Origin: Ulvibacterium sp.
GTDB lineage: Bacteria; Bacteroidota; Bacteroidia; Flavobacteriales; Flavobacteriaceae
Direction of reading: 5' to 3'
DNA: 64,000 nucleotides
Assembly (NCBI RefSeq): GCF_028285715.1
Contig: NZ_JANQOO010000010.1
Coordinates: 124,001 to 188,000, forward strand
Shown one piece after another: positions 1-64,000 of this stretch. Numbering within the stretch: the first letter of the stretch is position 1; every line of letters begins with the position of its first letter. The notes beneath the pieces are model-generated. The model saw nothing but the letters and a program-made list of their open reading frames with translations, was not told where the DNA came from and made no database searches. The position numbers and the translations under genes were made by a program.

Positions 1-1
1 C

Positions 2-610
2 ATGAAAGGTTGTGAATTTGCGATTGAAAATGGAATTGCGATGAATATCGCCGGAGGTACACATCACGCATATACCGACCGGGGCGAGGCCTTCTGTATG
101 TTAAATGACCAGGCCATAGGGGCACGTTACCTCCAGGCGAAGAATTTGGCCAAAAAAATCCTAATAGTGGATTTGGATGTCCATCAAGGGAACGGGACAG
201 CAGAGATATTCCAAAATGATGACTCGGTCTTTACCTTCTCCATGCATGGGGCCAATAACTATCCTTTTAAAAAGGAAAAATCGGATTTGGATATTCCTTT
301 GCAAAAAGGAACCGGGGATATCGAATATCTTTCCATTTTACGGGAGAATCTACCTAAACTCATCGATAAAACCCAACCCGATTTTATTTTTTATCTCTGT
401 GGGGTGGATATTATTGAAACCGATAAATTGGGAACATTAGCGGTAACCTTGGAAGGGTGTAAACAGCGGGACGAAATGGTATTGGAATCCTGTCATCGGT
501 TGGGCATTCCGGTGCAATGCAGTATGGGCGGTGGATATTCTGCCGATATCAAAAGAATTGTCGAGGCCCATGCCAATACCTTTCGTTTGGCACAACAAAT
601 CTTTTTTTGA
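2..610 (+). CDS. Histone deacetylase / acetoin utilization (AcuC-like) family protein, 5' truncated by window edge
   Basis: Motifs GGTHHAYTDRGEAFCMLND and DLDVHQGNGTAEIF typical of HDAC superfamily; N-terminus missing. Confidence 0.85.
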   Translation: MKGCEFAIENGIAMNIAGGTHHAYTDRGEAFCMLNDQAIGARYLQAKNLAKKILIVDLDVHQGNGTAEIFQNDDSVFTFSMHGANNYPFKKEKSDLDIPLQKGTGDIEYLSILRENLPKLIDKTQPDFIFYLCGVDIIETDKLGTLAVTLEGCKQRDEMVLESCHRLGIPVQCSMGGGYSADIKRIVEAHANTFRLAQQIFF

Positions 611-722
611 ACAACGCTATCCGGTTTTGAACAAATTAAACTGGACGCAATCCTTACGCTGTTTTAGGAGTTTTCATTTTTTTGTACTTTCCCTGACCAT
701 TTTCAATCAAAATCTGCTTTTT

Positions 723-1760
723 ATGGGACTCGTTCGCTATGTATTCTTGACCCTTTTGTCCATTTCACTTTTCCCTTCCTGCAAGGAAAAACCAAAAGAA
801 CCTGTGTCCGTTCCAGAAGGGGTATCAAAAAATGAAGCCCAAAAAATAAAGGTCATTTTTGATACCGATGCCAACAATGAACTGGACGATCAGCATGCCA
901 TGGCCTATATGCTGTTCAACGGTGATGTTTTTGACATACGGGGAATCACGGTCAATGCCACATATAATGGAGGCGGTATTCAAGGACATTATGACGAGGC
1001 GGAAAGGGTATTGCAGTTGAGTAATTTAAAGGATTCCATACCGCTCTTAAAAGGGGCCAATGGAAATTTCGATGAGATTTCGGATAGCTTTGACCCCTAC
1101 AATTATGATGGGCAGGAAGGAGTGGATTTTATTTTGGAGGAGACCAAAAAGGATTCAACTATCATTGTAGCAGTGGGTAAGCTAACCAATATCGCCCTGG
1201 CTCTAAAAAAAGATCCCTCTTTCGCAGAGCGGACCAAAATTGTTTGGTTGGGAAGCAACTATCCGGAACCCGGGGAATACAATCAGGACAATGACACTAT
1301 TTCCATGAACTATGTGTTAAATAGTAAAATTCCTTTTGAAATGGTAACCGTGCGTTATGGAAAACCCTCGGGAACCGATGCCGTTGCCGTTACCCAGACA
1401 GAGGTAAATTCGAGAATGCCCGGATTGGGCCCAAAAGCAAAAACTCCCATTACCGGAAGGCATGGGGGAACCTTTGGAAATTTTGGGGATTATTCCATAA
1501 GTCTCTTTGAACATATCCATTACCATACCGACCCTCCCTCCCGTCCGCTCTTTGATATGGTTGCCCTGGCCATTTTAAAGGATAGCTCCTGGGGAGAACA
1601 AAAATCGATTCCAGCCCCGGTACTTATCAATAATAAATGGATAGAACGCCCACAGAACGACAGAGAAATCACAGTCTGGGAAAACTTTGACAAGGAAAAG
1701 GTTCTGGCAGACTTCTATGAAACCATGGAGAACCCCACTTTAGTATCGGCAACACAGTAG
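723..1760 (+). CDS. Nucleoside hydrolase family lipoprotein
   Basis: ORF track begins at 531 but ATG at 723 gives a lipoprotein signal (SISLFPSC); DTDANNELDDQHAM matches the nucleoside hydrolase DTDxxxDD-type motif. Confidence 0.8.
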   Translation: MGLVRYVFLTLLSISLFPSCKEKPKEPVSVPEGVSKNEAQKIKVIFDTDANNELDDQHAMAYMLFNGDVFDIRGITVNATYNGGGIQGHYDEAERVLQLSNLKDSIPLLKGANGNFDEISDSFDPYNYDGQEGVDFILEETKKDSTIIVAVGKLTNIALALKKDPSFAERTKIVWLGSNYPEPGEYNQDNDTISMNYVLNSKIPFEMVTVRYGKPSGTDAVAVTQTEVNSRMPGLGPKAKTPITGRHGGTFGNFGDYSISLFEHIHYHTDPPSRPLFDMVALAILKDSSWGEQKSIPAPVLINNKWIERPQNDREITVWENFDKEKVLADFYETMENPTLVSATQ

Positions 1761-1847
1761 CCACCACCCATTTCTGTCTAAAATTTTGGTTTTAAAAGAA
1801 AATACAAATTGAAATCTTAACGTTAACTTGAGCCGCAAATCAGTGCA

Positions 1848-2684
1848 ATGCAAAGAGTCTTTTCACTTTTTCTCTTCATAACCGTATGTTTCGTGCAGTC
1901 CCAGGATTTGCATACGGATATGACCGAAACCCGATGGGATATGTTCAAATATGACATAGGAAATGTTTTTTTGGGGGTGGGCCATGCCTATTCCAGGCCA
2001 TTGCATTGGCAGGGTGAGCAATGGGGCGATTTTGGCATTACTATGGTAGGAACCGGATTCGCCTATTTCTTGGATGATCCTACCTCAAGGTACTTTAGGG
2101 ATATTAAGGAAGACATCCCGCAGGTCATTCGGGATTACGGGTTTCAATATGGAAGCCCTTCCAACAATTACATGATAACAGGTGCCGTATATCTTGCCGG
2201 ACTTGCCATAAAGGATGAGAAGTTGAGGAGAACAGGGGTTCTGCTAATATCCTCCGCAACTGCTGGGGGATTTTTGCAACAGATCTTAAAATCAGCGGTG
2301 GGAAGGGCCAGACCCTTGAGCGGAAAAACCAAAGATACTTTTAGACCCTTATGGAGCGGGGACAAGGATTTTCATTCCTTTCCTTCAGGTCATGCCATTT
2401 TGGCCTTGACCAATGCCCATGCCATTGCAAAACAATTTAAAAGTCCTTGGATAAAAGGGGGTATTTATACCTTAGGGGCCATTCCCTCAATTTCTAGATT
2501 ATGGGAGGGCAAACATTGGCTCTCCGATGTAGTCTTTAGTGCGGTGGTAAGTATTTTCATCGTTGAGTCCATTGATCGTTATCTGGATACCAAATATGAC
2601 GAGAAATACAACGATAACCGTAAAAAAATTAGTTGGGATCTCAATTTTGGCCCGGGACAATTTGGAATTGTTGCGCGCTTCTGA
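1848..2684 (+). CDS. PAP2 family phosphatase
   Basis: Signal peptide; KSAVGRARP ... SFPSGHA ... SRLWEGKHWLSDV, the three PAP2 motifs. Confidence 0.85.
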   Translation: MQRVFSLFLFITVCFVQSQDLHTDMTETRWDMFKYDIGNVFLGVGHAYSRPLHWQGEQWGDFGITMVGTGFAYFLDDPTSRYFRDIKEDIPQVIRDYGFQYGSPSNNYMITGAVYLAGLAIKDEKLRRTGVLLISSATAGGFLQQILKSAVGRARPLSGKTKDTFRPLWSGDKDFHSFPSGHAILALTNAHAIAKQFKSPWIKGGIYTLGAIPSISRLWEGKHWLSDVVFSAVVSIFIVESIDRYLDTKYDEKYNDNRKKISWDLNFGPGQFGIVARF

Positions 2685-2695
2685 CCTGGAAAGCA

Positions 2696-2725
2696 TTGTC
2701 AAAGTAGGTATAATTCGTAACTTTG
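2696..2725 (+). promoter_or_regulatory. Bacteroidota-type promoter for ferritin (TTG-N19-TAACTTTG)
   Basis: TTG at 2696 and TAACTTTG at 2718 match the -33 / -7 TAnnTTTG consensus with 19-bp spacing, 16 bp before the ATG. Confidence 0.55.
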
Positions 2726-2741
2726 AAAAAAATTGAAATTT

Positions 2742-3260
2742 ATGTTATCCAAGAAGGTTGAAAAAGCATTGAACGGGCAAATTAGAATAGAGGCGGAATC
2801 CTCCCAGGTATATCTATCCATGGCCTCATGGGCAGAAGTAAAAGGTCTGGAAGGGATTTCCCAATTCATGTACAAACATTCCGATGAGGAACGGATGCAT
2901 ATGCTTAAACTGATAAAGTTCGTTAACGAAAGAGGTGGACACGCCACCATTTCCGACTTAAAGGCTCCCAAGACCGAATTCGGTACTTTCCAAAAAATGT
3001 TCCAAGAACTATACGACCATGAAATTTTCGTGTCGAAAAGTATAAATGACTTAGTGCATGTTACCTTGGAGGAAAAAGATTATGCCACTCATAATTTTCT
3101 GCAGTGGTATGTGGCCGAGCAAATCGAGGAGGAGGCCTTGGCCCGCACTATTTTGGATAAGATAAATCTCATCGGAAATGACAAAGGCGGCCTTTACCTT
3201 TTTGATAGGGATGTTCAACAAATAACCGTGGAAAGTGCCGCTTCGGATACCACGGAGTAA
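2742..3260 (+). CDS. ftnA: Ferritin (nonheme)
   Basis: ALNGQIRIEAESSQVYLSMASWAE ... SDEERMHMLKLIKFVNERGG ferritin signature; ATG 2742 preferred over TTG 2733. Confidence 0.92.
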   Translation: MLSKKVEKALNGQIRIEAESSQVYLSMASWAEVKGLEGISQFMYKHSDEERMHMLKLIKFVNERGGHATISDLKAPKTEFGTFQKMFQELYDHEIFVSKSINDLVHVTLEEKDYATHNFLQWYVAEQIEEEALARTILDKINLIGNDKGGLYLFDRDVQQITVESAASDTTE

Positions 3261-3300
3261 AATTCCGCTGTTTTTCTTATTTAGATTTAATTAAAATAGT

Positions 3301-3308
3301 TACTTTTG
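3301..3308 (+). promoter_or_regulatory. Putative -7 element TACTTTTG upstream of micro-protein 3332
   Basis: Exact match to TAnnTTTG, 23 bp upstream of the GTG start. Confidence 0.35.
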
Positions 3309-3331
3309 GAATATTCCTTAAGTGATTATTT

Positions 3332-3514
3332 GTGGGCAAAAAAAAGAAGGTAACAAAAAAAAAGCTTAAAAAACTAGAAAAAGCCCAGAAGGCCGCATTG
3401 CGGAAATTGACTCCAAAGAGCTGTAAAACCAAGTGCTGTTCCAAATATAAAAAAGGCGAACCCAAACGGTGTAGTCGCTGCCCTTGCTTTGATTTATTGA
3501 AAAAAGTAGCTTAA
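3332..3514 (+). CDS. 60-aa Lys/Cys-rich small protein, unknown function
   Basis: GTG-initiated ORF with patterned cysteines (SCKTKCCSKYKKGEPKRCSRCPCFDLLKK) and a promoter-like motif upstream. Confidence 0.6.
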   Translation: MGKKKKVTKKKLKKLEKAQKAALRKLTPKSCKTKCCSKYKKGEPKRCSRCPCFDLLKKVA

Positions 3515-3637
3515 TATCCAAACCGGCCTTACTTCATAAATGGTTACCCGCACACACCGAGAATCATAAAATTCAGTATCTTTCCTGTACCCTAGAATAC
3601 TGGGACAGTTTCAAAAACGTATGCATATTTTTTGCCC

Positions 3638-4927
3638 ATGAAGCAACTTCATCTGATTTTCACCTTCGTTTTCGCTGTGCTATCGTATGGCCAAACCCCA
3701 TCGGCAAGCACCTCTTCACCCCTTTCCGAAACTTCACCGACCGATGAAGGTATGTCCCCGGAGCGTTTGGAGCAAATAGATTTGATGCTACAGCAAGCCG
3801 TTGGAAAAAACAATATCCCAGGTGCCGTTGCCCTAATAGCCAGAAATGGGAAAATTGTATTTCATAAGGCCTATGGCAAGGCAGATAATGCATTGAACAG
3901 GACCATGGAAAAAAACACCATTTTCAGAATCGCCTCACAAACCAAGGCCATAACCTCTACCGCGGTAATGATGCTATGGGAAGAAGGAAAATTTCGTTTG
4001 GACGACCCTATTTCGAAATACATCCCAGATTTTGGAAAAGCTGAAATATTGGACACCTTCAATGAAAGCGATTCTACTTACACTACAAAGCCCGCGGAAA
4101 ACCAAATTACCATAAGACACCTTCTGTCGCACACTTCGGGATTGGGTTACGGGGTAATCGATGGTGACGAGCGGTTCCAAAAAATATATGCCAAAGCGGG
4201 TATTACGGACCTCTTTACCACCGAAAACATATCCATTGGCGAAAGTGTAAAGAAGCTTGCGAAACTACCGCTACATCATAACCCAGGCGATGCCTATGTA
4301 TACAGCGAAGGTTTGGACGTCCTTGGCTATTTTATTGAAGTTGTTTCCGGAATGCCGTTTGATGAATTTCTTCGAGAACGACTTTTTGACCCACTAGGCA
4401 TGGATGATACCTGGTTTTACCTTCCCGAAGAAAAGAAAGACCGGCTGGTGACCGTACAACGGAAAGGAGCAAGCGGATGGGAGAAATATCCTGTTACTTT
4501 TTATGATCCGGATTACCCTGTTAAAGGGGCTCGTCGATTTTTTTCGGGAGGTGCAGGATTGTCAAGCACCGCCAAGGACTATGCTACTTTTTTGCAGATG
4601 TATTTAAACGATGGCGAACTTAACGGAAAACGTATTTTAAGCCGGACTACCGTAAGAAGCATAATGGGGAACCAAACCGGGGAGCTGTGGGGCAATGGTA
4701 TAAAACATTACGGACTTGCGTTTGGTGTGGTTACCGCAAAAGGTCAGGATCATGGTGGTGAAGGAAGTGTCGGGACCTTTGATTGGGGCGGATATTTCAA
4801 TACCCAATATTTCGCAGACCCTCAGGAAAACATCATTGGAATATTAATGAAGCAAACCCGGGGACCTGTAGAAGATCAAACCGGTTGGAAATTTCGTCAG
4901 ATGGTTTTTGCCGCTGTGGATGACTGA
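3638..4927 (+). CDS. Serine hydrolase, class C beta-lactamase/esterase-like
   Basis: Signal peptide; FRIASQTKAITS (SxxK), YVYSEGLDVLG (YxE/N), HGGEGSVG (HxG). Confidence 0.85.
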   Translation: MKQLHLIFTFVFAVLSYGQTPSASTSSPLSETSPTDEGMSPERLEQIDLMLQQAVGKNNIPGAVALIARNGKIVFHKAYGKADNALNRTMEKNTIFRIASQTKAITSTAVMMLWEEGKFRLDDPISKYIPDFGKAEILDTFNESDSTYTTKPAENQITIRHLLSHTSGLGYGVIDGDERFQKIYAKAGITDLFTTENISIGESVKKLAKLPLHHNPGDAYVYSEGLDVLGYFIEVVSGMPFDEFLRERLFDPLGMDDTWFYLPEEKKDRLVTVQRKGASGWEKYPVTFYDPDYPVKGARRFFSGGAGLSSTAKDYATFLQMYLNDGELNGKRILSRTTVRSIMGNQTGELWGNGIKHYGLAFGVVTAKGQDHGGEGSVGTFDWGGYFNTQYFADPQENIIGILMKQTRGPVEDQTGWKFRQMVFAAVDD

Positions 4928-5250
4928 TTTTTTGTTTCAAAAGACCCGCTCTACTTACTCCAATTTGAAGTAATGGGATAGATATACCACACTCCCAGGT
5001 TCTTTAAGTGGAAAATGCCAAAAACTTGTACTAAACTTGGGACCCGTTTCCATAATTAATTAAGAAATGGCCCATACACTTCTTATTGAGCACCCACTGT
5101 AAAAAAGATAGTATTGCCACGAAATTAAAGTGCTCTTTCCTACTTCCATAAATGTAAATCTTACTCCTTTTTAACAGTTTGATCAGGATATTAATGACCA
5201 AGGTTAGGTCTTTCAATTTTTTTTGAATTAGTAATGGTATTGTATTGAAG

Positions 5251-5293
5251 AATATCGTAATTTAATTCGATATTATTTTTACTAAATCGAATT
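5251..5293. repeat. Overlapping inverted repeats upstream of molybdo-hydroxylase operon
   Basis: AATATCG(5251-5257)/CGATATT(5268-5274) and AATTCGAT(5264-5271)/ATCGAATT(5286-5293). Confidence 0.6.
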
Positions 5294-5301
5294 GCAGTTC
5301 T

Positions 5302-5937
5302 ATGGAAAATAAAGACCAAGGTCCGGAATCCAAACCGGAAAAAACCATAAGTAGGCGCAGTTTTATCAGAGGTGCAGGATTATCTACCGCAAGTAGTGTC
5401 CTCATGACTTCAAATGCCTTCGCACTCGAGTACAAGGAACAAGCTCAGACGGGAAAAGAATTTGGCCCCGATGCCACAACGATAAAGATGAAGGTCAATG
5501 GCATAACAAAATCCCTTAGCGTAGAACCCAGAACAACCCTGGCTTCGGCTCTGAGAGATCATCTGGAGCTTACCGGAACCAAGGTTGTCTGTGATAGAGG
5601 CTCTTGTTCCGCATGTACGGTTTATTTGGATGGTAAGCCCGTGAATTCCTGTATGATGTCAGCGTTTGATGTTGGAGACAAAGAAATTACTACGATTGAA
5701 GGTATTGCCAAAAACGGTGAATTGCATCCGGTTCAGGAAGCCTTTATAGAACATGATGCTTCCCAATGTGGGTACTGCACGCCTGGGATGGTTATGTCTT
5801 GTGTAAACCTTGTAGATAACAACCCCAATCCCAATTTGGAAGATGTAAAGAACGCTACTCGAGGCAACCTTTGCCGTTGTGGCACCTACCCCCATGTCTT
5901 TAAGGCTACTTTGGAAGCAGCAAAAAAAATGAATTAA
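5302..5937 (+). CDS. [2Fe-2S] subunit of xanthine dehydrogenase-family molybdo-hydroxylase with Tat signal (PaoA-like)
   Basis: Tat motif SRRSFIRGAG; CDRGSCSACTVYLDG and CGYCTPGMVMS...CRCGTYPH two [2Fe-2S] motifs. Confidence 0.9.
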   Translation: MENKDQGPESKPEKTISRRSFIRGAGLSTASSVLMTSNAFALEYKEQAQTGKEFGPDATTIKMKVNGITKSLSVEPRTTLASALRDHLELTGTKVVCDRGSCSACTVYLDGKPVNSCMMSAFDVGDKEITTIEGIAKNGELHPVQEAFIEHDASQCGYCTPGMVMSCVNLVDNNPNPNLEDVKNATRGNLCRCGTYPHVFKATLEAAKKMN

Positions 5938-5938
5938 G

Positions 5939-8284
5939 ATGGATACTAGAAAAGAAAAATTCCCATACGGTATTCCAGGGCATAATTTAAACCAAGTGGA
6001 ACGGGAAATTCCTGTTGAAGAGCCGCCTGCGTGGCCTATCAATGATGAGTTAAAACTTATCGGAAAAAGGGTCACAAGAATCGATGCCCTCGAAAAAGTG
6101 ACCGGCAAGGCAATTTATACCTCAGATATTAGATTGCCAGGTATGCTGTACGCAAAGATGTTGCGTTCCAATGTGCCCCATGCCACTATCTCATCCATAG
6201 ATATATCCCAAGCGAAAAGACTTCCTGGCGTACATGCCATTCACCTTATCGAGAACGCACCAAAAGAGGGAGAGGAAAAGAGCACGAATAAATACCCCAT
6301 GGTAAAATATGTGGGTCAACCTTTGGCAGGTGTTGCTGCCGAAAGTTTAGAAACTGCCAAGGAGGCTGTTTCGTTAATCAAGGTAAACTACGAGCAAAAA
6401 CCATTTGTTATAGACATTGAAGCCGCCATGGAACTCAATGCCCCTATTGTGTTTGATGCGCCTATCCAACAGCAGCAAGATGGTGGGGACGTAGGCGAGA
6501 CTCATGATGGCAGCAAGGGAGAAGGTAATGTTAGAGGGCCATCCACTAGCAGTTTTTTTGGCGGGCCCAGGGGTAATTTGGAAGAAGGATTTAAAGAAGC
6601 CGATGTTATCGTAGAAAGAACGTATAGAACTCAGGTACATACACATATGCCATTAGAGACCCATGGCGTTGTTGTGGATTGGAATGCCGATGTTATGACG
6701 GTCTATGCCTCCACACAAAATACGGCTGCGGTTCGGAATGAGATGGCCAGCGTTTTCAATTTGCCAAAAAGCAAGGTGCGTGTCATCTGCGAATTCATGG
6801 GCGGCGGATTCGGTGCCAAGCACAGCGCCGGAAGTTTTGGACCTATGGCCGCGAATCTGGCGAAAAAAACAGGTAGGCCCGTTTGGCTGATGCTAGATAG
6901 GCAGGAAGAGCATCTTGCAGAGGGAAATCGTCCCAATTCAATTCAATACCTAAAAATTGGGGCCAAGAAAGACGGAACCTTGACCGGTATTCAACAGCGC
7001 TCCCATGGAACGGCTGGTGTTGGACTAGGCGCCGGAGTGGGGCGTATCGCCCAAATCCTATACACCTGTCCAAATTTTGCCACCGAACAGTACGACGTTT
7101 TGACCAATGCCGGACCTGGAGCGGCATGGCGCGCACCTGGAAATGTGCAAGGCGCTTTCGGCCTGGAACAAGCCATAGATGAAATGGCGGAAAAACTAAA
7201 TTTGGATCCCTTAAGTTACCGGGACCATATCGATATCAGCGAAGTACGAAAAGTAGAACGCCAACGGGGAGCGGAACTTTTTGGATGGTCCCGTCGCAAA
7301 CCTGCCGGAAGTGGCAAGGGTGTGGTAAAAAAAGGGCTTGGAGTAGGGCAATCTACCTGGCCCCGATTTGTTTCGTTGGATTCTTCCGTGGAAATTAAAA
7401 TCCATAAAGGCGGAGGTGTAGAGATACGATCTAGCGTTCAGGATATAGGAACAGGGACTAAGACCATTCTTGCCCAAGTAGTCGCCGAGGAATTGGGCTT
7501 AGAAGTAAAGGATATCAAAGTAAATATTGGCGATACCTTTTTTCCTGTAGGACCAGGTTCCGGTGGAAGTGTGGTCACGGGTTCTATTACACCTCCTACC
7601 CGTAACGCAGCCTTTGAGGCAAAAATGGCTGTATTGAAACTTGTAGCCAAAAAATGGGAAACAGATTCTTCCGAATTGTATATGGCCGATGGTCAAGTGG
7701 GCCATAAAACAAATACAGACCTTAAAATGTCCTTTAAGGAAGCCACCAGGCTAATGCGAACCAGCCAAATCAGTAAAATAGCCAGCCGATCGGATGATTA
7801 CGGTGGCTTTCAACAACCTTGGGGTCTGGCTTACGGTGATCTGGGATCAGTTCAATTTGCAGAGGTTAGCGTCAATACCGATACGGGATTTGTAAAGGTA
7901 GATCGTATAGTGGCAGCGCATAGCTGCGGTAGACCATTAAATATTGGACAATTGGAAAGTCAGATCAATGGAGGAGTCATCCAAGGGGTATCTTATGCCC
8001 TTTATGAAAACAGGGTGATGGACAATAGCACTGGCCATATGATGAACGCCAATGTGGATCAGTACAAAGTCCCATTTTCTATGGAAATTCCCGAGATTGA
8101 AACAGTAATCGTGGAAGAATATTCCGGGCGTTCCTCCACCGATGCATATGGCATTGGGGAACCCGCTAATATTGCCACGGCAGCGGCAATAGCCAACGCG
8201 GTTTACAACGCAATTGGAGTAAGGCTTTATGAAATACCCATTACCCCATCTAGCGTTCTTAAAGCATTAAGTAAAGTCTCTTAA
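5939..8284 (+). CDS. Xanthine dehydrogenase-family molybdopterin-binding large subunit (PaoC-like)
   Basis: GKRVTRIDALEKVTGKAIYTSDI, GGGFGAKHSAG, GPGAAWRAPGNVQGAFGLEQAIDE, C-terminal GIGEPANIATAAAIANAV. Confidence 0.9.
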   Translation: MDTRKEKFPYGIPGHNLNQVEREIPVEEPPAWPINDELKLIGKRVTRIDALEKVTGKAIYTSDIRLPGMLYAKMLRSNVPHATISSIDISQAKRLPGVHAIHLIENAPKEGEEKSTNKYPMVKYVGQPLAGVAAESLETAKEAVSLIKVNYEQKPFVIDIEAAMELNAPIVFDAPIQQQQDGGDVGETHDGSKGEGNVRGPSTSSFFGGPRGNLEEGFKEADVIVERTYRTQVHTHMPLETHGVVVDWNADVMTVYASTQNTAAVRNEMASVFNLPKSKVRVICEFMGGGFGAKHSAGSFGPMAANLAKKTGRPVWLMLDRQEEHLAEGNRPNSIQYLKIGAKKDGTLTGIQQRSHGTAGVGLGAGVGRIAQILYTCPNFATEQYDVLTNAGPGAAWRAPGNVQGAFGLEQAIDEMAEKLNLDPLSYRDHIDISEVRKVERQRGAELFGWSRRKPAGSGKGVVKKGLGVGQSTWPRFVSLDSSVEIKIHKGGGVEIRSSVQDIGTGTKTILAQVVAEELGLEVKDIKVNIGDTFFPVGPGSGGSVVTGSITPPTRNAAFEAKMAVLKLVAKKWETDSSELYMADGQVGHKTNTDLKMSFKEATRLMRTSQISKIASRSDDYGGFQQPWGLAYGDLGSVQFAEVSVNTDTGFVKVDRIVAAHSCGRPLNIGQLESQINGGVIQGVSYALYENRVMDNSTGHMMNANVDQYKVPFSMEIPEIETVIVEEYSGRSSTDAYGIGEPANIATAAAIANAVYNAIGVRLYEIPITPSSVLKALSKVS

Positions 8285-8294
8285 ATACAAAACC

Positions 8295-9311
8295 ATGAAT
8301 AGATTTAGTTGGCACGAAGCAAAATCTGTTGAGGATGCCCTTGAGCAGGTCAACTCTACCCTTTCCGATGAGCTATATCAGCCTACCCAAAAAGCCGCGG
8401 TTTTTAAATCTGGTGGCATTGATGTGTTCGACTGGGTAAAGGAAGGTTTGCTTAAGCCTCAAAAGATGGTCAATATCCGGAACATTCCGGGCCTCGATAA
8501 AATTAGTTATGACCGTAAGAAAGGCTTACGAATAGGGTGCAATGTTACCCTGGCGGAAATTGCTTCAAATCCTGAAATCGAAAATCAGTATTTGGCGCTC
8601 CATCAAGCGGTAAACCATGCTGCAACTCCCCAGCTCCGTAATGTTTCTACCTTGGGTGGCAATATTGCACAGCGCAACCGCTGTTGGTATTTTCGTTCGG
8701 CGGATCACAACTGCTTAAGAAAAGGAGGCGATCGCTGTTTCGCACGTAATTCACAAACCGGTGAAAATGAAAACCATGCCATACTCAATAATGGTTCTTG
8801 CGTAAGCGTCCATGCATCCTCTATAGCTACCGCACTTATGGCCTTCAATGCCAGTGTAGTCATTGCGAATGCCGAAGGGAAAGAAAAAACGGTTCCTATG
8901 GACGATTTCTTTGTCTCCCCAGGGGAAGACATTGCCATGGAGAATATTCTTAAGACCAAGGAAATCATAACCGAAATTATTCTCCCTCCACTATCAAAAA
9001 ACACTAAAAGTTCGTATATCAAACAGGTAGCCCGTGAATCCTATGATTGGTCCCTGGCGGATGTGGCAGTGGTTATGGAGGTTTCGGGAAGTACCTGCAA
9101 ATCGGCAAGCATAGTCTTAGGGGCAGCTGCTCCGGTACCGTATCGTTCTGTTGAAGCCCAGCAGGCTATTGAAAATAAAACTATTAATAGTGAAAATGCC
9201 ACAAATGCGGCAAAAGCCGCGATGACAAAAGCGCGCCCACTTTCTAAAAATGATTATAAAGTACCTCTATTTATATCCACAATTAAGCAAACCATTTTAG
9301 AAATCTCCTAG
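8295..9311 (+). CDS. FAD-binding subunit of molybdo-hydroxylase, with extra Cys cluster (PaoB-like)
   Basis: NVSTLGGNIAQRNRCWYFRSADHNCLRKGGDRCFARN; Cys pattern resembles the additional [4Fe-4S] loop of PaoB/HCR beta subunits. Confidence 0.85.
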   Translation: MNRFSWHEAKSVEDALEQVNSTLSDELYQPTQKAAVFKSGGIDVFDWVKEGLLKPQKMVNIRNIPGLDKISYDRKKGLRIGCNVTLAEIASNPEIENQYLALHQAVNHAATPQLRNVSTLGGNIAQRNRCWYFRSADHNCLRKGGDRCFARNSQTGENENHAILNNGSCVSVHASSIATALMAFNASVVIANAEGKEKTVPMDDFFVSPGEDIAMENILKTKEIITEIILPPLSKNTKSSYIKQVARESYDWSLADVAVVMEVSGSTCKSASIVLGAAAPVPYRSVEAQQAIENKTINSENATNAAKAAMTKARPLSKNDYKVPLFISTIKQTILEIS

Positions 9312-9313
9312 GC

Positions 9314-9571
9314 ATGGCAAATGGTAATGTGAATAAAAAAAACATCTGCAAATTCCTTAGGGCCAGAAATCCATATGGTATGATGGAAGGGGGAGAAAAT
9401 CCCTGGCTCTTATTGGATGATGCCAATACCATTTGTTGGTGCATTACTTCCGCTGGCGCTACAGGACCGGATAATGGTTTGGTATCCCCCATGCACTGTT
9501 TGGAAGGACGGAGTTGTTTTGTTTCCGAAGATGTGGATGATTTTATGGACAAGGAACCTCCTATAGTGTGA
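9314..9571 (+). CDS. 85-aa Cys-containing hypothetical protein, fourth gene of the molybdo-hydroxylase operon
   Basis: Starts 3 bp after the upstream stop, same strand; five Cys residues. Confidence 0.6.
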   Translation: MANGNVNKKNICKFLRARNPYGMMEGGENPWLLLDDANTICWCITSAGATGPDNGLVSPMHCLEGRSCFVSEDVDDFMDKEPPIV

Positions 9572-9832
9572 ACAAATACCATTGTGTCGGGCCGAGAAAT
9601 CAAAACTCTTTTCGGATTGAGAAGTAGTTTTTAATTATCTCTGTTTTCAGAGCTCAAAGCTATCCAAAAGACCTGTAAAGAAGAGTCCCTAAATACTTCT
9701 ATTAATCCCAACGAATCCCTGGCAGCAACGAGTAGATAGGGATGGATTCCTGCTATTTCCGAGTTTGGCCATACAATTTGTTGACCACTTTTGAGTTTAG
9801 ATAAAGATAATTAATCAATCTAATCCATAATC

Positions 9833-10438
9833 ATGAAAAAGTACCTACCTTTTTTTATCTCGCTATTCATTACTGCTCTTTCCGCCCAAAAAATGAAAAT
9901 AGTCGAGGGCGACTTCGAGTTCCTTAAAGGACAAACTGAAATTAATGTAGAGTTTATATATGATAATATGAAGCTCCTTAAGGACAACCTCCCCAATGAC
10001 GAATACGTAGAAAACCACGCCGCTAAATTGGAAGAAGATACCAGGGGCAAGGGGAAGTCTTGGGAAAAAAGTTGGTATGCAAGCCGAGAGCTTATTTATG
10101 CCCCAAAATTTTTGGAATTAATGAACCGGTATTTTCATGAAGATCATGGCATCTATTTTGATGAAGACCTTACCAATGCCGAATACACCCTTATTGTGGA
10201 TACAGTTTGGGTATACCCAGGATGGGATGCCGGCATAATGAAGCAGCCGGCCAAGGTTTCAACAATCCTCCGCTTTGTGGAAACGGCGAATAAAGGCCAT
10301 ATTCTGGCCGAGGTAAACAGCAAACATGCCCCTGGTGATCAGTGGGGAAGTAGTTTTAATAATGAGGACCGTATTGGGGAAGGGTACGCCAAAACAGGGA
10401 AATCTTTTGCGAAACTAATTAGGAAGAAGGCTTTTTAA
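9833..10438 (+). CDS. Secreted hypothetical protein
   Basis: Signal peptide MKKYLPFFISLFITALSAQ; complete ORF. Confidence 0.7.
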   Translation: MKKYLPFFISLFITALSAQKMKIVEGDFEFLKGQTEINVEFIYDNMKLLKDNLPNDEYVENHAAKLEEDTRGKGKSWEKSWYASRELIYAPKFLELMNRYFHEDHGIYFDEDLTNAEYTLIVDTVWVYPGWDAGIMKQPAKVSTILRFVETANKGHILAEVNSKHAPGDQWGSSFNNEDRIGEGYAKTGKSFAKLIRKKAF

Positions 10439-10449
10439 AAACCTGAAAA

Positions 10450-11700
10450 CTATTTTTCGGACAGACGCATTTCCTTTTCGAGATCTGTAATATGGGCTAC
10501 GGCCTTTACCAACCGATGGTGGTTCTTTACAAAAGGATTGGTTTGATCCCAAACGTATCCGGCCAAAACGGCGCAAATTTGTTTTTTGATCTCCGGATTT
10601 TCAGGTTTGTGAAAGAAAATCTTTTGCAAGCTGCCGGCATACCATTCCTTTACATAAGTAGTAAAAACCTCCACTCCCTTTCGGATGTAGTTTGAATAAT
10701 CCGTTTCCCAATCGACGTCCTTACCTTTCAATTGCTTGGCAATAAGTTTGGCGGACAATAAGGCCGATTCAGTGGCAAAGGTAACCCCGGACGAAAAAAC
10801 GGGATCCAAAAACTCTGCACTATTCCCAGTAAGGACATAGCCTTCGCCATACAATTGTTTTACGGACTTCGAGAAATTTTGTATGATTCGCGGCTCAAAT
10901 GCATACTCCAAATCCTTGAAACGGTCATAATAATAATCCGAAAGTTTCATCATTTCGATTAACTTTTGCGTACTATCGCCTTCAAAAGAATTTATATAGT
11001 CCGTGGGCCCCACGTAACCGATGCTTGTGTATCCGTTGGAAAAAGGAATGACCCATAACCATGTTTCGGTACTTACCACATCAAAGGTTATTAAAGTACC
11101 TTCCCTTCCTTCTGGCCTTCTTACGTCCTTTACATGGGTGAAAATTGAAGAATGTTTGGGTATCTCCGAGGGTTTGTCCAAATCCAGCAATCTGGGAAGC
11201 ACCCTACCAAAGCCGCTGGCATCAATAATAAATTTTGCGTTGACATAAGAGAGTCCACCCTCCATATCCCTTATAGTCGTAGTAGATCCGGTTTCATGGA
11301 AATCTACGGCTACAACTTCTTGCTGAAAACAGATGTCGACGCCCCTTTTCTGAAGAGTATCTGTCATAGCCTTGTCAAAATCAGCACGAGGCACTTGCCA
11401 AGTCCAATCCCACCCTAGAGTATGTTTTTTGCTAAAATCAAAATTACAAACCTCTCCCCCTTTCATAAAACGGGCGCCCGATTTAATTTCAAAGCCATAT
11501 GCATCAAGGCAGTCGAAAAGATCGGTTTCCTTAAAATGGTCCATACATCTGGGCAACAGGCTTTCTCCTATAACAAATCTTGGAAATTCATTCTTTTCCA
11601 CCACCTTAATCGTAAACCCCTTACCGTGGAGGTAGGAGGCAGCAACACTGCCGGATGGACCCGCTCCAATAATCAAAACATCTACCATTTCCTTCTTCAT
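10450..11700 (-). CDS. FAD-dependent oxidoreductase, flavin-dependent halogenase-like (flexirubin cluster)
   Basis: GAGPSGSVAASYL Rossmann motif, WLWVIP (WxWxIP motif), GNSAEFLDPVFSSGVTFA. Confidence 0.8.
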   Translation of the reverse strand: MKKEMVDVLIIGAGPSGSVAASYLHGKGFTIKVVEKNEFPRFVIGESLLPRCMDHFKETDLFDCLDAYGFEIKSGARFMKGGEVCNFDFSKKHTLGWDWTWQVPRADFDKAMTDTLQKRGVDICFQQEVVAVDFHETGSTTTIRDMEGGLSYVNAKFIIDASGFGRVLPRLLDLDKPSEIPKHSSIFTHVKDVRRPEGREGTLITFDVVSTETWLWVIPFSNGYTSIGYVGPTDYINSFEGDSTQKLIEMMKLSDYYYDRFKDLEYAFEPRIIQNFSKSVKQLYGEGYVLTGNSAEFLDPVFSSGVTFATESALLSAKLIAKQLKGKDVDWETDYSNYIRKGVEVFTTYVKEWYAGSLQKIFFHKPENPEIKKQICAVLAGYVWDQTNPFVKNHHRLVKAVAHITDLEKEMRLSEK

Positions 11701-11733
11701 AGCCCGAATAAAATATAGATTCGCTAATTATTA

Positions 11734-11741
11734 TAAATTTG
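11734..11741 (+). promoter_or_regulatory. Putative -7 element TAAATTTG before the ammonia-lyase / pigment operon
   Basis: Exact TAnnTTTG match in the 103-bp divergent intergenic region; no clear -33 TTG seen. Confidence 0.3.
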
Positions 11742-11803
11742 CAAACCAAATTAACTATTTTTATTTAGTATATAGCCATTAACAAAGTTTGATCCGACCA
11801 TAG

Positions 11804-13333
11804 ATGCCGAAAATTAAGGGAAAGTTAGGAATAGACGAGTTTTATAACGTAATCTTTAATGGGGAGCCAGTCAGCATAGACCAGACCGTTCTCACTACCG
11901 TTCAGAAAAGCTTTGATTTTCTTAAGGAATTTTCAAAAAACAAAATTATATATGGTGTAAATACGGGATTTGGCCCAATGGCCCAATACAAGATCAAGGA
12001 TTCCGAAAGAACCCAATTACAATACAACCTGATTCGAAGCCATGCTTCCGGTACCGGAAATCCGATTCCGGTCAAATATGTTAAGGCAGCTATGCTGGCA
12101 AGGCTTAACACGTTGAGCTTGGGCAATTCTGGAGTGCATACTTCGGTGATAGATTTAATGACCTCTTTGATCAATAAGGACATTATTCCCTTAATTTATG
12201 AACATGGCGGTGTTGGTGCAAGCGGTGACCTGGTTCAATTGGCACACTTGGCACTGATATTGATCGGCGAAGGAAAAGTGTACTACAAGGGTGAATTAAG
12301 ACCTACTCAAGAGGTGTTTGAAATCGAAGGGCTCCAACCCATATCGGTAGAAATCCGAGAGGGTTTGGCTTTGATCAACGGAACATCCGTTATGACCGGT
12401 ATTGGGGTGGTGAACACCATTTATACCCGCAGATTATTGGAATGGATGATAGCCTGTTCCTCGGCCATAAACGAAATAGTCCAAGCCTATGACGATCATT
12501 TGTCCCATGATTTGAATGAGACCAAAAAACATCAGGGCCAACGGGAAATTGCCCGTGCTATGCGAAGCCATTTGAAGGATAGCACGCTCACAAGAAAACG
12601 CGAACATCATTTGTATACAGAAAATAACGGGATTACTATCTTTGAGGAAAAGGTACAGGAATACTATTCCTTACGCTGTGTGCCCCAAATATTGGGTCCT
12701 GTACTGGATACATTGAATGACGTTGAGCGAATCTTGATGGAGGAGGTAAATTCGGCAAACGATAATCCGATAGTGAACGTGGAAAAAAAGCATGTTTACC
12801 ATGGAGGAAATTTTCATGGGGACTATGTTTCCCTTGAAATGGATAAATTGAAAATAGTAGTTACCAAAATGAGCATGTTGGCAGAGCGGCAACTAAATTA
12901 TTTAATGAACTCGAAGCTAAACGACATACTACCCCCTTTTGTAAACCTAGGAAAATTGGGGTTGAATTTTGGCATGCAGGGTGTACAATTCACTGCAACT
13001 AGTACTACGGCAGAGAACCAAATGCTATCCAATCCAATGTACGTACATAGTATCCCCAATAATAATGACAACCAGGATATTGTAAGTATGGGCACCAATG
13101 CCGCATTGATTACCAAAAAAGTAATCGAAAATGCATTTGAGGTTATAGCCATTGAACTAATTACCGTAGTACAGGCCATAGAATATCTAAAGGTCCAGGA
13201 TAAAGTTTCCTCAAAGACAAAGAAAATGTACGAGGCCATTAGGGCTATTGTTCCCCCGTTCAGGGAAGATCTGGTGATGTACCCTTATGTTAATCAGGTC
13301 AAGGATTTTATCACTAACCATAAAAACAATTAG
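11804..13333 (+). CDS. HAL/PAL/TAL family aromatic amino acid ammonia-lyase, likely tyrosine ammonia-lyase
   Basis: GVNTGFGPMA and GGVGASGDLVQLAHLAL (MIO-forming ASG triad); location in flexirubin cluster. Confidence 0.9.
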   Translation: MPKIKGKLGIDEFYNVIFNGEPVSIDQTVLTTVQKSFDFLKEFSKNKIIYGVNTGFGPMAQYKIKDSERTQLQYNLIRSHASGTGNPIPVKYVKAAMLARLNTLSLGNSGVHTSVIDLMTSLINKDIIPLIYEHGGVGASGDLVQLAHLALILIGEGKVYYKGELRPTQEVFEIEGLQPISVEIREGLALINGTSVMTGIGVVNTIYTRRLLEWMIACSSAINEIVQAYDDHLSHDLNETKKHQGQREIARAMRSHLKDSTLTRKREHHLYTENNGITIFEEKVQEYYSLRCVPQILGPVLDTLNDVERILMEEVNSANDNPIVNVEKKHVYHGGNFHGDYVSLEMDKLKIVVTKMSMLAERQLNYLMNSKLNDILPPFVNLGKLGLNFGMQGVQFTATSTTAENQMLSNPMYVHSIPNNNDNQDIVSMGTNAALITKKVIENAFEVIAIELITVVQAIEYLKVQDKVSSKTKKMYEAIRAIVPPFREDLVMYPYVNQVKDFITNHKNN

Positions 13334-13337
13334 AACT

Positions 13338-14486
13338 ATGAGAACAAAAAGCGTTATGAAAACCACATTGACACTAATCTTGGGTATCTTATTGGGAATG
13401 ACAGATTTGCCGGCACAGGAGCTTGCTTTGGTGCGGGAAGATGGTAAATTTGGGTATATAGATAAGTCCGGGGCTTTTGTCATCCAACCAAAATTTGAAA
13501 AGGCCAAAAGCTTTTCGGGCCCCTATGCCATGGCAGAAAAGAACGGTAATTGGGGGTATATCAATGCCTCGGGAGAATGGGCCATTGAACCAAAATTTGA
13601 CAAAGCGAAAAAATTCAATTCAGGGCGCGCTATGGTCTACACAAATGATGAATGGGGTTATATAGACGATTCAGGAAATCCCCTTGACGTTCCATCTGCC
13701 GAAAAGTATTACGATTTTAATAATGGCGTGGCACTGATTAAAAAAGACGACAGAATAGGCCTTTTGGGAACGGATGGAAAACTAATTCTGGAGCCGAAAT
13801 TTGAGGAAATAAAGAATTTCCACCATGGCGGGGCCAAAGTCAGAAATGGAGATCTTTGGGGAATGATCAACCAAAAAGGAGAACTCCTTATCCCGGTCGA
13901 GTACAAGGAATTGGGATTTAATCATCCCAATGGGGTCTGGGGCAGAAAAGGCGATGATTATGGAATTGTGGTAAACGGGCAACTAAAAGTAATACCTGGA
14001 GTGGACAGAATCTGGAATTTCCATGACGGCTCAGATTGGACCTATGCCAGGAAGGATAAAAAATTGGGCTATATCAACAATCAGGGAGAATGGGTTATAG
14101 AGCCCAAGTTCGATAAAGCAAGAGCTTTTAAAAATGGCTTGGCTCCCGTGGCCCAGAGCAAAAAATGGGGCTATATCAACGAAAAAGGTGAGACCGTTAT
14201 TGATTTTCAATATAGGGATGCCGAAGTTTTTTCCAAAGACGGTCTTGCACCCGTAAAGGACAAGGACTGGGGGTTCATCGATTCGTCAGGCAATCTGGTA
14301 ATTCCCATGGACTATGATATTTCGGTAGGCTTTGCTTTTTTCCAGAGCGGGGAAGATAAAGGTTTCATCAATGGCCTTTCTCGGGTAAAGACCAAAAAAG
14401 GCTGGGGCTATTTAGACAAGGAAGGAAAGCTTCTAGGTAATAAATGGTACCAAAATGCAGAGCTTTTTGTTGATACCAGCAAGTAA
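13338..14486 (+). CDS. WG-repeat protein, secreted
   Basis: Signal peptide after ATG 13338; repeated units such as KWGYINEKGETVIDFQY and NWGYINASGEWAIEPKF. Confidence 0.85.
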   Translation: MRTKSVMKTTLTLILGILLGMTDLPAQELALVREDGKFGYIDKSGAFVIQPKFEKAKSFSGPYAMAEKNGNWGYINASGEWAIEPKFDKAKKFNSGRAMVYTNDEWGYIDDSGNPLDVPSAEKYYDFNNGVALIKKDDRIGLLGTDGKLILEPKFEEIKNFHHGGAKVRNGDLWGMINQKGELLIPVEYKELGFNHPNGVWGRKGDDYGIVVNGQLKVIPGVDRIWNFHDGSDWTYARKDKKLGYINNQGEWVIEPKFDKARAFKNGLAPVAQSKKWGYINEKGETVIDFQYRDAEVFSKDGLAPVKDKDWGFIDSSGNLVIPMDYDISVGFAFFQSGEDKGFINGLSRVKTKKGWGYLDKEGKLLGNKWYQNAELFVDTSK

Positions 14487-14502
14487 TTTATACGGACCGT
14501 GA

Positions 14503-15246
14503 ATGGGAGAAGCTAAAAAGTGTGCCCTTATAACAGGAGGGTCTAGGGGAATAGGCCGTGCCATTTGTGTGCAATTGGCCCAAGATACCGATTACCACAT
14601 ATTGATCAATTACAACAGTAATAGTGAGGCCGCCCAAGAAACTTTAGTCCAAGTAAAGAAAGCCGGAGGATCCGGTGAACTTCTACCCTTTAATGTTGCA
14701 GATGCAAATGCCGTAAAGACGGCCTTGGACAAGTGGCAGGAAAACAACGGGGAAGCCATTATCGAAGTAATCATTAACAATGCGGGTATCGCCCAAGACG
14801 GGCTCTTTATGTGGATGAAACCTGAAGATTGGTCCAATGTGCTAAACACCAGCCTTAACGGTTTTTTCAATGTCACCAATCATTTGATTCAAAAACTCTT
14901 GGTCCATAAGTATGGTAGAATTATCAATATGGTCTCCGTTTCGGGGCTAAAAGGAACTTCTGGACAGGTCAATTATTCCGCTGCAAAGGGAGGGCTTATT
15001 TCGGCCACCAAGGCACTTGCACAAGAAGTAGCGAAAAGAAACGTTACTGTAAATGCAATAGCGCCCGGATTTATCAAAACCGATATGACAAACCAAATGG
15101 ATGAAAAGGAATTGAAAAAAATGATTCCGGCCAATCGATTTGGGGAAGCTGAAGAGGTAGCGCACCTGGTTTCGTTTTTGATTTCCAAAAAGGCGTCTTA
15201 CATAACTGGAGAGGTAATCAGCATTAACGGCGGTATTTACTCTTAA
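14503..15246 (+). CDS. fabG: 3-oxoacyl-ACP reductase FabG-like SDR
   Basis: TGGSRGIGRAIC, NNAG, YSAAKGG, terminal SINGGIYS. Confidence 0.9.
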   Translation: MGEAKKCALITGGSRGIGRAICVQLAQDTDYHILINYNSNSEAAQETLVQVKKAGGSGELLPFNVADANAVKTALDKWQENNGEAIIEVIINNAGIAQDGLFMWMKPEDWSNVLNTSLNGFFNVTNHLIQKLLVHKYGRIINMVSVSGLKGTSGQVNYSAAKGGLISATKALAQEVAKRNVTVNAIAPGFIKTDMTNQMDEKELKKMIPANRFGEAEEVAHLVSFLISKKASYITGEVISINGGIYS

Positions 15247-15260
15247 ATTATTTTTTGGCC

Positions 15261-16478
15261 ATGCAACGAGTGGTTATAACAGGTATGGGTATTTATTCCT
15301 GTATAGGCAAAAACTTGGAAGAGGTAAGGAATTCGTTATACCAAGGCAAATCAGGAATCATTTACGATAAACAAAGGGAAGCTTTTGGCTATAGATCTCC
15401 TTTAACAGGTTATGTACAATTACCAGACCTCAAAGGTCAGCTTTCCAGAAGACAACGGGTAAGTATGGGCGAAGAAGCGGCCTATGCCTATGTAGCCACT
15501 ATGGAGGCCTTAAAAAATGCCAATATCCCATTAGAATTCATGGAGACCCACGAGGTCGGTATCATTTATGGCAATGATAGTACTGCAAAATCTGTTATTG
15601 AATCCATAGATATCGTCCGTGAAAAAAAAGATACCACCTTGGTAGGTTCGGGAGCTATTTTTAAAGCGATGAATTCTACAGTGTCCATGAACCTTTCCAC
15701 AATCCTTAAGCTCAGGGGTATAAACCTTACCCTAAGTGCCGCTTGCGCCAGTGGGTCCCATTCCATTGGTATGGCCTATCAACTTATTAAGGGTGGGCTT
15801 CAAGATTGTATTATCTGTGGGGGTGCCCAAGAAATCAATCATTTGGCCATGGCCAGTTTTGATGGACTCGGCGTATTTACCGTTAATATGGAAAACCCTG
15901 AGAAGGCCTCCCGGCCCTTCGATAAAAGTAGGGATGGCCTGGTTCCCAGTGGCGGGGCCGCCACACTCATTTTGGAGAGCTATGAATCCGCCAAGGAAAG
16001 AGGTGCTCCTATCTTTGGGGAAATTGTAGGTTATGGATTTTCCTCCAATGGAGGTCATATTTCAACACCCAATGTGGATGGACCTGCCTCGGCAATGAAA
16101 AAAGCCTTGAAAGACGCTAATATAGAGGCGGCTACTGTGGATTATGTAAACGCCCATGCGACCTCTACCCCTGTAGGTGATGCCAATGAGGCGAAGGCCA
16201 TATTTGAGGTTTTCGGAGCGGACAATCCCTATGTGAGCTCCACCAAGTCTATGACAGGCCATGAGTGCTGGATGGCCGGTGCCAGTGAGGTAATCTATGG
16301 TACGCTGATGATGCAAAATTCTTTTATAGCGCCCAATATTAATCTAGGAGAACCCGATGAGGATTCTTCCAAATTAAACATCGTTAAGAAAACCTTAAAT
16401 AAAAAAATTGACGTATTTTTGTCCAATTCATTCGGTTTTGGTGGTACCAACTCCGCATTGATAATAAAAAAATGCTAG
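15261..16478 (+). CDS. Beta-ketoacyl-ACP synthase (KAS I/II type)
   Basis: LTLSAACASGSHSIG active-site Cys; NAHATSTPVGD; SFGFGGTNSALII. Confidence 0.9.
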   Translation: MQRVVITGMGIYSCIGKNLEEVRNSLYQGKSGIIYDKQREAFGYRSPLTGYVQLPDLKGQLSRRQRVSMGEEAAYAYVATMEALKNANIPLEFMETHEVGIIYGNDSTAKSVIESIDIVREKKDTTLVGSGAIFKAMNSTVSMNLSTILKLRGINLTLSAACASGSHSIGMAYQLIKGGLQDCIICGGAQEINHLAMASFDGLGVFTVNMENPEKASRPFDKSRDGLVPSGGAATLILESYESAKERGAPIFGEIVGYGFSSNGGHISTPNVDGPASAMKKALKDANIEAATVDYVNAHATSTPVGDANEAKAIFEVFGADNPYVSSTKSMTGHECWMAGASEVIYGTLMMQNSFIAPNINLGEPDEDSSKLNIVKKTLNKKIDVFLSNSFGFGGTNSALIIKKC

Positions 16479-16484
16479 AGAAAA

Positions 16485-16727
16485 ATGACTAAAGAGGTTA
16501 TTGTCGAAAAAATTGATGACTTCCTTATAGACGAATTTGAAGTAGAGGAAGAAGATATTGCGCCAGAAGCGAATCTAAAGGAGACTTTGGAACTGGACAG
16601 TCTCGATTTTGTGGATTTAGTCGTGGCGGTAGAAAGTAACTTTGGTGTTAAACTGGTCGGAGAGGATTTCATAAACATTATAACACTTCAGGATTTCTAC
16701 GACCTCATCGAACGGAAATTGGACTAA
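16485..16727 (+). CDS. Acyl carrier protein
   Basis: 80 aa; LELDSLDFVDLVVAVE phosphopantetheine site. Confidence 0.9.
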   Translation: MTKEVIVEKIDDFLIDEFEVEEEDIAPEANLKETLELDSLDFVDLVVAVESNFGVKLVGEDFINIITLQDFYDLIERKLD

Positions 16728-16746
16728 AAGTTCTCAAAACTCGTCC

Positions 16747-17634
16747 ATGGCAACGGAATGGGAAGGAAAATCCAGAGGCACCGTACTAGGATATAAAATC
16801 TTTATTTTTTTTATTAAAAAATTAGGCATCCGTGCCTCATATTTCCTGCTTTACTTTGTTATTCTTTATTTCTGCCTTTTCTCCTGGAAAAACACAAAGG
16901 CAATTTACTACTACCTCCGCCAAAGGCTGGGATACTCCCTTGTAAGGAGCATTTTTGGAATTTATAGAAGTTACTACCGCTTTGGACAAACGCTCATTGA
17001 CAAGACGGCCATAGCATCCGGGCTGCGGAATCGGTTCACGTATGAGTTTGACGGTATAGAGAACATAAAGGACTTACTGGCAAAGGGTGAAGGAGGTATT
17101 CTAATCAGTGCACACCTTGGAAATTTCGAGATAGCCGAATTCTTCTTTGAAGATATAGATACCCGGTCCCAGATCAACCTAGTAACCACAGATGCCGAAC
17201 ATGAGCACATAAAGGAATATCTTGAAAGTGTTACCTCAAGATCAAAAATCAAGTTTATATTGGTAAAGGATGATCTTTCGCATATTTTTGAAATCAATGT
17301 GGCCTTGGGCAAAGGAGAGCTGGTCTGTTTTACCGGTGATCGTTATTTTGAAACCCAAAAAACATTGATCGGGACGCTTTTGGGTGAGAAGGCCTGTTTC
17401 CCAGCTGGCCCATTTCTGTTAGGTTCTCGACTTAAAGTTCCCGTATTGTTCGTATATGTTATGAAGGAGACCGCCAAGCACTACCACCTTTTTGCCAGAA
17501 AAGCTGTGGTCAAAAACAGGGATGCCCAAGGTTTATTGGAGGAATATACCAAAAGTGTGGAATGGATCTTGAGCAAATATCCCATGCAATGGTTCAACTA
17601 TTTTGACTTTTGGAAAAAAAAGGAAAGCACATGA
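16747..17634 (+). CDS. LpxL/HtrB-like lysophospholipid acyltransferase
   Basis: ISAHLGNFEIAEFF (HX4E) motif; FTGDRYF; cluster context. Confidence 0.85.
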   Translation: MATEWEGKSRGTVLGYKIFIFFIKKLGIRASYFLLYFVILYFCLFSWKNTKAIYYYLRQRLGYSLVRSIFGIYRSYYRFGQTLIDKTAIASGLRNRFTYEFDGIENIKDLLAKGEGGILISAHLGNFEIAEFFFEDIDTRSQINLVTTDAEHEHIKEYLESVTSRSKIKFILVKDDLSHIFEINVALGKGELVCFTGDRYFETQKTLIGTLLGEKACFPAGPFLLGSRLKVPVLFVYVMKETAKHYHLFARKAVVKNRDAQGLLEEYTKSVEWILSKYPMQWFNYFDFWKKKEST

Positions 17635-18560
17635 AGGAAGTTCTAGTCGTCTATTACTCCCAAACAGGACAATTGTTGCATATTCTGGAAAATATGGTTT
17701 CTCCACTAAAACAGGGTAATATTAGGATTTCCTATTACAGCATAGTCCCAAAGGACCCTTATGAATTTCCATGGAAAAAGGAGAATTTTTTTGATTGCTT
17801 CCCCGAGTCTTTTTTACAAATTCCCTCCGGTTTTCATCCGCCTGAAGAGGAAATCCTAAAGAAAGAATACGATTTGGTAATTTTAGGCTACCAAGTATGG
17901 TACCTCACTCCATCCATTCCCATCAATTCATTCTTAAGATCCGATATCGGGAAGTCCCTTTTAAAGAACAGACCGGTCTTAACCGTTGTTGCCTGTAGGA
18001 ATATGTGGATACAGGCTCAGGAGAAGATGAAAAGGCTTTTGGTCAAAATAGAAGCCAAACTCGTTGGTCATATTGCGCTCGTGGATCGCCATATCAATCA
18101 TATCAGTGTCATTACCATTTCGCATTGGATGTTGTCCGGAAGAAAGGACAGATATCTGGGTATTTTTCCGAAGCCCGGAGTTTCCGATAAGGACATTAGG
18201 GAAGCCGACAAATTTGGAGAACCTATAAAGAATGCGCTGCTTTTCGATGACTTTTCTGATTTGCAGGAAAATTTATTAAAGCTAGGGGCGGTTCACATTA
18301 ACCCGTATTTAGTGCTTACCGATAAAAGAGGCAATATTTTGTTTTCCAAATGGGCCAATCATTTAATTAAAAAAGGAGGGGCCGGAGAACCATCACGACT
18401 TAAATGGATCAGAATATTCAATTATTATTTGTTATTTGCAATCTGGGTCATAGCACCAATAGTTTTTATTGTATTTTTGCTCACTTATTTGCCACGGTAC
18501 CAGAGGATGAAAGAGGATAAAGCCTACTATTCCTCGGTAGCACTAAAGGAAAATAGATGA
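17631..18560 (+). CDS. darA: Dialkylresorcinol condensing enzyme DarA-like
   Basis: MKEVLVVYYSQTGQLLHIL flavodoxin-like N-terminus; precedes DarB; ATGA overlap with upstream gene. Confidence 0.85.
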   Translation: MKEVLVVYYSQTGQLLHILENMVSPLKQGNIRISYYSIVPKDPYEFPWKKENFFDCFPESFLQIPSGFHPPEEEILKKEYDLVILGYQVWYLTPSIPINSFLRSDIGKSLLKNRPVLTVVACRNMWIQAQEKMKRLLVKIEAKLVGHIALVDRHINHISVITISHWMLSGRKDRYLGIFPKPGVSDKDIREADKFGEPIKNALLFDDFSDLQENLLKLGAVHINPYLVLTDKRGNILFSKWANHLIKKGGAGEPSRLKWIRIFNYYLLFAIWVIAPIVFIVFLLTYLPRYQRMKEDKAYYSSVALKENR

Positions 18561-19690
18561 AGGACGTTTACATAACACGGATTGCCAAGTTTTTGCCCAA
18601 TGACCCTGTGGATAACGATGGGATGGAGGAAAAACTAGGGATTTTAGGTGGCAAGACTTCAAAAGCTAGGCGAATTGTATTACGCAACAACAAGATAAAA
18701 ACACGGTATTATGCCTTGGATGGTAACGGCGAGGTAACCCATAATAATGCCCAGTTGACCAAAGAGGCCATCGAACGCCTATGTGATGAAGATTTTACGG
18801 TAAGAGATATACAATTACTTTCCTGTGGGACCTCCAGCCCTGACCAAATATTACCATCCCACGCTGCTATGGTGCATGGCTTTTTGAAGAACGGCAATAT
18901 GGAAATCAATTCAGCCTCCGGTGCTTGCTGTTCAGGCATGAATGCATTGAAATACGGTTACCTATCAGTTAAGATCGGACAGGTGGAAAGGGCCGTTTGT
19001 ACAGGTTCAGAACGTAGCTCTACCTGGCTGAAGTCCGAAATTTATGAGGATGAAATAGAACATTTGAAAGCATTGGAGGAAAATCCTATGCTGTCCTTCA
19101 ACAAGGAATTTCTGCGTTGGATGTTATCCGATGGCTCAGGAGCGGTGTTGCTGGAGTCAACCCCTAAAGGCAAGACACCCTTAAAGATTGAATGGATTGA
19201 GGGCTATTCCTATGCCTTTGAACTGGAAGCCTGTATGTATGCTGGTGGCGATAAGGAAGAAAATGGACATCTAAGGCCCTGGACGGAATATCACGCCAAT
19301 GACTGGAGTAAAAAATCGGTGTTTGCAGTAAAGCAAGACACCCGATTGCTCGGTGAATATATATTGGAAAAAGGTGTGAACAGCCTAAAATTGACCTATG
19401 AAAAATACGGCATCGGGCCGGATGATGTGGATTATTACCTACCGCATATCTCATCATACTATTTCAAGGAAGGCCTGTATAAAGAGATGAAGCGGCAAGG
19501 CATTGAAATGCCCTTGGATAAATGGTTCCTGAATCTAGAAAAGGTCGGTAATGTAGGAGCAGCATCTATCTACATGATGTTGGAGGAACTGGTAGACTCC
19601 GGGAAACTCAAAAAGGGGGATAGAATATTGCTACATGTCCCGGAAAGTGCCCGCTTTTCCTACACCTACGCCTATTTGACCGTAAGTTAA
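18557..19690 (+). CDS. darB: KAS III-like ketosynthase DarB
   Basis: NSASGACCSGMNALKYGYLSVKIGQVERAVCTGSE; DarA-DarB synteny. Confidence 0.85.
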   Translation: MKDVYITRIAKFLPNDPVDNDGMEEKLGILGGKTSKARRIVLRNNKIKTRYYALDGNGEVTHNNAQLTKEAIERLCDEDFTVRDIQLLSCGTSSPDQILPSHAAMVHGFLKNGNMEINSASGACCSGMNALKYGYLSVKIGQVERAVCTGSERSSTWLKSEIYEDEIEHLKALEENPMLSFNKEFLRWMLSDGSGAVLLESTPKGKTPLKIEWIEGYSYAFELEACMYAGGDKEENGHLRPWTEYHANDWSKKSVFAVKQDTRLLGEYILEKGVNSLKLTYEKYGIGPDDVDYYLPHISSYYFKEGLYKEMKRQGIEMPLDKWFLNLEKVGNVGAASIYMMLEELVDSGKLKKGDRILLHVPESARFSYTYAYLTVS

Positions 19691-20131
19691 ATGAATCTTC
19701 TAAAGGACCCCATAACCGATAGGGACTTTCTACTTGGACTAATTCCCCAAAAACATCCTTTTGTAATGGTGGATAAATTATTTTATTTTTCCACAGAAAG
19801 AATAATATCGGGGTTCACCATTACAAATGATAATCTTTTTACGGAAAATGAAGTGTTCAAAGAACCCGGACTTATTGAGAATATGGCACAAACCGTAGCA
19901 CTGCATACCGGATATCATTATTTCTTAAAAAACCAAGAGGCCCCTATGGGATACATCGGTGCCATTGCCAAAGTGGAAATCGATTCGCTTCCTTTGCTAG
20001 GACAGGAGCTCAAGACTACGGTTCATATCCTACACGATATTATGGGAGTTACATTAGTAGCGACTCAAATTGAATGTAATGGATCTCTTATAGCAACGGG
20101 CAAAATGAAAACCGTACTGGCCAAGAGGTGA
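19691..20131 (+). CDS. Hotdog-fold 3-hydroxyacyl-ACP dehydratase-like
   Basis: LLGLIPQKHPFVMVDKLFYF ... GLIENMAQTVALHTG. Confidence 0.75.
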   Translation: MNLLKDPITDRDFLLGLIPQKHPFVMVDKLFYFSTERIISGFTITNDNLFTENEVFKEPGLIENMAQTVALHTGYHYFLKNQEAPMGYIGAIAKVEIDSLPLLGQELKTTVHILHDIMGVTLVATQIECNGSLIATGKMKTVLAKR

Positions 20132-20583
20132 AGAATGCGCGTATACATATCGACATTAAGAAGTTTCTTCCCCATAGGGAACCCATGCTCATGGTAAATA
20201 CCATGCCCTATCTTGATGCCGACTCCGTCGTTACGGAATTCCATATAACGGAGGATTGCATTTTCGTACGCAATGACCACTTATCGGAAACAGGGCTTAT
20301 TGAAAATGCGGCCCAGGCCTGTTCGGCAATCGTGGGGCAAAGTTATTTCGAAACTGATGATCTGGAGGGTAAAGGCAATAAGGTTATAGGATATATCAGT
20401 GCTATAAAAAAAGTAGCTATATTTCAATTGCCCAAGGTAAACGAAACCTTGATTACAAAAGCGAAATTAGTTTCCCGGTATGATACGGAAGAATTCAGTA
20501 TTTGTACGATAACCGGTTCCATTTTTAGAAAAGACGATTTAATCGTAGATTGTACCTTGAACTTTTTAATTCATGAGGTATAA
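20128..20583 (+). CDS. Second hotdog-fold dehydratase-like protein
   Basis: KKFLPHREPMLMVNTMPYLD ... GLIENAAQACSAIVG; GTG start overlapping previous stop. Confidence 0.75.
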   Translation: MKNARIHIDIKKFLPHREPMLMVNTMPYLDADSVVTEFHITEDCIFVRNDHLSETGLIENAAQACSAIVGQSYFETDDLEGKGNKVIGYISAIKKVAIFQLPKVNETLITKAKLVSRYDTEEFSICTITGSIFRKDDLIVDCTLNFLIHEV

Positions 20584-20984
20584 TGAAAAAGGGCGAAGTG
20601 CCACAACACAAAAGTATACTTGAATCGGCCAACCTTCGCGAAATGTGCTATGCTGTGGACGAAAACGGAGAGTATACTACAGCACTGAGCACTGGTTGGG
20701 ATCCCAAGACCATAGCACTGGAAAATGCGTTAAAGGAAATTGAGGAACGTGTGGAGGAAGCAAGACAAGGTGTGCTCGCCCATGAGGTCAGCCCTATTGT
20801 ATATTATATGGAGCTTCATAAGATGGACTTAAGTATCCTGGCGAGTTATGTAGGGATTTGGAAATGGCGTGTAAAACGTCATTTTAAACCTTCGGTCTTT
20901 AAAAAATTGAGCTCCGGAACACTACAAAAATATGCCAATGTCTTTGACATTACCGTTGAGGAACTAGTGCATATAGACCCTTGA
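20583..20984 (+). CDS. Hypothetical protein with C-terminal XRE-like HTH appearance
   Basis: MELHKMDLSILASYVGIWKWRVKRHFKPSVFKKLSSGTLQKYANVFDITVEELVHID resembles Cro/C1-type helices. Confidence 0.65.
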   Translation: MKKGEVPQHKSILESANLREMCYAVDENGEYTTALSTGWDPKTIALENALKEIEERVEEARQGVLAHEVSPIVYYMELHKMDLSILASYVGIWKWRVKRHFKPSVFKKLSSGTLQKYANVFDITVEELVHIDP

Positions 20985-20987
20985 ACC

Positions 20988-21983
20988 ATGCAAATAGATT
21001 TTACACATAAACAGTCTGCCCATTGTGAGAACGGGGTGGTATCCAACCTCATGCGGCACAATGGTTTTGAAGTAAGTGAGCCTATGGTATTCGGAATAGG
21101 ATCCGGGCTTCTATTTAGTTACCTCCCTTTTTTAAAAGTCAACTATGCCCCTGTTTTTACCTATAGGGTAATGCCCGGTCTTATCTTTAATCGGTTTGCC
21201 AAACGTGTCGGCATTAAGGTGAAAAGGGAAAAATTCAAAAGCCCGGGTGATGCCCAGGCAAGACTGGATCTAAATTTGGCGAACAACAACCCTGTGGGGC
21301 TCCAGGTAGGGGTATTCCAATTGCCCTATTTCCCGGAAGAGTATCGCTTTCATTTCAATGCGCACAATATGGTGGTCTACGGAAAGGCAGGGAACACGTA
21401 TCTCATTAGCGACCCTGTTATGGAGGATGTCACCACCTTAACAGATAAAGAATTGGAAAAGGTTCGGTTTGCCAAGGGGGCCTTTGCCCCTAAAGGCCAT
21501 ATGTATTACCCGATTGCCTTCCCAAAGAGCCTGGACCTGGAAAAGGCTATTGTAAAGGGTATAAAACATACTTGTAGGGACATGATCGCTCCCGTACCCA
21601 TCGTAGGGGTAAGAGCCATGCGCTGGGTAGCCAAAAATATTCGGAAATGGCCCCAAAAATTGGGAACCAAAAAAGCTAATCATTATTTGGGACAGATTGT
21701 TCGCATGCAGGAGGAAATAGGAACGGGCGGTGGTGGATTTCGGTACATTTATGCTGCCTTTTTGCAAGAAGCCGGTAAAGTGCTGAAAAACGAAAAACTA
21801 CCGGAGTTTTCAAAAGAAATGACCGAAATTGGAGATCAATGGCGAGATTTCGCGCTAGAGGCTTCACGGGTCTATAAAAATCGTAGTGTGCAGACTGACG
21901 CCTATAATAAAGTGGCGGACCAGTTGATGGATCTGGCCCAAAAGGAGGAGATTTTTTTTAAAGCGCTACGTAAGGCGATCTAG
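20988..21983 (+). CDS. BtrH N-terminal-domain-like protein (C39-like acyltransferase/peptidase fold)
   Basis: SAHCENGVVSNLMRHNG (Cys), FHFNAHNMVVYG (His), ISDPVMED (Asp) arranged as in the BtrH_N family. Confidence 0.7.
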   Translation: MQIDFTHKQSAHCENGVVSNLMRHNGFEVSEPMVFGIGSGLLFSYLPFLKVNYAPVFTYRVMPGLIFNRFAKRVGIKVKREKFKSPGDAQARLDLNLANNNPVGLQVGVFQLPYFPEEYRFHFNAHNMVVYGKAGNTYLISDPVMEDVTTLTDKELEKVRFAKGAFAPKGHMYYPIAFPKSLDLEKAIVKGIKHTCRDMIAPVPIVGVRAMRWVAKNIRKWPQKLGTKKANHYLGQIVRMQEEIGTGGGGFRYIYAAFLQEAGKVLKNEKLPEFSKEMTEIGDQWRDFALEASRVYKNRSVQTDAYNKVADQLMDLAQKEEIFFKALRKAI

Positions 21984-22014
21984 AGGTTTTAATCACTGTA
22001 ATGCATCCGTTGTT

Positions 22015-22776
22015 TTGGAAAAATCACAGCCCATGATTCAAATCGACCAACTATCCAAAAAATATAAGGGAGCCGATTTTTACGCGGTAAAGGATTTGAG
22101 CCTAGCTGTTCATGAAGAAGAGATTTTTGGCTTGTTGGGCCCAAACGGGGCAGGTAAAACTACTTTGATTTCCATGTTAAGTGCTCTGCTAAAGCCAACA
22201 TCGGGTTCCTTTTCCATACATGGACTGGATTTCCAGCGGCATAAAAATGAATTAAAACAACATATAGGTATCGTTCCCCAAGATTATGCGCTCTATCCTT
22301 CGTTGACCGCTTTTGAGAATTTACACTATTTCGGAAGTATGTACGGGTTAAAGGGCCATTCCCTACAAGAAAGAATACTATCCGGTTTAAAAACACTTGG
22401 ACTTCATGAATTTGCCCATAAAAGGATACGAACGTTCTCCGGGGGAATGAAAAGGCGTATCAATCTCATTGCCAGCATTCTGCACGAACCTAAAGTATTG
22501 TTCCTGGATGAACCCACGGTAGGGGTTGACGTACAGTCCAAAAGTGCTATCCTGGAACATTTAAAGCATCTAAACCATAAGGGTACCACGATCATCTATA
22601 CCTCCCACCATCTGAACGAGGCCGAGCATTTTTGTACGCGGGTCGCTATTATAGACCATGGTAAAATTGTTTGTAAGGGGCAACCAAAAGACTTGGTCGT
22701 AGAACAAAAAGGGGCAAGTAATCTCGAGGAGGTTTTTCTGGCCCGAACTGGAAAGGCATTGCGGGACTATGCATAA
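22015..22776 (+). CDS. ABC transporter ATP-binding protein
   Basis: Walker A GPNGAGKTT, FSGGMKRR signature, VLFLDEPTVG Walker B; ATG at 22033 also possible. Confidence 0.93.
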   Translation: MEKSQPMIQIDQLSKKYKGADFYAVKDLSLAVHEEEIFGLLGPNGAGKTTLISMLSALLKPTSGSFSIHGLDFQRHKNELKQHIGIVPQDYALYPSLTAFENLHYFGSMYGLKGHSLQERILSGLKTLGLHEFAHKRIRTFSGGMKRRINLIASILHEPKVLFLDEPTVGVDVQSKSAILEHLKHLNHKGTTIIYTSHHLNEAEHFCTRVAIIDHGKIVCKGQPKDLVVEQKGASNLEEVFLARTGKALRDYA

Positions 22777-24037
22777 ACTTTGGGTCTCCACATATAAGGA
22801 ATTTTTGCTTTTGATCCGAGACTGGGGCGGTTTGGCCATTCTATTCCTTATGCCCTTGGTCTTGTTGATAGTTATCACTTTGGTACAGGATAGTACTTTC
22901 AAGACCGTTAAAGAAACAAAAATTCCTATTCTATTGGTAGATCTGGATGATGGAACGGTTTCCAAAAGTATACATGAAAATTTCTCGGAAAGCAGATCCT
23001 TGGAAATCATCAAAAAGACATCCGAAACTGAGGCTATTGAACTCGTACAAAAAGGGGATTATCAATTGGCCATAATCATCCCGAAGGGACTGTCCACAGA
23101 TTTGGACAAAAAAGTAACGACCAATGTAGATGGTATCTTGGAAAAATTTGGGTTGAGAGAAGAAAAAGATACGATTTCAAAAACCCTAAAAATCGAGCCC
23201 AAGGAGATACGGCTCTACTTTGATCCTGCCACCCAACAGTCCTTTAAGAGTTCCATAAAAAATGGTATCGATAAAATGATTTCCAAAATTGAAATCGAGA
23301 CCATTTATAACGCTTTTCAGGAGCAATTGACAGATGATGCCTCTGAAATTATTTTTGATACCGAAAGTTTTATCACCTTCACCGAAATCGTTCCAGGGGC
23401 GGATAGGAATTACATCCCTAACTCAACGCAACACAACGTACCGGCGTGGACGCTCTTTGCTATCTTTTTTATTATCCTACCCCTTTCCATTAATATGATA
23501 AAGGAAAAGAACCAGGGAACTTTTATACGCCTCCGTACCCAACCGGTATCCTATGCGACTGTCTTGGGAGGCAAGACCTTGATTTTTTTAATCGTATGTT
23601 TGATTCAGTTCTCCTTGATGTTACTGATAGGCGTTTACTTGTTTCCCTCTCTTGGCCTGCCACAATTGGACGTCCGCGATAAGCTGCCGCTTCTATATAT
23701 AACGGCCTTTTTTGCTGGTTTGGCAGCTATTGGATTGGGACTTTTAATAGGAACAATTGCCAAATCTCAAGAGCAATCGGCACCTTTTGGCGCCACATTA
23801 GTGGTTATTTTAGCAGCGTTGGGAGGAGTTTGGGTACCTGTTTTTGTGATGCCCTCTACTATGCAGTTGCTTTCGAACATCTCACCAATGAATTGGGGAT
23901 TAAATGCCTTCTATGATGTATTTTTGCGCAATGCAGGGGTTTCGGAAATTATCCCTGAAATTTCGTTGTTGCTGGGATTTTTTGTGTTGTGCACTCTAAT
24001 TGCGGTCATTTATTATGAACAAAAAAATGCGGTCTAA
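22769..24037 (+). CDS. ABC transporter permease (ABC-2 type)
   Basis: Multiple TM helices, overlaps ATPase gene; ABC2 layout with large extracytoplasmic loop. Confidence 0.88.
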   Translation: MHKLWVSTYKEFLLLIRDWGGLAILFLMPLVLLIVITLVQDSTFKTVKETKIPILLVDLDDGTVSKSIHENFSESRSLEIIKKTSETEAIELVQKGDYQLAIIIPKGLSTDLDKKVTTNVDGILEKFGLREEKDTISKTLKIEPKEIRLYFDPATQQSFKSSIKNGIDKMISKIEIETIYNAFQEQLTDDASEIIFDTESFITFTEIVPGADRNYIPNSTQHNVPAWTLFAIFFIILPLSINMIKEKNQGTFIRLRTQPVSYATVLGGKTLIFLIVCLIQFSLMLLIGVYLFPSLGLPQLDVRDKLPLLYITAFFAGLAAIGLGLLIGTIAKSQEQSAPFGATLVVILAALGGVWVPVFVMPSTMQLLSNISPMNWGLNAFYDVFLRNAGVSEIIPEISLLLGFFVLCTLIAVIYYEQKNAV

Positions 24038-24464
24038 ACCCAAAAAGGAAATTGGTTATACAAGCCAGATACGTGTACGGTTTGTGGAAACCGATCCTTT
24101 GGGCATTGTTTGGCATGGGAATTATATTCAATATTTTGAGGATGGCCGTGAAGCTTTTGGAAGGCACCATGGGATATCTTACTTGGATCAGAAAGTGCAT
24201 AATTTTTCCACTCCCATAGTTACATCCAAAAGCGAACACAAACTCCCTTTGCGCTATGGGGACGTTGCCACTGTAAAGACCATTTATGTGGATTCCCCGG
24301 CCGCTAAGATGATATTTCGATATGAAATCTATAATCCCAAAGGGGAACTGGTCTGTACTGGGGAAACCGTACAGGTATTTGTGGAACTTGGTGGGGAAAT
24401 GTCATTGACCATTCCGAAATTCTTTTTGGAGTGGAAGAGAAAAGTTGGATTGTTGGATGGATAA
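24015..24464 (+). CDS. Acyl-CoA thioesterase, 4-hydroxybenzoyl-CoA thioesterase-like hotdog
   Basis: VRFVETDPLGIVWHGNYIQYFEDGREAF. Confidence 0.85.
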   Translation: MNKKMRSKPKKEIGYTSQIRVRFVETDPLGIVWHGNYIQYFEDGREAFGRHHGISYLDQKVHNFSTPIVTSKSEHKLPLRYGDVATVKTIYVDSPAAKMIFRYEIYNPKGELVCTGETVQVFVELGGEMSLTIPKFFLEWKRKVGLLDG

Positions 24465-25605
24465 GATATACGTGTCACATAATTCTATTGTTTCCTGCTT
24501 GGGCAACGATAGTCAAACCGTAATCCAAAAAATAAAGGATGGGGTTTCTGGACTTCAACCCGTAAACGACCCTAAACTACTTGACCAACCCCTGTGTACC
24601 TCACAAATTAATATAGAAAAAATACCCAAGACCATTAGAGGCAAGGCGAAAGAAGAAATCTTTACACGCTTGGAACATATGTTGTTGAACTCTTTGGGTA
24701 AGGTTATCCAAGCCTCCAAAATTGAATTGACCGATCGGGTCGGACTTATTATTTCCACCACCAAGGGCAATATAGATGTTTTGGATGATGACAACCCGTT
24801 CCCCAAAGAGCGGGCGTATTTGGCTGAATTGGGAAAGGTCCTGAAGGAGTTTTTTGGATTTAGGACCCATCCCATAGTATTGTCCAATGCTTGTGTTTCG
24901 GGCTTGTTGGCCATTGCCACTGCAAAAAAAATGATCCTGCAGGGCGATTTTGATCATGTGTTTGTCACCGGAGGCGATTTGGCCTCCAAGTTTACCCTTT
25001 CAGGCTTCAGGGCATTTCAGGCACTGAGTTCGGTACCATGTAGGCCCTATGACAAGAATCGTTCGGGTATCAATATCGGGGAAGTAGGCACCAGTGCTTT
25101 GGTTACCAAGGACGATACTAAACTTGCCCGGGAAGCCGTAATCATTTTGGGCGATGCCTCTTGCAATGACGCCAACCATATTTCCGGTCCCTCAAGAACG
25201 GGTGAGGGACTATACCGGGCGGTAAAACTTGCCTTAAAGGAAGCAAAATTACAACCTAAGGATATCGATTTCATCTCCGCACATGGAACGGCAACCCAAT
25301 TCAATGATGAAATGGAAGCTATTGCCTTCAACCGGTTGAAGCTCCAAAACACACCCTTGAATAGTTTAAAAGGCTATTTTGGCCACACTTTAGGTGCCTC
25401 AGGTCTTTTAGAAACGATAGTGGGTATGCATTCCCTACATCAGAATACCGTAATTGCATCCATGGGATTTGAGGAAATAGGAGTATCACAACCTATCAAT
25501 ATCATTCGACGAACGGAGTCCAGGCCAATGGATACCTTCCTAAAAACGTCTTCGGGATTTGGAGGTTCCAACACGGCTGTCGTTTTTAAAAAGGTAGCGG
25601 AATGA
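24457..25605 (+). CDS. Beta-ketoacyl synthase
   Basis: VLSNACVSGLLAIA; SAHGTATQFND; GHTLGASG; SSGFGGSNTAVV. Confidence 0.88.
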   Translation: MDKIYVSHNSIVSCLGNDSQTVIQKIKDGVSGLQPVNDPKLLDQPLCTSQINIEKIPKTIRGKAKEEIFTRLEHMLLNSLGKVIQASKIELTDRVGLIISTTKGNIDVLDDDNPFPKERAYLAELGKVLKEFFGFRTHPIVLSNACVSGLLAIATAKKMILQGDFDHVFVTGGDLASKFTLSGFRAFQALSSVPCRPYDKNRSGINIGEVGTSALVTKDDTKLAREAVIILGDASCNDANHISGPSRTGEGLYRAVKLALKEAKLQPKDIDFISAHGTATQFNDEMEAIAFNRLKLQNTPLNSLKGYFGHTLGASGLLETIVGMHSLHQNTVIASMGFEEIGVSQPINIIRRTESRPMDTFLKTSSGFGGSNTAVVFKKVAE

Positions 25606-26216
25606 TGAAAAAAAAATATTGTATATCTTCCTATTGCCATATCCGGGACAATACTATATCCCTTAACGGGAAAACAATTTATACTGGGCAGCACTCTGAC
25701 CTCAAGTCACTCACAAAATCGGCCTACCGCCACTTCGATATCGATTATCCCAAGTTTTTCAAAATGGACAACCTAAGTAGGTTGGGGTTTTTAGCAGCGG
25801 AGATTCTTTTAACGAACGAAGGTGTTCTTCCTGAAAACGAAGAAGACATCGCCATTGTATTAAGCAATAGGGCATCAAGTCTGGATACGGACAGAAAGCA
25901 TTGGGAATCTATCCGGGATTCCCATAATTATTATCCCAGTCCAGCTATTTTTGTCTATACCTTACCCAATATTTGTATTGGAGAAATTAGTATTAGGCAC
26001 AAACTTTATTCTGAAAATAGTTTTTTTATCTTTGACGAATTTAATCCAAATCACCTGTTCTCATACGCGAACGGATTGTTGGATACGGAAAAAACAAGAA
26101 AAGTACTGTGCGGTTGGGTGGATGTCGATGGACCTGTTTACAAGGCTTTTTTATATTTAGTGGGCAAAGAAGGCCCTGTATTGCATAGTATTGAGGAAAT
26201 AACCCGATTATTTTAG
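25602..26216 (+). CDS. Truncated/degenerate ketosynthase-like protein lacking the active-site Cys
   Basis: DIAIVLSNRASSLDTDRKHWESI then PSPAIFVYTLPNICIGEISIRHKL; KS N-terminal-half layout only, 204 aa. Confidence 0.65.
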   Translation: MMKKKYCISSYCHIRDNTISLNGKTIYTGQHSDLKSLTKSAYRHFDIDYPKFFKMDNLSRLGFLAAEILLTNEGVLPENEEDIAIVLSNRASSLDTDRKHWESIRDSHNYYPSPAIFVYTLPNICIGEISIRHKLYSENSFFIFDEFNPNHLFSYANGLLDTEKTRKVLCGWVDVDGPVYKAFLYLVGKEGPVLHSIEEITRLF

Positions 26217-26222
26217 ACCCAT

Positions 26223-26480
26223 ATGGAGGCATTGAAAGAAGAGTTGAAATCAAAAATCATAGAGCAGTTAAATCTTGAAGATGTTTCGGTGGATGAAATT
26301 GCCGACGATGATCCACTTTTTGGTGACGGTTTGGGGCTGGATTCCATAGATGCCCTAGAACTCATTGTGATGCTCGATAAGGATTATGGCATAAAATTGG
26401 CCGATCCCAAGGAAGGAAAAAAGATCTTCGAATCCGTCGGAACCATGGCGGATTATATTGCACAACACAAGACCAAATAA
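26223..26480 (+). CDS. Acyl carrier protein
   Basis: 85 aa; GDGLGLDSIDALELIVMLDKDYG. Confidence 0.9.
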   Translation: MEALKEELKSKIIEQLNLEDVSVDEIADDDPLFGDGLGLDSIDALELIVMLDKDYGIKLADPKEGKKIFESVGTMADYIAQHKTK

Positions 26481-26539
26481 ATTTCCCGCTTCACCTTCCG
26501 TTTTTGTACATTCGTAAAAAGGCGTTTTCAATTAGGACT

Positions 26540-27742
26540 ATGGGCAAAGGTATCGCCATAACAGGTATGGGAATCATTTCTGCCATTGGCAACAATGTGG
26601 AGGAAAACTACAGGTCCCTCGTTGAAGGCAAAAAAGGAATCTCCAGAATTGTAAAGATTGATACGGTCCACAAGGATGCCTTAATGGTAGGGGAAATCGA
26701 TTTCACCAATCAGGAATTGGAGGCATATCTAGGGCTCGATACTAACAATAATTACTCCCGAAGTGCTTTGTTAGGCGCCTATGCAGCCAGGCAGGCGGTT
26801 TCCGATGCAAAAATCACGGATGTAAATTCGTCTAAAACAGGCTTGGTATCGGCCACTACGGTAGGGGGCATGGACAAGACCGAACAATACTATTATAAGT
26901 ATTTCGAGGATAAAAAAGTCCAAAAATATATTGAGGGGCATCATGCCGGGGATTCTACCCAAAAAATTGCAGAGCAATTAGGTATCCACAACAGCCTGGT
27001 AACGACCATAAGTACGGCCTGTTCCTCTGCTGCAAATGCTATTTTGTTTGGTGCGCGTCTCCTAAAATCAGGGAAATTGGATAGGGTAATTGTAGGTGGA
27101 ACAGATGGACTTTCCAAATTCACGTTGAACGGTTTTAAGACGCTAATGATCCAATCCGATACCTACAATACCCCTTTTGACGAAAACAGAAAGGGTCTTA
27201 ACTTGGGCGAGGCGGCCGCTTTTTTGGTCCTGGAATCCGATAAGTCGGTACAAAGAGAAAATAAGGAAGTCCTGGCCTATGTCAAAGGATGGGGCAATGC
27301 CAATGATGCCTTTCACCAAACAGCTTCCTCAGAGCATGGGGATGGAGCTACCTTGGCTATGCAAAAAGCATTAAAAGTTGGAGGACTGAAAGGCGAGGAA
27401 ATCGATTATATCAACGCCCACGGTACAGCCACACCCAACAATGACCTTTCGGAAGGCAGGGCCTTTTTACGGGTTTTTGGCAATGGTGTTCCCGATTTCA
27501 GTTCAACAAAGGGTTATACCGGGCACACCTTGGCGGCGGCCGGAGGGGTAGAAGCGGTTTTTTCGGTCCTGGCCCTAAGGCACAATGTGATTTTCCCAAA
27601 CCTCAATTTCAAAAATCCTATGAAGGAATTTCATCTTAGGCCACGGGCAGAGCTTAAGAAAAGGAAACTGAATACGGTATTATCAAACTCCTTAGGCTTT
27701 GGCGGCAATTGTTCAACACTTATTTTTTCGAAAGAAGCCTAG
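26540..27742 (+). CDS. Beta-ketoacyl-ACP synthase
   Basis: ITGMGIISAIG; VTTISTACSSAANAIL; NAHGTATPNND; GYTGHTLAAAGG. Confidence 0.9.
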   Translation: MGKGIAITGMGIISAIGNNVEENYRSLVEGKKGISRIVKIDTVHKDALMVGEIDFTNQELEAYLGLDTNNNYSRSALLGAYAARQAVSDAKITDVNSSKTGLVSATTVGGMDKTEQYYYKYFEDKKVQKYIEGHHAGDSTQKIAEQLGIHNSLVTTISTACSSAANAILFGARLLKSGKLDRVIVGGTDGLSKFTLNGFKTLMIQSDTYNTPFDENRKGLNLGEAAAFLVLESDKSVQRENKEVLAYVKGWGNANDAFHQTASSEHGDGATLAMQKALKVGGLKGEEIDYINAHGTATPNNDLSEGRAFLRVFGNGVPDFSSTKGYTGHTLAAAGGVEAVFSVLALRHNVIFPNLNFKNPMKEFHLRPRAELKKRKLNTVLSNSLGFGGNCSTLIFSKEA

Positions 27743-28807
27743 ATGAAACCCGTTTACATCAATAGCGTCGCCTCCATATCCGCACAAAGTACTTTTGACA
27801 ATTCGGTCTTTTTGGAGGATATCGCTGAACATACGGACAACGTCATTCGCGCAATGAATCCCAACTATAAGGAATTCATTCCTCCCGCCGCCGCCAGGAG
27901 GATGGCCAAGGGAATAAAAATGGGGGTGGCCACTTCAAAAATTGCCCTGAAAGAGGCCAATCTGGAAAATGTAGACGCCATTATTACCGGCACCGGTTTG
28001 GGCTGTATTGCGGATTCGGAAAAGTTCGTTAGTAAGATAATAAATGACAACGAGGAATACCTGACCCCTACATCGTTTATACAATCTACCCATAACACCG
28101 TTGCGGGGCAGATAGCCTTAGGTATAGGATGCAAAGGCTATAATTTTACCTATGTGCATTCGAGTATTTCTTTTGAATCAGCTCTACTGGATGCCAAACT
28201 ACAATTGGAAAACGATGAGGCCCAAAACATTCTGGTCGGTGGAGTGGATGAACTGGCCGACCATCACATTAAAATACATAAGTTGGTCAACCACATTAAG
28301 AAAGATGTGGTCAATTCAAGGGATTTATTGGAATCCGGTACTAAAGGTGCAGTTTTTGGGGAAGGGGCCAGTTTCTTCGTGCTTTCCAACGAAAAAAGTG
28401 AAACCACTTATGCACAGGTTCTGGACGTAACTGCCTACAATAGTCTTCCCGCGGAAGAATTGCAGAATGGCCTTAAATCTTTTTTACACGAAAATAGTCT
28501 GGAAATTGAGGATATCGATATTGTGGTGTTGGGCAATAATGGCGACATCGATTACGATACGTATTATAACCTATTAAGCCAAGGAAGCCTCAAGAATACT
28601 GCGCAGGTTTATTATAAGCATTTATGCGGGGAGTTCAATACGGCCTCTTCCTTTGGGATATGGATGGCCACAAAAATGATACGGACACAACGTATTCCGG
28701 AAGCTGTTAGGCTGAATGGCATTCAGCCCTCCAAAATCGGGACCGTATTACTATACAACCAGTACCGAGGGGAGAACCATAGTCTTGTATTGCTACGCGG
28801 ATGCTAA
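27743..28807 (+). CDS. Ketosynthase-like / chain-length-factor-like protein without catalytic Cys
   Basis: KS fold cues (TGTGLGCIADSEKF, STHNTVAGQIAL) but active-site position reads YVHSSISFESALLDA; adjacent to full KS. Confidence 0.75.
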   Translation: MKPVYINSVASISAQSTFDNSVFLEDIAEHTDNVIRAMNPNYKEFIPPAAARRMAKGIKMGVATSKIALKEANLENVDAIITGTGLGCIADSEKFVSKIINDNEEYLTPTSFIQSTHNTVAGQIALGIGCKGYNFTYVHSSISFESALLDAKLQLENDEAQNILVGGVDELADHHIKIHKLVNHIKKDVVNSRDLLESGTKGAVFGEGASFFVLSNEKSETTYAQVLDVTAYNSLPAEELQNGLKSFLHENSLEIEDIDIVVLGNNGDIDYDTYYNLLSQGSLKNTAQVYYKHLCGEFNTASSFGIWMATKMIRTQRIPEAVRLNGIQPSKIGTVLLYNQYRGENHSLVLLRGC

Positions 28808-29577
28808 CATTTGTATCCATAAAACGGTTTTTCCTAATCACTTTGATTATTCTTTTAGCTGTCGATTGGCTATATGACATCTCTGGGCTTTATTATTGGA
28901 TTCTTATAGGTATATTTCTTACCATTACCGTATTAGGCTCATTTTTAATACAATGGAATTTCCACCTTACATCGTACAATTCCAATCCAAATGTGGTTGA
29001 AAACTATATTGCCCTGACCTTTGATGATGGTCCTCATCCCGAGTATACCTCGCAGATACTTCTACTCTTAAAGCAATTTAATGCCAAAGCTACCTTTTTC
29101 TGTATCGGAAAACATATGGAACAAAACAGGGATTTGATCAAAAAAATTATAGACGAGGGACATACCATTGGCAATCATACCTACTCACATTCCAATGCGT
29201 TCGGATTCTTTGGAGCGAAAAAAGTAACCGCTGAGCTTCAAAAAACAAATACCACCTTTGCCAAAATAACGGGAAGGCAAATGCAACTATATCGCCCGGC
29301 TTTTGGGGTTACCAATCCGAGCATTAAAAGAGCCATTCGTGCCATGGGTCTTCAATCCATTGGATGGAGTGTTCGTTCCTTGGACACCACCACACTTTCG
29401 GAAAATGCCATTTTAAATCGGGTAACCCATGAACTTGGCAAAGGAGACATCGTATTATTACATGATACCAGCGCAAAAACCTTGGTAGTTTTGGAACGGT
29501 TATTGTTAATTTTGCAGAAGAAAAATTTCGAATCGGTTACCGTTGATCAATTGTTGAATATAAAAGCCTATGCGTAA
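28801..29577 (+). CDS. Polysaccharide deacetylase family protein
   Basis: ALTFDDGPHPEYT, GHTIGNHTYSHSN (NodB motifs). Confidence 0.9.
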   Translation: MLTFVSIKRFFLITLIILLAVDWLYDISGLYYWILIGIFLTITVLGSFLIQWNFHLTSYNSNPNVVENYIALTFDDGPHPEYTSQILLLLKQFNAKATFFCIGKHMEQNRDLIKKIIDEGHTIGNHTYSHSNAFGFFGAKKVTAELQKTNTTFAKITGRQMQLYRPAFGVTNPSIKRAIRAMGLQSIGWSVRSLDTTTLSENAILNRVTHELGKGDIVLLHDTSAKTLVVLERLLLILQKKNFESVTVDQLLNIKAYA

Positions 29578-30187
29578 CCTTGTTTATCTGTTATGGATTT
29601 TGGTATATACCGCAAATGCGCAGTCCGAAATGAGCGCAACGGATGCGCAAGCCTTGGAGGCAAAAGTAAAGAAGGCCTCCAATACTACCGAGACGATTAC
29701 CAGTAGTTTTAAGCAATACAAGCACATGGATTTCCTTTCCAATGACATTGAATCTTTGGGCAAGCTCTCCTTTAAGGCACCGAATTTGGTTAAATGGGAA
29801 TACACGGAACCCTTCGCTTATTCGGTCATATTTAAGGATGACGTGCTTTATATCAACAATGAGGGCAACAAAAGCGATATGGATATTGGTTCCAACAAAT
29901 TGTTTAAACAGCTTAACCAGCTTATCACAAACAGTATTAAAGGAGATTTATTCGATAGGACCCAATTCCACATTAATTATTTTAAAAAGGGAAGCGTTAG
30001 TGAGGTCCATTTTGCCCCCAAAGATGAAGATTTTGCCGCATTCATCAAGGCCTTTCACATTACTTTTAACGAGAATGGGGAAGTGACCGAAGTAAAGATG
30101 TTGGAACCGACCAATGACTATACCCGTATTGTTTTTAAGGACCGAAAAACGAACCAATCCTTGCCCGATGCGGTATTTGCCCATTAG
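29570..30187 (+). CDS. LolA-like outer membrane lipoprotein carrier protein
   Basis: Signal peptide; KLSFKAPNLVKWEYTEPFAYSVIFKDDVLYINNEGNKS. Confidence 0.85.
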   Translation: MRNLVYLLWILVYTANAQSEMSATDAQALEAKVKKASNTTETITSSFKQYKHMDFLSNDIESLGKLSFKAPNLVKWEYTEPFAYSVIFKDDVLYINNEGNKSDMDIGSNKLFKQLNQLITNSIKGDLFDRTQFHINYFKKGSVSEVHFAPKDEDFAAFIKAFHITFNENGEVTEVKMLEPTNDYTRIVFKDRKTNQSLPDAVFAH

Positions 30188-30773
30188 TCTCCTTCTACTG
30201 GTTTGGGCCTGTGCCTCTTATCCGGAGCGCAACAATTTCCAATCCGTGGAAACGTCCAATGCATCGGTAACAAATCCCTACTTTTCCAATCCGGACAAGG
30301 ATTATGTATACAAGGCAGATATTGATTTGTACAAAAAAACGTTCAGTGGTCTCCTTATCTTTAAAAAATTGGGAGCGCGACATCATAGGGTGGTATTTGC
30401 TACGGAGTTGGGAAATACCATTTTTGACTTTTCAATCAAGGACAGTGACTTTATCGTGAATCATATTCTTCCGGAGATAAACAAAAAAATGGTTGTTAAC
30501 CTGCTTAAGAAGGATTTTAGAACATTGGTTACGGAGAATTTACCCGTTCTAAAAACATTTGCCTCACAAAACGAATATGTTTTTGAAACGGAAATCGACG
30601 AGCAGGCACATTACTACCATACTATAGCCGGAAAATTGGAAAGAATTGTGCAGACCAAAAATCAAAAGAAAAAAGTCACTTTCATATTTTCTGCCGTTCA
30701 TGCGGAGGTTGCGAAAAATATTCAGATCTTGCACCACAATATTAAGCTGTCCATACGGCTAAAAGCTATTTAA
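30168..30773 (+). CDS. Hypothetical lipoprotein
   Basis: Lipobox LLLVWAC; ATG 30168 overlaps the end of lolA-like gene. Confidence 0.7.
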   Translation: MRYLPISLLLLVWACASYPERNNFQSVETSNASVTNPYFSNPDKDYVYKADIDLYKKTFSGLLIFKKLGARHHRVVFATELGNTIFDFSIKDSDFIVNHILPEINKKMVVNLLKKDFRTLVTENLPVLKTFASQNEYVFETEIDEQAHYYHTIAGKLERIVQTKNQKKKVTFIFSAVHAEVAKNIQILHHNIKLSIRLKAI

Positions 30774-30774
30774 A

Positions 30775-31374
30775 ATGAACAGAATAATCCTTTTGTCCGT
30801 ACTCCTTTTGTTTTCCGGGATAGTCCATGCCCAGACCAAAATTAGACCAGGTATTCGCTTGGGATTCAATAGTGCCAACATTTCCAACACAACTTTGGAC
30901 AACAAAATTGGGCTTAACGCGGCAGTTTTTGCAGATTTTCGTTTTTCCAGGTTCTATGCCCTTCAGCCTGAAGTTATGTATTCCAGACAAGGCGGAGAAT
31001 CCAATATCCGCACTGATACGGATTTGGATATAGATTATTTATCCGTGGGGTTGGCCAATAAGTTCTTCGTTGCTCCCAATCAGGGTCTCCATTTTATTGT
31101 AGGCCCTAGCTTGGATTTTGATTTTGAAAATAATCTCATCAATGTAATCAACGATAGTAATGACTCAGACATCACTCCGTTTGACCTTTCTTTCTTTTTT
31201 GGGATAGGTTATGAGTTTGATTTTGGACTAATCCTGGAAGCCCGATATAAACAAGGATTGCTGGATATCGATCTCTTTGATGAAGATTTTGAGTCGGAAT
31301 TTTACAGTGGGGAGGGCAATACGTTGAACAACGTATTTCAATTTGGTGTGGCCTACAAATTTGATTTGCGCTAA
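30775..31374 (+). CDS. PorT/outer-membrane beta-barrel family protein
   Basis: Signal peptide, KIRPGIRLGFNSAN, FGIGYEFDFGLILEARYKQGL, terminal FGVAYKFDLR. Confidence 0.82.
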   Translation: MNRIILLSVLLLFSGIVHAQTKIRPGIRLGFNSANISNTTLDNKIGLNAAVFADFRFSRFYALQPEVMYSRQGGESNIRTDTDLDIDYLSVGLANKFFVAPNQGLHFIVGPSLDFDFENNLINVINDSNDSDITPFDLSFFFGIGYEFDFGLILEARYKQGLLDIDLFDEDFESEFYSGEGNTLNNVFQFGVAYKFDLR

Positions 31375-31745
31375 TGATGTTGATTGAAGGACTTTACGTC
31401 ATAAAGGATTATGAGTACGACCAAGGAACGGCCAGTACTACCATACAATTGAACAAGGAGCATCCTATCTTTAAGGGCCATTTCCCTGGAAATCCCGTGA
31501 TGCCCGGTGTATGTATGATACAGATTATTAAGGAACTTACGGAAAAGGCAACGGGGAAGCAGCTTTTTTTAAAGGTCTCCTCCAACATCAAGTTTATGGC
31601 CATCATAAACCCGGAGCAGAATAATATACTCCATCTAATTTTAAATATTTCCAGTGACGAAAGAGAGGTTAAGGTAAAAAATACGACTACATTCCAAGAT
31701 ACCTTGGCATTAAAGCTCAGTGCTACCTTTCAAATACAAGACTAA
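31374..31745 (+). CDS. FabZ/FabA-like hotdog dehydratase
   Basis: LNKEHPIFKGHFPGNPVMPGVCMIQIIKELTE. Confidence 0.85.
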   Translation: MMLIEGLYVIKDYEYDQGTASTTIQLNKEHPIFKGHFPGNPVMPGVCMIQIIKELTEKATGKQLFLKVSSNIKFMAIINPEQNNILHLILNISSDEREVKVKNTTTFQDTLALKLSATFQIQD

Positions 31746-32240
31746 ATGAAATTAGTGGTATTTCTTATATGTTCCCTTACCTCTTGGGTTTCCCCGGATG
31801 TTTCCGAATTGCGGAGTACCTACCCCAAGGCCAATAAAAGTGAGGAGGTTACCGAAGAACTCTTTGTGAAACTTTCACCGGTTACCAAAACAGATGATGC
31901 GGTTCTTGTGGCCTATAAAGGAGCCGTATCTACCTTAAAAGCCAAATATGCCCAAAAGCTCAGGGACAAGAAGAACTTCTTTAAATCCGGGGCGGAACTG
32001 ATCGAATATGCTGCAGCTATTAAACCTGGAAACATAGAAATCCGATGTATTCGGTTAAGCGTACAGGAGAACTCGCCCAAAGTTGTCGGATACAAAGAAA
32101 GCATTGAGGAGGACAAAGGATTTTTACTGCACAATTTTGCAAAGATATCCTCAGATGAAATACGAGAGTTCGTAAAAAACTATGCCTTGCAGTCTTCTGT
32201 TTTTGATGCCTCTGAAAAGCAATTGTTTTCGGGGCGGTAA
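31746..32240 (+). CDS. Hypothetical secreted protein
   Basis: Signal-like N-terminus; contiguous in operon. Confidence 0.65.
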   Translation: MKLVVFLICSLTSWVSPDVSELRSTYPKANKSEEVTEELFVKLSPVTKTDDAVLVAYKGAVSTLKAKYAQKLRDKKNFFKSGAELIEYAAAIKPGNIEIRCIRLSVQENSPKVVGYKESIEEDKGFLLHNFAKISSDEIREFVKNYALQSSVFDASEKQLFSGR

Positions 32241-32252
32241 TCCGTATCTTTG
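32223..32252 (+). promoter_or_regulatory. Internal promoter candidate TTG-N19-TATCTTTG
   Basis: TTG 32223-32225, TATCTTTG 32245-32252, 19-bp spacing, upstream of the GT2 gene. Confidence 0.5.
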
Positions 32253-32332
32253 TCTAGAATTTAGCTTTTTGCCACCAGAAAGCTCTCAATGGATTTACCT
32301 TGCCAGCTTCCATCCCATCGATAGCGGAGACC

Positions 32333-33502
32333 ATGCAACAATTAAGATGTTGTGTAGTCGTACCCACATTTAACAACAGTAGGACCTTAAAAAAGGTGTT
32401 GGATGGCATATTGAGTCACACCAAAAACATCATCGTTATCAACGATGGATCTACGGATACCACTAGGGAAATACTTGACTCATATCCCGAATTGACCCAG
32501 GTTCATTTGAATAAAAATCAAGGGAAAGGCCATGCACTGCGAATAGGTTTCAAAAAAGCCTTGGAGTTGGGGTATCATTTTGCCATCACCATAGATTCGG
32601 ATGGCCAACATTTTCCCAAGGATATCCCTGTTTTCATCGAGGCCCTTGAACGGGAACCCTCAAAAAAGGTTTTGTTCATAGGTTCCAGGAATATGCAGCA
32701 ATCCGATGTCCCGGGTCGCAGCAGTTTTGGCAACCGGTTTTCCAATTTTTGGTTTTGGGTAGAGACCGGTATTTGGCTCAAGGATACGCAATGCGGATTT
32801 CGCCTCTATCCCTTGGAGGCACTGAGGGACATGAAATTCTATACGCCAAAATTCGAGTTCGAAATAGAGGTAATAGTAAGGGCAGCCTGGAAGGGCATAA
32901 CGGTCAAGAATATTCCGGTCAGCATTATGTATGATGATCCGGAACGGGTTTCCCATTTTAGGCCAATAATCGATTTTGCCCGTATTAGCGTGCTGAATAC
33001 TTGGTTGGTCTTTGTGGCCCTGGTCTATATAAAGCCAAGGGACCTTCTTCGCAGATTTAAAAAAAAAGGATTTAAACGTTTTTTTTATGAGGACTTTTTG
33101 CACAATCAGGATTCGCCCAAAAAGAAAGCGTTTTCCATAGCATTGGGTATTTTTATAGGACTATCTCCCTTATGGGGGTTTCATACCGTAATCGTTATCT
33201 TTTTGGCCCTTTTGCTTAAACTGAATAAGGTCATTGCTTTTGCCGCTTCCAACATCAGTTTACCTCCTTTTATTCCTTTTGTACTGTTTTTAAGTCTCCA
33301 AACCGGAGCATGGGTCACCGGTAGGGAATTGAGCTTTTCCATCAATGAGATCGATGAAAATTTTGAAATCATTAAAAACCTACAGACTTATATCATAGGG
33401 AGTGTAACGCTATCTACCCTCTCAGCCTTGACCCTCGGATTTTTGGCCTATATCTTTTTATCCATTTTTGATCGGAAAAAAATTGCCATGCACAATGGAT
33501 AG
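32333..33502 (+). CDS. Glycosyltransferase family 2 fused to DUF2062 domain
   Basis: CVVVPTFNNSRTL...INDGSTD...TIDSDGQHFP; C-terminal KKKAFSIALGIFIGLSPLWGFHTV. Confidence 0.88.
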   Translation: MQQLRCCVVVPTFNNSRTLKKVLDGILSHTKNIIVINDGSTDTTREILDSYPELTQVHLNKNQGKGHALRIGFKKALELGYHFAITIDSDGQHFPKDIPVFIEALEREPSKKVLFIGSRNMQQSDVPGRSSFGNRFSNFWFWVETGIWLKDTQCGFRLYPLEALRDMKFYTPKFEFEIEVIVRAAWKGITVKNIPVSIMYDDPERVSHFRPIIDFARISVLNTWLVFVALVYIKPRDLLRRFKKKGFKRFFYEDFLHNQDSPKKKAFSIALGIFIGLSPLWGFHTVIVIFLALLLKLNKVIAFAASNISLPPFIPFVLFLSLQTGAWVTGRELSFSINEIDENFEIIKNLQTYIIGSVTLSTLSALTLGFLAYIFLSIFDRKKIAMHNG

Positions 33503-36500
33503 TTATTTCTTCCGTACATATCAATTTTTTCGAAGAAAAAAGTGGTCGGGACTTATTGTAGTATTGCTTCTTTTTTTGGGACTTTTAGCCGTAACGGCCA
33601 AAATAAGATTTGAGGAGGACATTACTAAGCTTGTCCCTGTTAATTCAGAAAACGAGGCCTACCAAAGGGTATTGAAAACGCTCCAATTTACGGATAAGAT
33701 TATCGTAAACGTAAAGCTGGGCAAGGAAGGTACCGTGGAAGATCTTACGCAATACGCCTCCCAATTTCTGGACAGTCTTCAAAACAACACCCAGGGATAT
33801 ATAAAAAATATCCAAGGGAAAGTAGGTGATGACGAGGTGCTACGGACCATGGAATTTGTCTATGAAAACCTACCTCTTTTTCTAGATAAAGCGGATTATC
33901 GGGTTATCCGACAAAAAATGAAAAAGGACAGTATTACGGTCCTAACAAGGGAAAATTACAAAACACTTATTTCTCCATCAGGAATTGTCGCCAAAAAGAA
34001 TATGCTTCGCGACCCTTTGGGATTGTCCTATATAGCCCTAAAAAAATTGCAGCAACTCGGAGTAGCCGATGGATTTACGCTCAAGGATGGGTTCCTTCTA
34101 AGTAGCGATCAGCAAAATGTTCTTCTTTTTATTACGCCCGCCTATGCCTCTAATCAGACTTCCGAAAATGACGCCTTTGCCAAGGAACTGTATCGCATAC
34201 GGGATGTATTGAACCTTTCGTTTGAATCCAAGGCCGCGAGTGAGTACTTCGGAGCACCTTTAATAGCAGTGGCCAATGCAAAACAAATAAAACGGGACAT
34301 TCAATTTACCGTTGGGATTGCGTTGACCCTTTTGTTCATCCTTTTAATTTTCTTTTATCGGAAGTTGACCCTGCCTATAATTCTTTTTTTACCGACGATT
34401 TTTGGCGGGTTGTTGTCCGTAGCCCTTCTTTATTTTATTCGAAAGGAGATTTCAGGTATCTCCCTGGGTATAGGTGCCGTATTGCTCGGGGTAACTTTGG
34501 ATTATTCGCTCCATATCCTCACGCATATCAGAAACAACCGTTCCATAAAGAGTCTGTATTCAGAGGTTGCCCCATCAATCTTGATGAGCAGCCTTACTAC
34601 GGCCTCGGCGTTTTTATGCCTATTGTTCCTGCAATCCCAAGCCCTACAAGATTTAGGAATTTTTGCAGCAGTAAGCGTTTTGGGCGCCTCTGCCTTTGCG
34701 CTGCTTTTTATCCCCCAGGTTTACGCAACGAAATCCACCGAAAGGAAGAGGACGACTTTTCTGGATGCCATTGCGGCGTATGACTTTCAGCGAAATAAAT
34801 GGCTCGTCGGGTCGCTCGTCGGATTGTTTATTATCAGCATTTTTACATATGCCTCGGTAACTTTTAGCAAGGATATTGCCAAATTGAACTACGAAACAGT
34901 GGCACTGGCCAATGCCAGAAAGCACCTGGAAACCCTCACTGATCTCGGGGCCAAATCCCTTTACGTAACCAGTTATGGGAATTCCGAGGAGGAGGTGCTA
35001 CAATCCAATGATAGTGTTTACGCTTTGTTGAACCAACTTAAAAACGAAGGGCGAATTTTAGGTTTCAGTTCCATAGGCGCCCTTGTCCGTTCAAAAAAGG
35101 AACAAAATGAAAAGATAGGCCTTTGGAAAACGTTTTGGAACGATGGTAATATTCGTTCCGTCACCACTTCCCTCATTGATGCCGGCCAGGAAAATGGGTT
35201 TAAACCCAATACCTTTGATGAATTTTATACGTTACTACAATCGGATTTTGAACCTTTGGAAATTGAGGATTACGATCTAGTAAACTCCTTTTCGGTGGAT
35301 GACTTCCTCTCCACAAAAGATGGTTTTACTACCGTAAGTTCCCTAATAAAGGTAGATTCTTCCCAGACGGCATATATCCGCAAAGTCTTCTCGAACAACA
35401 CTCAAACGGTGCTTATAGACCGCCAGGGCATGAATGAAACCTTTTTAGGCCATCTTAAAAACGATTTCAATCGGCTTATCGGGTATTCCGTATTGGTCAT
35501 TGTAGTACTCTTGTTGCTATTCTTCCGAAGCCTGTCCCTCACCTTGGTGACCAGTATTCCCATTTTCCTAACCTGGTTTTTGACCATAGGTACTATGGGG
35601 CTCTTACAACTGGAATTCAACATTTTTAATATTATCATCTCTACTTTTATTTTTGGCTTGGGCGTGGATTACAGTATTTTTATGACCAACGGTCTACTAA
35701 CGGAATATCGCACTGGTGAGCGAGCCCTGTCTACACACCGAACTTCGATTATCCTGTCCGTGGTTACTACCATTTTGGGTGTTGGGGTGCTGATTTTTGC
35801 CAAACATCCTGCCTTGTATACTATTTCTGTGGTCTCCTTAACTGGTATCCTCTCTGCGGTCTTGATCGCCTTCACCATACAGCCCATGCTCTTCCGCCTA
35901 TTTATAGGAAGTAGGGAAAAAAGGCCCATTTCCTTAAGATATTTGATCCATTCATCGCTCTCTTTTGGCTATTTTGGTTTGGGTGGACTTTTATTTTCCC
36001 TATACGCCGCGGTTGTGTTGACGTTCTTTCCAAAAAGTAGGGAAAAAAAACAATTGGGGTTCCATAAGGCGGTATCCCTTTTGATGAAATCCGTGCTCTA
36101 CACCAATCCTTTTGTGCGCAAAAAAGTTATCAATGAACATCGGGAGACCTTTGAAAAACCGGCCATGCTCATTTCGAACCACACCTCATTTCTGGATATT
36201 CTGGCTATCGGTATGCTACATCCCAAGATTGTATTTCTTGTAAACGATTGGGTCTATAACTCACCTATTTTTGGGAGGGCCGCCAAGCTGGTTGGAGCCT
36301 ATCCTGTTTCAAGTGGACTGGAAAACGGGGAGGAATATCTTCGGGGAAAGGTAGCCCAGGGGTTTTCATTGATAACCTTTCCAGAGGGTACCCGTTCCCC
36401 AACCAATAAAATAAGGCGTTTTCACAAAGGGGCCTTCTATTTGGCGGAAAAATTGGAGTTGGATATCCTTCCAATACTGATTCACGGAAACTCGGAGGTT

Positions 36501-37172
36501 TTGCCCAAAGGGAGTTTTATCATTAGGGACGGCGGTATCACCCTTAAAATTCTACCACGAATCAAGACCAAGGATCCTGATTTTGGAATAGACTATTCCC
36601 AAAGGACGAAACGGATAAGCACCTATTTTAAGGATAGCATTTTAACCTTTCGTAAGGAAATAGAGAGAGAGACCTATTTCCACAAGACCGTTTTGGAGGA
36701 GTATCGGTTTAAAGGAAACGAATTGTACCGGGAGGTTCGCCAAGATCTGAGCAAACATACCTCCGTCTACAAGCAGCTTATGGATTTCGTTGGCAAAAAA
36801 GCAAATATTGTCCATCTTTCCGAGGATTGTGGTCAATTGGATTTTCTACTTGCCCTGGATTCGGCCCACCGTAAGATCCACGTGTATCCCAAGAATGAAA
36901 AAATCGGACAAATCATCAAAAACAGTTTTATTACCGGACATCGCAAAACTATTCAGGTGGCCTCTACCCCTCTCGGTGCCTTGGCCAATGAAGCGCAGGT
37001 ACTACTTATCGATCTAAATCCAACGGACTGGGAACCTATCCAAAAAAAATTGGATGAAATTGGTATCTTACTGTTATTGAAGAATGGAATGGACCTTCCC
37101 CTGAAAAATATTACGGAAGCCGGCTTTACGATAAGCGCACAAAATGATAATTTTATCATAGCCAAAAAGTAG
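33495..37172 (+). CDS. MMPL/RND-type exporter fused to PlsC-like acyltransferase and a C-terminal methyltransferase-like remnant
   Basis: Two 6-TM MMPL halves (GISLGIGAVLLGVTLDYSLH; FIFGLGVDYSIFMTN), then ISNHTSFLDILAIG and FPEGTRSP acyltransferase motifs. Confidence 0.88.
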   Translation: MDSYFFRTYQFFRRKKWSGLIVVLLLFLGLLAVTAKIRFEEDITKLVPVNSENEAYQRVLKTLQFTDKIIVNVKLGKEGTVEDLTQYASQFLDSLQNNTQGYIKNIQGKVGDDEVLRTMEFVYENLPLFLDKADYRVIRQKMKKDSITVLTRENYKTLISPSGIVAKKNMLRDPLGLSYIALKKLQQLGVADGFTLKDGFLLSSDQQNVLLFITPAYASNQTSENDAFAKELYRIRDVLNLSFESKAASEYFGAPLIAVANAKQIKRDIQFTVGIALTLLFILLIFFYRKLTLPIILFLPTIFGGLLSVALLYFIRKEISGISLGIGAVLLGVTLDYSLHILTHIRNNRSIKSLYSEVAPSILMSSLTTASAFLCLLFLQSQALQDLGIFAAVSVLGASAFALLFIPQVYATKSTERKRTTFLDAIAAYDFQRNKWLVGSLVGLFIISIFTYASVTFSKDIAKLNYETVALANARKHLETLTDLGAKSLYVTSYGNSEEEVLQSNDSVYALLNQLKNEGRILGFSSIGALVRSKKEQNEKIGLWKTFWNDGNIRSVTTSLIDAGQENGFKPNTFDEFYTLLQSDFEPLEIEDYDLVNSFSVDDFLSTKDGFTTVSSLIKVDSSQTAYIRKVFSNNTQTVLIDRQGMNETFLGHLKNDFNRLIGYSVLVIVVLLLLFFRSLSLTLVTSIPIFLTWFLTIGTMGLLQLEFNIFNIIISTFIFGLGVDYSIFMTNGLLTEYRTGERALSTHRTSIILSVVTTILGVGVLIFAKHPALYTISVVSLTGILSAVLIAFTIQPMLFRLFIGSREKRPISLRYLIHSSLSFGYFGLGGLLFSLYAAVVLTFFPKSREKKQLGFHKAVSLLMKSVLYTNPFVRKKVINEHRETFEKPAMLISNHTSFLDILAIGMLHPKIVFLVNDWVYNSPIFGRAAKLVGAYPVSSGLENGEEYLRGKVAQGFSLITFPEGTRSPTNKIRRFHKGAFYLAEKLELDILPILIHGNSEVLPKGSFIIRDGGITLKILPRIKTKDPDFGIDYSQRTKRISTYFKDSILTFRKEIERETYFHKTVLEEYRFKGNELYREVRQDLSKHTSVYKQLMDFVGKKANIVHLSEDCGQLDFLLALDSAHRKIHVYPKNEKIGQIIKNSFITGHRKTIQVASTPLGALANEAQVLLIDLNPTDWEPIQKKLDEIGILLLLKNGMDLPLKNITEAGFTISAQNDNFIIAKK

Positions 37173-37178
37173 GACAGG

Positions 37179-38726
37179 ATGAAAGAGCATTATGATGTAG
37201 TAATCATCGGTAGTGGTATGGGCGGACTGGTAGCGGCAAATATTTTGGCCCGCGAAGGAAGGAGCGTCTGTGTTCTGGAGAAAAACAACCAATACGGCGG
37301 TAATTTGCAAACCTTTGTCAGGGAAAGGACCATTTTTGATACAGGTGTACATTACATAGGCGGACTTTCCGAAGGGCAAAACCTCTATCGCTATTTTAAG
37401 TATCTAGGTATCTATGACGACCTTAGGCTTAAGAAGCTTGATGACGGTTTTGATATCATTACTTTTGATAATGATCCAAATAAATACCCCCATGCCCAGG
37501 GATATGAGGATTTTGAGAAATCCCTGATTGCACAGTTTCCCCAGGAGGCTCAAGGCATTACGGCCTATTGCAAGGAATTAAGGGAGACCTGTAATAAATT
37601 TCCCTTATATAATTTAAACCACGGCAAACCTTATTATGATGATGAGGAGATGTTCCGAACTCCGGCCAAAGCCCGTATCGATTCCTTGGTCAGCGACCCG
37701 AAATTAAGGGCCGTATTGGCCGGATCAAATTTGCTTTATGCGGGTGAGCCGGACAAGACCCCATTTTACGTCCATGCACTTTCAGTCAACTCCTATATAG
37801 AAAGTGCGTATCGTTGTGTAAATGGCGGTAGTCAAATTACCAAACTATTGATAAGACGGCTTAAGGAAAACGGAGGTGAAGCCTATAAACATCATGAGGT
37901 GGTAAACTTTGGATATGAAGGGAAAAAAATAACCTATGCCGAAGTCGCAAACGGAAAACAAATAAGAGGGAACTTGTTCATTTCCAATATTGAGCCCAAG
38001 AGCACTCTAAAACTGGTGGGTGCGGACAAGTTCAGAAAATCATATTCAAATCGGATAGCGCAAATAGAAAGCACTATCTCTGCGTTTAGCCTGCATTTGG
38101 TCTTAAAACCAAAAACCTTCAAGTATTTAAACTACAACTACTACCATTATAAAGACCCTTTAAAAGTTTGGGAAGGTCATCGGTATTCCCAAGAGAGTTG
38201 GCCTGAAAGCTATATGGTAAGTATGGGAGTGGGCAAAACTACGGACGATTGGGCGGATCAAATGACCGCAATTACCTATATGCGATATGATGAAGTGAAA
38301 CCTTGGGAAAAAACCTTCAATACCGTAGCCGATAAAAATGACCGCGGACAGACCTATGCAGAATTCAAGAAGACCAAAACCGAAAAGTTCCTTAATGAGC
38401 TCGAAAAAAAATTCCCTAATATTAGGGAATGTCTACAGTCCATATATACCTCCACGCCCCTATCCTACAGGGATTATATTGGCAGTAATCAAGGAGCTAT
38501 GTACGGTTATGTCAAGGATGTCAATTATCCTTTAAAATCCTTCATTTCCCCAAGGACCAAAATCGGAAACTTGTTCTTTACCGGTCAAAGTCTAAACATG
38601 CACGGCATTTTAGGGGTAACTATCAGCGGGGTGGTCACTTGCTCCGAGATTTTGGGAAGGGACTATTTGTTAAATAGGATTCTAGATCATGAAAGGGAGA
38701 ATACAACGGCTAAAATAGGTGTGTGA
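37179..38726 (+). CDS. NAD(P)/FAD-dependent oxidoreductase, phytoene-desaturase/CrtI-like
   Basis: YDVVIIGSGMGGLVAANILAREGRSVCVLEKNNQYGGN. Confidence 0.88.
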   Translation: MKEHYDVVIIGSGMGGLVAANILAREGRSVCVLEKNNQYGGNLQTFVRERTIFDTGVHYIGGLSEGQNLYRYFKYLGIYDDLRLKKLDDGFDIITFDNDPNKYPHAQGYEDFEKSLIAQFPQEAQGITAYCKELRETCNKFPLYNLNHGKPYYDDEEMFRTPAKARIDSLVSDPKLRAVLAGSNLLYAGEPDKTPFYVHALSVNSYIESAYRCVNGGSQITKLLIRRLKENGGEAYKHHEVVNFGYEGKKITYAEVANGKQIRGNLFISNIEPKSTLKLVGADKFRKSYSNRIAQIESTISAFSLHLVLKPKTFKYLNYNYYHYKDPLKVWEGHRYSQESWPESYMVSMGVGKTTDDWADQMTAITYMRYDEVKPWEKTFNTVADKNDRGQTYAEFKKTKTEKFLNELEKKFPNIRECLQSIYTSTPLSYRDYIGSNQGAMYGYVKDVNYPLKSFISPRTKIGNLFFTGQSLNMHGILGVTISGVVTCSEILGRDYLLNRILDHERENTTAKIGV

Positions 38727-39604
38727 TGGGAAAATTTAGGACCATTCCGGTGAGCAGGGTTAAAAATATTTCCAAAAAGGATTTTCTGGAAAACTATTAC
38801 AATCCCCAAAAACCCGTTTTGATAGAGGGTCTTACCAAAGATTGGCCGGCCTACGGGAAATGGAACCTAGACTATATTCAGCAGCGGGCCGGGAACCAAA
38901 TAGTACCACTCTACGACAGTAAGCCTACCAAAGGCAAACAAAACTCGGCAGCACCGGCGACCGAAATGAAATTGTACGACTATTTGGAATTGTTGAAAAA
39001 TGAACCGACAGATCTTCGCATATTTTTCTATAATATCCTGGATAGCATGCCCCAATTGGCCGAGGATTTTGAATATCCGGATTTGGGGCTAAAGTTTTTC
39101 AAACGTCTGCCGGTGATGTTCTTTGGGGGCGAGGGCTCAAAGGTGCTGGCCCATTATGATATGGATTTGGCGGACTTGGTCCATGTACATTTTCATGGTA
39201 CCAAAAGTGTCACTCTTTTTAAACCCGAGCAGACCAAATATCTGTATCGGGTGCCTTTCTCGGTCCATAATCTGGAAACTATTGATATGGACAATCCTGA
39301 TTTTGAAAAATATCCTGCACTCCAGAACGTTCAAGGGATTCAGGCCGAAATGAAACATGGGGATGCCCTCTATATGCCCAGTGGCTATTGGCATTATATA
39401 AAATATACGACCGGAGGGTTTTCCATTACGCTGCGCGCATTGCCCACCAAACCGCAACGTTTGTTGAAAACAGCCTCCAATGTCTTGTTTATGCGAAATT
39501 TTGAAAACATTATGCGGAGGACTATGGGTCAAAAATGGGTAAACTACAAGGAAAACAAAATGGTACGGCGTATCAATAAAAAATATGGGAAATCGGCATT
39601 TTAA
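38726..39604 (+). CDS. JmjC/cupin-like domain protein
   Basis: KPVLIEGLTKDWPAYGKW; LAHYDMDLADLVHVHFHGTKSVTLF; DALYMPSGYWHYIKY. Confidence 0.82.
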   Translation: MGKFRTIPVSRVKNISKKDFLENYYNPQKPVLIEGLTKDWPAYGKWNLDYIQQRAGNQIVPLYDSKPTKGKQNSAAPATEMKLYDYLELLKNEPTDLRIFFYNILDSMPQLAEDFEYPDLGLKFFKRLPVMFFGGEGSKVLAHYDMDLADLVHVHFHGTKSVTLFKPEQTKYLYRVPFSVHNLETIDMDNPDFEKYPALQNVQGIQAEMKHGDALYMPSGYWHYIKYTTGGFSITLRALPTKPQRLLKTASNVLFMRNFENIMRRTMGQKWVNYKENKMVRRINKKYGKSAF

Positions 39605-41286
39605 TGCAAAAACGAGGCTACATACGAAGCATATATCCTGTATTTTCCCTACTATTCCTCTTTATATCCTGTGGTGTCTCCAAGTCATTAAGGGATTTGC
39701 CGGATATCAGTCGATATGACGCACAAACTCCAGAACGGGTACGTCTATCCGACTCCACTTTCTTTTCTGAAAAGGGCTATTTGACCAAAAATGACTATGG
39801 ACTATGGGAATTATACATAGAGGGTAATCCTTTGGAATTGGGCCTTACAACGGGCAGCCTTACCCAAGAGCTTTTTCATAAACAAGAAGATGCGCTGTTG
39901 ACCAAGGTGAACGAGCTGGTACCATCCAATACCAAACAATACCTATTGCGTAAATTTTTGGCCTGGTTCAATCGTAAAATGTACCTCAATATACGGGAAG
40001 AATACAAAACCGAGATTTATGGTATTGCCCAATACGCATCGGATGCCTATGCGCATATTGCGGATGCCTACCCCCGTATACTTTACCTACACGGGGCCCA
40101 CGATATCGGTCATGCGTTACAGGACTTGGCCTTGGTAGGTTGTTCCTCCTTTGCCGTATGGGGAGATCAAACGGAGGACGGTCAACTCCTTATAGGGCGG
40201 AATTTCGATTTTTATGCTGGGGACGATTTTGCCGAAGAGAAGATTATTGCCTTTGTAAACCCGGATGAGGGCCATAAATTTATGTCGGTCACTTGGGGAG
40301 GCATGATCGGGGTAGTCTCCGGAATGAACGATCAGGGCCTTACCGTTACCATCAATGCCGGGAAATCGAAGTTTCCATTAGTGGCCAAGACTCCCATTTC
40401 CTTGGTGACCCGTGAAATCCTACAATACGCCAGTACCTTGGAGGAAGCAGTGGCCATTGCCCGGAAACGGGAAGTCTTTGTTTCGGAATCCATTTTTGTG
40501 GGCAGTGCAAGGGATAAAAAGGCAGCAGTCATTGAGGTATCGCCCAAAAATTTTGGGGTGTACGAGGTTCAAAATTCCAATCAGCTTATCTGTTCCAATC
40601 ATTTTCAAAGTACTGCTTACATGGCGGACAAAAAAAACCAAAGGCATATTCTGGAAAGCCACTCCCAATATCGGTATGACCGCATGGAAGAACTATTGGG
40701 GCACAGCAACAAAACCACAGTTCGTTCCGCGGTGGATGTTCTTAGGGACAAACAAGGACTGGATGGAAAGGAAATCGGGTATGGTAATGAAAAGGCACTC
40801 AACCAATTGTTGGCGCATCATGGTATTGTCTTTAAGCCAGAAGAGCTTTTGGTCTGGGTAAGCACCAATCCCTATCAATTAGGCGAATTTGTTGCTTATG
40901 ACTTGGACGAGGTTTTTAAAAAGACGGCATCCGATCTTCAAAGGACCACGCTCGCGGAAAAAAGCATGACCGTTCCTGAAGATTCCTTTCAACACACCCA
41001 AGCCTTTAAAAAATATCAGGAATATCGCAGCTTAAAAAACAAGGTTTTGACCGCTATGGTCAATGATCGGCATCTAGAACAGGGCGTACTAAAGGAATTG
41101 GTACAAAACAACCCCGAGTATTGGGAAGGATATTATCTGGTGGGAAGGTATCAATACCGGAAAGGATATTACACCGCTGCCCTTATGGCCTTTGAGCAGG
41201 CCCTTACCAAAGAGATTACTACGGTTCCGGATAAAGAAAACCTAATGCGGTACATCAGAAAAATAAAGCGTAGATTGCATTTATGA
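39604..41286 (+). CDS. C45-family autoproteolytic acyltransferase/hydrolase lipoprotein with C-terminal TPR-like region
   Basis: Lipobox LFISC; LVGCSSFAVWGDQTEDGQLLIGRNFDFY Ntn-hydrolase motif. Confidence 0.82.
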   Translation: MQKRGYIRSIYPVFSLLFLFISCGVSKSLRDLPDISRYDAQTPERVRLSDSTFFSEKGYLTKNDYGLWELYIEGNPLELGLTTGSLTQELFHKQEDALLTKVNELVPSNTKQYLLRKFLAWFNRKMYLNIREEYKTEIYGIAQYASDAYAHIADAYPRILYLHGAHDIGHALQDLALVGCSSFAVWGDQTEDGQLLIGRNFDFYAGDDFAEEKIIAFVNPDEGHKFMSVTWGGMIGVVSGMNDQGLTVTINAGKSKFPLVAKTPISLVTREILQYASTLEEAVAIARKREVFVSESIFVGSARDKKAAVIEVSPKNFGVYEVQNSNQLICSNHFQSTAYMADKKNQRHILESHSQYRYDRMEELLGHSNKTTVRSAVDVLRDKQGLDGKEIGYGNEKALNQLLAHHGIVFKPEELLVWVSTNPYQLGEFVAYDLDEVFKKTASDLQRTTLAEKSMTVPEDSFQHTQAFKKYQEYRSLKNKVLTAMVNDRHLEQGVLKELVQNNPEYWEGYYLVGRYQYRKGYYTAALMAFEQALTKEITTVPDKENLMRYIRKIKRRLHL

Positions 41287-42575
41287 TTCCAGAAATAGAA
41301 AAGGCTTCGCCTGAAGAGATAAAGGCATTTCAAGAAGACAGATTAAAGGAAACGCTGCGTTATGTCCAAGAAAAATCGCCTTACTACAAAAGACTTTTCA
41401 AAGATTACTCCATTGATATCAAGACCATTGGTACGTTAGCGGACTTGGCCAAAATTCCAGTTACCACCAAGGAGCAGCTTCAAAACCACAACGACGATTT
41501 TATCTGTGTTCCCAAAAACAAGATCGTTGATTTTGTAACCACGTCCGGTACCTTGGGCGAACCGGTGACCATAGGCCTTACCGATGCCGATTTGGATCGT
41601 TTGGCCTATAATGAGGCCATTTCCCTAGCTTGTGCGGGTGTTACCCAAAATGACGTCTTGCAGCTGACAACGACTATAGATCGGCGTTTTATGGCGGGGA
41701 TGGCCTATTTTTTGGGAGCCCGTAAATTAGGTGCAGGCATCATCCGTGTGGGTGCGGGAATCCCGGAATTGCAATGGGATACCATTTTGAAATTCAAACC
41801 CACATACTTAATTGTTGTACCTTCATTTTTGTTGAAACTTATCCGATATGCAGAGCAGCACCATATTGATGTAAACGCCTCCGGAATCAAAGGGGCCATC
41901 TGTATCGGGGAATCGCTACGGAACCAGGATTTTTCATTAAATGTCCTCGCCAATAAGATAAAGTCGGCTTGGGATATCGAACTCTATTCTACCTATGCCT
42001 CCACGGAAATGAGTACGGCATTTACGGAATGTAGTGAACAACGGGGTGGGCATCATCACCCGGAACTGATCATCGTGGAAATTCTAGATGAAAACGATCG
42101 GCCCTTACCTCCCGGAGTCGAGGGGGAATTGACGGTTACCACACTTGGTGTAGAGGCCATGCCCTTGGTACGCTTTAAGACCGGGGATATCATGGTGGCC
42201 CATGATTCACCTTGTGATTGTGGAAGAAATACCCTGCGGTTGGGACCCGTGGTAGGACGAAAAAAACAAATGATCAAGTACAAGGGCACCACGCTTTATC
42301 CTCCGGCCATGGATAACCTATTGAACGATTTCCAAGAGGTGGAAAGCTACGTTATAGAGATTTACCATAACAGCATAGGCACGGACGAAATAGGCATTAA
42401 GATTGCCTCCCGGAACGCTTCGGATTTGCTCTTGCACGATATAAAGGACCACTTCCGATCCAAGTTACGCGTCTCCCCCAAAATCGAGTTTTGTGCGACC
42501 GAGGAAATTCAAAAACTACGGTACTCAAAATTGCGCAGAAAACCTGTGACCGTCATCGATAAACGGGGGCAATAA
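41283..42575 (+). CDS. Adenylate-forming ligase, phenylacetate-CoA ligase-like
   Basis: VTTSGTLGEPVTIGLT; YSTYASTEMSTAF; VRFKTGDIM. Confidence 0.88.
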   Translation: MIPEIEKASPEEIKAFQEDRLKETLRYVQEKSPYYKRLFKDYSIDIKTIGTLADLAKIPVTTKEQLQNHNDDFICVPKNKIVDFVTTSGTLGEPVTIGLTDADLDRLAYNEAISLACAGVTQNDVLQLTTTIDRRFMAGMAYFLGARKLGAGIIRVGAGIPELQWDTILKFKPTYLIVVPSFLLKLIRYAEQHHIDVNASGIKGAICIGESLRNQDFSLNVLANKIKSAWDIELYSTYASTEMSTAFTECSEQRGGHHHPELIIVEILDENDRPLPPGVEGELTVTTLGVEAMPLVRFKTGDIMVAHDSPCDCGRNTLRLGPVVGRKKQMIKYKGTTLYPPAMDNLLNDFQEVESYVIEIYHNSIGTDEIGIKIASRNASDLLLHDIKDHFRSKLRVSPKIEFCATEEIQKLRYSKLRRKPVTVIDKRGQ

Positions 42576-42638
42576 ATTTTCTGGTATTCTTTTGAAAGTG
42601 TTAGTCCAAGCATAGTTAGGCAATCCGTCCATCAAAGC

Positions 42639-42663
42639 ATGTCAGTCTGAGCGCAGTCGAAGA
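42639..42663. repeat. Copy of the dispersed flavobacterial intergenic sequence TGTCAGTCTGAGCGCAGTCGAAGAC
   Basis: Sequence recognised as a commonly dispersed Bacteroidota intergenic motif; only one copy seen here. Confidence 0.4.
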
Positions 42664-42770
42664 CCTCGCCATTCAGCCGTTCTTAGGTTTATACTTAAAA
42701 TGAGTGAAATTTCTAAATTCTGAAAGCAAAAACTCCTCTGGTCAACACCTTCCCCAAAATATATTTTTGC

Positions 42771-42793
42771 AAGCTTAGCCAAGCTAAGCTTTT
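42771..42793. terminator. Hairpin with 9-bp perfect stem (AAGCTTAGC-CAA-GCTAAGCTT) followed by T run
   Basis: Perfect inverted repeat, T-run on the + side, downstream of pigment operon. Confidence 0.45.
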
Positions 42794-42835
42794 CCAATCC
42801 TAGTCTTAAAACTTTGGACCGCCTCCTTCTGAAAA

Positions 42836-43135
42836 CTAAACAAAATAGAACAACCATCCTTGGGACAAATCATTCCATTCAGGATTCGCCGAATTAATCA
42901 AATCTTCCTTTCGTTGTCGATTTCCCGATTTTAGCTGTTTCTCTCTCGCCATGGCCTTTTTGATATCTGTGAATTCTTCAAAATAAACCAATCTATCACA
43001 ATTGTAACGAGCGGTAAATCCTTTATAGTGTTTTGTTTTGTGTTGATAAATTCTTCTCACCAAATTAGTGGTGACTCCTACATAAAGGACTGTTCGGTTT
43101 TTATTGGACGTAATATAAATATGTGATCTTTTCAT
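42836..43135 (-). CDS. GIY-YIG nuclease superfamily small protein
   Basis: HIYITSNKNRTVLYVGVTTNLVRRIYQHK. Confidence 0.88.
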   Translation of the reverse strand: MKRSHIYITSNKNRTVLYVGVTTNLVRRIYQHKTKHYKGFTARYNCDRLVYFEEFTDIKKAMAREKQLKSGNRQRKEDLINSANPEWNDLSQGWLFYFV

Positions 43136-43148
43136 CCCAAATCCCAAT

Positions 43149-43304
43149 GCTACGATAACGAAGCAACCTACCCGGCCCGTATTCTGGACGGACAGATCGC
43201 TTCGTCGCTACACTCCTCGCTAATACGTTTTTGCGAGCGGAGCGAAGCAAACTGTTTAGTCCTAGTCCAGGACCTGCAAATTGCTTCGTCACTTTGTTCC
43301 TCAC
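43149..43304. repeat. Cluster of four TTGCTTCG-type units in alternating orientation
   Basis: GCTACGATAACGAAGCAA (43149-43166, rc), GATCGCTTCGTCGCTACACTCCTCGC (43195-43220), GCGAGCGGAGCGAAGCAA (43233-43250, rc), AATTGCTTCGTCACTTTGTTCCTCAC (43279-43304). Confidence 0.65.
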
Positions 43305-43311
43305 AAAAGCC

Positions 43312-43644
43312 CTACTTCCCCAACATCAGCAACTCGTTGCAGCGTACTTCGGTGATGTATCGCTTTTCCCCTTCCTTGGTCTCGTAGGAGCGATGTACGA
43401 GTTTCCCTTCCACGGCCACTTGCTTTCCTTTGGTGAGATAGTTCTCCACAATCTCCGCGGTCTTGCCCCAGGCCACAATATTGTGCCACTGGGTGTCCTC
43501 TACTTTTTCACCCTGTGCATTCTTGTAGTTTTCACTGGTGGCAATGGAAAATTTGGCCAGCTTGCTTCCGTTTTCCAAGTTTACGATTTCAGGATCTTGT
43601 CCCAAGTTTCCAATCAACTGTACTTTGTTTTTAATTGCGTTCAT
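43312..43644 (-). CDS. ssb: Single-stranded DNA-binding protein, short form without acidic C-terminal tail
   Basis: KVQLIGNLGQDPEIVNLENGSKLAKFSIATSE; DTQWHNIVAWGKTAEIV; ends LLMLGK. Confidence 0.92.
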   Translation of the reverse strand: MNAIKNKVQLIGNLGQDPEIVNLENGSKLAKFSIATSENYKNAQGEKVEDTQWHNIVAWGKTAEIVENYLTKGKQVAVEGKLVHRSYETKEGEKRYITEVRCNELLMLGK

Positions 43645-43752
43645 ACTACTAATTTTTAAGATAAAACAGTTAATGCCATCGAACCTCCCTGATTCGACAA
43701 GGCAAACATAGAACGTTGTGAAAAAAGAATTCGGTTAGGAAATATTTACTTT

Positions 43753-43780
43753 CGTTTGTAAACGTTTGTAGTCGTTTGTA
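43753..43780. repeat. Three direct CGTTTGTA iterons at 10-bp period
   Basis: CGTTTGTA at 43753, 43763 and 43773. Confidence 0.8.
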
Positions 43781-43839
43781 AACTTTTATGTTTCTTTATA
43801 TCAATTAATTACATTCCAATTTAAAATATCAGGATTTAT

Positions 43840-43862
43840 CCTATAATGTATGTAGATGCCAA
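43840..43862 (+). repeat. 23-bp dispersed element, copy 1 (diverged palindrome)
   Basis: CCTATAATGTATGTAGATGCCAA. Confidence 0.65.
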
Positions 43863-43892
43863 GTTTTCTTATATTTAAGATAAACCAATCTT

Positions 43893-44321
43893 ATGTCCTA
43901 CATAAAAGATTTCTTTGAAAATGAGCCATTAAAAGCGATTTCGTTTAGCATATTGCTTATGCCTTTTTGGTATTTTTCCATATTCCTACTGAACCATGAA
44001 CTTTATAAAAAATTGGATGCAACTCTATTGATTGTTATGTGTTTTGTAATTAGTGTATCCTCTTGCATTATTCTTTCCGTGGCTTATCGTCTCGATGATG
44101 ACAAAGACGACCCCAAAGATATAATCACTATCATAGGTATATCTTCTTTGGTTCTTTGGGCTTGGAAAATTATTCTTCTTTTTGTGGTTTACTCCTTTTA
44201 TTTCCTATTTCAAATGCATATGTATTTATATTGGTACATAACTATTTACTTTGCTTTGCTTGTTCTATTTTTGATTATATCATTCCTAAAGAATTACAAA
44301 AAACAAAAGTTCAAATATTAA
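43893..44321 (+). CDS. Small multi-pass membrane protein, unknown
   Basis: 142 aa with about four hydrophobic segments. Confidence 0.6.
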   Translation: MSYIKDFFENEPLKAISFSILLMPFWYFSIFLLNHELYKKLDATLLIVMCFVISVSSCIILSVAYRLDDDKDDPKDIITIIGISSLVLWAWKIILLFVVYSFYFLFQMHMYLYWYITIYFALLVLFLIISFLKNYKKQKFKY

Positions 44322-44571
44322 AATAGCGACACAGATTTAGTCAAAAATTTTATTGTCTAAAAATTTCCTAAGAATAATACTAACGACCTAATCTTTGACC
44401 GGCGTGGCTGCCATCTTTAGGTTAACCTAGAGCATATGAAAAGTTATATTCCTTAAATTTGAACACGTAGGAATTCTTTATGACTTATTTGGCTGTACTG
44501 GCGGATTAATGTTTGATTTTTAAACTGGGAAACCACCTTGTCAACCCATAGATTTTTAGTATTTTAAAGGT

Positions 44572-44727
44572 ATGGATTTTGATGGAGCTTTGGATATATC
44601 GTATGTGCTTTTATTTATTGGGATTGCACTTCTTATAATTACTGTAGTGGCGTTTATAGTCGGTAACCGTAATAAAAGTAGTAGTGATTTCAGAAGTAGA
44701 AGTAGGCATGGTAAGCGGAGGTTGTAG
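44572..44727 (+). CDS. 51-aa single-TM micro-protein with basic tail (below the ORF-track cutoff)
   Basis: Manual translation MDFDGALDISYVLLFIGIALLIITVVAFIVGNRNKSSSDFRSRSRHGKRRL*. Confidence 0.4.
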   Translation: MDFDGALDISYVLLFIGIALLIITVVAFIVGNRNKSSSDFRSRSRHGKRRL

Positions 44728-44918
44728 TTATAACCTACTAAATTCTACTTTTGGATGTATTGAAGATTGTCAGACTTCTTCTTCAATAGAATAGAAACTA
44801 TTGCGCCACAACTCCTTAGATTCGAATCCAACAATTACATCCTTAACTTTATAATGGGAGATACGATTTAAAGGGTAGAATGAAATCCATTTTATCTTTT
44901 TTCTAATTTTCATCTTGT

Positions 44919-44941
44919 CCCATATTGTATATAGGTGCCAT
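44919..44941 (+). repeat. 23-bp dispersed element, copy 2
   Basis: CCCATATTGTATATAGGTGCCAT. Confidence 0.8.
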
Positions 44942-44956
44942 AGAGATAGGGAGCTA

Positions 44957-45175
44957 TTAAAAAGTGAGGGTATTGGATACCTTCAAAAGATATAACACAA
45001 GTACGGTCCCAATCGTTCCAAAGAACAGTATTCCCTGCACATAGTAAAGTCTGTTTCCCCAGCTCTTCAGCCAATCAGAACCAAGTTTGTTCTTGACAAA
45101 TCCCCTTAAAAAACTGTGGCAAACAAGACAAAATACTATAAAAACCACTATTACAAGTAAAATTTCTCCCATCAT
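44957..45175 (-). CDS. 72-aa membrane protein, unknown
   Basis: Two hydrophobic segments: MMGEILLVIVVFIVFCLVCHSFLRGF...YYVQGILFFGTIGTVLVLYLL. Confidence 0.5.
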   Translation of the reverse strand: MMGEILLVIVVFIVFCLVCHSFLRGFVKNKLGSDWLKSWGNRLYYVQGILFFGTIGTVLVLYLLKVSNTLTF

Positions 45176-45291
45176 TACTTTTCATCGTGATTTTGATCTT
45201 CTTTTGGTCTTGAGGCAAACTTCCTAGCCAAATAATTCCTAGAGGCAAGGTCTAAGTTTGCGGCGGACAATATGTATATCAGATAGCGCAT
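45175..45291 (-). CDS. 38-aa micro-ORF overlapping (TAATG) the 44957-45175 gene
   Basis: Manual translation MRYLIYILSAANLDLASRNYLARKFASRPKEDQNHDEK*; stop shares bases with the next start. Confidence 0.35.
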   Translation of the reverse strand: MRYLIYILSAANLDLASRNYLARKFASRPKEDQNHDEK

Positions 45292-45320
45292 AATTAAATT
45301 TACGAAATATTTCTATTTGT

Positions 45321-45343
45321 CCTATATTGTATATAGGTGCCAA
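45321..45343 (+). repeat. 23-bp dispersed element, copy 3; perfect palindrome CCTATAT-TGT-ATATAGG
   Basis: CCTATATTGTATATAGGTGCCAA. Confidence 0.85.
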
Positions 45344-45358
45344 TCCTCTATAAATTTG
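45327..45358 (+). promoter_or_regulatory. Promoter candidate TTG-N21-TAAATTTG overlapping palindrome copy 3
   Basis: TTG 45327-45329 lies in the palindrome centre; TAAATTTG 45351-45358. Confidence 0.5.
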
Positions 45359-45393
45359 ATTCTCCCAAAGATTTACTTTCATTGTATTAAAAA

Positions 45394-46341
45394 ATGAAAT
45401 ACGGCATACTCATAGCGACCTTAATCTTGATTCTTGGATGTGATTCAAGAACAATGAGCGAATATGTGCTGGATGAAAGGGGTTTGGTGCCCGAGGGAAT
45501 CGCCTATTCAAAAAAGAAGGATGCCTTTTATTTGACCAGTGTGGCCAAATCCAAAATAGTGGAGGTAGATAGAAAATCCGGAGAGCAAAAAGATTTTATA
45601 CGGGAACGGGAATTTGGATATACCCCGGGAGTCGGGATTCTGGTGGATGATACCCGCAATCTGCTTCATGCCCTTGGCGGATATTATATGTACAAAGATT
45701 CCCTTCCATCACTGTTCACCTTCGATATCCATACCAAAAGACTGTTGAAAAAATATGACGTGACCGATGCGGGGGAACATTTCCTAAACGACCTCATCCA
45801 AGATGACAAAGGAAATCTATACCTCACGGATTCAAAGGACGCATCCATCTATATACTAAAACCTGAAACGGATTCCTTGGAGCTATTTTTCAAGTCCTCA
45901 GAAGTTGAATTTCCCAATGGAATTGCCATTTCGGACGACAATAGCAAATTGTATATCGCATCTTTTTCCAAAGGTGTAAGAATCCTCGATATTTCGACAA
46001 AAAGAATTTTAAATGACCCGGACACCTTGGGTATATCTCAAGGAATAGACGGATTGGAGTTTTATAAAGGTCATTTGTATGCCATCCAAAATGGGGTTAG
46101 GGCAAATACATTCAACTTTAGAAAATTGGTCCTTGACCCAACACAGGGAAAGATTGTAAAGGCCAAGGTCTTGGATAGCCACACACCGAGGTTGGATTTG
46201 CCGCTGACTTTTTGCCTGGTCGAAAATGAGGCGGTAGTCATTGGAAATTCCAATCTGCAATATTTAAATCAAGAAACGTTCAAATTCGTTGCATCGGATA
46301 CGATTTCAAATACCAAATTGTTGGTGTATGCCCTTGAATGA
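45394..46341 (+). CDS. SMP-30/gluconolactonase/NHL-like beta-propeller lipoprotein
   Basis: Lipobox LILGC; LVPEGIAYSKKKDAFYLTSVAKSKIVEVD; EFPNGIAISDDNSKLYIASF. Confidence 0.8.
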   Translation: MKYGILIATLILILGCDSRTMSEYVLDERGLVPEGIAYSKKKDAFYLTSVAKSKIVEVDRKSGEQKDFIREREFGYTPGVGILVDDTRNLLHALGGYYMYKDSLPSLFTFDIHTKRLLKKYDVTDAGEHFLNDLIQDDKGNLYLTDSKDASIYILKPETDSLELFFKSSEVEFPNGIAISDDNSKLYIASFSKGVRILDISTKRILNDPDTLGISQGIDGLEFYKGHLYAIQNGVRANTFNFRKLVLDPTQGKIVKAKVLDSHTPRLDLPLTFCLVENEAVVIGNSNLQYLNQETFKFVASDTISNTKLLVYALE

Positions 46342-46953
46342 TTGGAATGTTTATTTCCCAATACCCATATTCCATTTCGGCGAATTCATAAAACACCCCC
46401 TCCTATCATTTTAAAAGGCATTCCATGTTTTTATGGCTTGTCCCTAGCTAAGTTCCGAACCACTGGTGCAAAAGGAAGCGTATTGCCTTGTACACTGGTT
46501 TATCCGGATTAGTACCATCGAGCGAAAGGACTGAAAAAACAGCGTTACCTTTTTTAAAAAAGGCGTCCAAGAAATTGTCCATTCCTTTTGAAGGATACGC
46601 TCCAAACAGGTTGGTTATAGCCGTTGTTTGGTGTGCTGATAAGAGAAGTCATAAGGCCCATTGTGGACAGGTTGTTCAGAAGAAGGATACCACCCACCGT
46701 CAAAGGGTATTCAAAAAACTTGGAATGGACTGACTAAAATGAAACCAATGGTTAAGGAACAGATAAAGCTGCTCATTGAATCAGGCATCATGGATACGCT
46801 CATCAAGGGATTCGTGGACTATTCGTATGAAGGAAGAAAATACCTCTATAAGTCCGAAATGCATGCCGCATCCAAAGATTTCCAAGAAGAGCTTTTAGGA
46901 CTCTTAGAGGAATGAAAAACTAAATTACCTATTCGGGAATCCCTGTTAAAAAA

Positions 46954-47148
46954 ATGATGGTGACTTTTTTTAAATGGTTGTTCAAGATAATATGCTATAC
47001 GGTATGGATTGCCCCGGTATATTTTGTAACGATTTATGTATTGCAGACCAATCCCTTTATGATAGCCTTATGGTTATTGGGATGTATTCTTTTGGGTGGC
47101 GTTCTCAAACCCCTGATAGACCATTTGGCCAATAAAATCTTTAATTGA
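46954..47148 (+). CDS. 64-aa small membrane protein
   Basis: Two TM segments; complete ORF. Confidence 0.5.
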   Translation: MMVTFFKWLFKIICYTVWIAPVYFVTIYVLQTNPFMIALWLLGCILLGGVLKPLIDHLANKIFN

Positions 47149-47312
47149 TAGAACCAATTGCCAAGAAGCCGTCATTCTCTTCGATTAACTAATATGTGCC
47201 TCGTTCACAAGCATCGGAAAATGCCATAAGATAGACTAGGTAGAACTACGCAAGCTTCTAATCCTAACCATACGAAGGTGAAGCACCTATATATTGCTTA
47301 TCTTTAAATCGA

Positions 47313-48056
47313 ATGGATTCTTTACAAGAAATCGTGCGTCAAATAGAACTTCATTCCTTTGATGGTATCCGGGACTGTTTCCAAAGCGGTATTACCCCAA
47401 ATGACACCTACAAAGGAGAGCCTTTGATCTATGAGTTGATAAGTGCATATTTGCGTGGTCCGAAATTTAAGAAATGTGTTCGGGTATTTGTGGAATTCGG
47501 ACTCGAATTTGAGGACAAGGCTCTATTGTCGGTTCTGTTGGACAACTCGGATACACTTCGGGCATATATTACGGACCATACAGAAATTGTACATGAAAAA
47601 TACACCCTAAAATGTGCCTATACCCCTCTGTCCAAAGTGACCTTGTTACACATTTGTGCCGAATTCAATCATGTGGCCTGTGCGGAAGTGCTATTACAAA
47701 ATGGGGCGGATGTCAATGCCATAGCTGGAATCGATTCTAATGGCTTTGGCGGACAGACCCCAATTTTTCATACCGTAAATCAGAACCTGAACCAGTCTGC
47801 CGAGATGTTGGACTTTCTACTGTCCCGTTCCGCCGACTTAAAACTAACGGTCAAAGGGCTCATTTGGGGCCAGGGCCATGATTGGGAAACCTTGATGCCC
47901 GCCGTAAATCCAATAAGTTATGCCATGATGGGCCTGTTGCCCCAAATGCACCGGAACGAAACTGTTATTTCCGAAACCGTATCCAAATTGTTGCGGCATG
48001 CTTTCGGCATCGACTATACGGCCGGGAACATCCCGAACAAATACCTGCAAACGTAA
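47313..48056 (+). CDS. Ankyrin-repeat protein
   Basis: TLLHICAEFNHVACAEVLLQNGADVNAI. Confidence 0.82.
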   Translation: MDSLQEIVRQIELHSFDGIRDCFQSGITPNDTYKGEPLIYELISAYLRGPKFKKCVRVFVEFGLEFEDKALLSVLLDNSDTLRAYITDHTEIVHEKYTLKCAYTPLSKVTLLHICAEFNHVACAEVLLQNGADVNAIAGIDSNGFGGQTPIFHTVNQNLNQSAEMLDFLLSRSADLKLTVKGLIWGQGHDWETLMPAVNPISYAMMGLLPQMHRNETVISETVSKLLRHAFGIDYTAGNIPNKYLQT

Positions 48057-48094
48057 AGCCACAAATCGAAAAGAAGGTTTGCGACGAGCGCAAT

Positions 48095-49696
48095 TTACTT
48101 CGTTTCCAATACCGCTTCGATTTTGGCCATTCTTTCGGTAATGGACTTTAAGGTCTCGTTTTCCTTTTCAAGATGTTGGATCCGTTTCTCTTGGGCAATG
48201 GTGTATAGGGTAAGCTCCTCTATCTTCTCCAAGAGTTTCATGTTCATTATCCCCAATTCCACCCCGTTCTCTTCCATTTCCTGAGCGGAGGGGATGTTGG
48301 GCAGATGTCCATTTTCCCGGATATGTTCTTGTACTTCTTCCAAGGACCTTAAATCATACCCTTCCTTAAAGACATAATCCGGCCCCGGAACGGAAAGGTC
48401 CACTTTTACTTCCTCGGCATGGATACGTCCCTTAACTGTGAGCTTGTCGTCGGGGGCAGTTGTGCCGATACCTACATTACCATCCGTCTTAATGGTAAGC
48501 CTATCGGTGGAAGAAGTCTGGAAACGTATATCGTTATCCGGAGAAGTTCCTTCGGCAAGGTTCCGGAAGTACATGATATGGGGGCCATTTCCGTCCGAGT
48601 CCTGTACCAAATCGAAAAAGAAATGGTTGTCCTCCGTCTTCAGTAAAATCTTTTCGTTTGTGTTCCTTCCTACTTCAAGGGTGTTCGCCCCTGTGTTACT
48701 AAAGAAATGAGCGTTCTGCCCGAGTACGTGCAATTTGGCTATGGGATTCGTTGTCCCAATACCAACATTTCCTTGACCAGGGTTGATACGCATTCTTTCA
48801 ATATTGTTGGTATAAATTGATAAAATCCCGTCCCCTTGTTGTTTTAGTCCGGTGTCGCTGTCGCCAATGGCTATGGCGCTCCCCGAGCCAAGATTACCAG
48901 ATGTACCAGTATTTATAGCGACCGGCCCCATTACCTGTAACCTTGCTATTGGATTTGTTGTTCCTATACCGACATTTCCGTCCTTTGAAACCCTGACCCT
49001 CTCCGAACCATTTGTGGCAAGGCCCAAAAAACCACCACTGGTTGTATCTCCCCGATAAAATGAAATGTAACCATTGTCCTCATCAAGCCCATACTTAAGT
49101 CCAAGCCTGAAGGATTCTATATTTGCAGGTTGCGTATCCAGAGTTTTAGCATAAAGCGAAAAACTGCTCTCATCAGCATTGGCCAAAATGGTCCCGTAGG
49201 AGTTGTTCCCATTGTTAACATGTAACGTAGCCCCTGGGTTAGTGGTGCCTATACCAACATTGCCATTGGAGCTAATTCGCATTCGTTCAACAAGGTTGGT
49301 AATTCCACTGCCCGCGTTTGTCTGAAACGTAATATATCCAGGAACCGCCCCCGTGGCTACACTTTCGGCATTGAATCCCATATGGGCGACCCTATGGTAA
49401 TTGGTACCGTCAAAGCCAAAACCTCTTACCCATAGCGTATTATCCCCTGCAGCAAGTGCAGAAGGGGAGGATTCCGAACCTCCAGCCCCATATCCAAGGA
49501 TGCCAAACCCACCTGAGGAGGTCCTGAAGGAATTCCCTCTTAAATAAACAACATTACCATCTTCCAAAAGGTGAAGGTTGGAAGCTGGGGCAGTAGTACC
49601 AATCCCCACATTACCGGAGGTAGGAAAGGTATTGGTTTGGCTCCAGGCCGAAACACAGCCCATTAGGGCAAAAAGAAAGATTTGGGACGTTTTCAT
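48095..49696 (-). CDS. Secreted tail-fiber-like/GNVGIGTT-repeat protein
   Basis: Signal peptide; five GNVGIGTT[N/A]P repeats; C-terminal YDLRSLEEVQEHIRENGHLPNIPSAQEMEENG followed by coiled coil. Confidence 0.85.
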   Translation of the reverse strand: MKTSQIFLFALMGCVSAWSQTNTFPTSGNVGIGTTAPASNLHLLEDGNVVYLRGNSFRTSSGGFGILGYGAGGSESSPSALAAGDNTLWVRGFGFDGTNYHRVAHMGFNAESVATGAVPGYITFQTNAGSGITNLVERMRISSNGNVGIGTTNPGATLHVNNGNNSYGTILANADESSFSLYAKTLDTQPANIESFRLGLKYGLDEDNGYISFYRGDTTSGGFLGLATNGSERVRVSKDGNVGIGTTNPIARLQVMGPVAINTGTSGNLGSGSAIAIGDSDTGLKQQGDGILSIYTNNIERMRINPGQGNVGIGTTNPIAKLHVLGQNAHFFSNTGANTLEVGRNTNEKILLKTEDNHFFFDLVQDSDGNGPHIMYFRNLAEGTSPDNDIRFQTSSTDRLTIKTDGNVGIGTTAPDDKLTVKGRIHAEEVKVDLSVPGPDYVFKEGYDLRSLEEVQEHIRENGHLPNIPSAQEMEENGVELGIMNMKLLEKIEELTLYTIAQEKRIQHLEKENETLKSITERMAKIEAVLETK

Positions 49697-49904
49697 TGTG
49701 TCGGGGGTTTTGTAGGTTAAAAATCAAATGTAAGAATATACATCTTTATTTCCAATAAACATAGAAATTATTCGATGAAATGTAAATCACGGAACGATAA
49801 TTCCTGCAACGGTCTGCCCGTCAGGTTGTATAAAAGCCTTGAATAAAATATAGAGAAATCCGTACTTTTAGAACAGTGATAACCAACCCTATAAATTACC
49901 ATCG

Positions 49905-50330
49905 ATGTACTTATCCCTACTAACACCCTCTGATATCGACCCAAAAACCGAAAATCGGATCCAAATCCTTTTTAAACAGTTGAATGCCGTTCGGGTACCG
50001 GTTTCCCTGAATGAAATTCTAAATCCAAAGAATCCGGTAATCATAGCATACTGTACCTTGGAAAATCAAATTGTGGGAGTTGCGGCAATGGCAGAATATT
50101 CCGTAATTTCAGGTCGTAAGGGTTGGATCGAGGACGTGGTGGTAGACGAGGTGCATCGGGGCAAGGGTATTGGTCGCAAACTGATGGAATTCCTCATCAA
50201 GCAGGGTAGGCAAAAAGGAATTTCGGAAATCCTGCTCTTTACCGGATACCATAGAAAACCGGCCCACCAACTTTATCAAAATTTGGGATTTCAGAAAAAG
50301 GAAAGTCAAATCTATACATTGCAATTATGA
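49905..50330 (+). CDS. GNAT family N-acetyltransferase
   Basis: VEDVVVDEVHRGKGIGRKLMEFLIKQ; FTGYHRKPAHQLYQNLGF. Confidence 0.88.
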   Translation: MYLSLLTPSDIDPKTENRIQILFKQLNAVRVPVSLNEILNPKNPVIIAYCTLENQIVGVAAMAEYSVISGRKGWIEDVVVDEVHRGKGIGRKLMEFLIKQGRQKGISEILLFTGYHRKPAHQLYQNLGFQKKESQIYTLQL

Positions 50331-50686
50331 GTACGCTATCTAAGGAAGCCTGGCAACAACGACTGGAATTATACGATGCATTGATAGCTAAATGTCCTCG
50401 ATTTGAGCGAAAGGGAAAGACCATGCCCTATACCTCCGCCAATGGCCACATGTTTTCGCTCCTTAACAAGGCCGGGGAAATCGGCATCCGTTTTGTAAAG
50501 GACGTTCAGGAAAAGTATATGAGCGAATTGAACACCACGATCTATAAGTCCTATGGTGCCGTAATGCGAGGCTATATCCTCATTCCGGAAGTAGTCCTCA
50601 AAGATTCGAATCAAGTGGCCACCTATCTCAATGAAAGCTACGACTATGTAATGTCCTTGGAACCCAATACCTCCAAGAAAAAATGA
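50327..50686 (+). CDS. Hypothetical protein, TfoX N-terminal-like
   Basis: ERKGKTMPYTSANGHMFSLLNKAGEIGIRF; overlaps GNAT stop. Confidence 0.6.
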   Translation: MSTLSKEAWQQRLELYDALIAKCPRFERKGKTMPYTSANGHMFSLLNKAGEIGIRFVKDVQEKYMSELNTTIYKSYGAVMRGYILIPEVVLKDSNQVATYLNESYDYVMSLEPNTSKKK

Positions 50687-50705
50687 ATCCACCAAAACCC
50701 TCCCA

Positions 50706-52250
50706 ATGAAAAGAATCGTCCTATGGATTCCCCTACTGTTCTGTACGTTGGTACAGACCTTGGGCCAGACCCCCCAAATAGATTTTAAGGCACTGGATGC
50801 CTATTACCAAAAAATGATGCGAGATTGGGATGTTCCCAGTGTCGCCATCGGCATCGTTAAAGATGGGGAATTGGTCTTTACGGGAAACTATGGTGTTCTG
50901 GAAGTGGGCCAAAACCAAAAGCCGAATGAGAACACCCTTTATGCCATCGCTTCCAATTCCAAGGCATTTACATCGGCCATTTTGGGCATGTTGGTCCAGG
51001 AAGGAAAATTGGGTTGGAACGACAAGGTAAAAAAGTACCTCCCCTATTTTGAGGTTTACGATTCCTGGGTGAGCAATGAGGTGACGGTGCGGGATTTGTT
51101 ATGCCATCGGGTAGGGTTCGGTACCTTTAGCGGGGATGTCATTTGGTATAAGTCCAACCTTACCTCCGAGGAAATTATCAGAAGGTTCAAATATTTACCG
51201 AAGGCCTTCGATTTTCGGGCCGGTTTTGGGTATTCCAACCTTATGTACATCACCGCTGGGGAGCTTATCAAAAAAATAACCGGGAAAAGTTGGAACCAAA
51301 ATGTAAAGGAACGGATTTTCCAACCTCTAGGGATGGATAGGACCATCACCTCGCCCAAGGAACTGCAGGCAAAAGGCAATTATGTTACCCCCCATGGTCG
51401 TGAAAATGATGTCAATATTCCTATTGCTTGGGAGGATTGGGAAGAGATAGGGGCCACCGGAGGCATTATCTCCAGCGTAAAGGATGTCTCCAAATGGATG
51501 ATTTTTAATCTAAACCACGGTATATTGGGCAACGATACCTTGCTTACCCGCGTGACCCGAAACATGGTTTGGACCCCCCACAACAACTTTATCGTAGACC
51601 ATACCAAAACAAATGATATGAACCGGCATTTTAGTGCCTACGGACTGGGGTGGGGATTGAGTGATTACCATGGCCTATTGCGCGTGGCCCATACGGGTGG
51701 CTTTGATGGTATGATTACGGCAGTAACTTTAATTCCTGACGAAAATTTGGGGGTAGTGGTGCTAACGAATGGGATGAAAAGTCCCATCCACGCGGCCACT
51801 TACCATGCCCTGGATCTATTTTTGGGGATTAACGGCAAGGATTGGTCCGCCGAATATCTGGAAAGAGCGAATAAAAAACAAAAGGAGGATTCCCGAGTGA
51901 CCGATATCAAGACAAAACGCGTTTTGAATACCAAACCTTCCCTATCCCTAGAGGCATATTCCGGAGTGTACAAATCTGATATATATGGGGAGATTAAAAT
52001 CGACCTCATAAACGAAAAATTACGGATGCAATTTGAACATACTCGAGAGCTGTCCGCCACTCTGGAACATTGGCACTATGACGTTTGGGAGATTAAGTGG
52101 GACAAAAAGCATGCTTGGTTCAATTTCGGTACCGTACGGTTTAAGACCGATAACAACATGAGCATAAAAGGATTGGATTTTGAAGTCCCCAACGACGACA
52201 TTTTCTTTGAGGAATTAAAACCCTATAAGATAAAAGGCCCTTCGGAATAA
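50706..52250 (+). CDS. Serine hydrolase (beta-lactamase family) with C-terminal DUF3471-like region
   Basis: YAIASNSKAFTS (SxxK); FGYSNLMY; HTGGFDGM. Confidence 0.88.
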   Translation: MKRIVLWIPLLFCTLVQTLGQTPQIDFKALDAYYQKMMRDWDVPSVAIGIVKDGELVFTGNYGVLEVGQNQKPNENTLYAIASNSKAFTSAILGMLVQEGKLGWNDKVKKYLPYFEVYDSWVSNEVTVRDLLCHRVGFGTFSGDVIWYKSNLTSEEIIRRFKYLPKAFDFRAGFGYSNLMYITAGELIKKITGKSWNQNVKERIFQPLGMDRTITSPKELQAKGNYVTPHGRENDVNIPIAWEDWEEIGATGGIISSVKDVSKWMIFNLNHGILGNDTLLTRVTRNMVWTPHNNFIVDHTKTNDMNRHFSAYGLGWGLSDYHGLLRVAHTGGFDGMITAVTLIPDENLGVVVLTNGMKSPIHAATYHALDLFLGINGKDWSAEYLERANKKQKEDSRVTDIKTKRVLNTKPSLSLEAYSGVYKSDIYGEIKIDLINEKLRMQFEHTRELSATLEHWHYDVWEIKWDKKHAWFNFGTVRFKTDNNMSIKGLDFEVPNDDIFFEELKPYKIKGPSE

Positions 52251-52259
52251 TGGCCTTTT
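52232..52259 (+). terminator. Hairpin AAAAGGCC...GGCCTTTT overlapping the stop codon
   Basis: 8-bp perfect inverted repeat with T run. Confidence 0.45.
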
Positions 52260-52283
52260 CAATTTCAACACAGTAAAGACATT

Positions 52284-55200
52284 ATGAAGATTTTTCCGTT
52301 TTTTTTGATTTCCCTATTCCTATTTCAATTTTCTGCCGAGGCACAAAGACGGGGCAAAAAAACCGCACCGCCCAAAGTTGTTGTACAGGATTCCCTTTTC
52401 CATGGGCTTACATGGCGTAATATAGGCCCCTTTCGAGGTGGCCGTAGTGTGGCCTGCTCCGGGGTAGTCGGCCAACCTATGACGTACTATATGGGTGGTA
52501 CGGGCGGCGGCATATGGAAAACCATGGATGACGGTATTACTTGGAAAAATATTTCAGATGGTTTTCTTAAAACAGGAACCGTGGGGGCCATTGCGGTTTC
52601 TGAAAGCAATCCTAATATCGTCATTGCCGGTATGGGCGAGCATGCCGCCCGTGGCGTTATGACCTCTATGGGCGATGGGGTCTACAAATCTACCGACGCC
52701 GGCAAAACCTGGAAGCATATCGGTTTGGAGAGAACACGGCATATTTCTGATGTTAGTATCCACCCCACCAATCCCGATATTATTTTTGTGGCGGCCCAAG
52801 GTGCCCAATACGGCGAAACTCCGGAGCGTGGCATTTATCGAACTACTAATGGAGGGATGTCTTGGGAGAAAGTGCTTTTCGTAAATACCAAAACCGGAGC
52901 TTCTTCCCTCTCCATGGATATGACCAATCCTTTGATTCTTTATGCGGCCCTATGGGAACACAGAAGATATCCGTGGACCATGGAATCCGGCGGAGCTAGT
53001 TCAGGAATCTATAAATCTACGGATGGAGGCCATAGTTGGAAGCAACTTAGGGAAGGTCTCCCAGAGGCATTTGGAAAAGCGGGTATCTCGGTTTCACGGG
53101 CCAATAACGAACTTGTTTTTGCGGTCATTGAAGCCGAAGGGGAAAATGGTGGTGTCTATCGCTCCGAAGATGCCGGGGAAAATTGGAAGCAAGTCAATAA
53201 GGACCGAATCAACATTGCCCGATCCTGGTATTACATGGAAATTCTGGCCGATCCACAAAATGAAAATGTCGTATATGTGCTCAATGCCCCCGTGACCAAA
53301 TCCATCGATGGGGGAAAAACCTTTACATCCCTCCCGACCCCACATGGGGACAACCACCATTTGTGGATCGACCCTTACAACAACCAGCGCATGATCAACT
53401 CCAATGACGGAGGAGCCAATGTCTCCAATAATGGGGGTAAAAGCTGGAGCACACAACAAAACCAACCTACTGCCCAGTTTTATCGTGTAATTACGGACAA
53501 TCTTGTTCCCTACAATGTGTACGGAGGCCAGCAAGATAACTCGGCCATTGCCATTGCCAGCCGTACCAATGACGAAGGAATAGACTGGAAGGATTGGTAT
53601 TCCGTAGCCGGCTGTGAAAGCGCCTTCCTAGCCTTTGACCCTGACAATCCGGAATATGTTTTTGGTGGATGTTATCAAGGTATTATCGAGAAATGGGTAC
53701 GTGCATCCCGCGAAGGAAAATCGATCAAGGAATATCCTGAACTTGGGCTAAGCATTGCACCAAAGGATTTTAAGTATCGCTATAACTGGAACGCGCCCAT
53801 TATTAGTTCACCGCATGACAGAAATACCATTTATCATGCTGGAAATGTAGTATTTAAAACTGTTGACCAAGGAAATAGCTGGGAAGTCATAAGTCCGGAT
53901 TTAACCCGTAACGATAAGAACCGGCAGGGCCCTGGGGGCGGTCCCTACACCAATGAAGCAGCGGGTGGCGAGAACTACAACACCCTATCCTATTTGGTAG
54001 CATCTCCCCACGAGAAGGGCGTACTTTGGGCCGGAAGCGATGATGGACTGGTACATTTGACCAAGGATGACGGCCAAAATTGGGAAAATGTGACTCCTGC
54101 CGGTCTTGGGGAGGGTATCATTAATAGTATTGAGGTTTCTCCCCATAATCCGGCTACGGCCTACATCACTGTAATGCGCTACAAGTGGATGGATTTGACA
54201 CCTTATATTTTTAAGACCACGGACTATGGAAAAACCTGGATCAAGATTACCAATGGAATTGCCGGCGAGCATACCTTTGTACGGGTGGTACGTGAAGACC
54301 CCAAATACAAGGGACTTCTATACGCCGGCACCGAAACCGGACTTTTTGTTTCCTGGGACAATGGTGAAAATTGGCAAACCTTTCAACTGAACCTTCCCGT
54401 AGTTCCCATTAACGACCTCATTGTCCAAAGTAATGATCTAGTGTTGGCCACCGCGGGGCGCTCCTTCTGGATATTGGATGATTTGGCCGCCATTCAGAAC
54501 GCTACCCGACCGAAACAGCCTATCGAAATCTTTGCCCCTAAGGATACCTATTTGCTGTTTGGGAAAAGCAGTGAAAAACCTGTTCCAGGCCTAGGGGACA
54601 ATCCAAAAAGTGGCGTCACCTTTGACTATTACCTGGATAGGGAAGCGGACAGTCTGGATTTAAAGCTAGAAGTAATGTACAAAGGAAAAACCATACGGAC
54701 CATAACCAACAAAAAACCAAAGGATTTTAAATCCTGGCCCGGAGGCCCATCGAAACCCCAGGTGCTTCCCTCAAAAAAGGGATATAATCGGTTTACGTGG
54801 AATTTTAGAAAAGATGGCCTTCCTTCTATAGACAAGGTTTTTGTTTATGGAAATTATAGGGGATCCAGGGTGGGCCCAGGAAAGTACATCTTAAAGTTGA
54901 CCTTGGACACACTAACATCCGAAACCCCAGTTACCCTTCTTGCGAATCCAAAAGTAGAAGCCACCTCAGCAGATTTTACGGAGCAGCAAAATGTCTTGAA
55001 TAAAATTGAAAGCACCATAAAAAACATCCACGAATCCGTCAACCAAATGCGATCGGCAAGATCACAATTAAAGGATTATGCTAAATTGCTTGAAGGCCGT
55101 GAAGAAGCCGATGCATTGCTAACAAAAGGGGATTCACTTATTAAACGTATCGATACCTGGGAAGAGAACCTCATCCAACCAAAACAAAAGACCTTCCAAG

Positions 55201-55433
55201 ATGTCATCAACTTTAACAACAAACTCAGTGCCCAATTAATGCATCTAAAAGGTTATGTGGATACGGCAGAACCTCGCGTTACCGAAGGTGCCCAGGTGCG
55301 TTTACGGGATTTGCTAAAGGAGTGGGGTATTTTCGAAAATGAGCGGGATGCCATAGTGAGGGACGAAATGGAGGATTACAATACAACCTACAAGGAGTTG
55401 GGATTGCCAGCCCTAATATTACCCAAACAATGA
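52284..55433 (+). CDS. VPS10/BNR-repeat (sialidase-like propeller) secreted protein
   Basis: Signal peptide; repeated DGGKTW-type BNR motifs ([26 protein letters not shown]). Confidence 0.88.
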
Positions 55434-55489
55434 CAGTTGCGATGAAGCCTATAATTAAATAATAAAGAATCAAACCCACCAAGCTCGCA

Positions 55490-56059
55490 ATGAACGATTT
55501 TATAGCCGACCAAACTTTTAAGGGAATAAACTATACCCAGAGTCCCTTACCTAAAGGCGATTATGAAAATTGTGTTTTTGAGGGTTGCGATTTTTCCAAG
55601 GGCTATTTGGACAACCAAAATTTCATGGAGTGCGAATTCTTGGATTGTAATCTAAGTAATGCCAATATAGCAAATACCACTTTTAAGGAGGTTGTCTTTT
55701 CCCATTGCAAAATGCTAGGGCTTAAATTTGAGGATTGCAATGATTTTTTGATGAAATTCAGTTTTCAGGAATGCATTTTAAATTTTAGTTCATTCTATGA
55801 CTTGAAGCTTAAAAATCAAAAGTTTGCCGATTGTACGTTAGAGGAAGTTGATTTTACGCAAGCGGACCTTGCCCATGCCCAATTCACTGAATGCGACCTA
55901 AAAGGTGCCATCTTCAGTGCAACCGTTTTGGAAAATGCCGATTTTAGAACGGCCCGTAATGTTAACATCGATCCCGAAAAAAATCGCTTAAAGAAAGCCC
56001 GATTCTCCAAAGAAGGTGCCATTGGATTGCTTAAAAAATATGATATCGTTGTGGAATAG
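55490..56059 (+). CDS. Pentapeptide-repeat protein
   Basis: CEFLDCNLSNANIANTTFKEV; ADLAHAQFTECDLKGAIFSAT. Confidence 0.88.
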   Translation: MNDFIADQTFKGINYTQSPLPKGDYENCVFEGCDFSKGYLDNQNFMECEFLDCNLSNANIANTTFKEVVFSHCKMLGLKFEDCNDFLMKFSFQECILNFSSFYDLKLKNQKFADCTLEEVDFTQADLAHAQFTECDLKGAIFSATVLENADFRTARNVNIDPEKNRLKKARFSKEGAIGLLKKYDIVVE

Positions 56060-56116
56060 AATATAATCTCCATTTGTAAACGGATAATTTGTACCTTAAT
56101 CCTAAATCATTTTCTT

Positions 56117-56608
56117 ATGAGAGACTATATAATTATCCTTCTTTTTTCTACACTGTTCTGCAGTGGACAAAACACCTTGCAGTTTCCAGAAAACGGGACC
56201 TCCCCAAAAGCCAGCTTACAAGATGTTTCTTGGATGGAAGGCCATTGGAGGGGAGAAGCTTTCGGGGGCATAACGGAAGAATTCTGGAGCCCTCCCTTGG
56301 GTGGTTCCATGATGTTCGTCTTTAAACTGGTATCCGATGGAAAGGTCAATTTTTATGAGGTGGGCCATATACAGGAAATCGGGGAGACCTTGCTTCTTCA
56401 ACTGAAACACTTTCATGGTAATCTAAAAGGATGGGAGGAAAAGGACGAGACCGTGGATTTTAAATTGGTAAAGGTTGAGGAGAACCGCATATTTTTTGAC
56501 GGTTTTACCTTTGAGAAAATTAACGCCAATGAAGTGAACCTCTATGTGGTCATTTCCGAGGATGGCAAAACCGAAAAGGAGGTTAAATTCAATTACAAAA
56601 GAATGTAG
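56117..56608 (+). CDS. DUF6265-like secreted protein
   Basis: DVSWMEGHWRGEAFGGITEEFWSPPLGGSMMFVFKLV. Confidence 0.7.
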   Translation: MRDYIIILLFSTLFCSGQNTLQFPENGTSPKASLQDVSWMEGHWRGEAFGGITEEFWSPPLGGSMMFVFKLVSDGKVNFYEVGHIQEIGETLLLQLKHFHGNLKGWEEKDETVDFKLVKVEENRIFFDGFTFEKINANEVNLYVVISEDGKTEKEVKFNYKRM

Positions 56609-56609
56609 T

Positions 56610-56960
56610 TTGAAAAGAAAGTGTTTGGAATGCGGGGTTGAAATTATGGGAAGGGTAGATAAAAAATTCTGCTCGGACTACTGTCGTAACGCCTACAATA
56701 ATAAAATCAACAAGGACAGTAAGAACCTTGTTCGAAACATCAACAACCGCTTGCGAAAGAATTATAGGATTTTGGATAGCTTTCCACTGCGGGAAGGCAA
56801 AACAAGAACTACAAGAACGCGACTATTGGATAAAGGTTTTGATTTTGACTTTATTACCAATCTATATACCACAAAGAAAGGAACTACGTATTACTTTGTC
56901 TATGACTTGGGTTATTTGCCCTTGGATAATGAGCAGTATATGATCGTAAAAAGGGAATAA
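56610..56960 (+). CDS. Small zinc-ribbon protein
   Basis: TTG start; KRKCLECGVEIMGRVDKKFCSDYCRNAYNNK (CxxC...CxxxC). Confidence 0.7.
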   Translation: MKRKCLECGVEIMGRVDKKFCSDYCRNAYNNKINKDSKNLVRNINNRLRKNYRILDSFPLREGKTRTTRTRLLDKGFDFDFITNLYTTKKGTTYYFVYDLGYLPLDNEQYMIVKRE

Positions 56961-56966
56961 GGTTCC

Positions 56967-57431
56967 CTATTTCCAATTTTGACCACTTAGTTTTAGTGCC
57001 GCGATTACAATATCCTTTCGGCTAATCTGGCCCACAAGAATGCCATCTTTCATTACCGGTAGCCTCCGACGGTTATGTTTGTCGAATACACCCGCTGCAT
57101 CAAAGATGCTCATATCATGGGGAATGGTCTCAACTTCTTTGGTCATATATTTTTCGACACTTTTATCTAAAATAGGTTGATTAAAGTATCGGCTTTCGGA
57201 AATCTGTTTCATACAATCGGCCTCGGAAATAATCCCGACCAAAAAACCATTATCGTCCAATACGGGCCCACCGGAGATTTTGTGTTTGGCAAACGCCTCC
57301 ATGACCTCCAAAATAGACTGATCAGGCGAAAAGTTTACCAATTTCTTGGACATATAATCGGTTACTAGGATTGGGGCATCAAACTCCTTTTTGGAAGACC
57401 TACGAATCCCCTGAAAACTTTTTATTCCCAT
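56967..57431 (-). CDS. Tandem CBS-domain protein
   Basis: SILEVMEAFAKHKISGGPVLDDNGFLVGIISEADCM; DAAGVFDKHNRRRLPVMKDGILVGQISRKDI. Confidence 0.9.
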   Translation of the reverse strand: MGIKSFQGIRRSSKKEFDAPILVTDYMSKKLVNFSPDQSILEVMEAFAKHKISGGPVLDDNGFLVGIISEADCMKQISESRYFNQPILDKSVEKYMTKEVETIPHDMSIFDAAGVFDKHNRRRLPVMKDGILVGQISRKDIVIAALKLSGQNWK

Positions 57432-57759
57432 AATTATTTGGTTTTTTACCTGCCTCGAATCAATTCAGGTTAATCTTAAATATAGTTAATTTTTGCGAAT
57501 TACCTAAATAAATCCGCCAAAATACAGCAAACCTTCAAAATTTATACTTTTAGGGCATCACCTTTATAATAAAAAAATACGCTCCCACCATTATCCTCTT
57601 ATTACTGGTTTTGGGCATTTATTAGGGCTTTACCTGGGCTTAACCCCTTATTCCGAGGGTGCGAGGGCATTTTATCCGAAAACAAAAAACCCAAAAAATG
57701 ATATTATTCCATGCCATTTGTACGTAACGATGCTATATTAGTCATACAAAAGTTACGGT

Positions 57760-58569
57760 TTGAGTAAATCTATCGCCATAATAGGTTGCGGGTGGCTAGG
57801 CTTGCCCTTGGCAAAGTCCTTTCTGAACATAGGATACACAGTACATGGGAGTACTACCTCAAAAGAGAAGTTATCCTCATTGGCAGAAGCAGGTATTCGT
57901 CCATATTTGATTTCACTCTCGGAAGAAGGTCCCAAAGGGCCTGTCTCTGATTTTTTACAGGATGTTGATTCCCTTATCATCAATGTACCTCCCAAGTTAA
58001 GGGGCGGAAACCAAGGGAATTATATCGGAAAAATACAAGGCCTCTATAATGCCATCAAAACATCGTCCGTACAACAAATTGTCTTTGTAAGCAGTACTTC
58101 GGTCTATGGCAACATCGATGGGGAGGTTACCGAGGATACGGTGCCAAAACCCGCAACGGAGTCCGGGAGGCAGCTTTTGATAACGGAAGCTATTTTTAGA
58201 AATGACAACGAATTGCGGTCCACTATCGTCCGATTTGGAGGGTTAATAGGGCCAAATCGGCATCCAGTGACCATGCTCTCCGGAAGAACCGGATTGGCAA
58301 ATGGCATTGCGCCTATAAATCTTATTCATCTCAATGATTGTATTGATATCCTCAGAAATATTGTTGAGCAGCGCTGGTGGAACGAAGTCTTTAATGGCGT
58401 ATATCCAGATTATCCATCCAAGGCCGAGTACTATGCAGTTGAAGCAAAAAAAAGAGGAATTCCCGGTCCGGAGTATTCCAAAGAAACGGTTAAAAGGGGT
58501 AAAAAAGTTCAATCCAGTAAGCTTATTCTTGTTAAAAAGTATCGTTTTAACACTTCGATACATAGTTGA
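57760..58569 (+). CDS. NAD-dependent epimerase/SDR (YeeZ-like)
   Basis: TTG start; SIAIIGCGWLGLPLAKSF; FVSSTSVYGNIDGEVTE. Confidence 0.85.
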   Translation: MSKSIAIIGCGWLGLPLAKSFLNIGYTVHGSTTSKEKLSSLAEAGIRPYLISLSEEGPKGPVSDFLQDVDSLIINVPPKLRGGNQGNYIGKIQGLYNAIKTSSVQQIVFVSSTSVYGNIDGEVTEDTVPKPATESGRQLLITEAIFRNDNELRSTIVRFGGLIGPNRHPVTMLSGRTGLANGIAPINLIHLNDCIDILRNIVEQRWWNEVFNGVYPDYPSKAEYYAVEAKKRGIPGPEYSKETVKRGKKVQSSKLILVKKYRFNTSIHS

Positions 58570-58690
58570 TACGCCACACGAAAGTCGTTTTTCACAACAA
58601 AAACAGGTGTTTTGTGTTAATTATAGCCCTGATTTTTAATAACTTATCGATGAAATGCATAACTTTAGGTATATCTAAAACAAGATTGCC

Positions 58691-59065
58691 ATGGAAAATT
58701 CAAGTCTAAAAGGGAGGATTTTGACAGAAATAGAAAACCTGATCTCCCAAAGTTGTGCCAACCAAAAAACGACAAGTAAATTTGAAAAATTCCATATCGC
58801 CTTACTTAAAAAGCACTACAATGCGGCGGAAGTCTCCATAGACTATCACCGAAAGCGAGTAAAGATGAACATTGTCATGGACGATACCTGTTATGACCCG
58901 AAAACAATAAATCTATATCTCCCCATGCTACATGTGAATTTGTTTTTTAAAAACCTAAAGGAGTTTTTAAAATCATGTATCGAACAGGATTCAAAAAGCC
59001 TTGGGTTCTATGCGGGACTATTGCGCTCTTTCACGAACAAGGAAGTGACACTTATGGTTGTCTAA
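58691..59065 (+). CDS. Hypothetical protein
   Basis: Complete ORF followed by a strong terminator. Confidence 0.6.
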   Translation: MENSSLKGRILTEIENLISQSCANQKTTSKFEKFHIALLKKHYNAAEVSIDYHRKRVKMNIVMDDTCYDPKTINLYLPMLHVNLFFKNLKEFLKSCIEQDSKSLGFYAGLLRSFTNKEVTLMVV

Positions 59066-59086
59066 ATTATTGAAAATAATGATTAT

Positions 59087-59118
59087 TAAAAAGGATGCCC
59101 CTTAGGCATCTTTTTTTT
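59087..59118 (+). terminator. Rho-independent terminator
   Basis: GATGCC-CCTTA-GGCATC stem followed by eight T. Confidence 0.8.
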
Positions 59119-59193
59119 GTTCTTATGATACCTAGATTGCCCAAAACCATACAATTAAGTGTTTTCTTAACAGGATTCTACAAATAATTTTAA

Positions 59194-59201
59194 TAGTTTT
59201 G
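59194..59201 (+). promoter_or_regulatory. Putative -7 element TAGTTTTG for 59223 gene
   Basis: Exact TAnnTTTG match 21 bp before ATG. Confidence 0.35.
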
Positions 59202-59222
59202 CCCACCAAAATTTAATAACAG

Positions 59223-59927
59223 ATGAAGAAGATAATATGGGTATCGGTACTTGCCATTGGTTTTGTGGCTACTGCCCAAACCAAGACCGAATTGCAAAAG
59301 CATTACGAAGCGTTTTACAAGGAAATGCGTTTACAGGGTGATATTGATGGTGTAATCAATGCCATGACACATTTGAATGTCCTATCCCCTTCAAAGGCTA
59401 GAAAAGACACCTTGGCCTATATCTATGCCAATGATAATCAACATCTTCAGGCCCTGAATACCATAGGAATAGAAAGATTGGATTCGGATTCCGATTTGGC
59501 CGTACAGGTGAAGGCCATTTCCTTGAAGGCGTTAAACCAACCTAAACGGGCCTTGGAACATTTTGAAGAGTTGTTCAAAAGAAGCCCAAATGTGTATCTG
59601 GCCTACGAAATGGCCGATTTAAAAATACAGACCGGTGATATTACCGGAGCTGAAGCCAATATCGAATATGGTATTGCCAATGCCAAGGATGATATGAAAT
59701 ATGCCTTTTATGAACGACAACAACCCTATGAGGTTCCCTTAAAGGCGGCTTTTATCCATTTAAAAGGTCTTACCAAATACAATAATGATAAGAATAACAT
59801 CGATGAGGCTTTGGCCCTTATCGATGAGGCCTTGGCCATAGATCCCAATTTTAACTTGGCCAGTTTGAGCAAACAGGCCTTGGAAACACGGAAAAACCCG
59901 CCAGAGGCGGCAGAAACAAAAGAATAA
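59223..59927 (+). CDS. Secreted TPR-type protein
   Basis: Signal peptide; helical repeats ALEHFEELFKRSPNVYLAYEMADLKIQTGDITGAEANIEYGI. Confidence 0.7.
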   Translation: MKKIIWVSVLAIGFVATAQTKTELQKHYEAFYKEMRLQGDIDGVINAMTHLNVLSPSKARKDTLAYIYANDNQHLQALNTIGIERLDSDSDLAVQVKAISLKALNQPKRALEHFEELFKRSPNVYLAYEMADLKIQTGDITGAEANIEYGIANAKDDMKYAFYERQQPYEVPLKAAFIHLKGLTKYNNDKNNIDEALALIDEALAIDPNFNLASLSKQALETRKNPPEAAETKE

Positions 59928-59954
59928 ATAAAGGCGGGGTTACCCGCCTTTATT
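59927..59954. terminator. Bidirectional terminator between convergent genes
   Basis: Perfect 12-bp stem AATAAAGGCGGG-GTTA-CCCGCCTTTATT. Confidence 0.85.
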
Positions 59955-59962
59955 GTTTAGTT

Positions 59963-62900
59963 TTAGTTTTCGATAAGGCCCTGTCCCTCGATCCATGGGG
60001 CACCTATAGCCTTTAACTCCTGTTCTATCGCTGGCAAAGTGGTATCCGTTATCGTCTTCAACTTTGATTTAATTTCTTTCAACTGATTTTTTCCCCGTAA
60101 AAAGGAAGCCCTATGATTGGCGGTCGGTCCATAGGTAGTACTCAATGCATAGGATGCCACAGAATTGGCATTTTGGGGTGTAGGATTGGAACGTTCCCCT
60201 ATTTCACCTTTGGTTTGATCTCCTTTCAGTTCTTTCTCAATATCCAACAAGCGTTCCCTTGCCTCGTGAATACGATTTACGAGATCGGACGATGATTTGT
60301 CGGATTTGTCCGCCGCCCTTTGCATGGCATTCACCAGCATAAGCTTCTCAGACAGCACCATGTTCGTAGCAGTCAAGTCTTGTTGAAAGGAGTGGTATTC
60401 TTTGGTAAAAGCCGCGATTTCCTCATAGGAAGCTCCTTTTAATGCGCCTTGGCCCAAAGGAACCACTTCAAAGTTTTGGGGTTCTGCCAGTTGGATCATT
60501 TTACCGTCCACCCTTTTTGACAAGGTTACGGTATAATTGCCCGGGGTGACCATAACACCATCATTGGAGGATTCTTTTTGGACCCCGGGCGCCTTAAGTT
60601 TTACGGCACCTTTGTTGGGGTACTTCAAGTTCCAACTTACCCTATTAAATCCCTGTTTATTTGATCCTTTTACCCGATTCACTACCGCGCCCTTTTCATT
60701 CTTTATCGTAAGGATAATGGCAAGCGAGTCCTGACGTTTTTCAGCTTCCAGGGCATCCCAACCGGGAAATGGTATTTCAGTTGCTTTCTTCTCCTTTTCC
60801 TGGCGTTGTTCCTTTAGCGATTTCACCTTTTCCGGCAAAAAATAGGTGAAAACCGTTCCAAAAGGCGGGTTTTTGGCTTTATATTCAGAATCTCCCTGAG
60901 CATATACCGCATCTTTTTGGATATACCAGTATGCCGGTTTGGAAGGGAATAAAGTAGCTTCATTTTTCAACATGGTGTTACTGAAATTTCGTAGAGGACT
61001 TAAGTCATCAAGAACATAAAAACCTCGTCCAAATGAGGCGGCTACCAAATCATCCTCCCTCCTTTGTATCGTAATGTCCCGAAATGAAATTGTGGGTAGG
61101 CCTCCCTTTAGTTTAGTCCATTTGGCTCCTCCATCCGAAGTAAAGTATATTCCAAATTCAGTTGCGGCAAATAAGAGCCCTTTCTTAACATGGTCCTGTA
61201 CCAAACGCCAAGTCAAAAGTCTTTCGGGCAGATTCCCATTTATGGAAACCCATGTTTTACCCTTATCACTGCTTTTTATAAGATACGGCCTAAAATCCCC
61301 GTACTTATGATTGTCCAAAGCCGCATAAACTATATTGGCATCGAACAGGTCCGCCCGGATATCGTTTATAAAGGCTGTTCCGGGTATGCCTTTAATGCTT
61401 CCTACTTCAATCTTGGTCCAAGTAGCACCACCATCATCGGTCACCTGTATAATGCCATCATCCGTCCCTGCATAGAGCAGGCCTTCCTGCTTTGGGGATT
61501 CTGCCAGTGAAGTTATGGTATTGTAGTTGGACATCGCATCAACATCCCACGCATTGTCCCAACTTTGCCGCCCACCCATTATAGGTAAGGCTATTCTATT
61601 CTGATTTCGGGTCAGGTCTTTTGATATGGCGGTCCATTCATCTCCTCTATTTTCGGAACGCCATACCCGTTGCGATGCGAAATACAGTCTAGTGGGGTTA
61701 TGCGGACTTACCAAAATGGGGGCATCCCAATTAAAACGTTCATAAGGCTCTCCTTTAGCGGGTTGAGGTTGTATAAAAACGGTTTCCCCGGTGGTTTGAT
61801 CAATGCGCCATAACCATCCCTGTTGATACTCCCCATATGTAATCTTTGGGTTTCCAGGTTCTACTGCGGACTGATGTCCATCCGCTCCAAGGGTAATCCA
61901 CCAGTCCCCGTTGAGTATCCCTGACTCACTTCTAGTTCTACTGGGACCTCCATGGGACCCATTGTCCTGGGTGCCTCCATAAATGTTATAAAAAGGTTCT
62001 GTGTCATCAACGGCAACTTTATAGTATTGGATAATGGGCAAATTCCCTACAAAACGCCAACTCTTGGTCAAGTCAAAGCTTTCATAGAGTCCGCCATCAG
62101 TACCAAATAGCACATAGTTTGGGTCGGATTCCTTGAATGCCACGGCATGGCTGTCCACGTGCTTGTTTTCCTCGTTAAGGGTATAGAATGTTTTTCCATG
62201 ATTATCGGAAACCTGTGTATAGTTGCTCATTAGATAGAGCCTACCCTTCTGGTGTGGGGATGCAAAAAGCTCCTGATAATAGTGGGGTCCTGTTCCACCA
62301 GATACAGCATCCGACTGTTTGACCCAGGACTGTCCTTTATTGGAGGACATAAATACGCCTCCCTTCTTCCGATCGAGTTCTATGGCGGCATAGAGTACAT
62401 CCGGATCAAATGGGGAAATTGCCAAACCTATTTTACCCAGGTTAGACTTAGGGATGCCTTCGGTAAGTTTTGACCAGGTCTCGCCTCCGTCCGTACTTCT
62501 ATGGATACCGGACCCGGGGCCGCCTCCCAAATAGGCGGCAACCGTTCTATGGCGCTGCCATGTTGCAGCGTACAGTACGTTAGGGTCTGTGTAGTCCATG
62601 ACCAAATCTGTGGCTCCCGTCCATTCTTCATCACCCAATGTTTTTTTCCATGTTTTCCCACCATCAATGGATTTGTATATCCCGCGATCGCCTCCTTTCT
62701 TCCATAAGGGTCCTTGTGATGCTACCCAGATGATGTCAGAGTTTTCCGGATGGATGATAATCTTTGATAGGTGTTCGGATTTTTTAAGCCCCATATTCTT
62801 CCATGTTTTTCCATCGTCATGACTTACGTAGATCCCATCCCCGAAACCTACATGCCTACCTCCAACATTTTCGCCAGTACCGACCCAAACGGTATGCGGA

Positions 62901-63196
62901 TTATTGGGATCTATGGTGATACAACCAATGGAATAACTTATCTGTTTGTCAAAAATTGGGGTCCAAGTGGTTCCGGAGTTAACCGTTTTCCAAACTCCCC
63001 CGGATCCAACGGCTACGTACCAAATATTTTCATTTTTAGGATGAATGGCTATATCTGCAATTCTACCGGAAGTCAAAGCCGGCCCTAAGCTCCTGAATTT
63101 AAGTCCCTCAAAAGTCTTTTCGTTCACTTGTTGCGTCATACCCAAGTGGGCAATTACCAAAAAGCATGCATAAAAAAGTAGTTTTTGCCTTCTCAT
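59963..63196 (-). CDS. VPS10/BNR-repeat secreted protein, paralogue of 52284-55433
   Basis: Signal peptide; GGVWKTVNSGTTW, SHDDGKTWKNMGL, SIDGGKTWKKTLG. Confidence 0.88.
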   Translation of the reverse strand: MRRQKLLFYACFLVIAHLGMTQQVNEKTFEGLKFRSLGPALTSGRIADIAIHPKNENIWYVAVGSGGVWKTVNSGTTWTPIFDKQISYSIGCITIDPNNPHTVWVGTGENVGGRHVGFGDGIYVSHDDGKTWKNMGLKKSEHLSKIIIHPENSDIIWVASQGPLWKKGGDRGIYKSIDGGKTWKKTLGDEEWTGATDLVMDYTDPNVLYAATWQRHRTVAAYLGGGPGSGIHRSTDGGETWSKLTEGIPKSNLGKIGLAISPFDPDVLYAAIELDRKKGGVFMSSNKGQSWVKQSDAVSGGTGPHYYQELFASPHQKGRLYLMSNYTQVSDNHGKTFYTLNEENKHVDSHAVAFKESDPNYVLFGTDGGLYESFDLTKSWRFVGNLPIIQYYKVAVDDTEPFYNIYGGTQDNGSHGGPSRTRSESGILNGDWWITLGADGHQSAVEPGNPKITYGEYQQGWLWRIDQTTGETVFIQPQPAKGEPYERFNWDAPILVSPHNPTRLYFASQRVWRSENRGDEWTAISKDLTRNQNRIALPIMGGRQSWDNAWDVDAMSNYNTITSLAESPKQEGLLYAGTDDGIIQVTDDGGATWTKIEVGSIKGIPGTAFINDIRADLFDANIVYAALDNHKYGDFRPYLIKSSDKGKTWVSINGNLPERLLTWRLVQDHVKKGLLFAATEFGIYFTSDGGAKWTKLKGGLPTISFRDITIQRREDDLVAASFGRGFYVLDDLSPLRNFSNTMLKNEATLFPSKPAYWYIQKDAVYAQGDSEYKAKNPPFGTVFTYFLPEKVKSLKEQRQEKEKKATEIPFPGWDALEAEKRQDSLAIILTIKNEKGAVVNRVKGSNKQGFNRVSWNLKYPNKGAVKLKAPGVQKESSNDGVMVTPGNYTVTLSKRVDGKMIQLAEPQNFEVVPLGQGALKGASYEEIAAFTKEYHSFQQDLTATNMVLSEKLMLVNAMQRAADKSDKSSSDLVNRIHEARERLLDIEKELKGDQTKGEIGERSNPTPQNANSVASYALSTTYGPTANHRASFLRGKNQLKEIKSKLKTITDTTLPAIEQELKAIGAPWIEGQGLIEN

Positions 63197-63418
63197 TGTG
63201 CTACAATTAGTTTTAGTATTTCGAATTAGTCAATCCAAGCAATTTAAGGAATTTGCGGTTATTTTCTTACGTACAAGACTTAGAATGTGAATAACTCCAA
63301 TACAACGTAAAATCCGAACTTCGGGATGTTTGGCGGCAGTTCTTTTAAACAGCTGAATTTAATCAGGCTGAGCCCAAGGTCAAAATCAGTTTTACGGAAA
63401 ATTAAGAATATGGGAAGC

Positions 63419-64000
63419 CTAAGAGGTCTTACTATGTTGATGGATGTACGCTTTTGGGGTAATTCCCTTTTCCTTTTTGAAAGCCGTATAAAATACCGAG
63501 CTTGATTTAAAACCTGCCCTTTGGGCAATTCCCATGATGGTTAAAGAGGAGTGCTGCCCGGAACGCAAGGCCTCCTCCACTTCGGAAATTCTAAGGCTGT
63601 TAATGAACCCATTGAAATTCCTATTGTAGTTTTGATTAATGAGGTGGCTTAATTCATGGTACGGCATATTCAATTGGTGGGAGAGTGTTCGGATGTTTAA
63701 ATCGGAATCCCTATAGTACTTTTTCTCGCGTATTAGCGCAATCAAGGAGTCGCACTCACTATCCTGGTTTTTTATTTCCCTTTTCCCAATTCGTGAATTT
63801 TTTCCGACTCCCCTTTCAAAAGAGCCTGTAAGCTTTTGATAGGAGACCCACACCATTAAAAAGGTAAAAAGCAACGTGATATTGAGGTAAAAAAGACTGG
63901 AAAGTTCATGGACAAAGATTCGGTATACGTGAAACAACAAATTAAGAAACCAAATGGATGCAATGCTCCAAAAAATGACCTTGGCTAGTTTACGCTTGCC
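63419..64000 (-). CDS. AraC-family HTH regulator with N-terminal membrane segment, N-terminus beyond window
   Basis: C-terminal INSLRISEVEEALRSGQHSSLTIMGIAQRAGFKSSSVFYTAFKKEKGITPKAY; frame stays open to position 64000 (GKRKLAKVIFWSIASIWFLN upstream of the listed start). Confidence 0.85.
   Translation of the reverse strand, partial: GKRKLAKVIFWSIASIWFLNLLFHVYRIFVHELSSLFYLNITLLFTFLMVWVSYQKLTGSFERGVGKNSRIGKREIKNQDSECDSLIALIREKKYYRDSDLNIRTLSHQLNMPYHELSHLINQNYNRNFNGFINSLRISEVEEALRSGQHSSLTIMGIAQRAGFKSSSVFYTAFKKEKGITPKAYIHQHSKTS

Follow-up and report, generated by a model that had tools for sequence, protein, structure and literature searches.

In a 64,000-nucleotide stretch of the Ulvibacterium sp. 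genome (hereafter the window), a short palindromic repeat occurs three times within 1.5 kb beside ssb, which raises the question of what the repeat is and how three copies came to lie at one locus. The copies had been reported as dispersed 23-mers. We confirmed their positions (43840, 44919 and 45321) and found every copy to be on the + strand; they are far beyond chance, no such 23-mer having arisen in 100 shuffles. The perfect palindrome described for copy 3, CCTATATTGTATATAGG, is likewise present. A search of the whole 5.0-Mb genome with up to 3 mismatches returned only the three window copies, and a weaker match that the earlier note had listed at 47283 does not score as a copy. The repeat recurs in other Flavobacteriaceae, and comparison with these relatives extended it to a 25-bp unit, TTGTCCyATAwTGTATATAGGTGCC, which starts 4 bases before the reported 23-mer and ends at GCC; the 23-mer is thus real, but the conserved unit is longer. 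No Rfam match was obtained for the repeat region. In terms of the 25-bp unit, the first copy (43836..43860, +) has 5 mismatches to the consensus and orthologues in both other genomes of the genus, the second (44915..44939, +) matches the consensus at 25/25 positions, and the third (45317..45341, +) has 1 mismatch and lies 52 bp before a lipoprotein gene. The first is the oldest and most decayed of the window copies.

In its left half, TTGTCCyATAA, the repeat agrees at conserved positions with the XerC arm of the family's chromosomal dif site, and this match led us to locate the Flavobacteriaceae dif as TTTGTaCtATAA-TTTATA-TTATGTaAAAT (full site TTTGTaCtATAATTTATATTATGTaAAATAGAAT), which was recovered in 359 of 400 family genomes (C9:699944 in the Ulvibacterium genome G000; L123, L124, L126 and L139-L168). 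We therefore weighed a dif-like Xer site, at which XerC/XerD would carry gene cassettes between direct repeats in the manner of pdif modules or dif-using elements, a reading that the direct-repeat arrays with exchanged contents described below would also suit. However, the XerD arm (TTATGTaAAAT) is absent from the repeat, and the true dif is a separate site that sits elsewhere than the repeat locus in the three congeners. The inverted pairs and 8-bp duplications around a DDE transposase that we describe next are a signature of transposition rather than of Xer recombination, and once they appeared the XerCD/pdif cassette was dropped as a candidate. The Xer reading is therefore very improbable and already largely refuted. 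That the repeat is the chromosomal dif itself was rejected because GC skew gives no terminus signal at the locus and the real dif lies elsewhere. An integron cassette array was rejected as well, since no integrase is near: no match to the tyrosine recombinase domain PF00589 was found in the window, and the nearest on the contig is at C4:13503, about 154 kb away.

To identify the repeat, we scanned named genomes for the 25-mer and then searched 400 Flavobacteriaceae genomes. The pattern scan found it in Flagellimonas, Muricauda, Allomuricauda, Arenibacter and one phage contig, and ends at up to 3 mismatches were present in 17 of the 400 sampled genomes, a search that contributed G163, G215, G263 and G238. 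In relatives, the 25-mer or a close variant forms inverted pairs (GGCACC...GGTGCC, 25-bp ends with 0-4 mismatches) bounding elements of 0.7-4.2 kb, most of which carry an IS1595 transposase. Intact members, of 2.9-4.2 kb, combine a Zn-ribbon/DDE transposase with cargo genes, whereas derivatives of 0.7-1.0 kb hold cargo only. Intact relatives are flanked by 8-bp target duplications, seven perfect and one matching at 7/8 positions. The perfect ones are TACAAGTG in [Muricauda] okinawensis (L192), ACTATTTA in the phage (L195), AATTTAAA in Muricauda sp. CAU 1633, where the ends fall in the adjoining loci L188 and L182, TTTTTAAT in G163, AGTAAATA in G263, AAATATAA in G238 and CTTATTTA in G215; the 7/8 case is Flagellimonas hadalis (L179). 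The elements of L179 (730 bp) and L195 (957 bp) have cargo between inverted ends and duplications but no transposase. A single IS1595 transposase appears in the ORF lists of the elements; in L192, L182 and L237-L240 this protein contains the DDE_Tnp_IS1595 domain PF12762 (E 1e-36 to 4e-40) together with the N-terminal zinc ribbon PF12760. Duplications of 8 bp, and an N-terminal zinc finger outside the IS1016 group, are published hallmarks of the IS1595 family (PMC8101967, PMC12561309). Because of the inverted pairs, the 8-bp duplications, the PF12762 and PF12760 transposases and the published hallmarks, the repeat is, judged from sequence, the 25-bp terminal inverted repeat of IS1595-family (DDE) elements of Flavobacteriaceae.

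The phage contig (L195 2685-3641; IMG/VR 3300031772_000762) is from a tailed phage and holds its 957-bp cargo-only derivative between structural genes, making such a phage a possible vehicle for transfer. Two small protein families without a Pfam name, of 68 aa and 70-76 aa, recur in several elements (L239 3387-3617 and 4645-4851; L240 4493-4914; L182 19-438; L244 1097-1318) and may be considered candidate target selectors or regulators. PADLOC, run on ten cargo and unit proteins, returned nothing but a weak NYN nuclease match in L192.

The earlier note had offered two explanations, an operator fused to the -33 region of a small local regulon or a mobile repeat bearing a promoter. The spacing and the box that it described are found in the sequence at copy 3, where the TTG lies 21 bp before the -7 box TAAATTTG. 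The palindromic core of the repeat and the -7-like box at 21 bp after copies 1 and 3 are what an operator would have in its favor, but copy 2 lacks such a box and the genes beside the ends run in both directions. We extended the comparison to 50 distinct ends, drawn from many genomes. Only one of them, window copy 3, is followed by an exact TAnnTTTG box at 17-24 bp from the central TTG (mean of 0.16 with shuffled flanks; p about 0.15), and two, window copies 1 and 3, are followed by a box with one mismatch, against 3.4 expected from shuffled flanks. Boxes are thus no more frequent at the ends than in shuffled flanks, and what the ends hold a fixed position to is a motif upstream of ssb, not the promoters of the genes they flank. 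An operator is accordingly an extremely improbable explanation. The mobile alternative was correct as to the kind of repeat, since the repeat is a terminal inverted repeat of an IS1595-family element. A hybrid promoter at copy 3 may possibly have arisen by chance and would be no property of the repeat.

Many of the genomes with elements have the insertion just upstream of the same short ssb, which in the window (43312..43644, -) encodes a single-strand binding protein of 110 aa (PF00436, E 4e-35). Upstream of it lies the conserved triple motif TACAAACGACTACAAACGTTTACAAACGA (43752..43780, -), which would be the reference point for insertion; it has a single match in the Ulvibacterium genome, and all 12 motif loci that were retrieved are upstream of ssb. 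This triple repeat of ACAAACG (43752-43780) is deeply conserved before the 110-aa ssb in many Flavobacteriaceae genera and looks like a putative binding site of a regulator. In 8 of 10 cases, 23-24 bp separate the near end of the element from the motif: 24 bp in L179, L193, L203 (G294), L206 (G263) and L214 (G215), and 23 bp in L194, L197 (G238) and L198 (G202; a degenerate end). When ends were placed uniformly over 150 bp, even 5 of 10 fell within a 2-bp window only once in 200,000 trials. The transposase is on the ssb strand at all six readable loci (L192, L193, L196, L197, L206 and L214). In G215 two elements stand in tandem, in the order element A, R-end, CTTATTTA, L-end of B, element B, R-end, CTTATTTA, motif, ssb; here the second insertion reused the identical 8-bp target. 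Counting against targeting, the near end is closer to the motif in L192 (14 bp) and L196 (11 bp), and some insertions are found away from ssb, in contig4 of CAU 1633, in a phage and in a TrkH-like gene of G002.

In a rival reading, ordinary IS1595 elements with no dedicated targeting piled up before ssb in an AT-rich gap that tolerates them, and their shared position reflects either common ancestry of a few old insertions or selection that removes insertions nearer to ssb. In its favor, the family typically makes AT-rich 8-bp duplications (PMC12561309), copies are also found at other sites, and some of the host genomes are related. However, the complete ssb-inserted elements have transposases that share only 67-79% identity and cargo that differs, so these insertions are not one recent event; their duplications are also intact and different. 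Further points against it are that 8 of 10 genomes have the same distance to within 1 bp, that the tandem elements of G215 used a single 8-bp target twice, that ends at up to 3 mismatches occur in only 17 of the 400 sampled genomes, and that several genomes have both motif and ssb but no ends within about 1.5 kb. We consider passive accumulation unlikely.

Next to the insertion site, G263 and [Muricauda] meishanensis have what looks like a truncated ssb, and a divergent second SSB gene, preceded by an HTH-like ORF, lies downstream in G263 and G310 (loci L239 7050-7958 in G263, L187 7593-7680 and L245 7305-8275 in G310).

In the window itself, the three copies are single ends in direct orientation, with no partner end and no target duplication among them, and no convincing left end was found when duplicated octamers were used to look for one in the window and its congeners. 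With ssb read on the + strand, only the ends distal to ssb are left and the near, transposase-bearing halves are gone. The PF12762 transposase is found in none of the three genomes of the genus; a C-terminal transposase fragment of about 51 aa survives in G002. The window copies are therefore relics and do not make up a complete element. G001 (assigned to Ulvibacterium marinum) has, at the same locus, three copies and a degenerate one, and G002 (uncultured Flavobacteriaceae 2-963) has five and a partial one, with more elsewhere in its genome. All copies at the locus in the window and the congeners point away from ssb, as direct repeats. DNA homology among the three congeners (G0, G1 and G2) extends across ssb and the first copy and breaks off there; copies also mark the start or end of other homologous blocks, and the content between copies differs from genome to genome. 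G310 and G390 have similar arrays, in which distal ends and small genes lie next to the ssb motif.

What ties the window to the intact elements is the 142-aa membrane protein gene at 43893..44321 (+), a relic cargo gene whose product shares 40% identity over 143 aa with a cargo protein of the intact, ssb-inserted G238 element (L240:3209-3640), where the homologue likewise adjoins the distal end. The second window copy is the distal end of the relic unit that holds this gene and a 51-aa small membrane ORF (44572..44727, +), a possible cargo gene that has no Pfam match and by eye resembles a small ORF in a G002 unit. A 72-aa small membrane protein (44957..45175, -), also possible cargo, has a homologue in a G002 unit (L037:5876-6100; 32% over 68 aa, E 1e-11). 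The SMP-30-like lipoprotein gene at 45394..46341 (+) is outside any element and is the conserved host flank beyond the array; its DNA is about 81% identical to that of the corresponding locus in G001 and G002. Away from this locus, on contig 22 of G002 (L038 8051-8925), a unit with a DUF2391-type gene lies inside a TrkH-like gene, with a truncated end as its left junction; the G001 copy of that gene is uninterrupted at the insertion point, though it also looks degraded.

Taken together, we consider it probable from these sequence comparisons that the repeat is an IS1595 end, that insertion at ssb is targeted by the motif and that the window holds a relic array. The Zn-ribbon of the transposase or a small accessory protein would recognize the ssb motif, or else a host protein bound to it, and the element would insert at a set distance that leaves ssb unbroken, in the manner of Tn7 at glmS. 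At the window locus, elements would have landed one after another and their near halves, with the transposase, would have been lost, so that single ends and cargo genes stayed behind as a relic array that no longer moves. If cargo was kept while the transposase half was lost, the distal-end arrays of the window, G310 and G390 would be accounted for. Three observations count against this explanation: no window copy has a partner end or a target duplication, the direct-repeat orientation of the window and congener copies is unlike the product of simple IS insertion, and the oldest copy is the ssb-proximal one, whereas growth next to ssb would make that copy the youngest.

Insertion sequences are usually regarded as loosely targeted. 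The kind of mobile element is known, and what would be new, and can be tested, is the apparent Tn7-like preference of an IS1595 lineage for the ssb promoter region; no report of oriented, fixed-distance IS1595 siting upstream of ssb was found in the literature searched. We put at about even the chances that a DDE IS lineage evolved its own Tn7-like targeting, with insertion 23-24 bp from the ssb motif, one orientation, target reuse and ordered cargo arrays without an integrase. If so, an inserter specific for position and orientation with a single transposase would be a simple counterpart of Tn7, a route that gathers cargo genes at one chromosomal spot and possibly a natural 'safe-harbour' insertion tool for marine Bacteroidota. 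It would also explain the variable locus upstream of ssb in Muricauda, Flagellimonas, Ulvibacterium and their relatives.

Among known systems, the intact relatives share with the IS1595 family the PF12762 and PF12760 transposase, the terminal inverted repeats and the AT-rich 8-bp duplications. The ssb-inserted elements differ in their preferred, oriented siting at a fixed distance upstream of ssb and in cargo arrays with single ends, and the window copies in having no transposase, partner ends or duplications. Mobile insertion cassettes are IS ends that carry cargo and no transposase, and the cargo-only elements of L179 and phage L195, between inverted ends, are of this design, although their ends are of IS1595 type and L179 sits at ssb. 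Like pdif/dif modules and integron arrays, the window has small exchanged genes separated by direct-repeat sites, but these sites are transposon ends with no XerD arm, and the window contains no integrase gene. Tn7 inserts beside glmS with a fixed orientation, at about 25 bp from the site that TnsD binds (PMC2918618), and the ssb-inserted elements have in common with Tn7 at attTn7 a set distance from a conserved sequence, one orientation and an adjoining gene that is left unbroken. They differ from it in having one IS1595-type transposase instead of TnsABCD, an 8-bp duplication, a position upstream of ssb rather than downstream of glmS and tandem reuse of the target. By this analogy, the ssb-inserted elements would resemble Tn7 in the way they work without being members of the Tn7 group.
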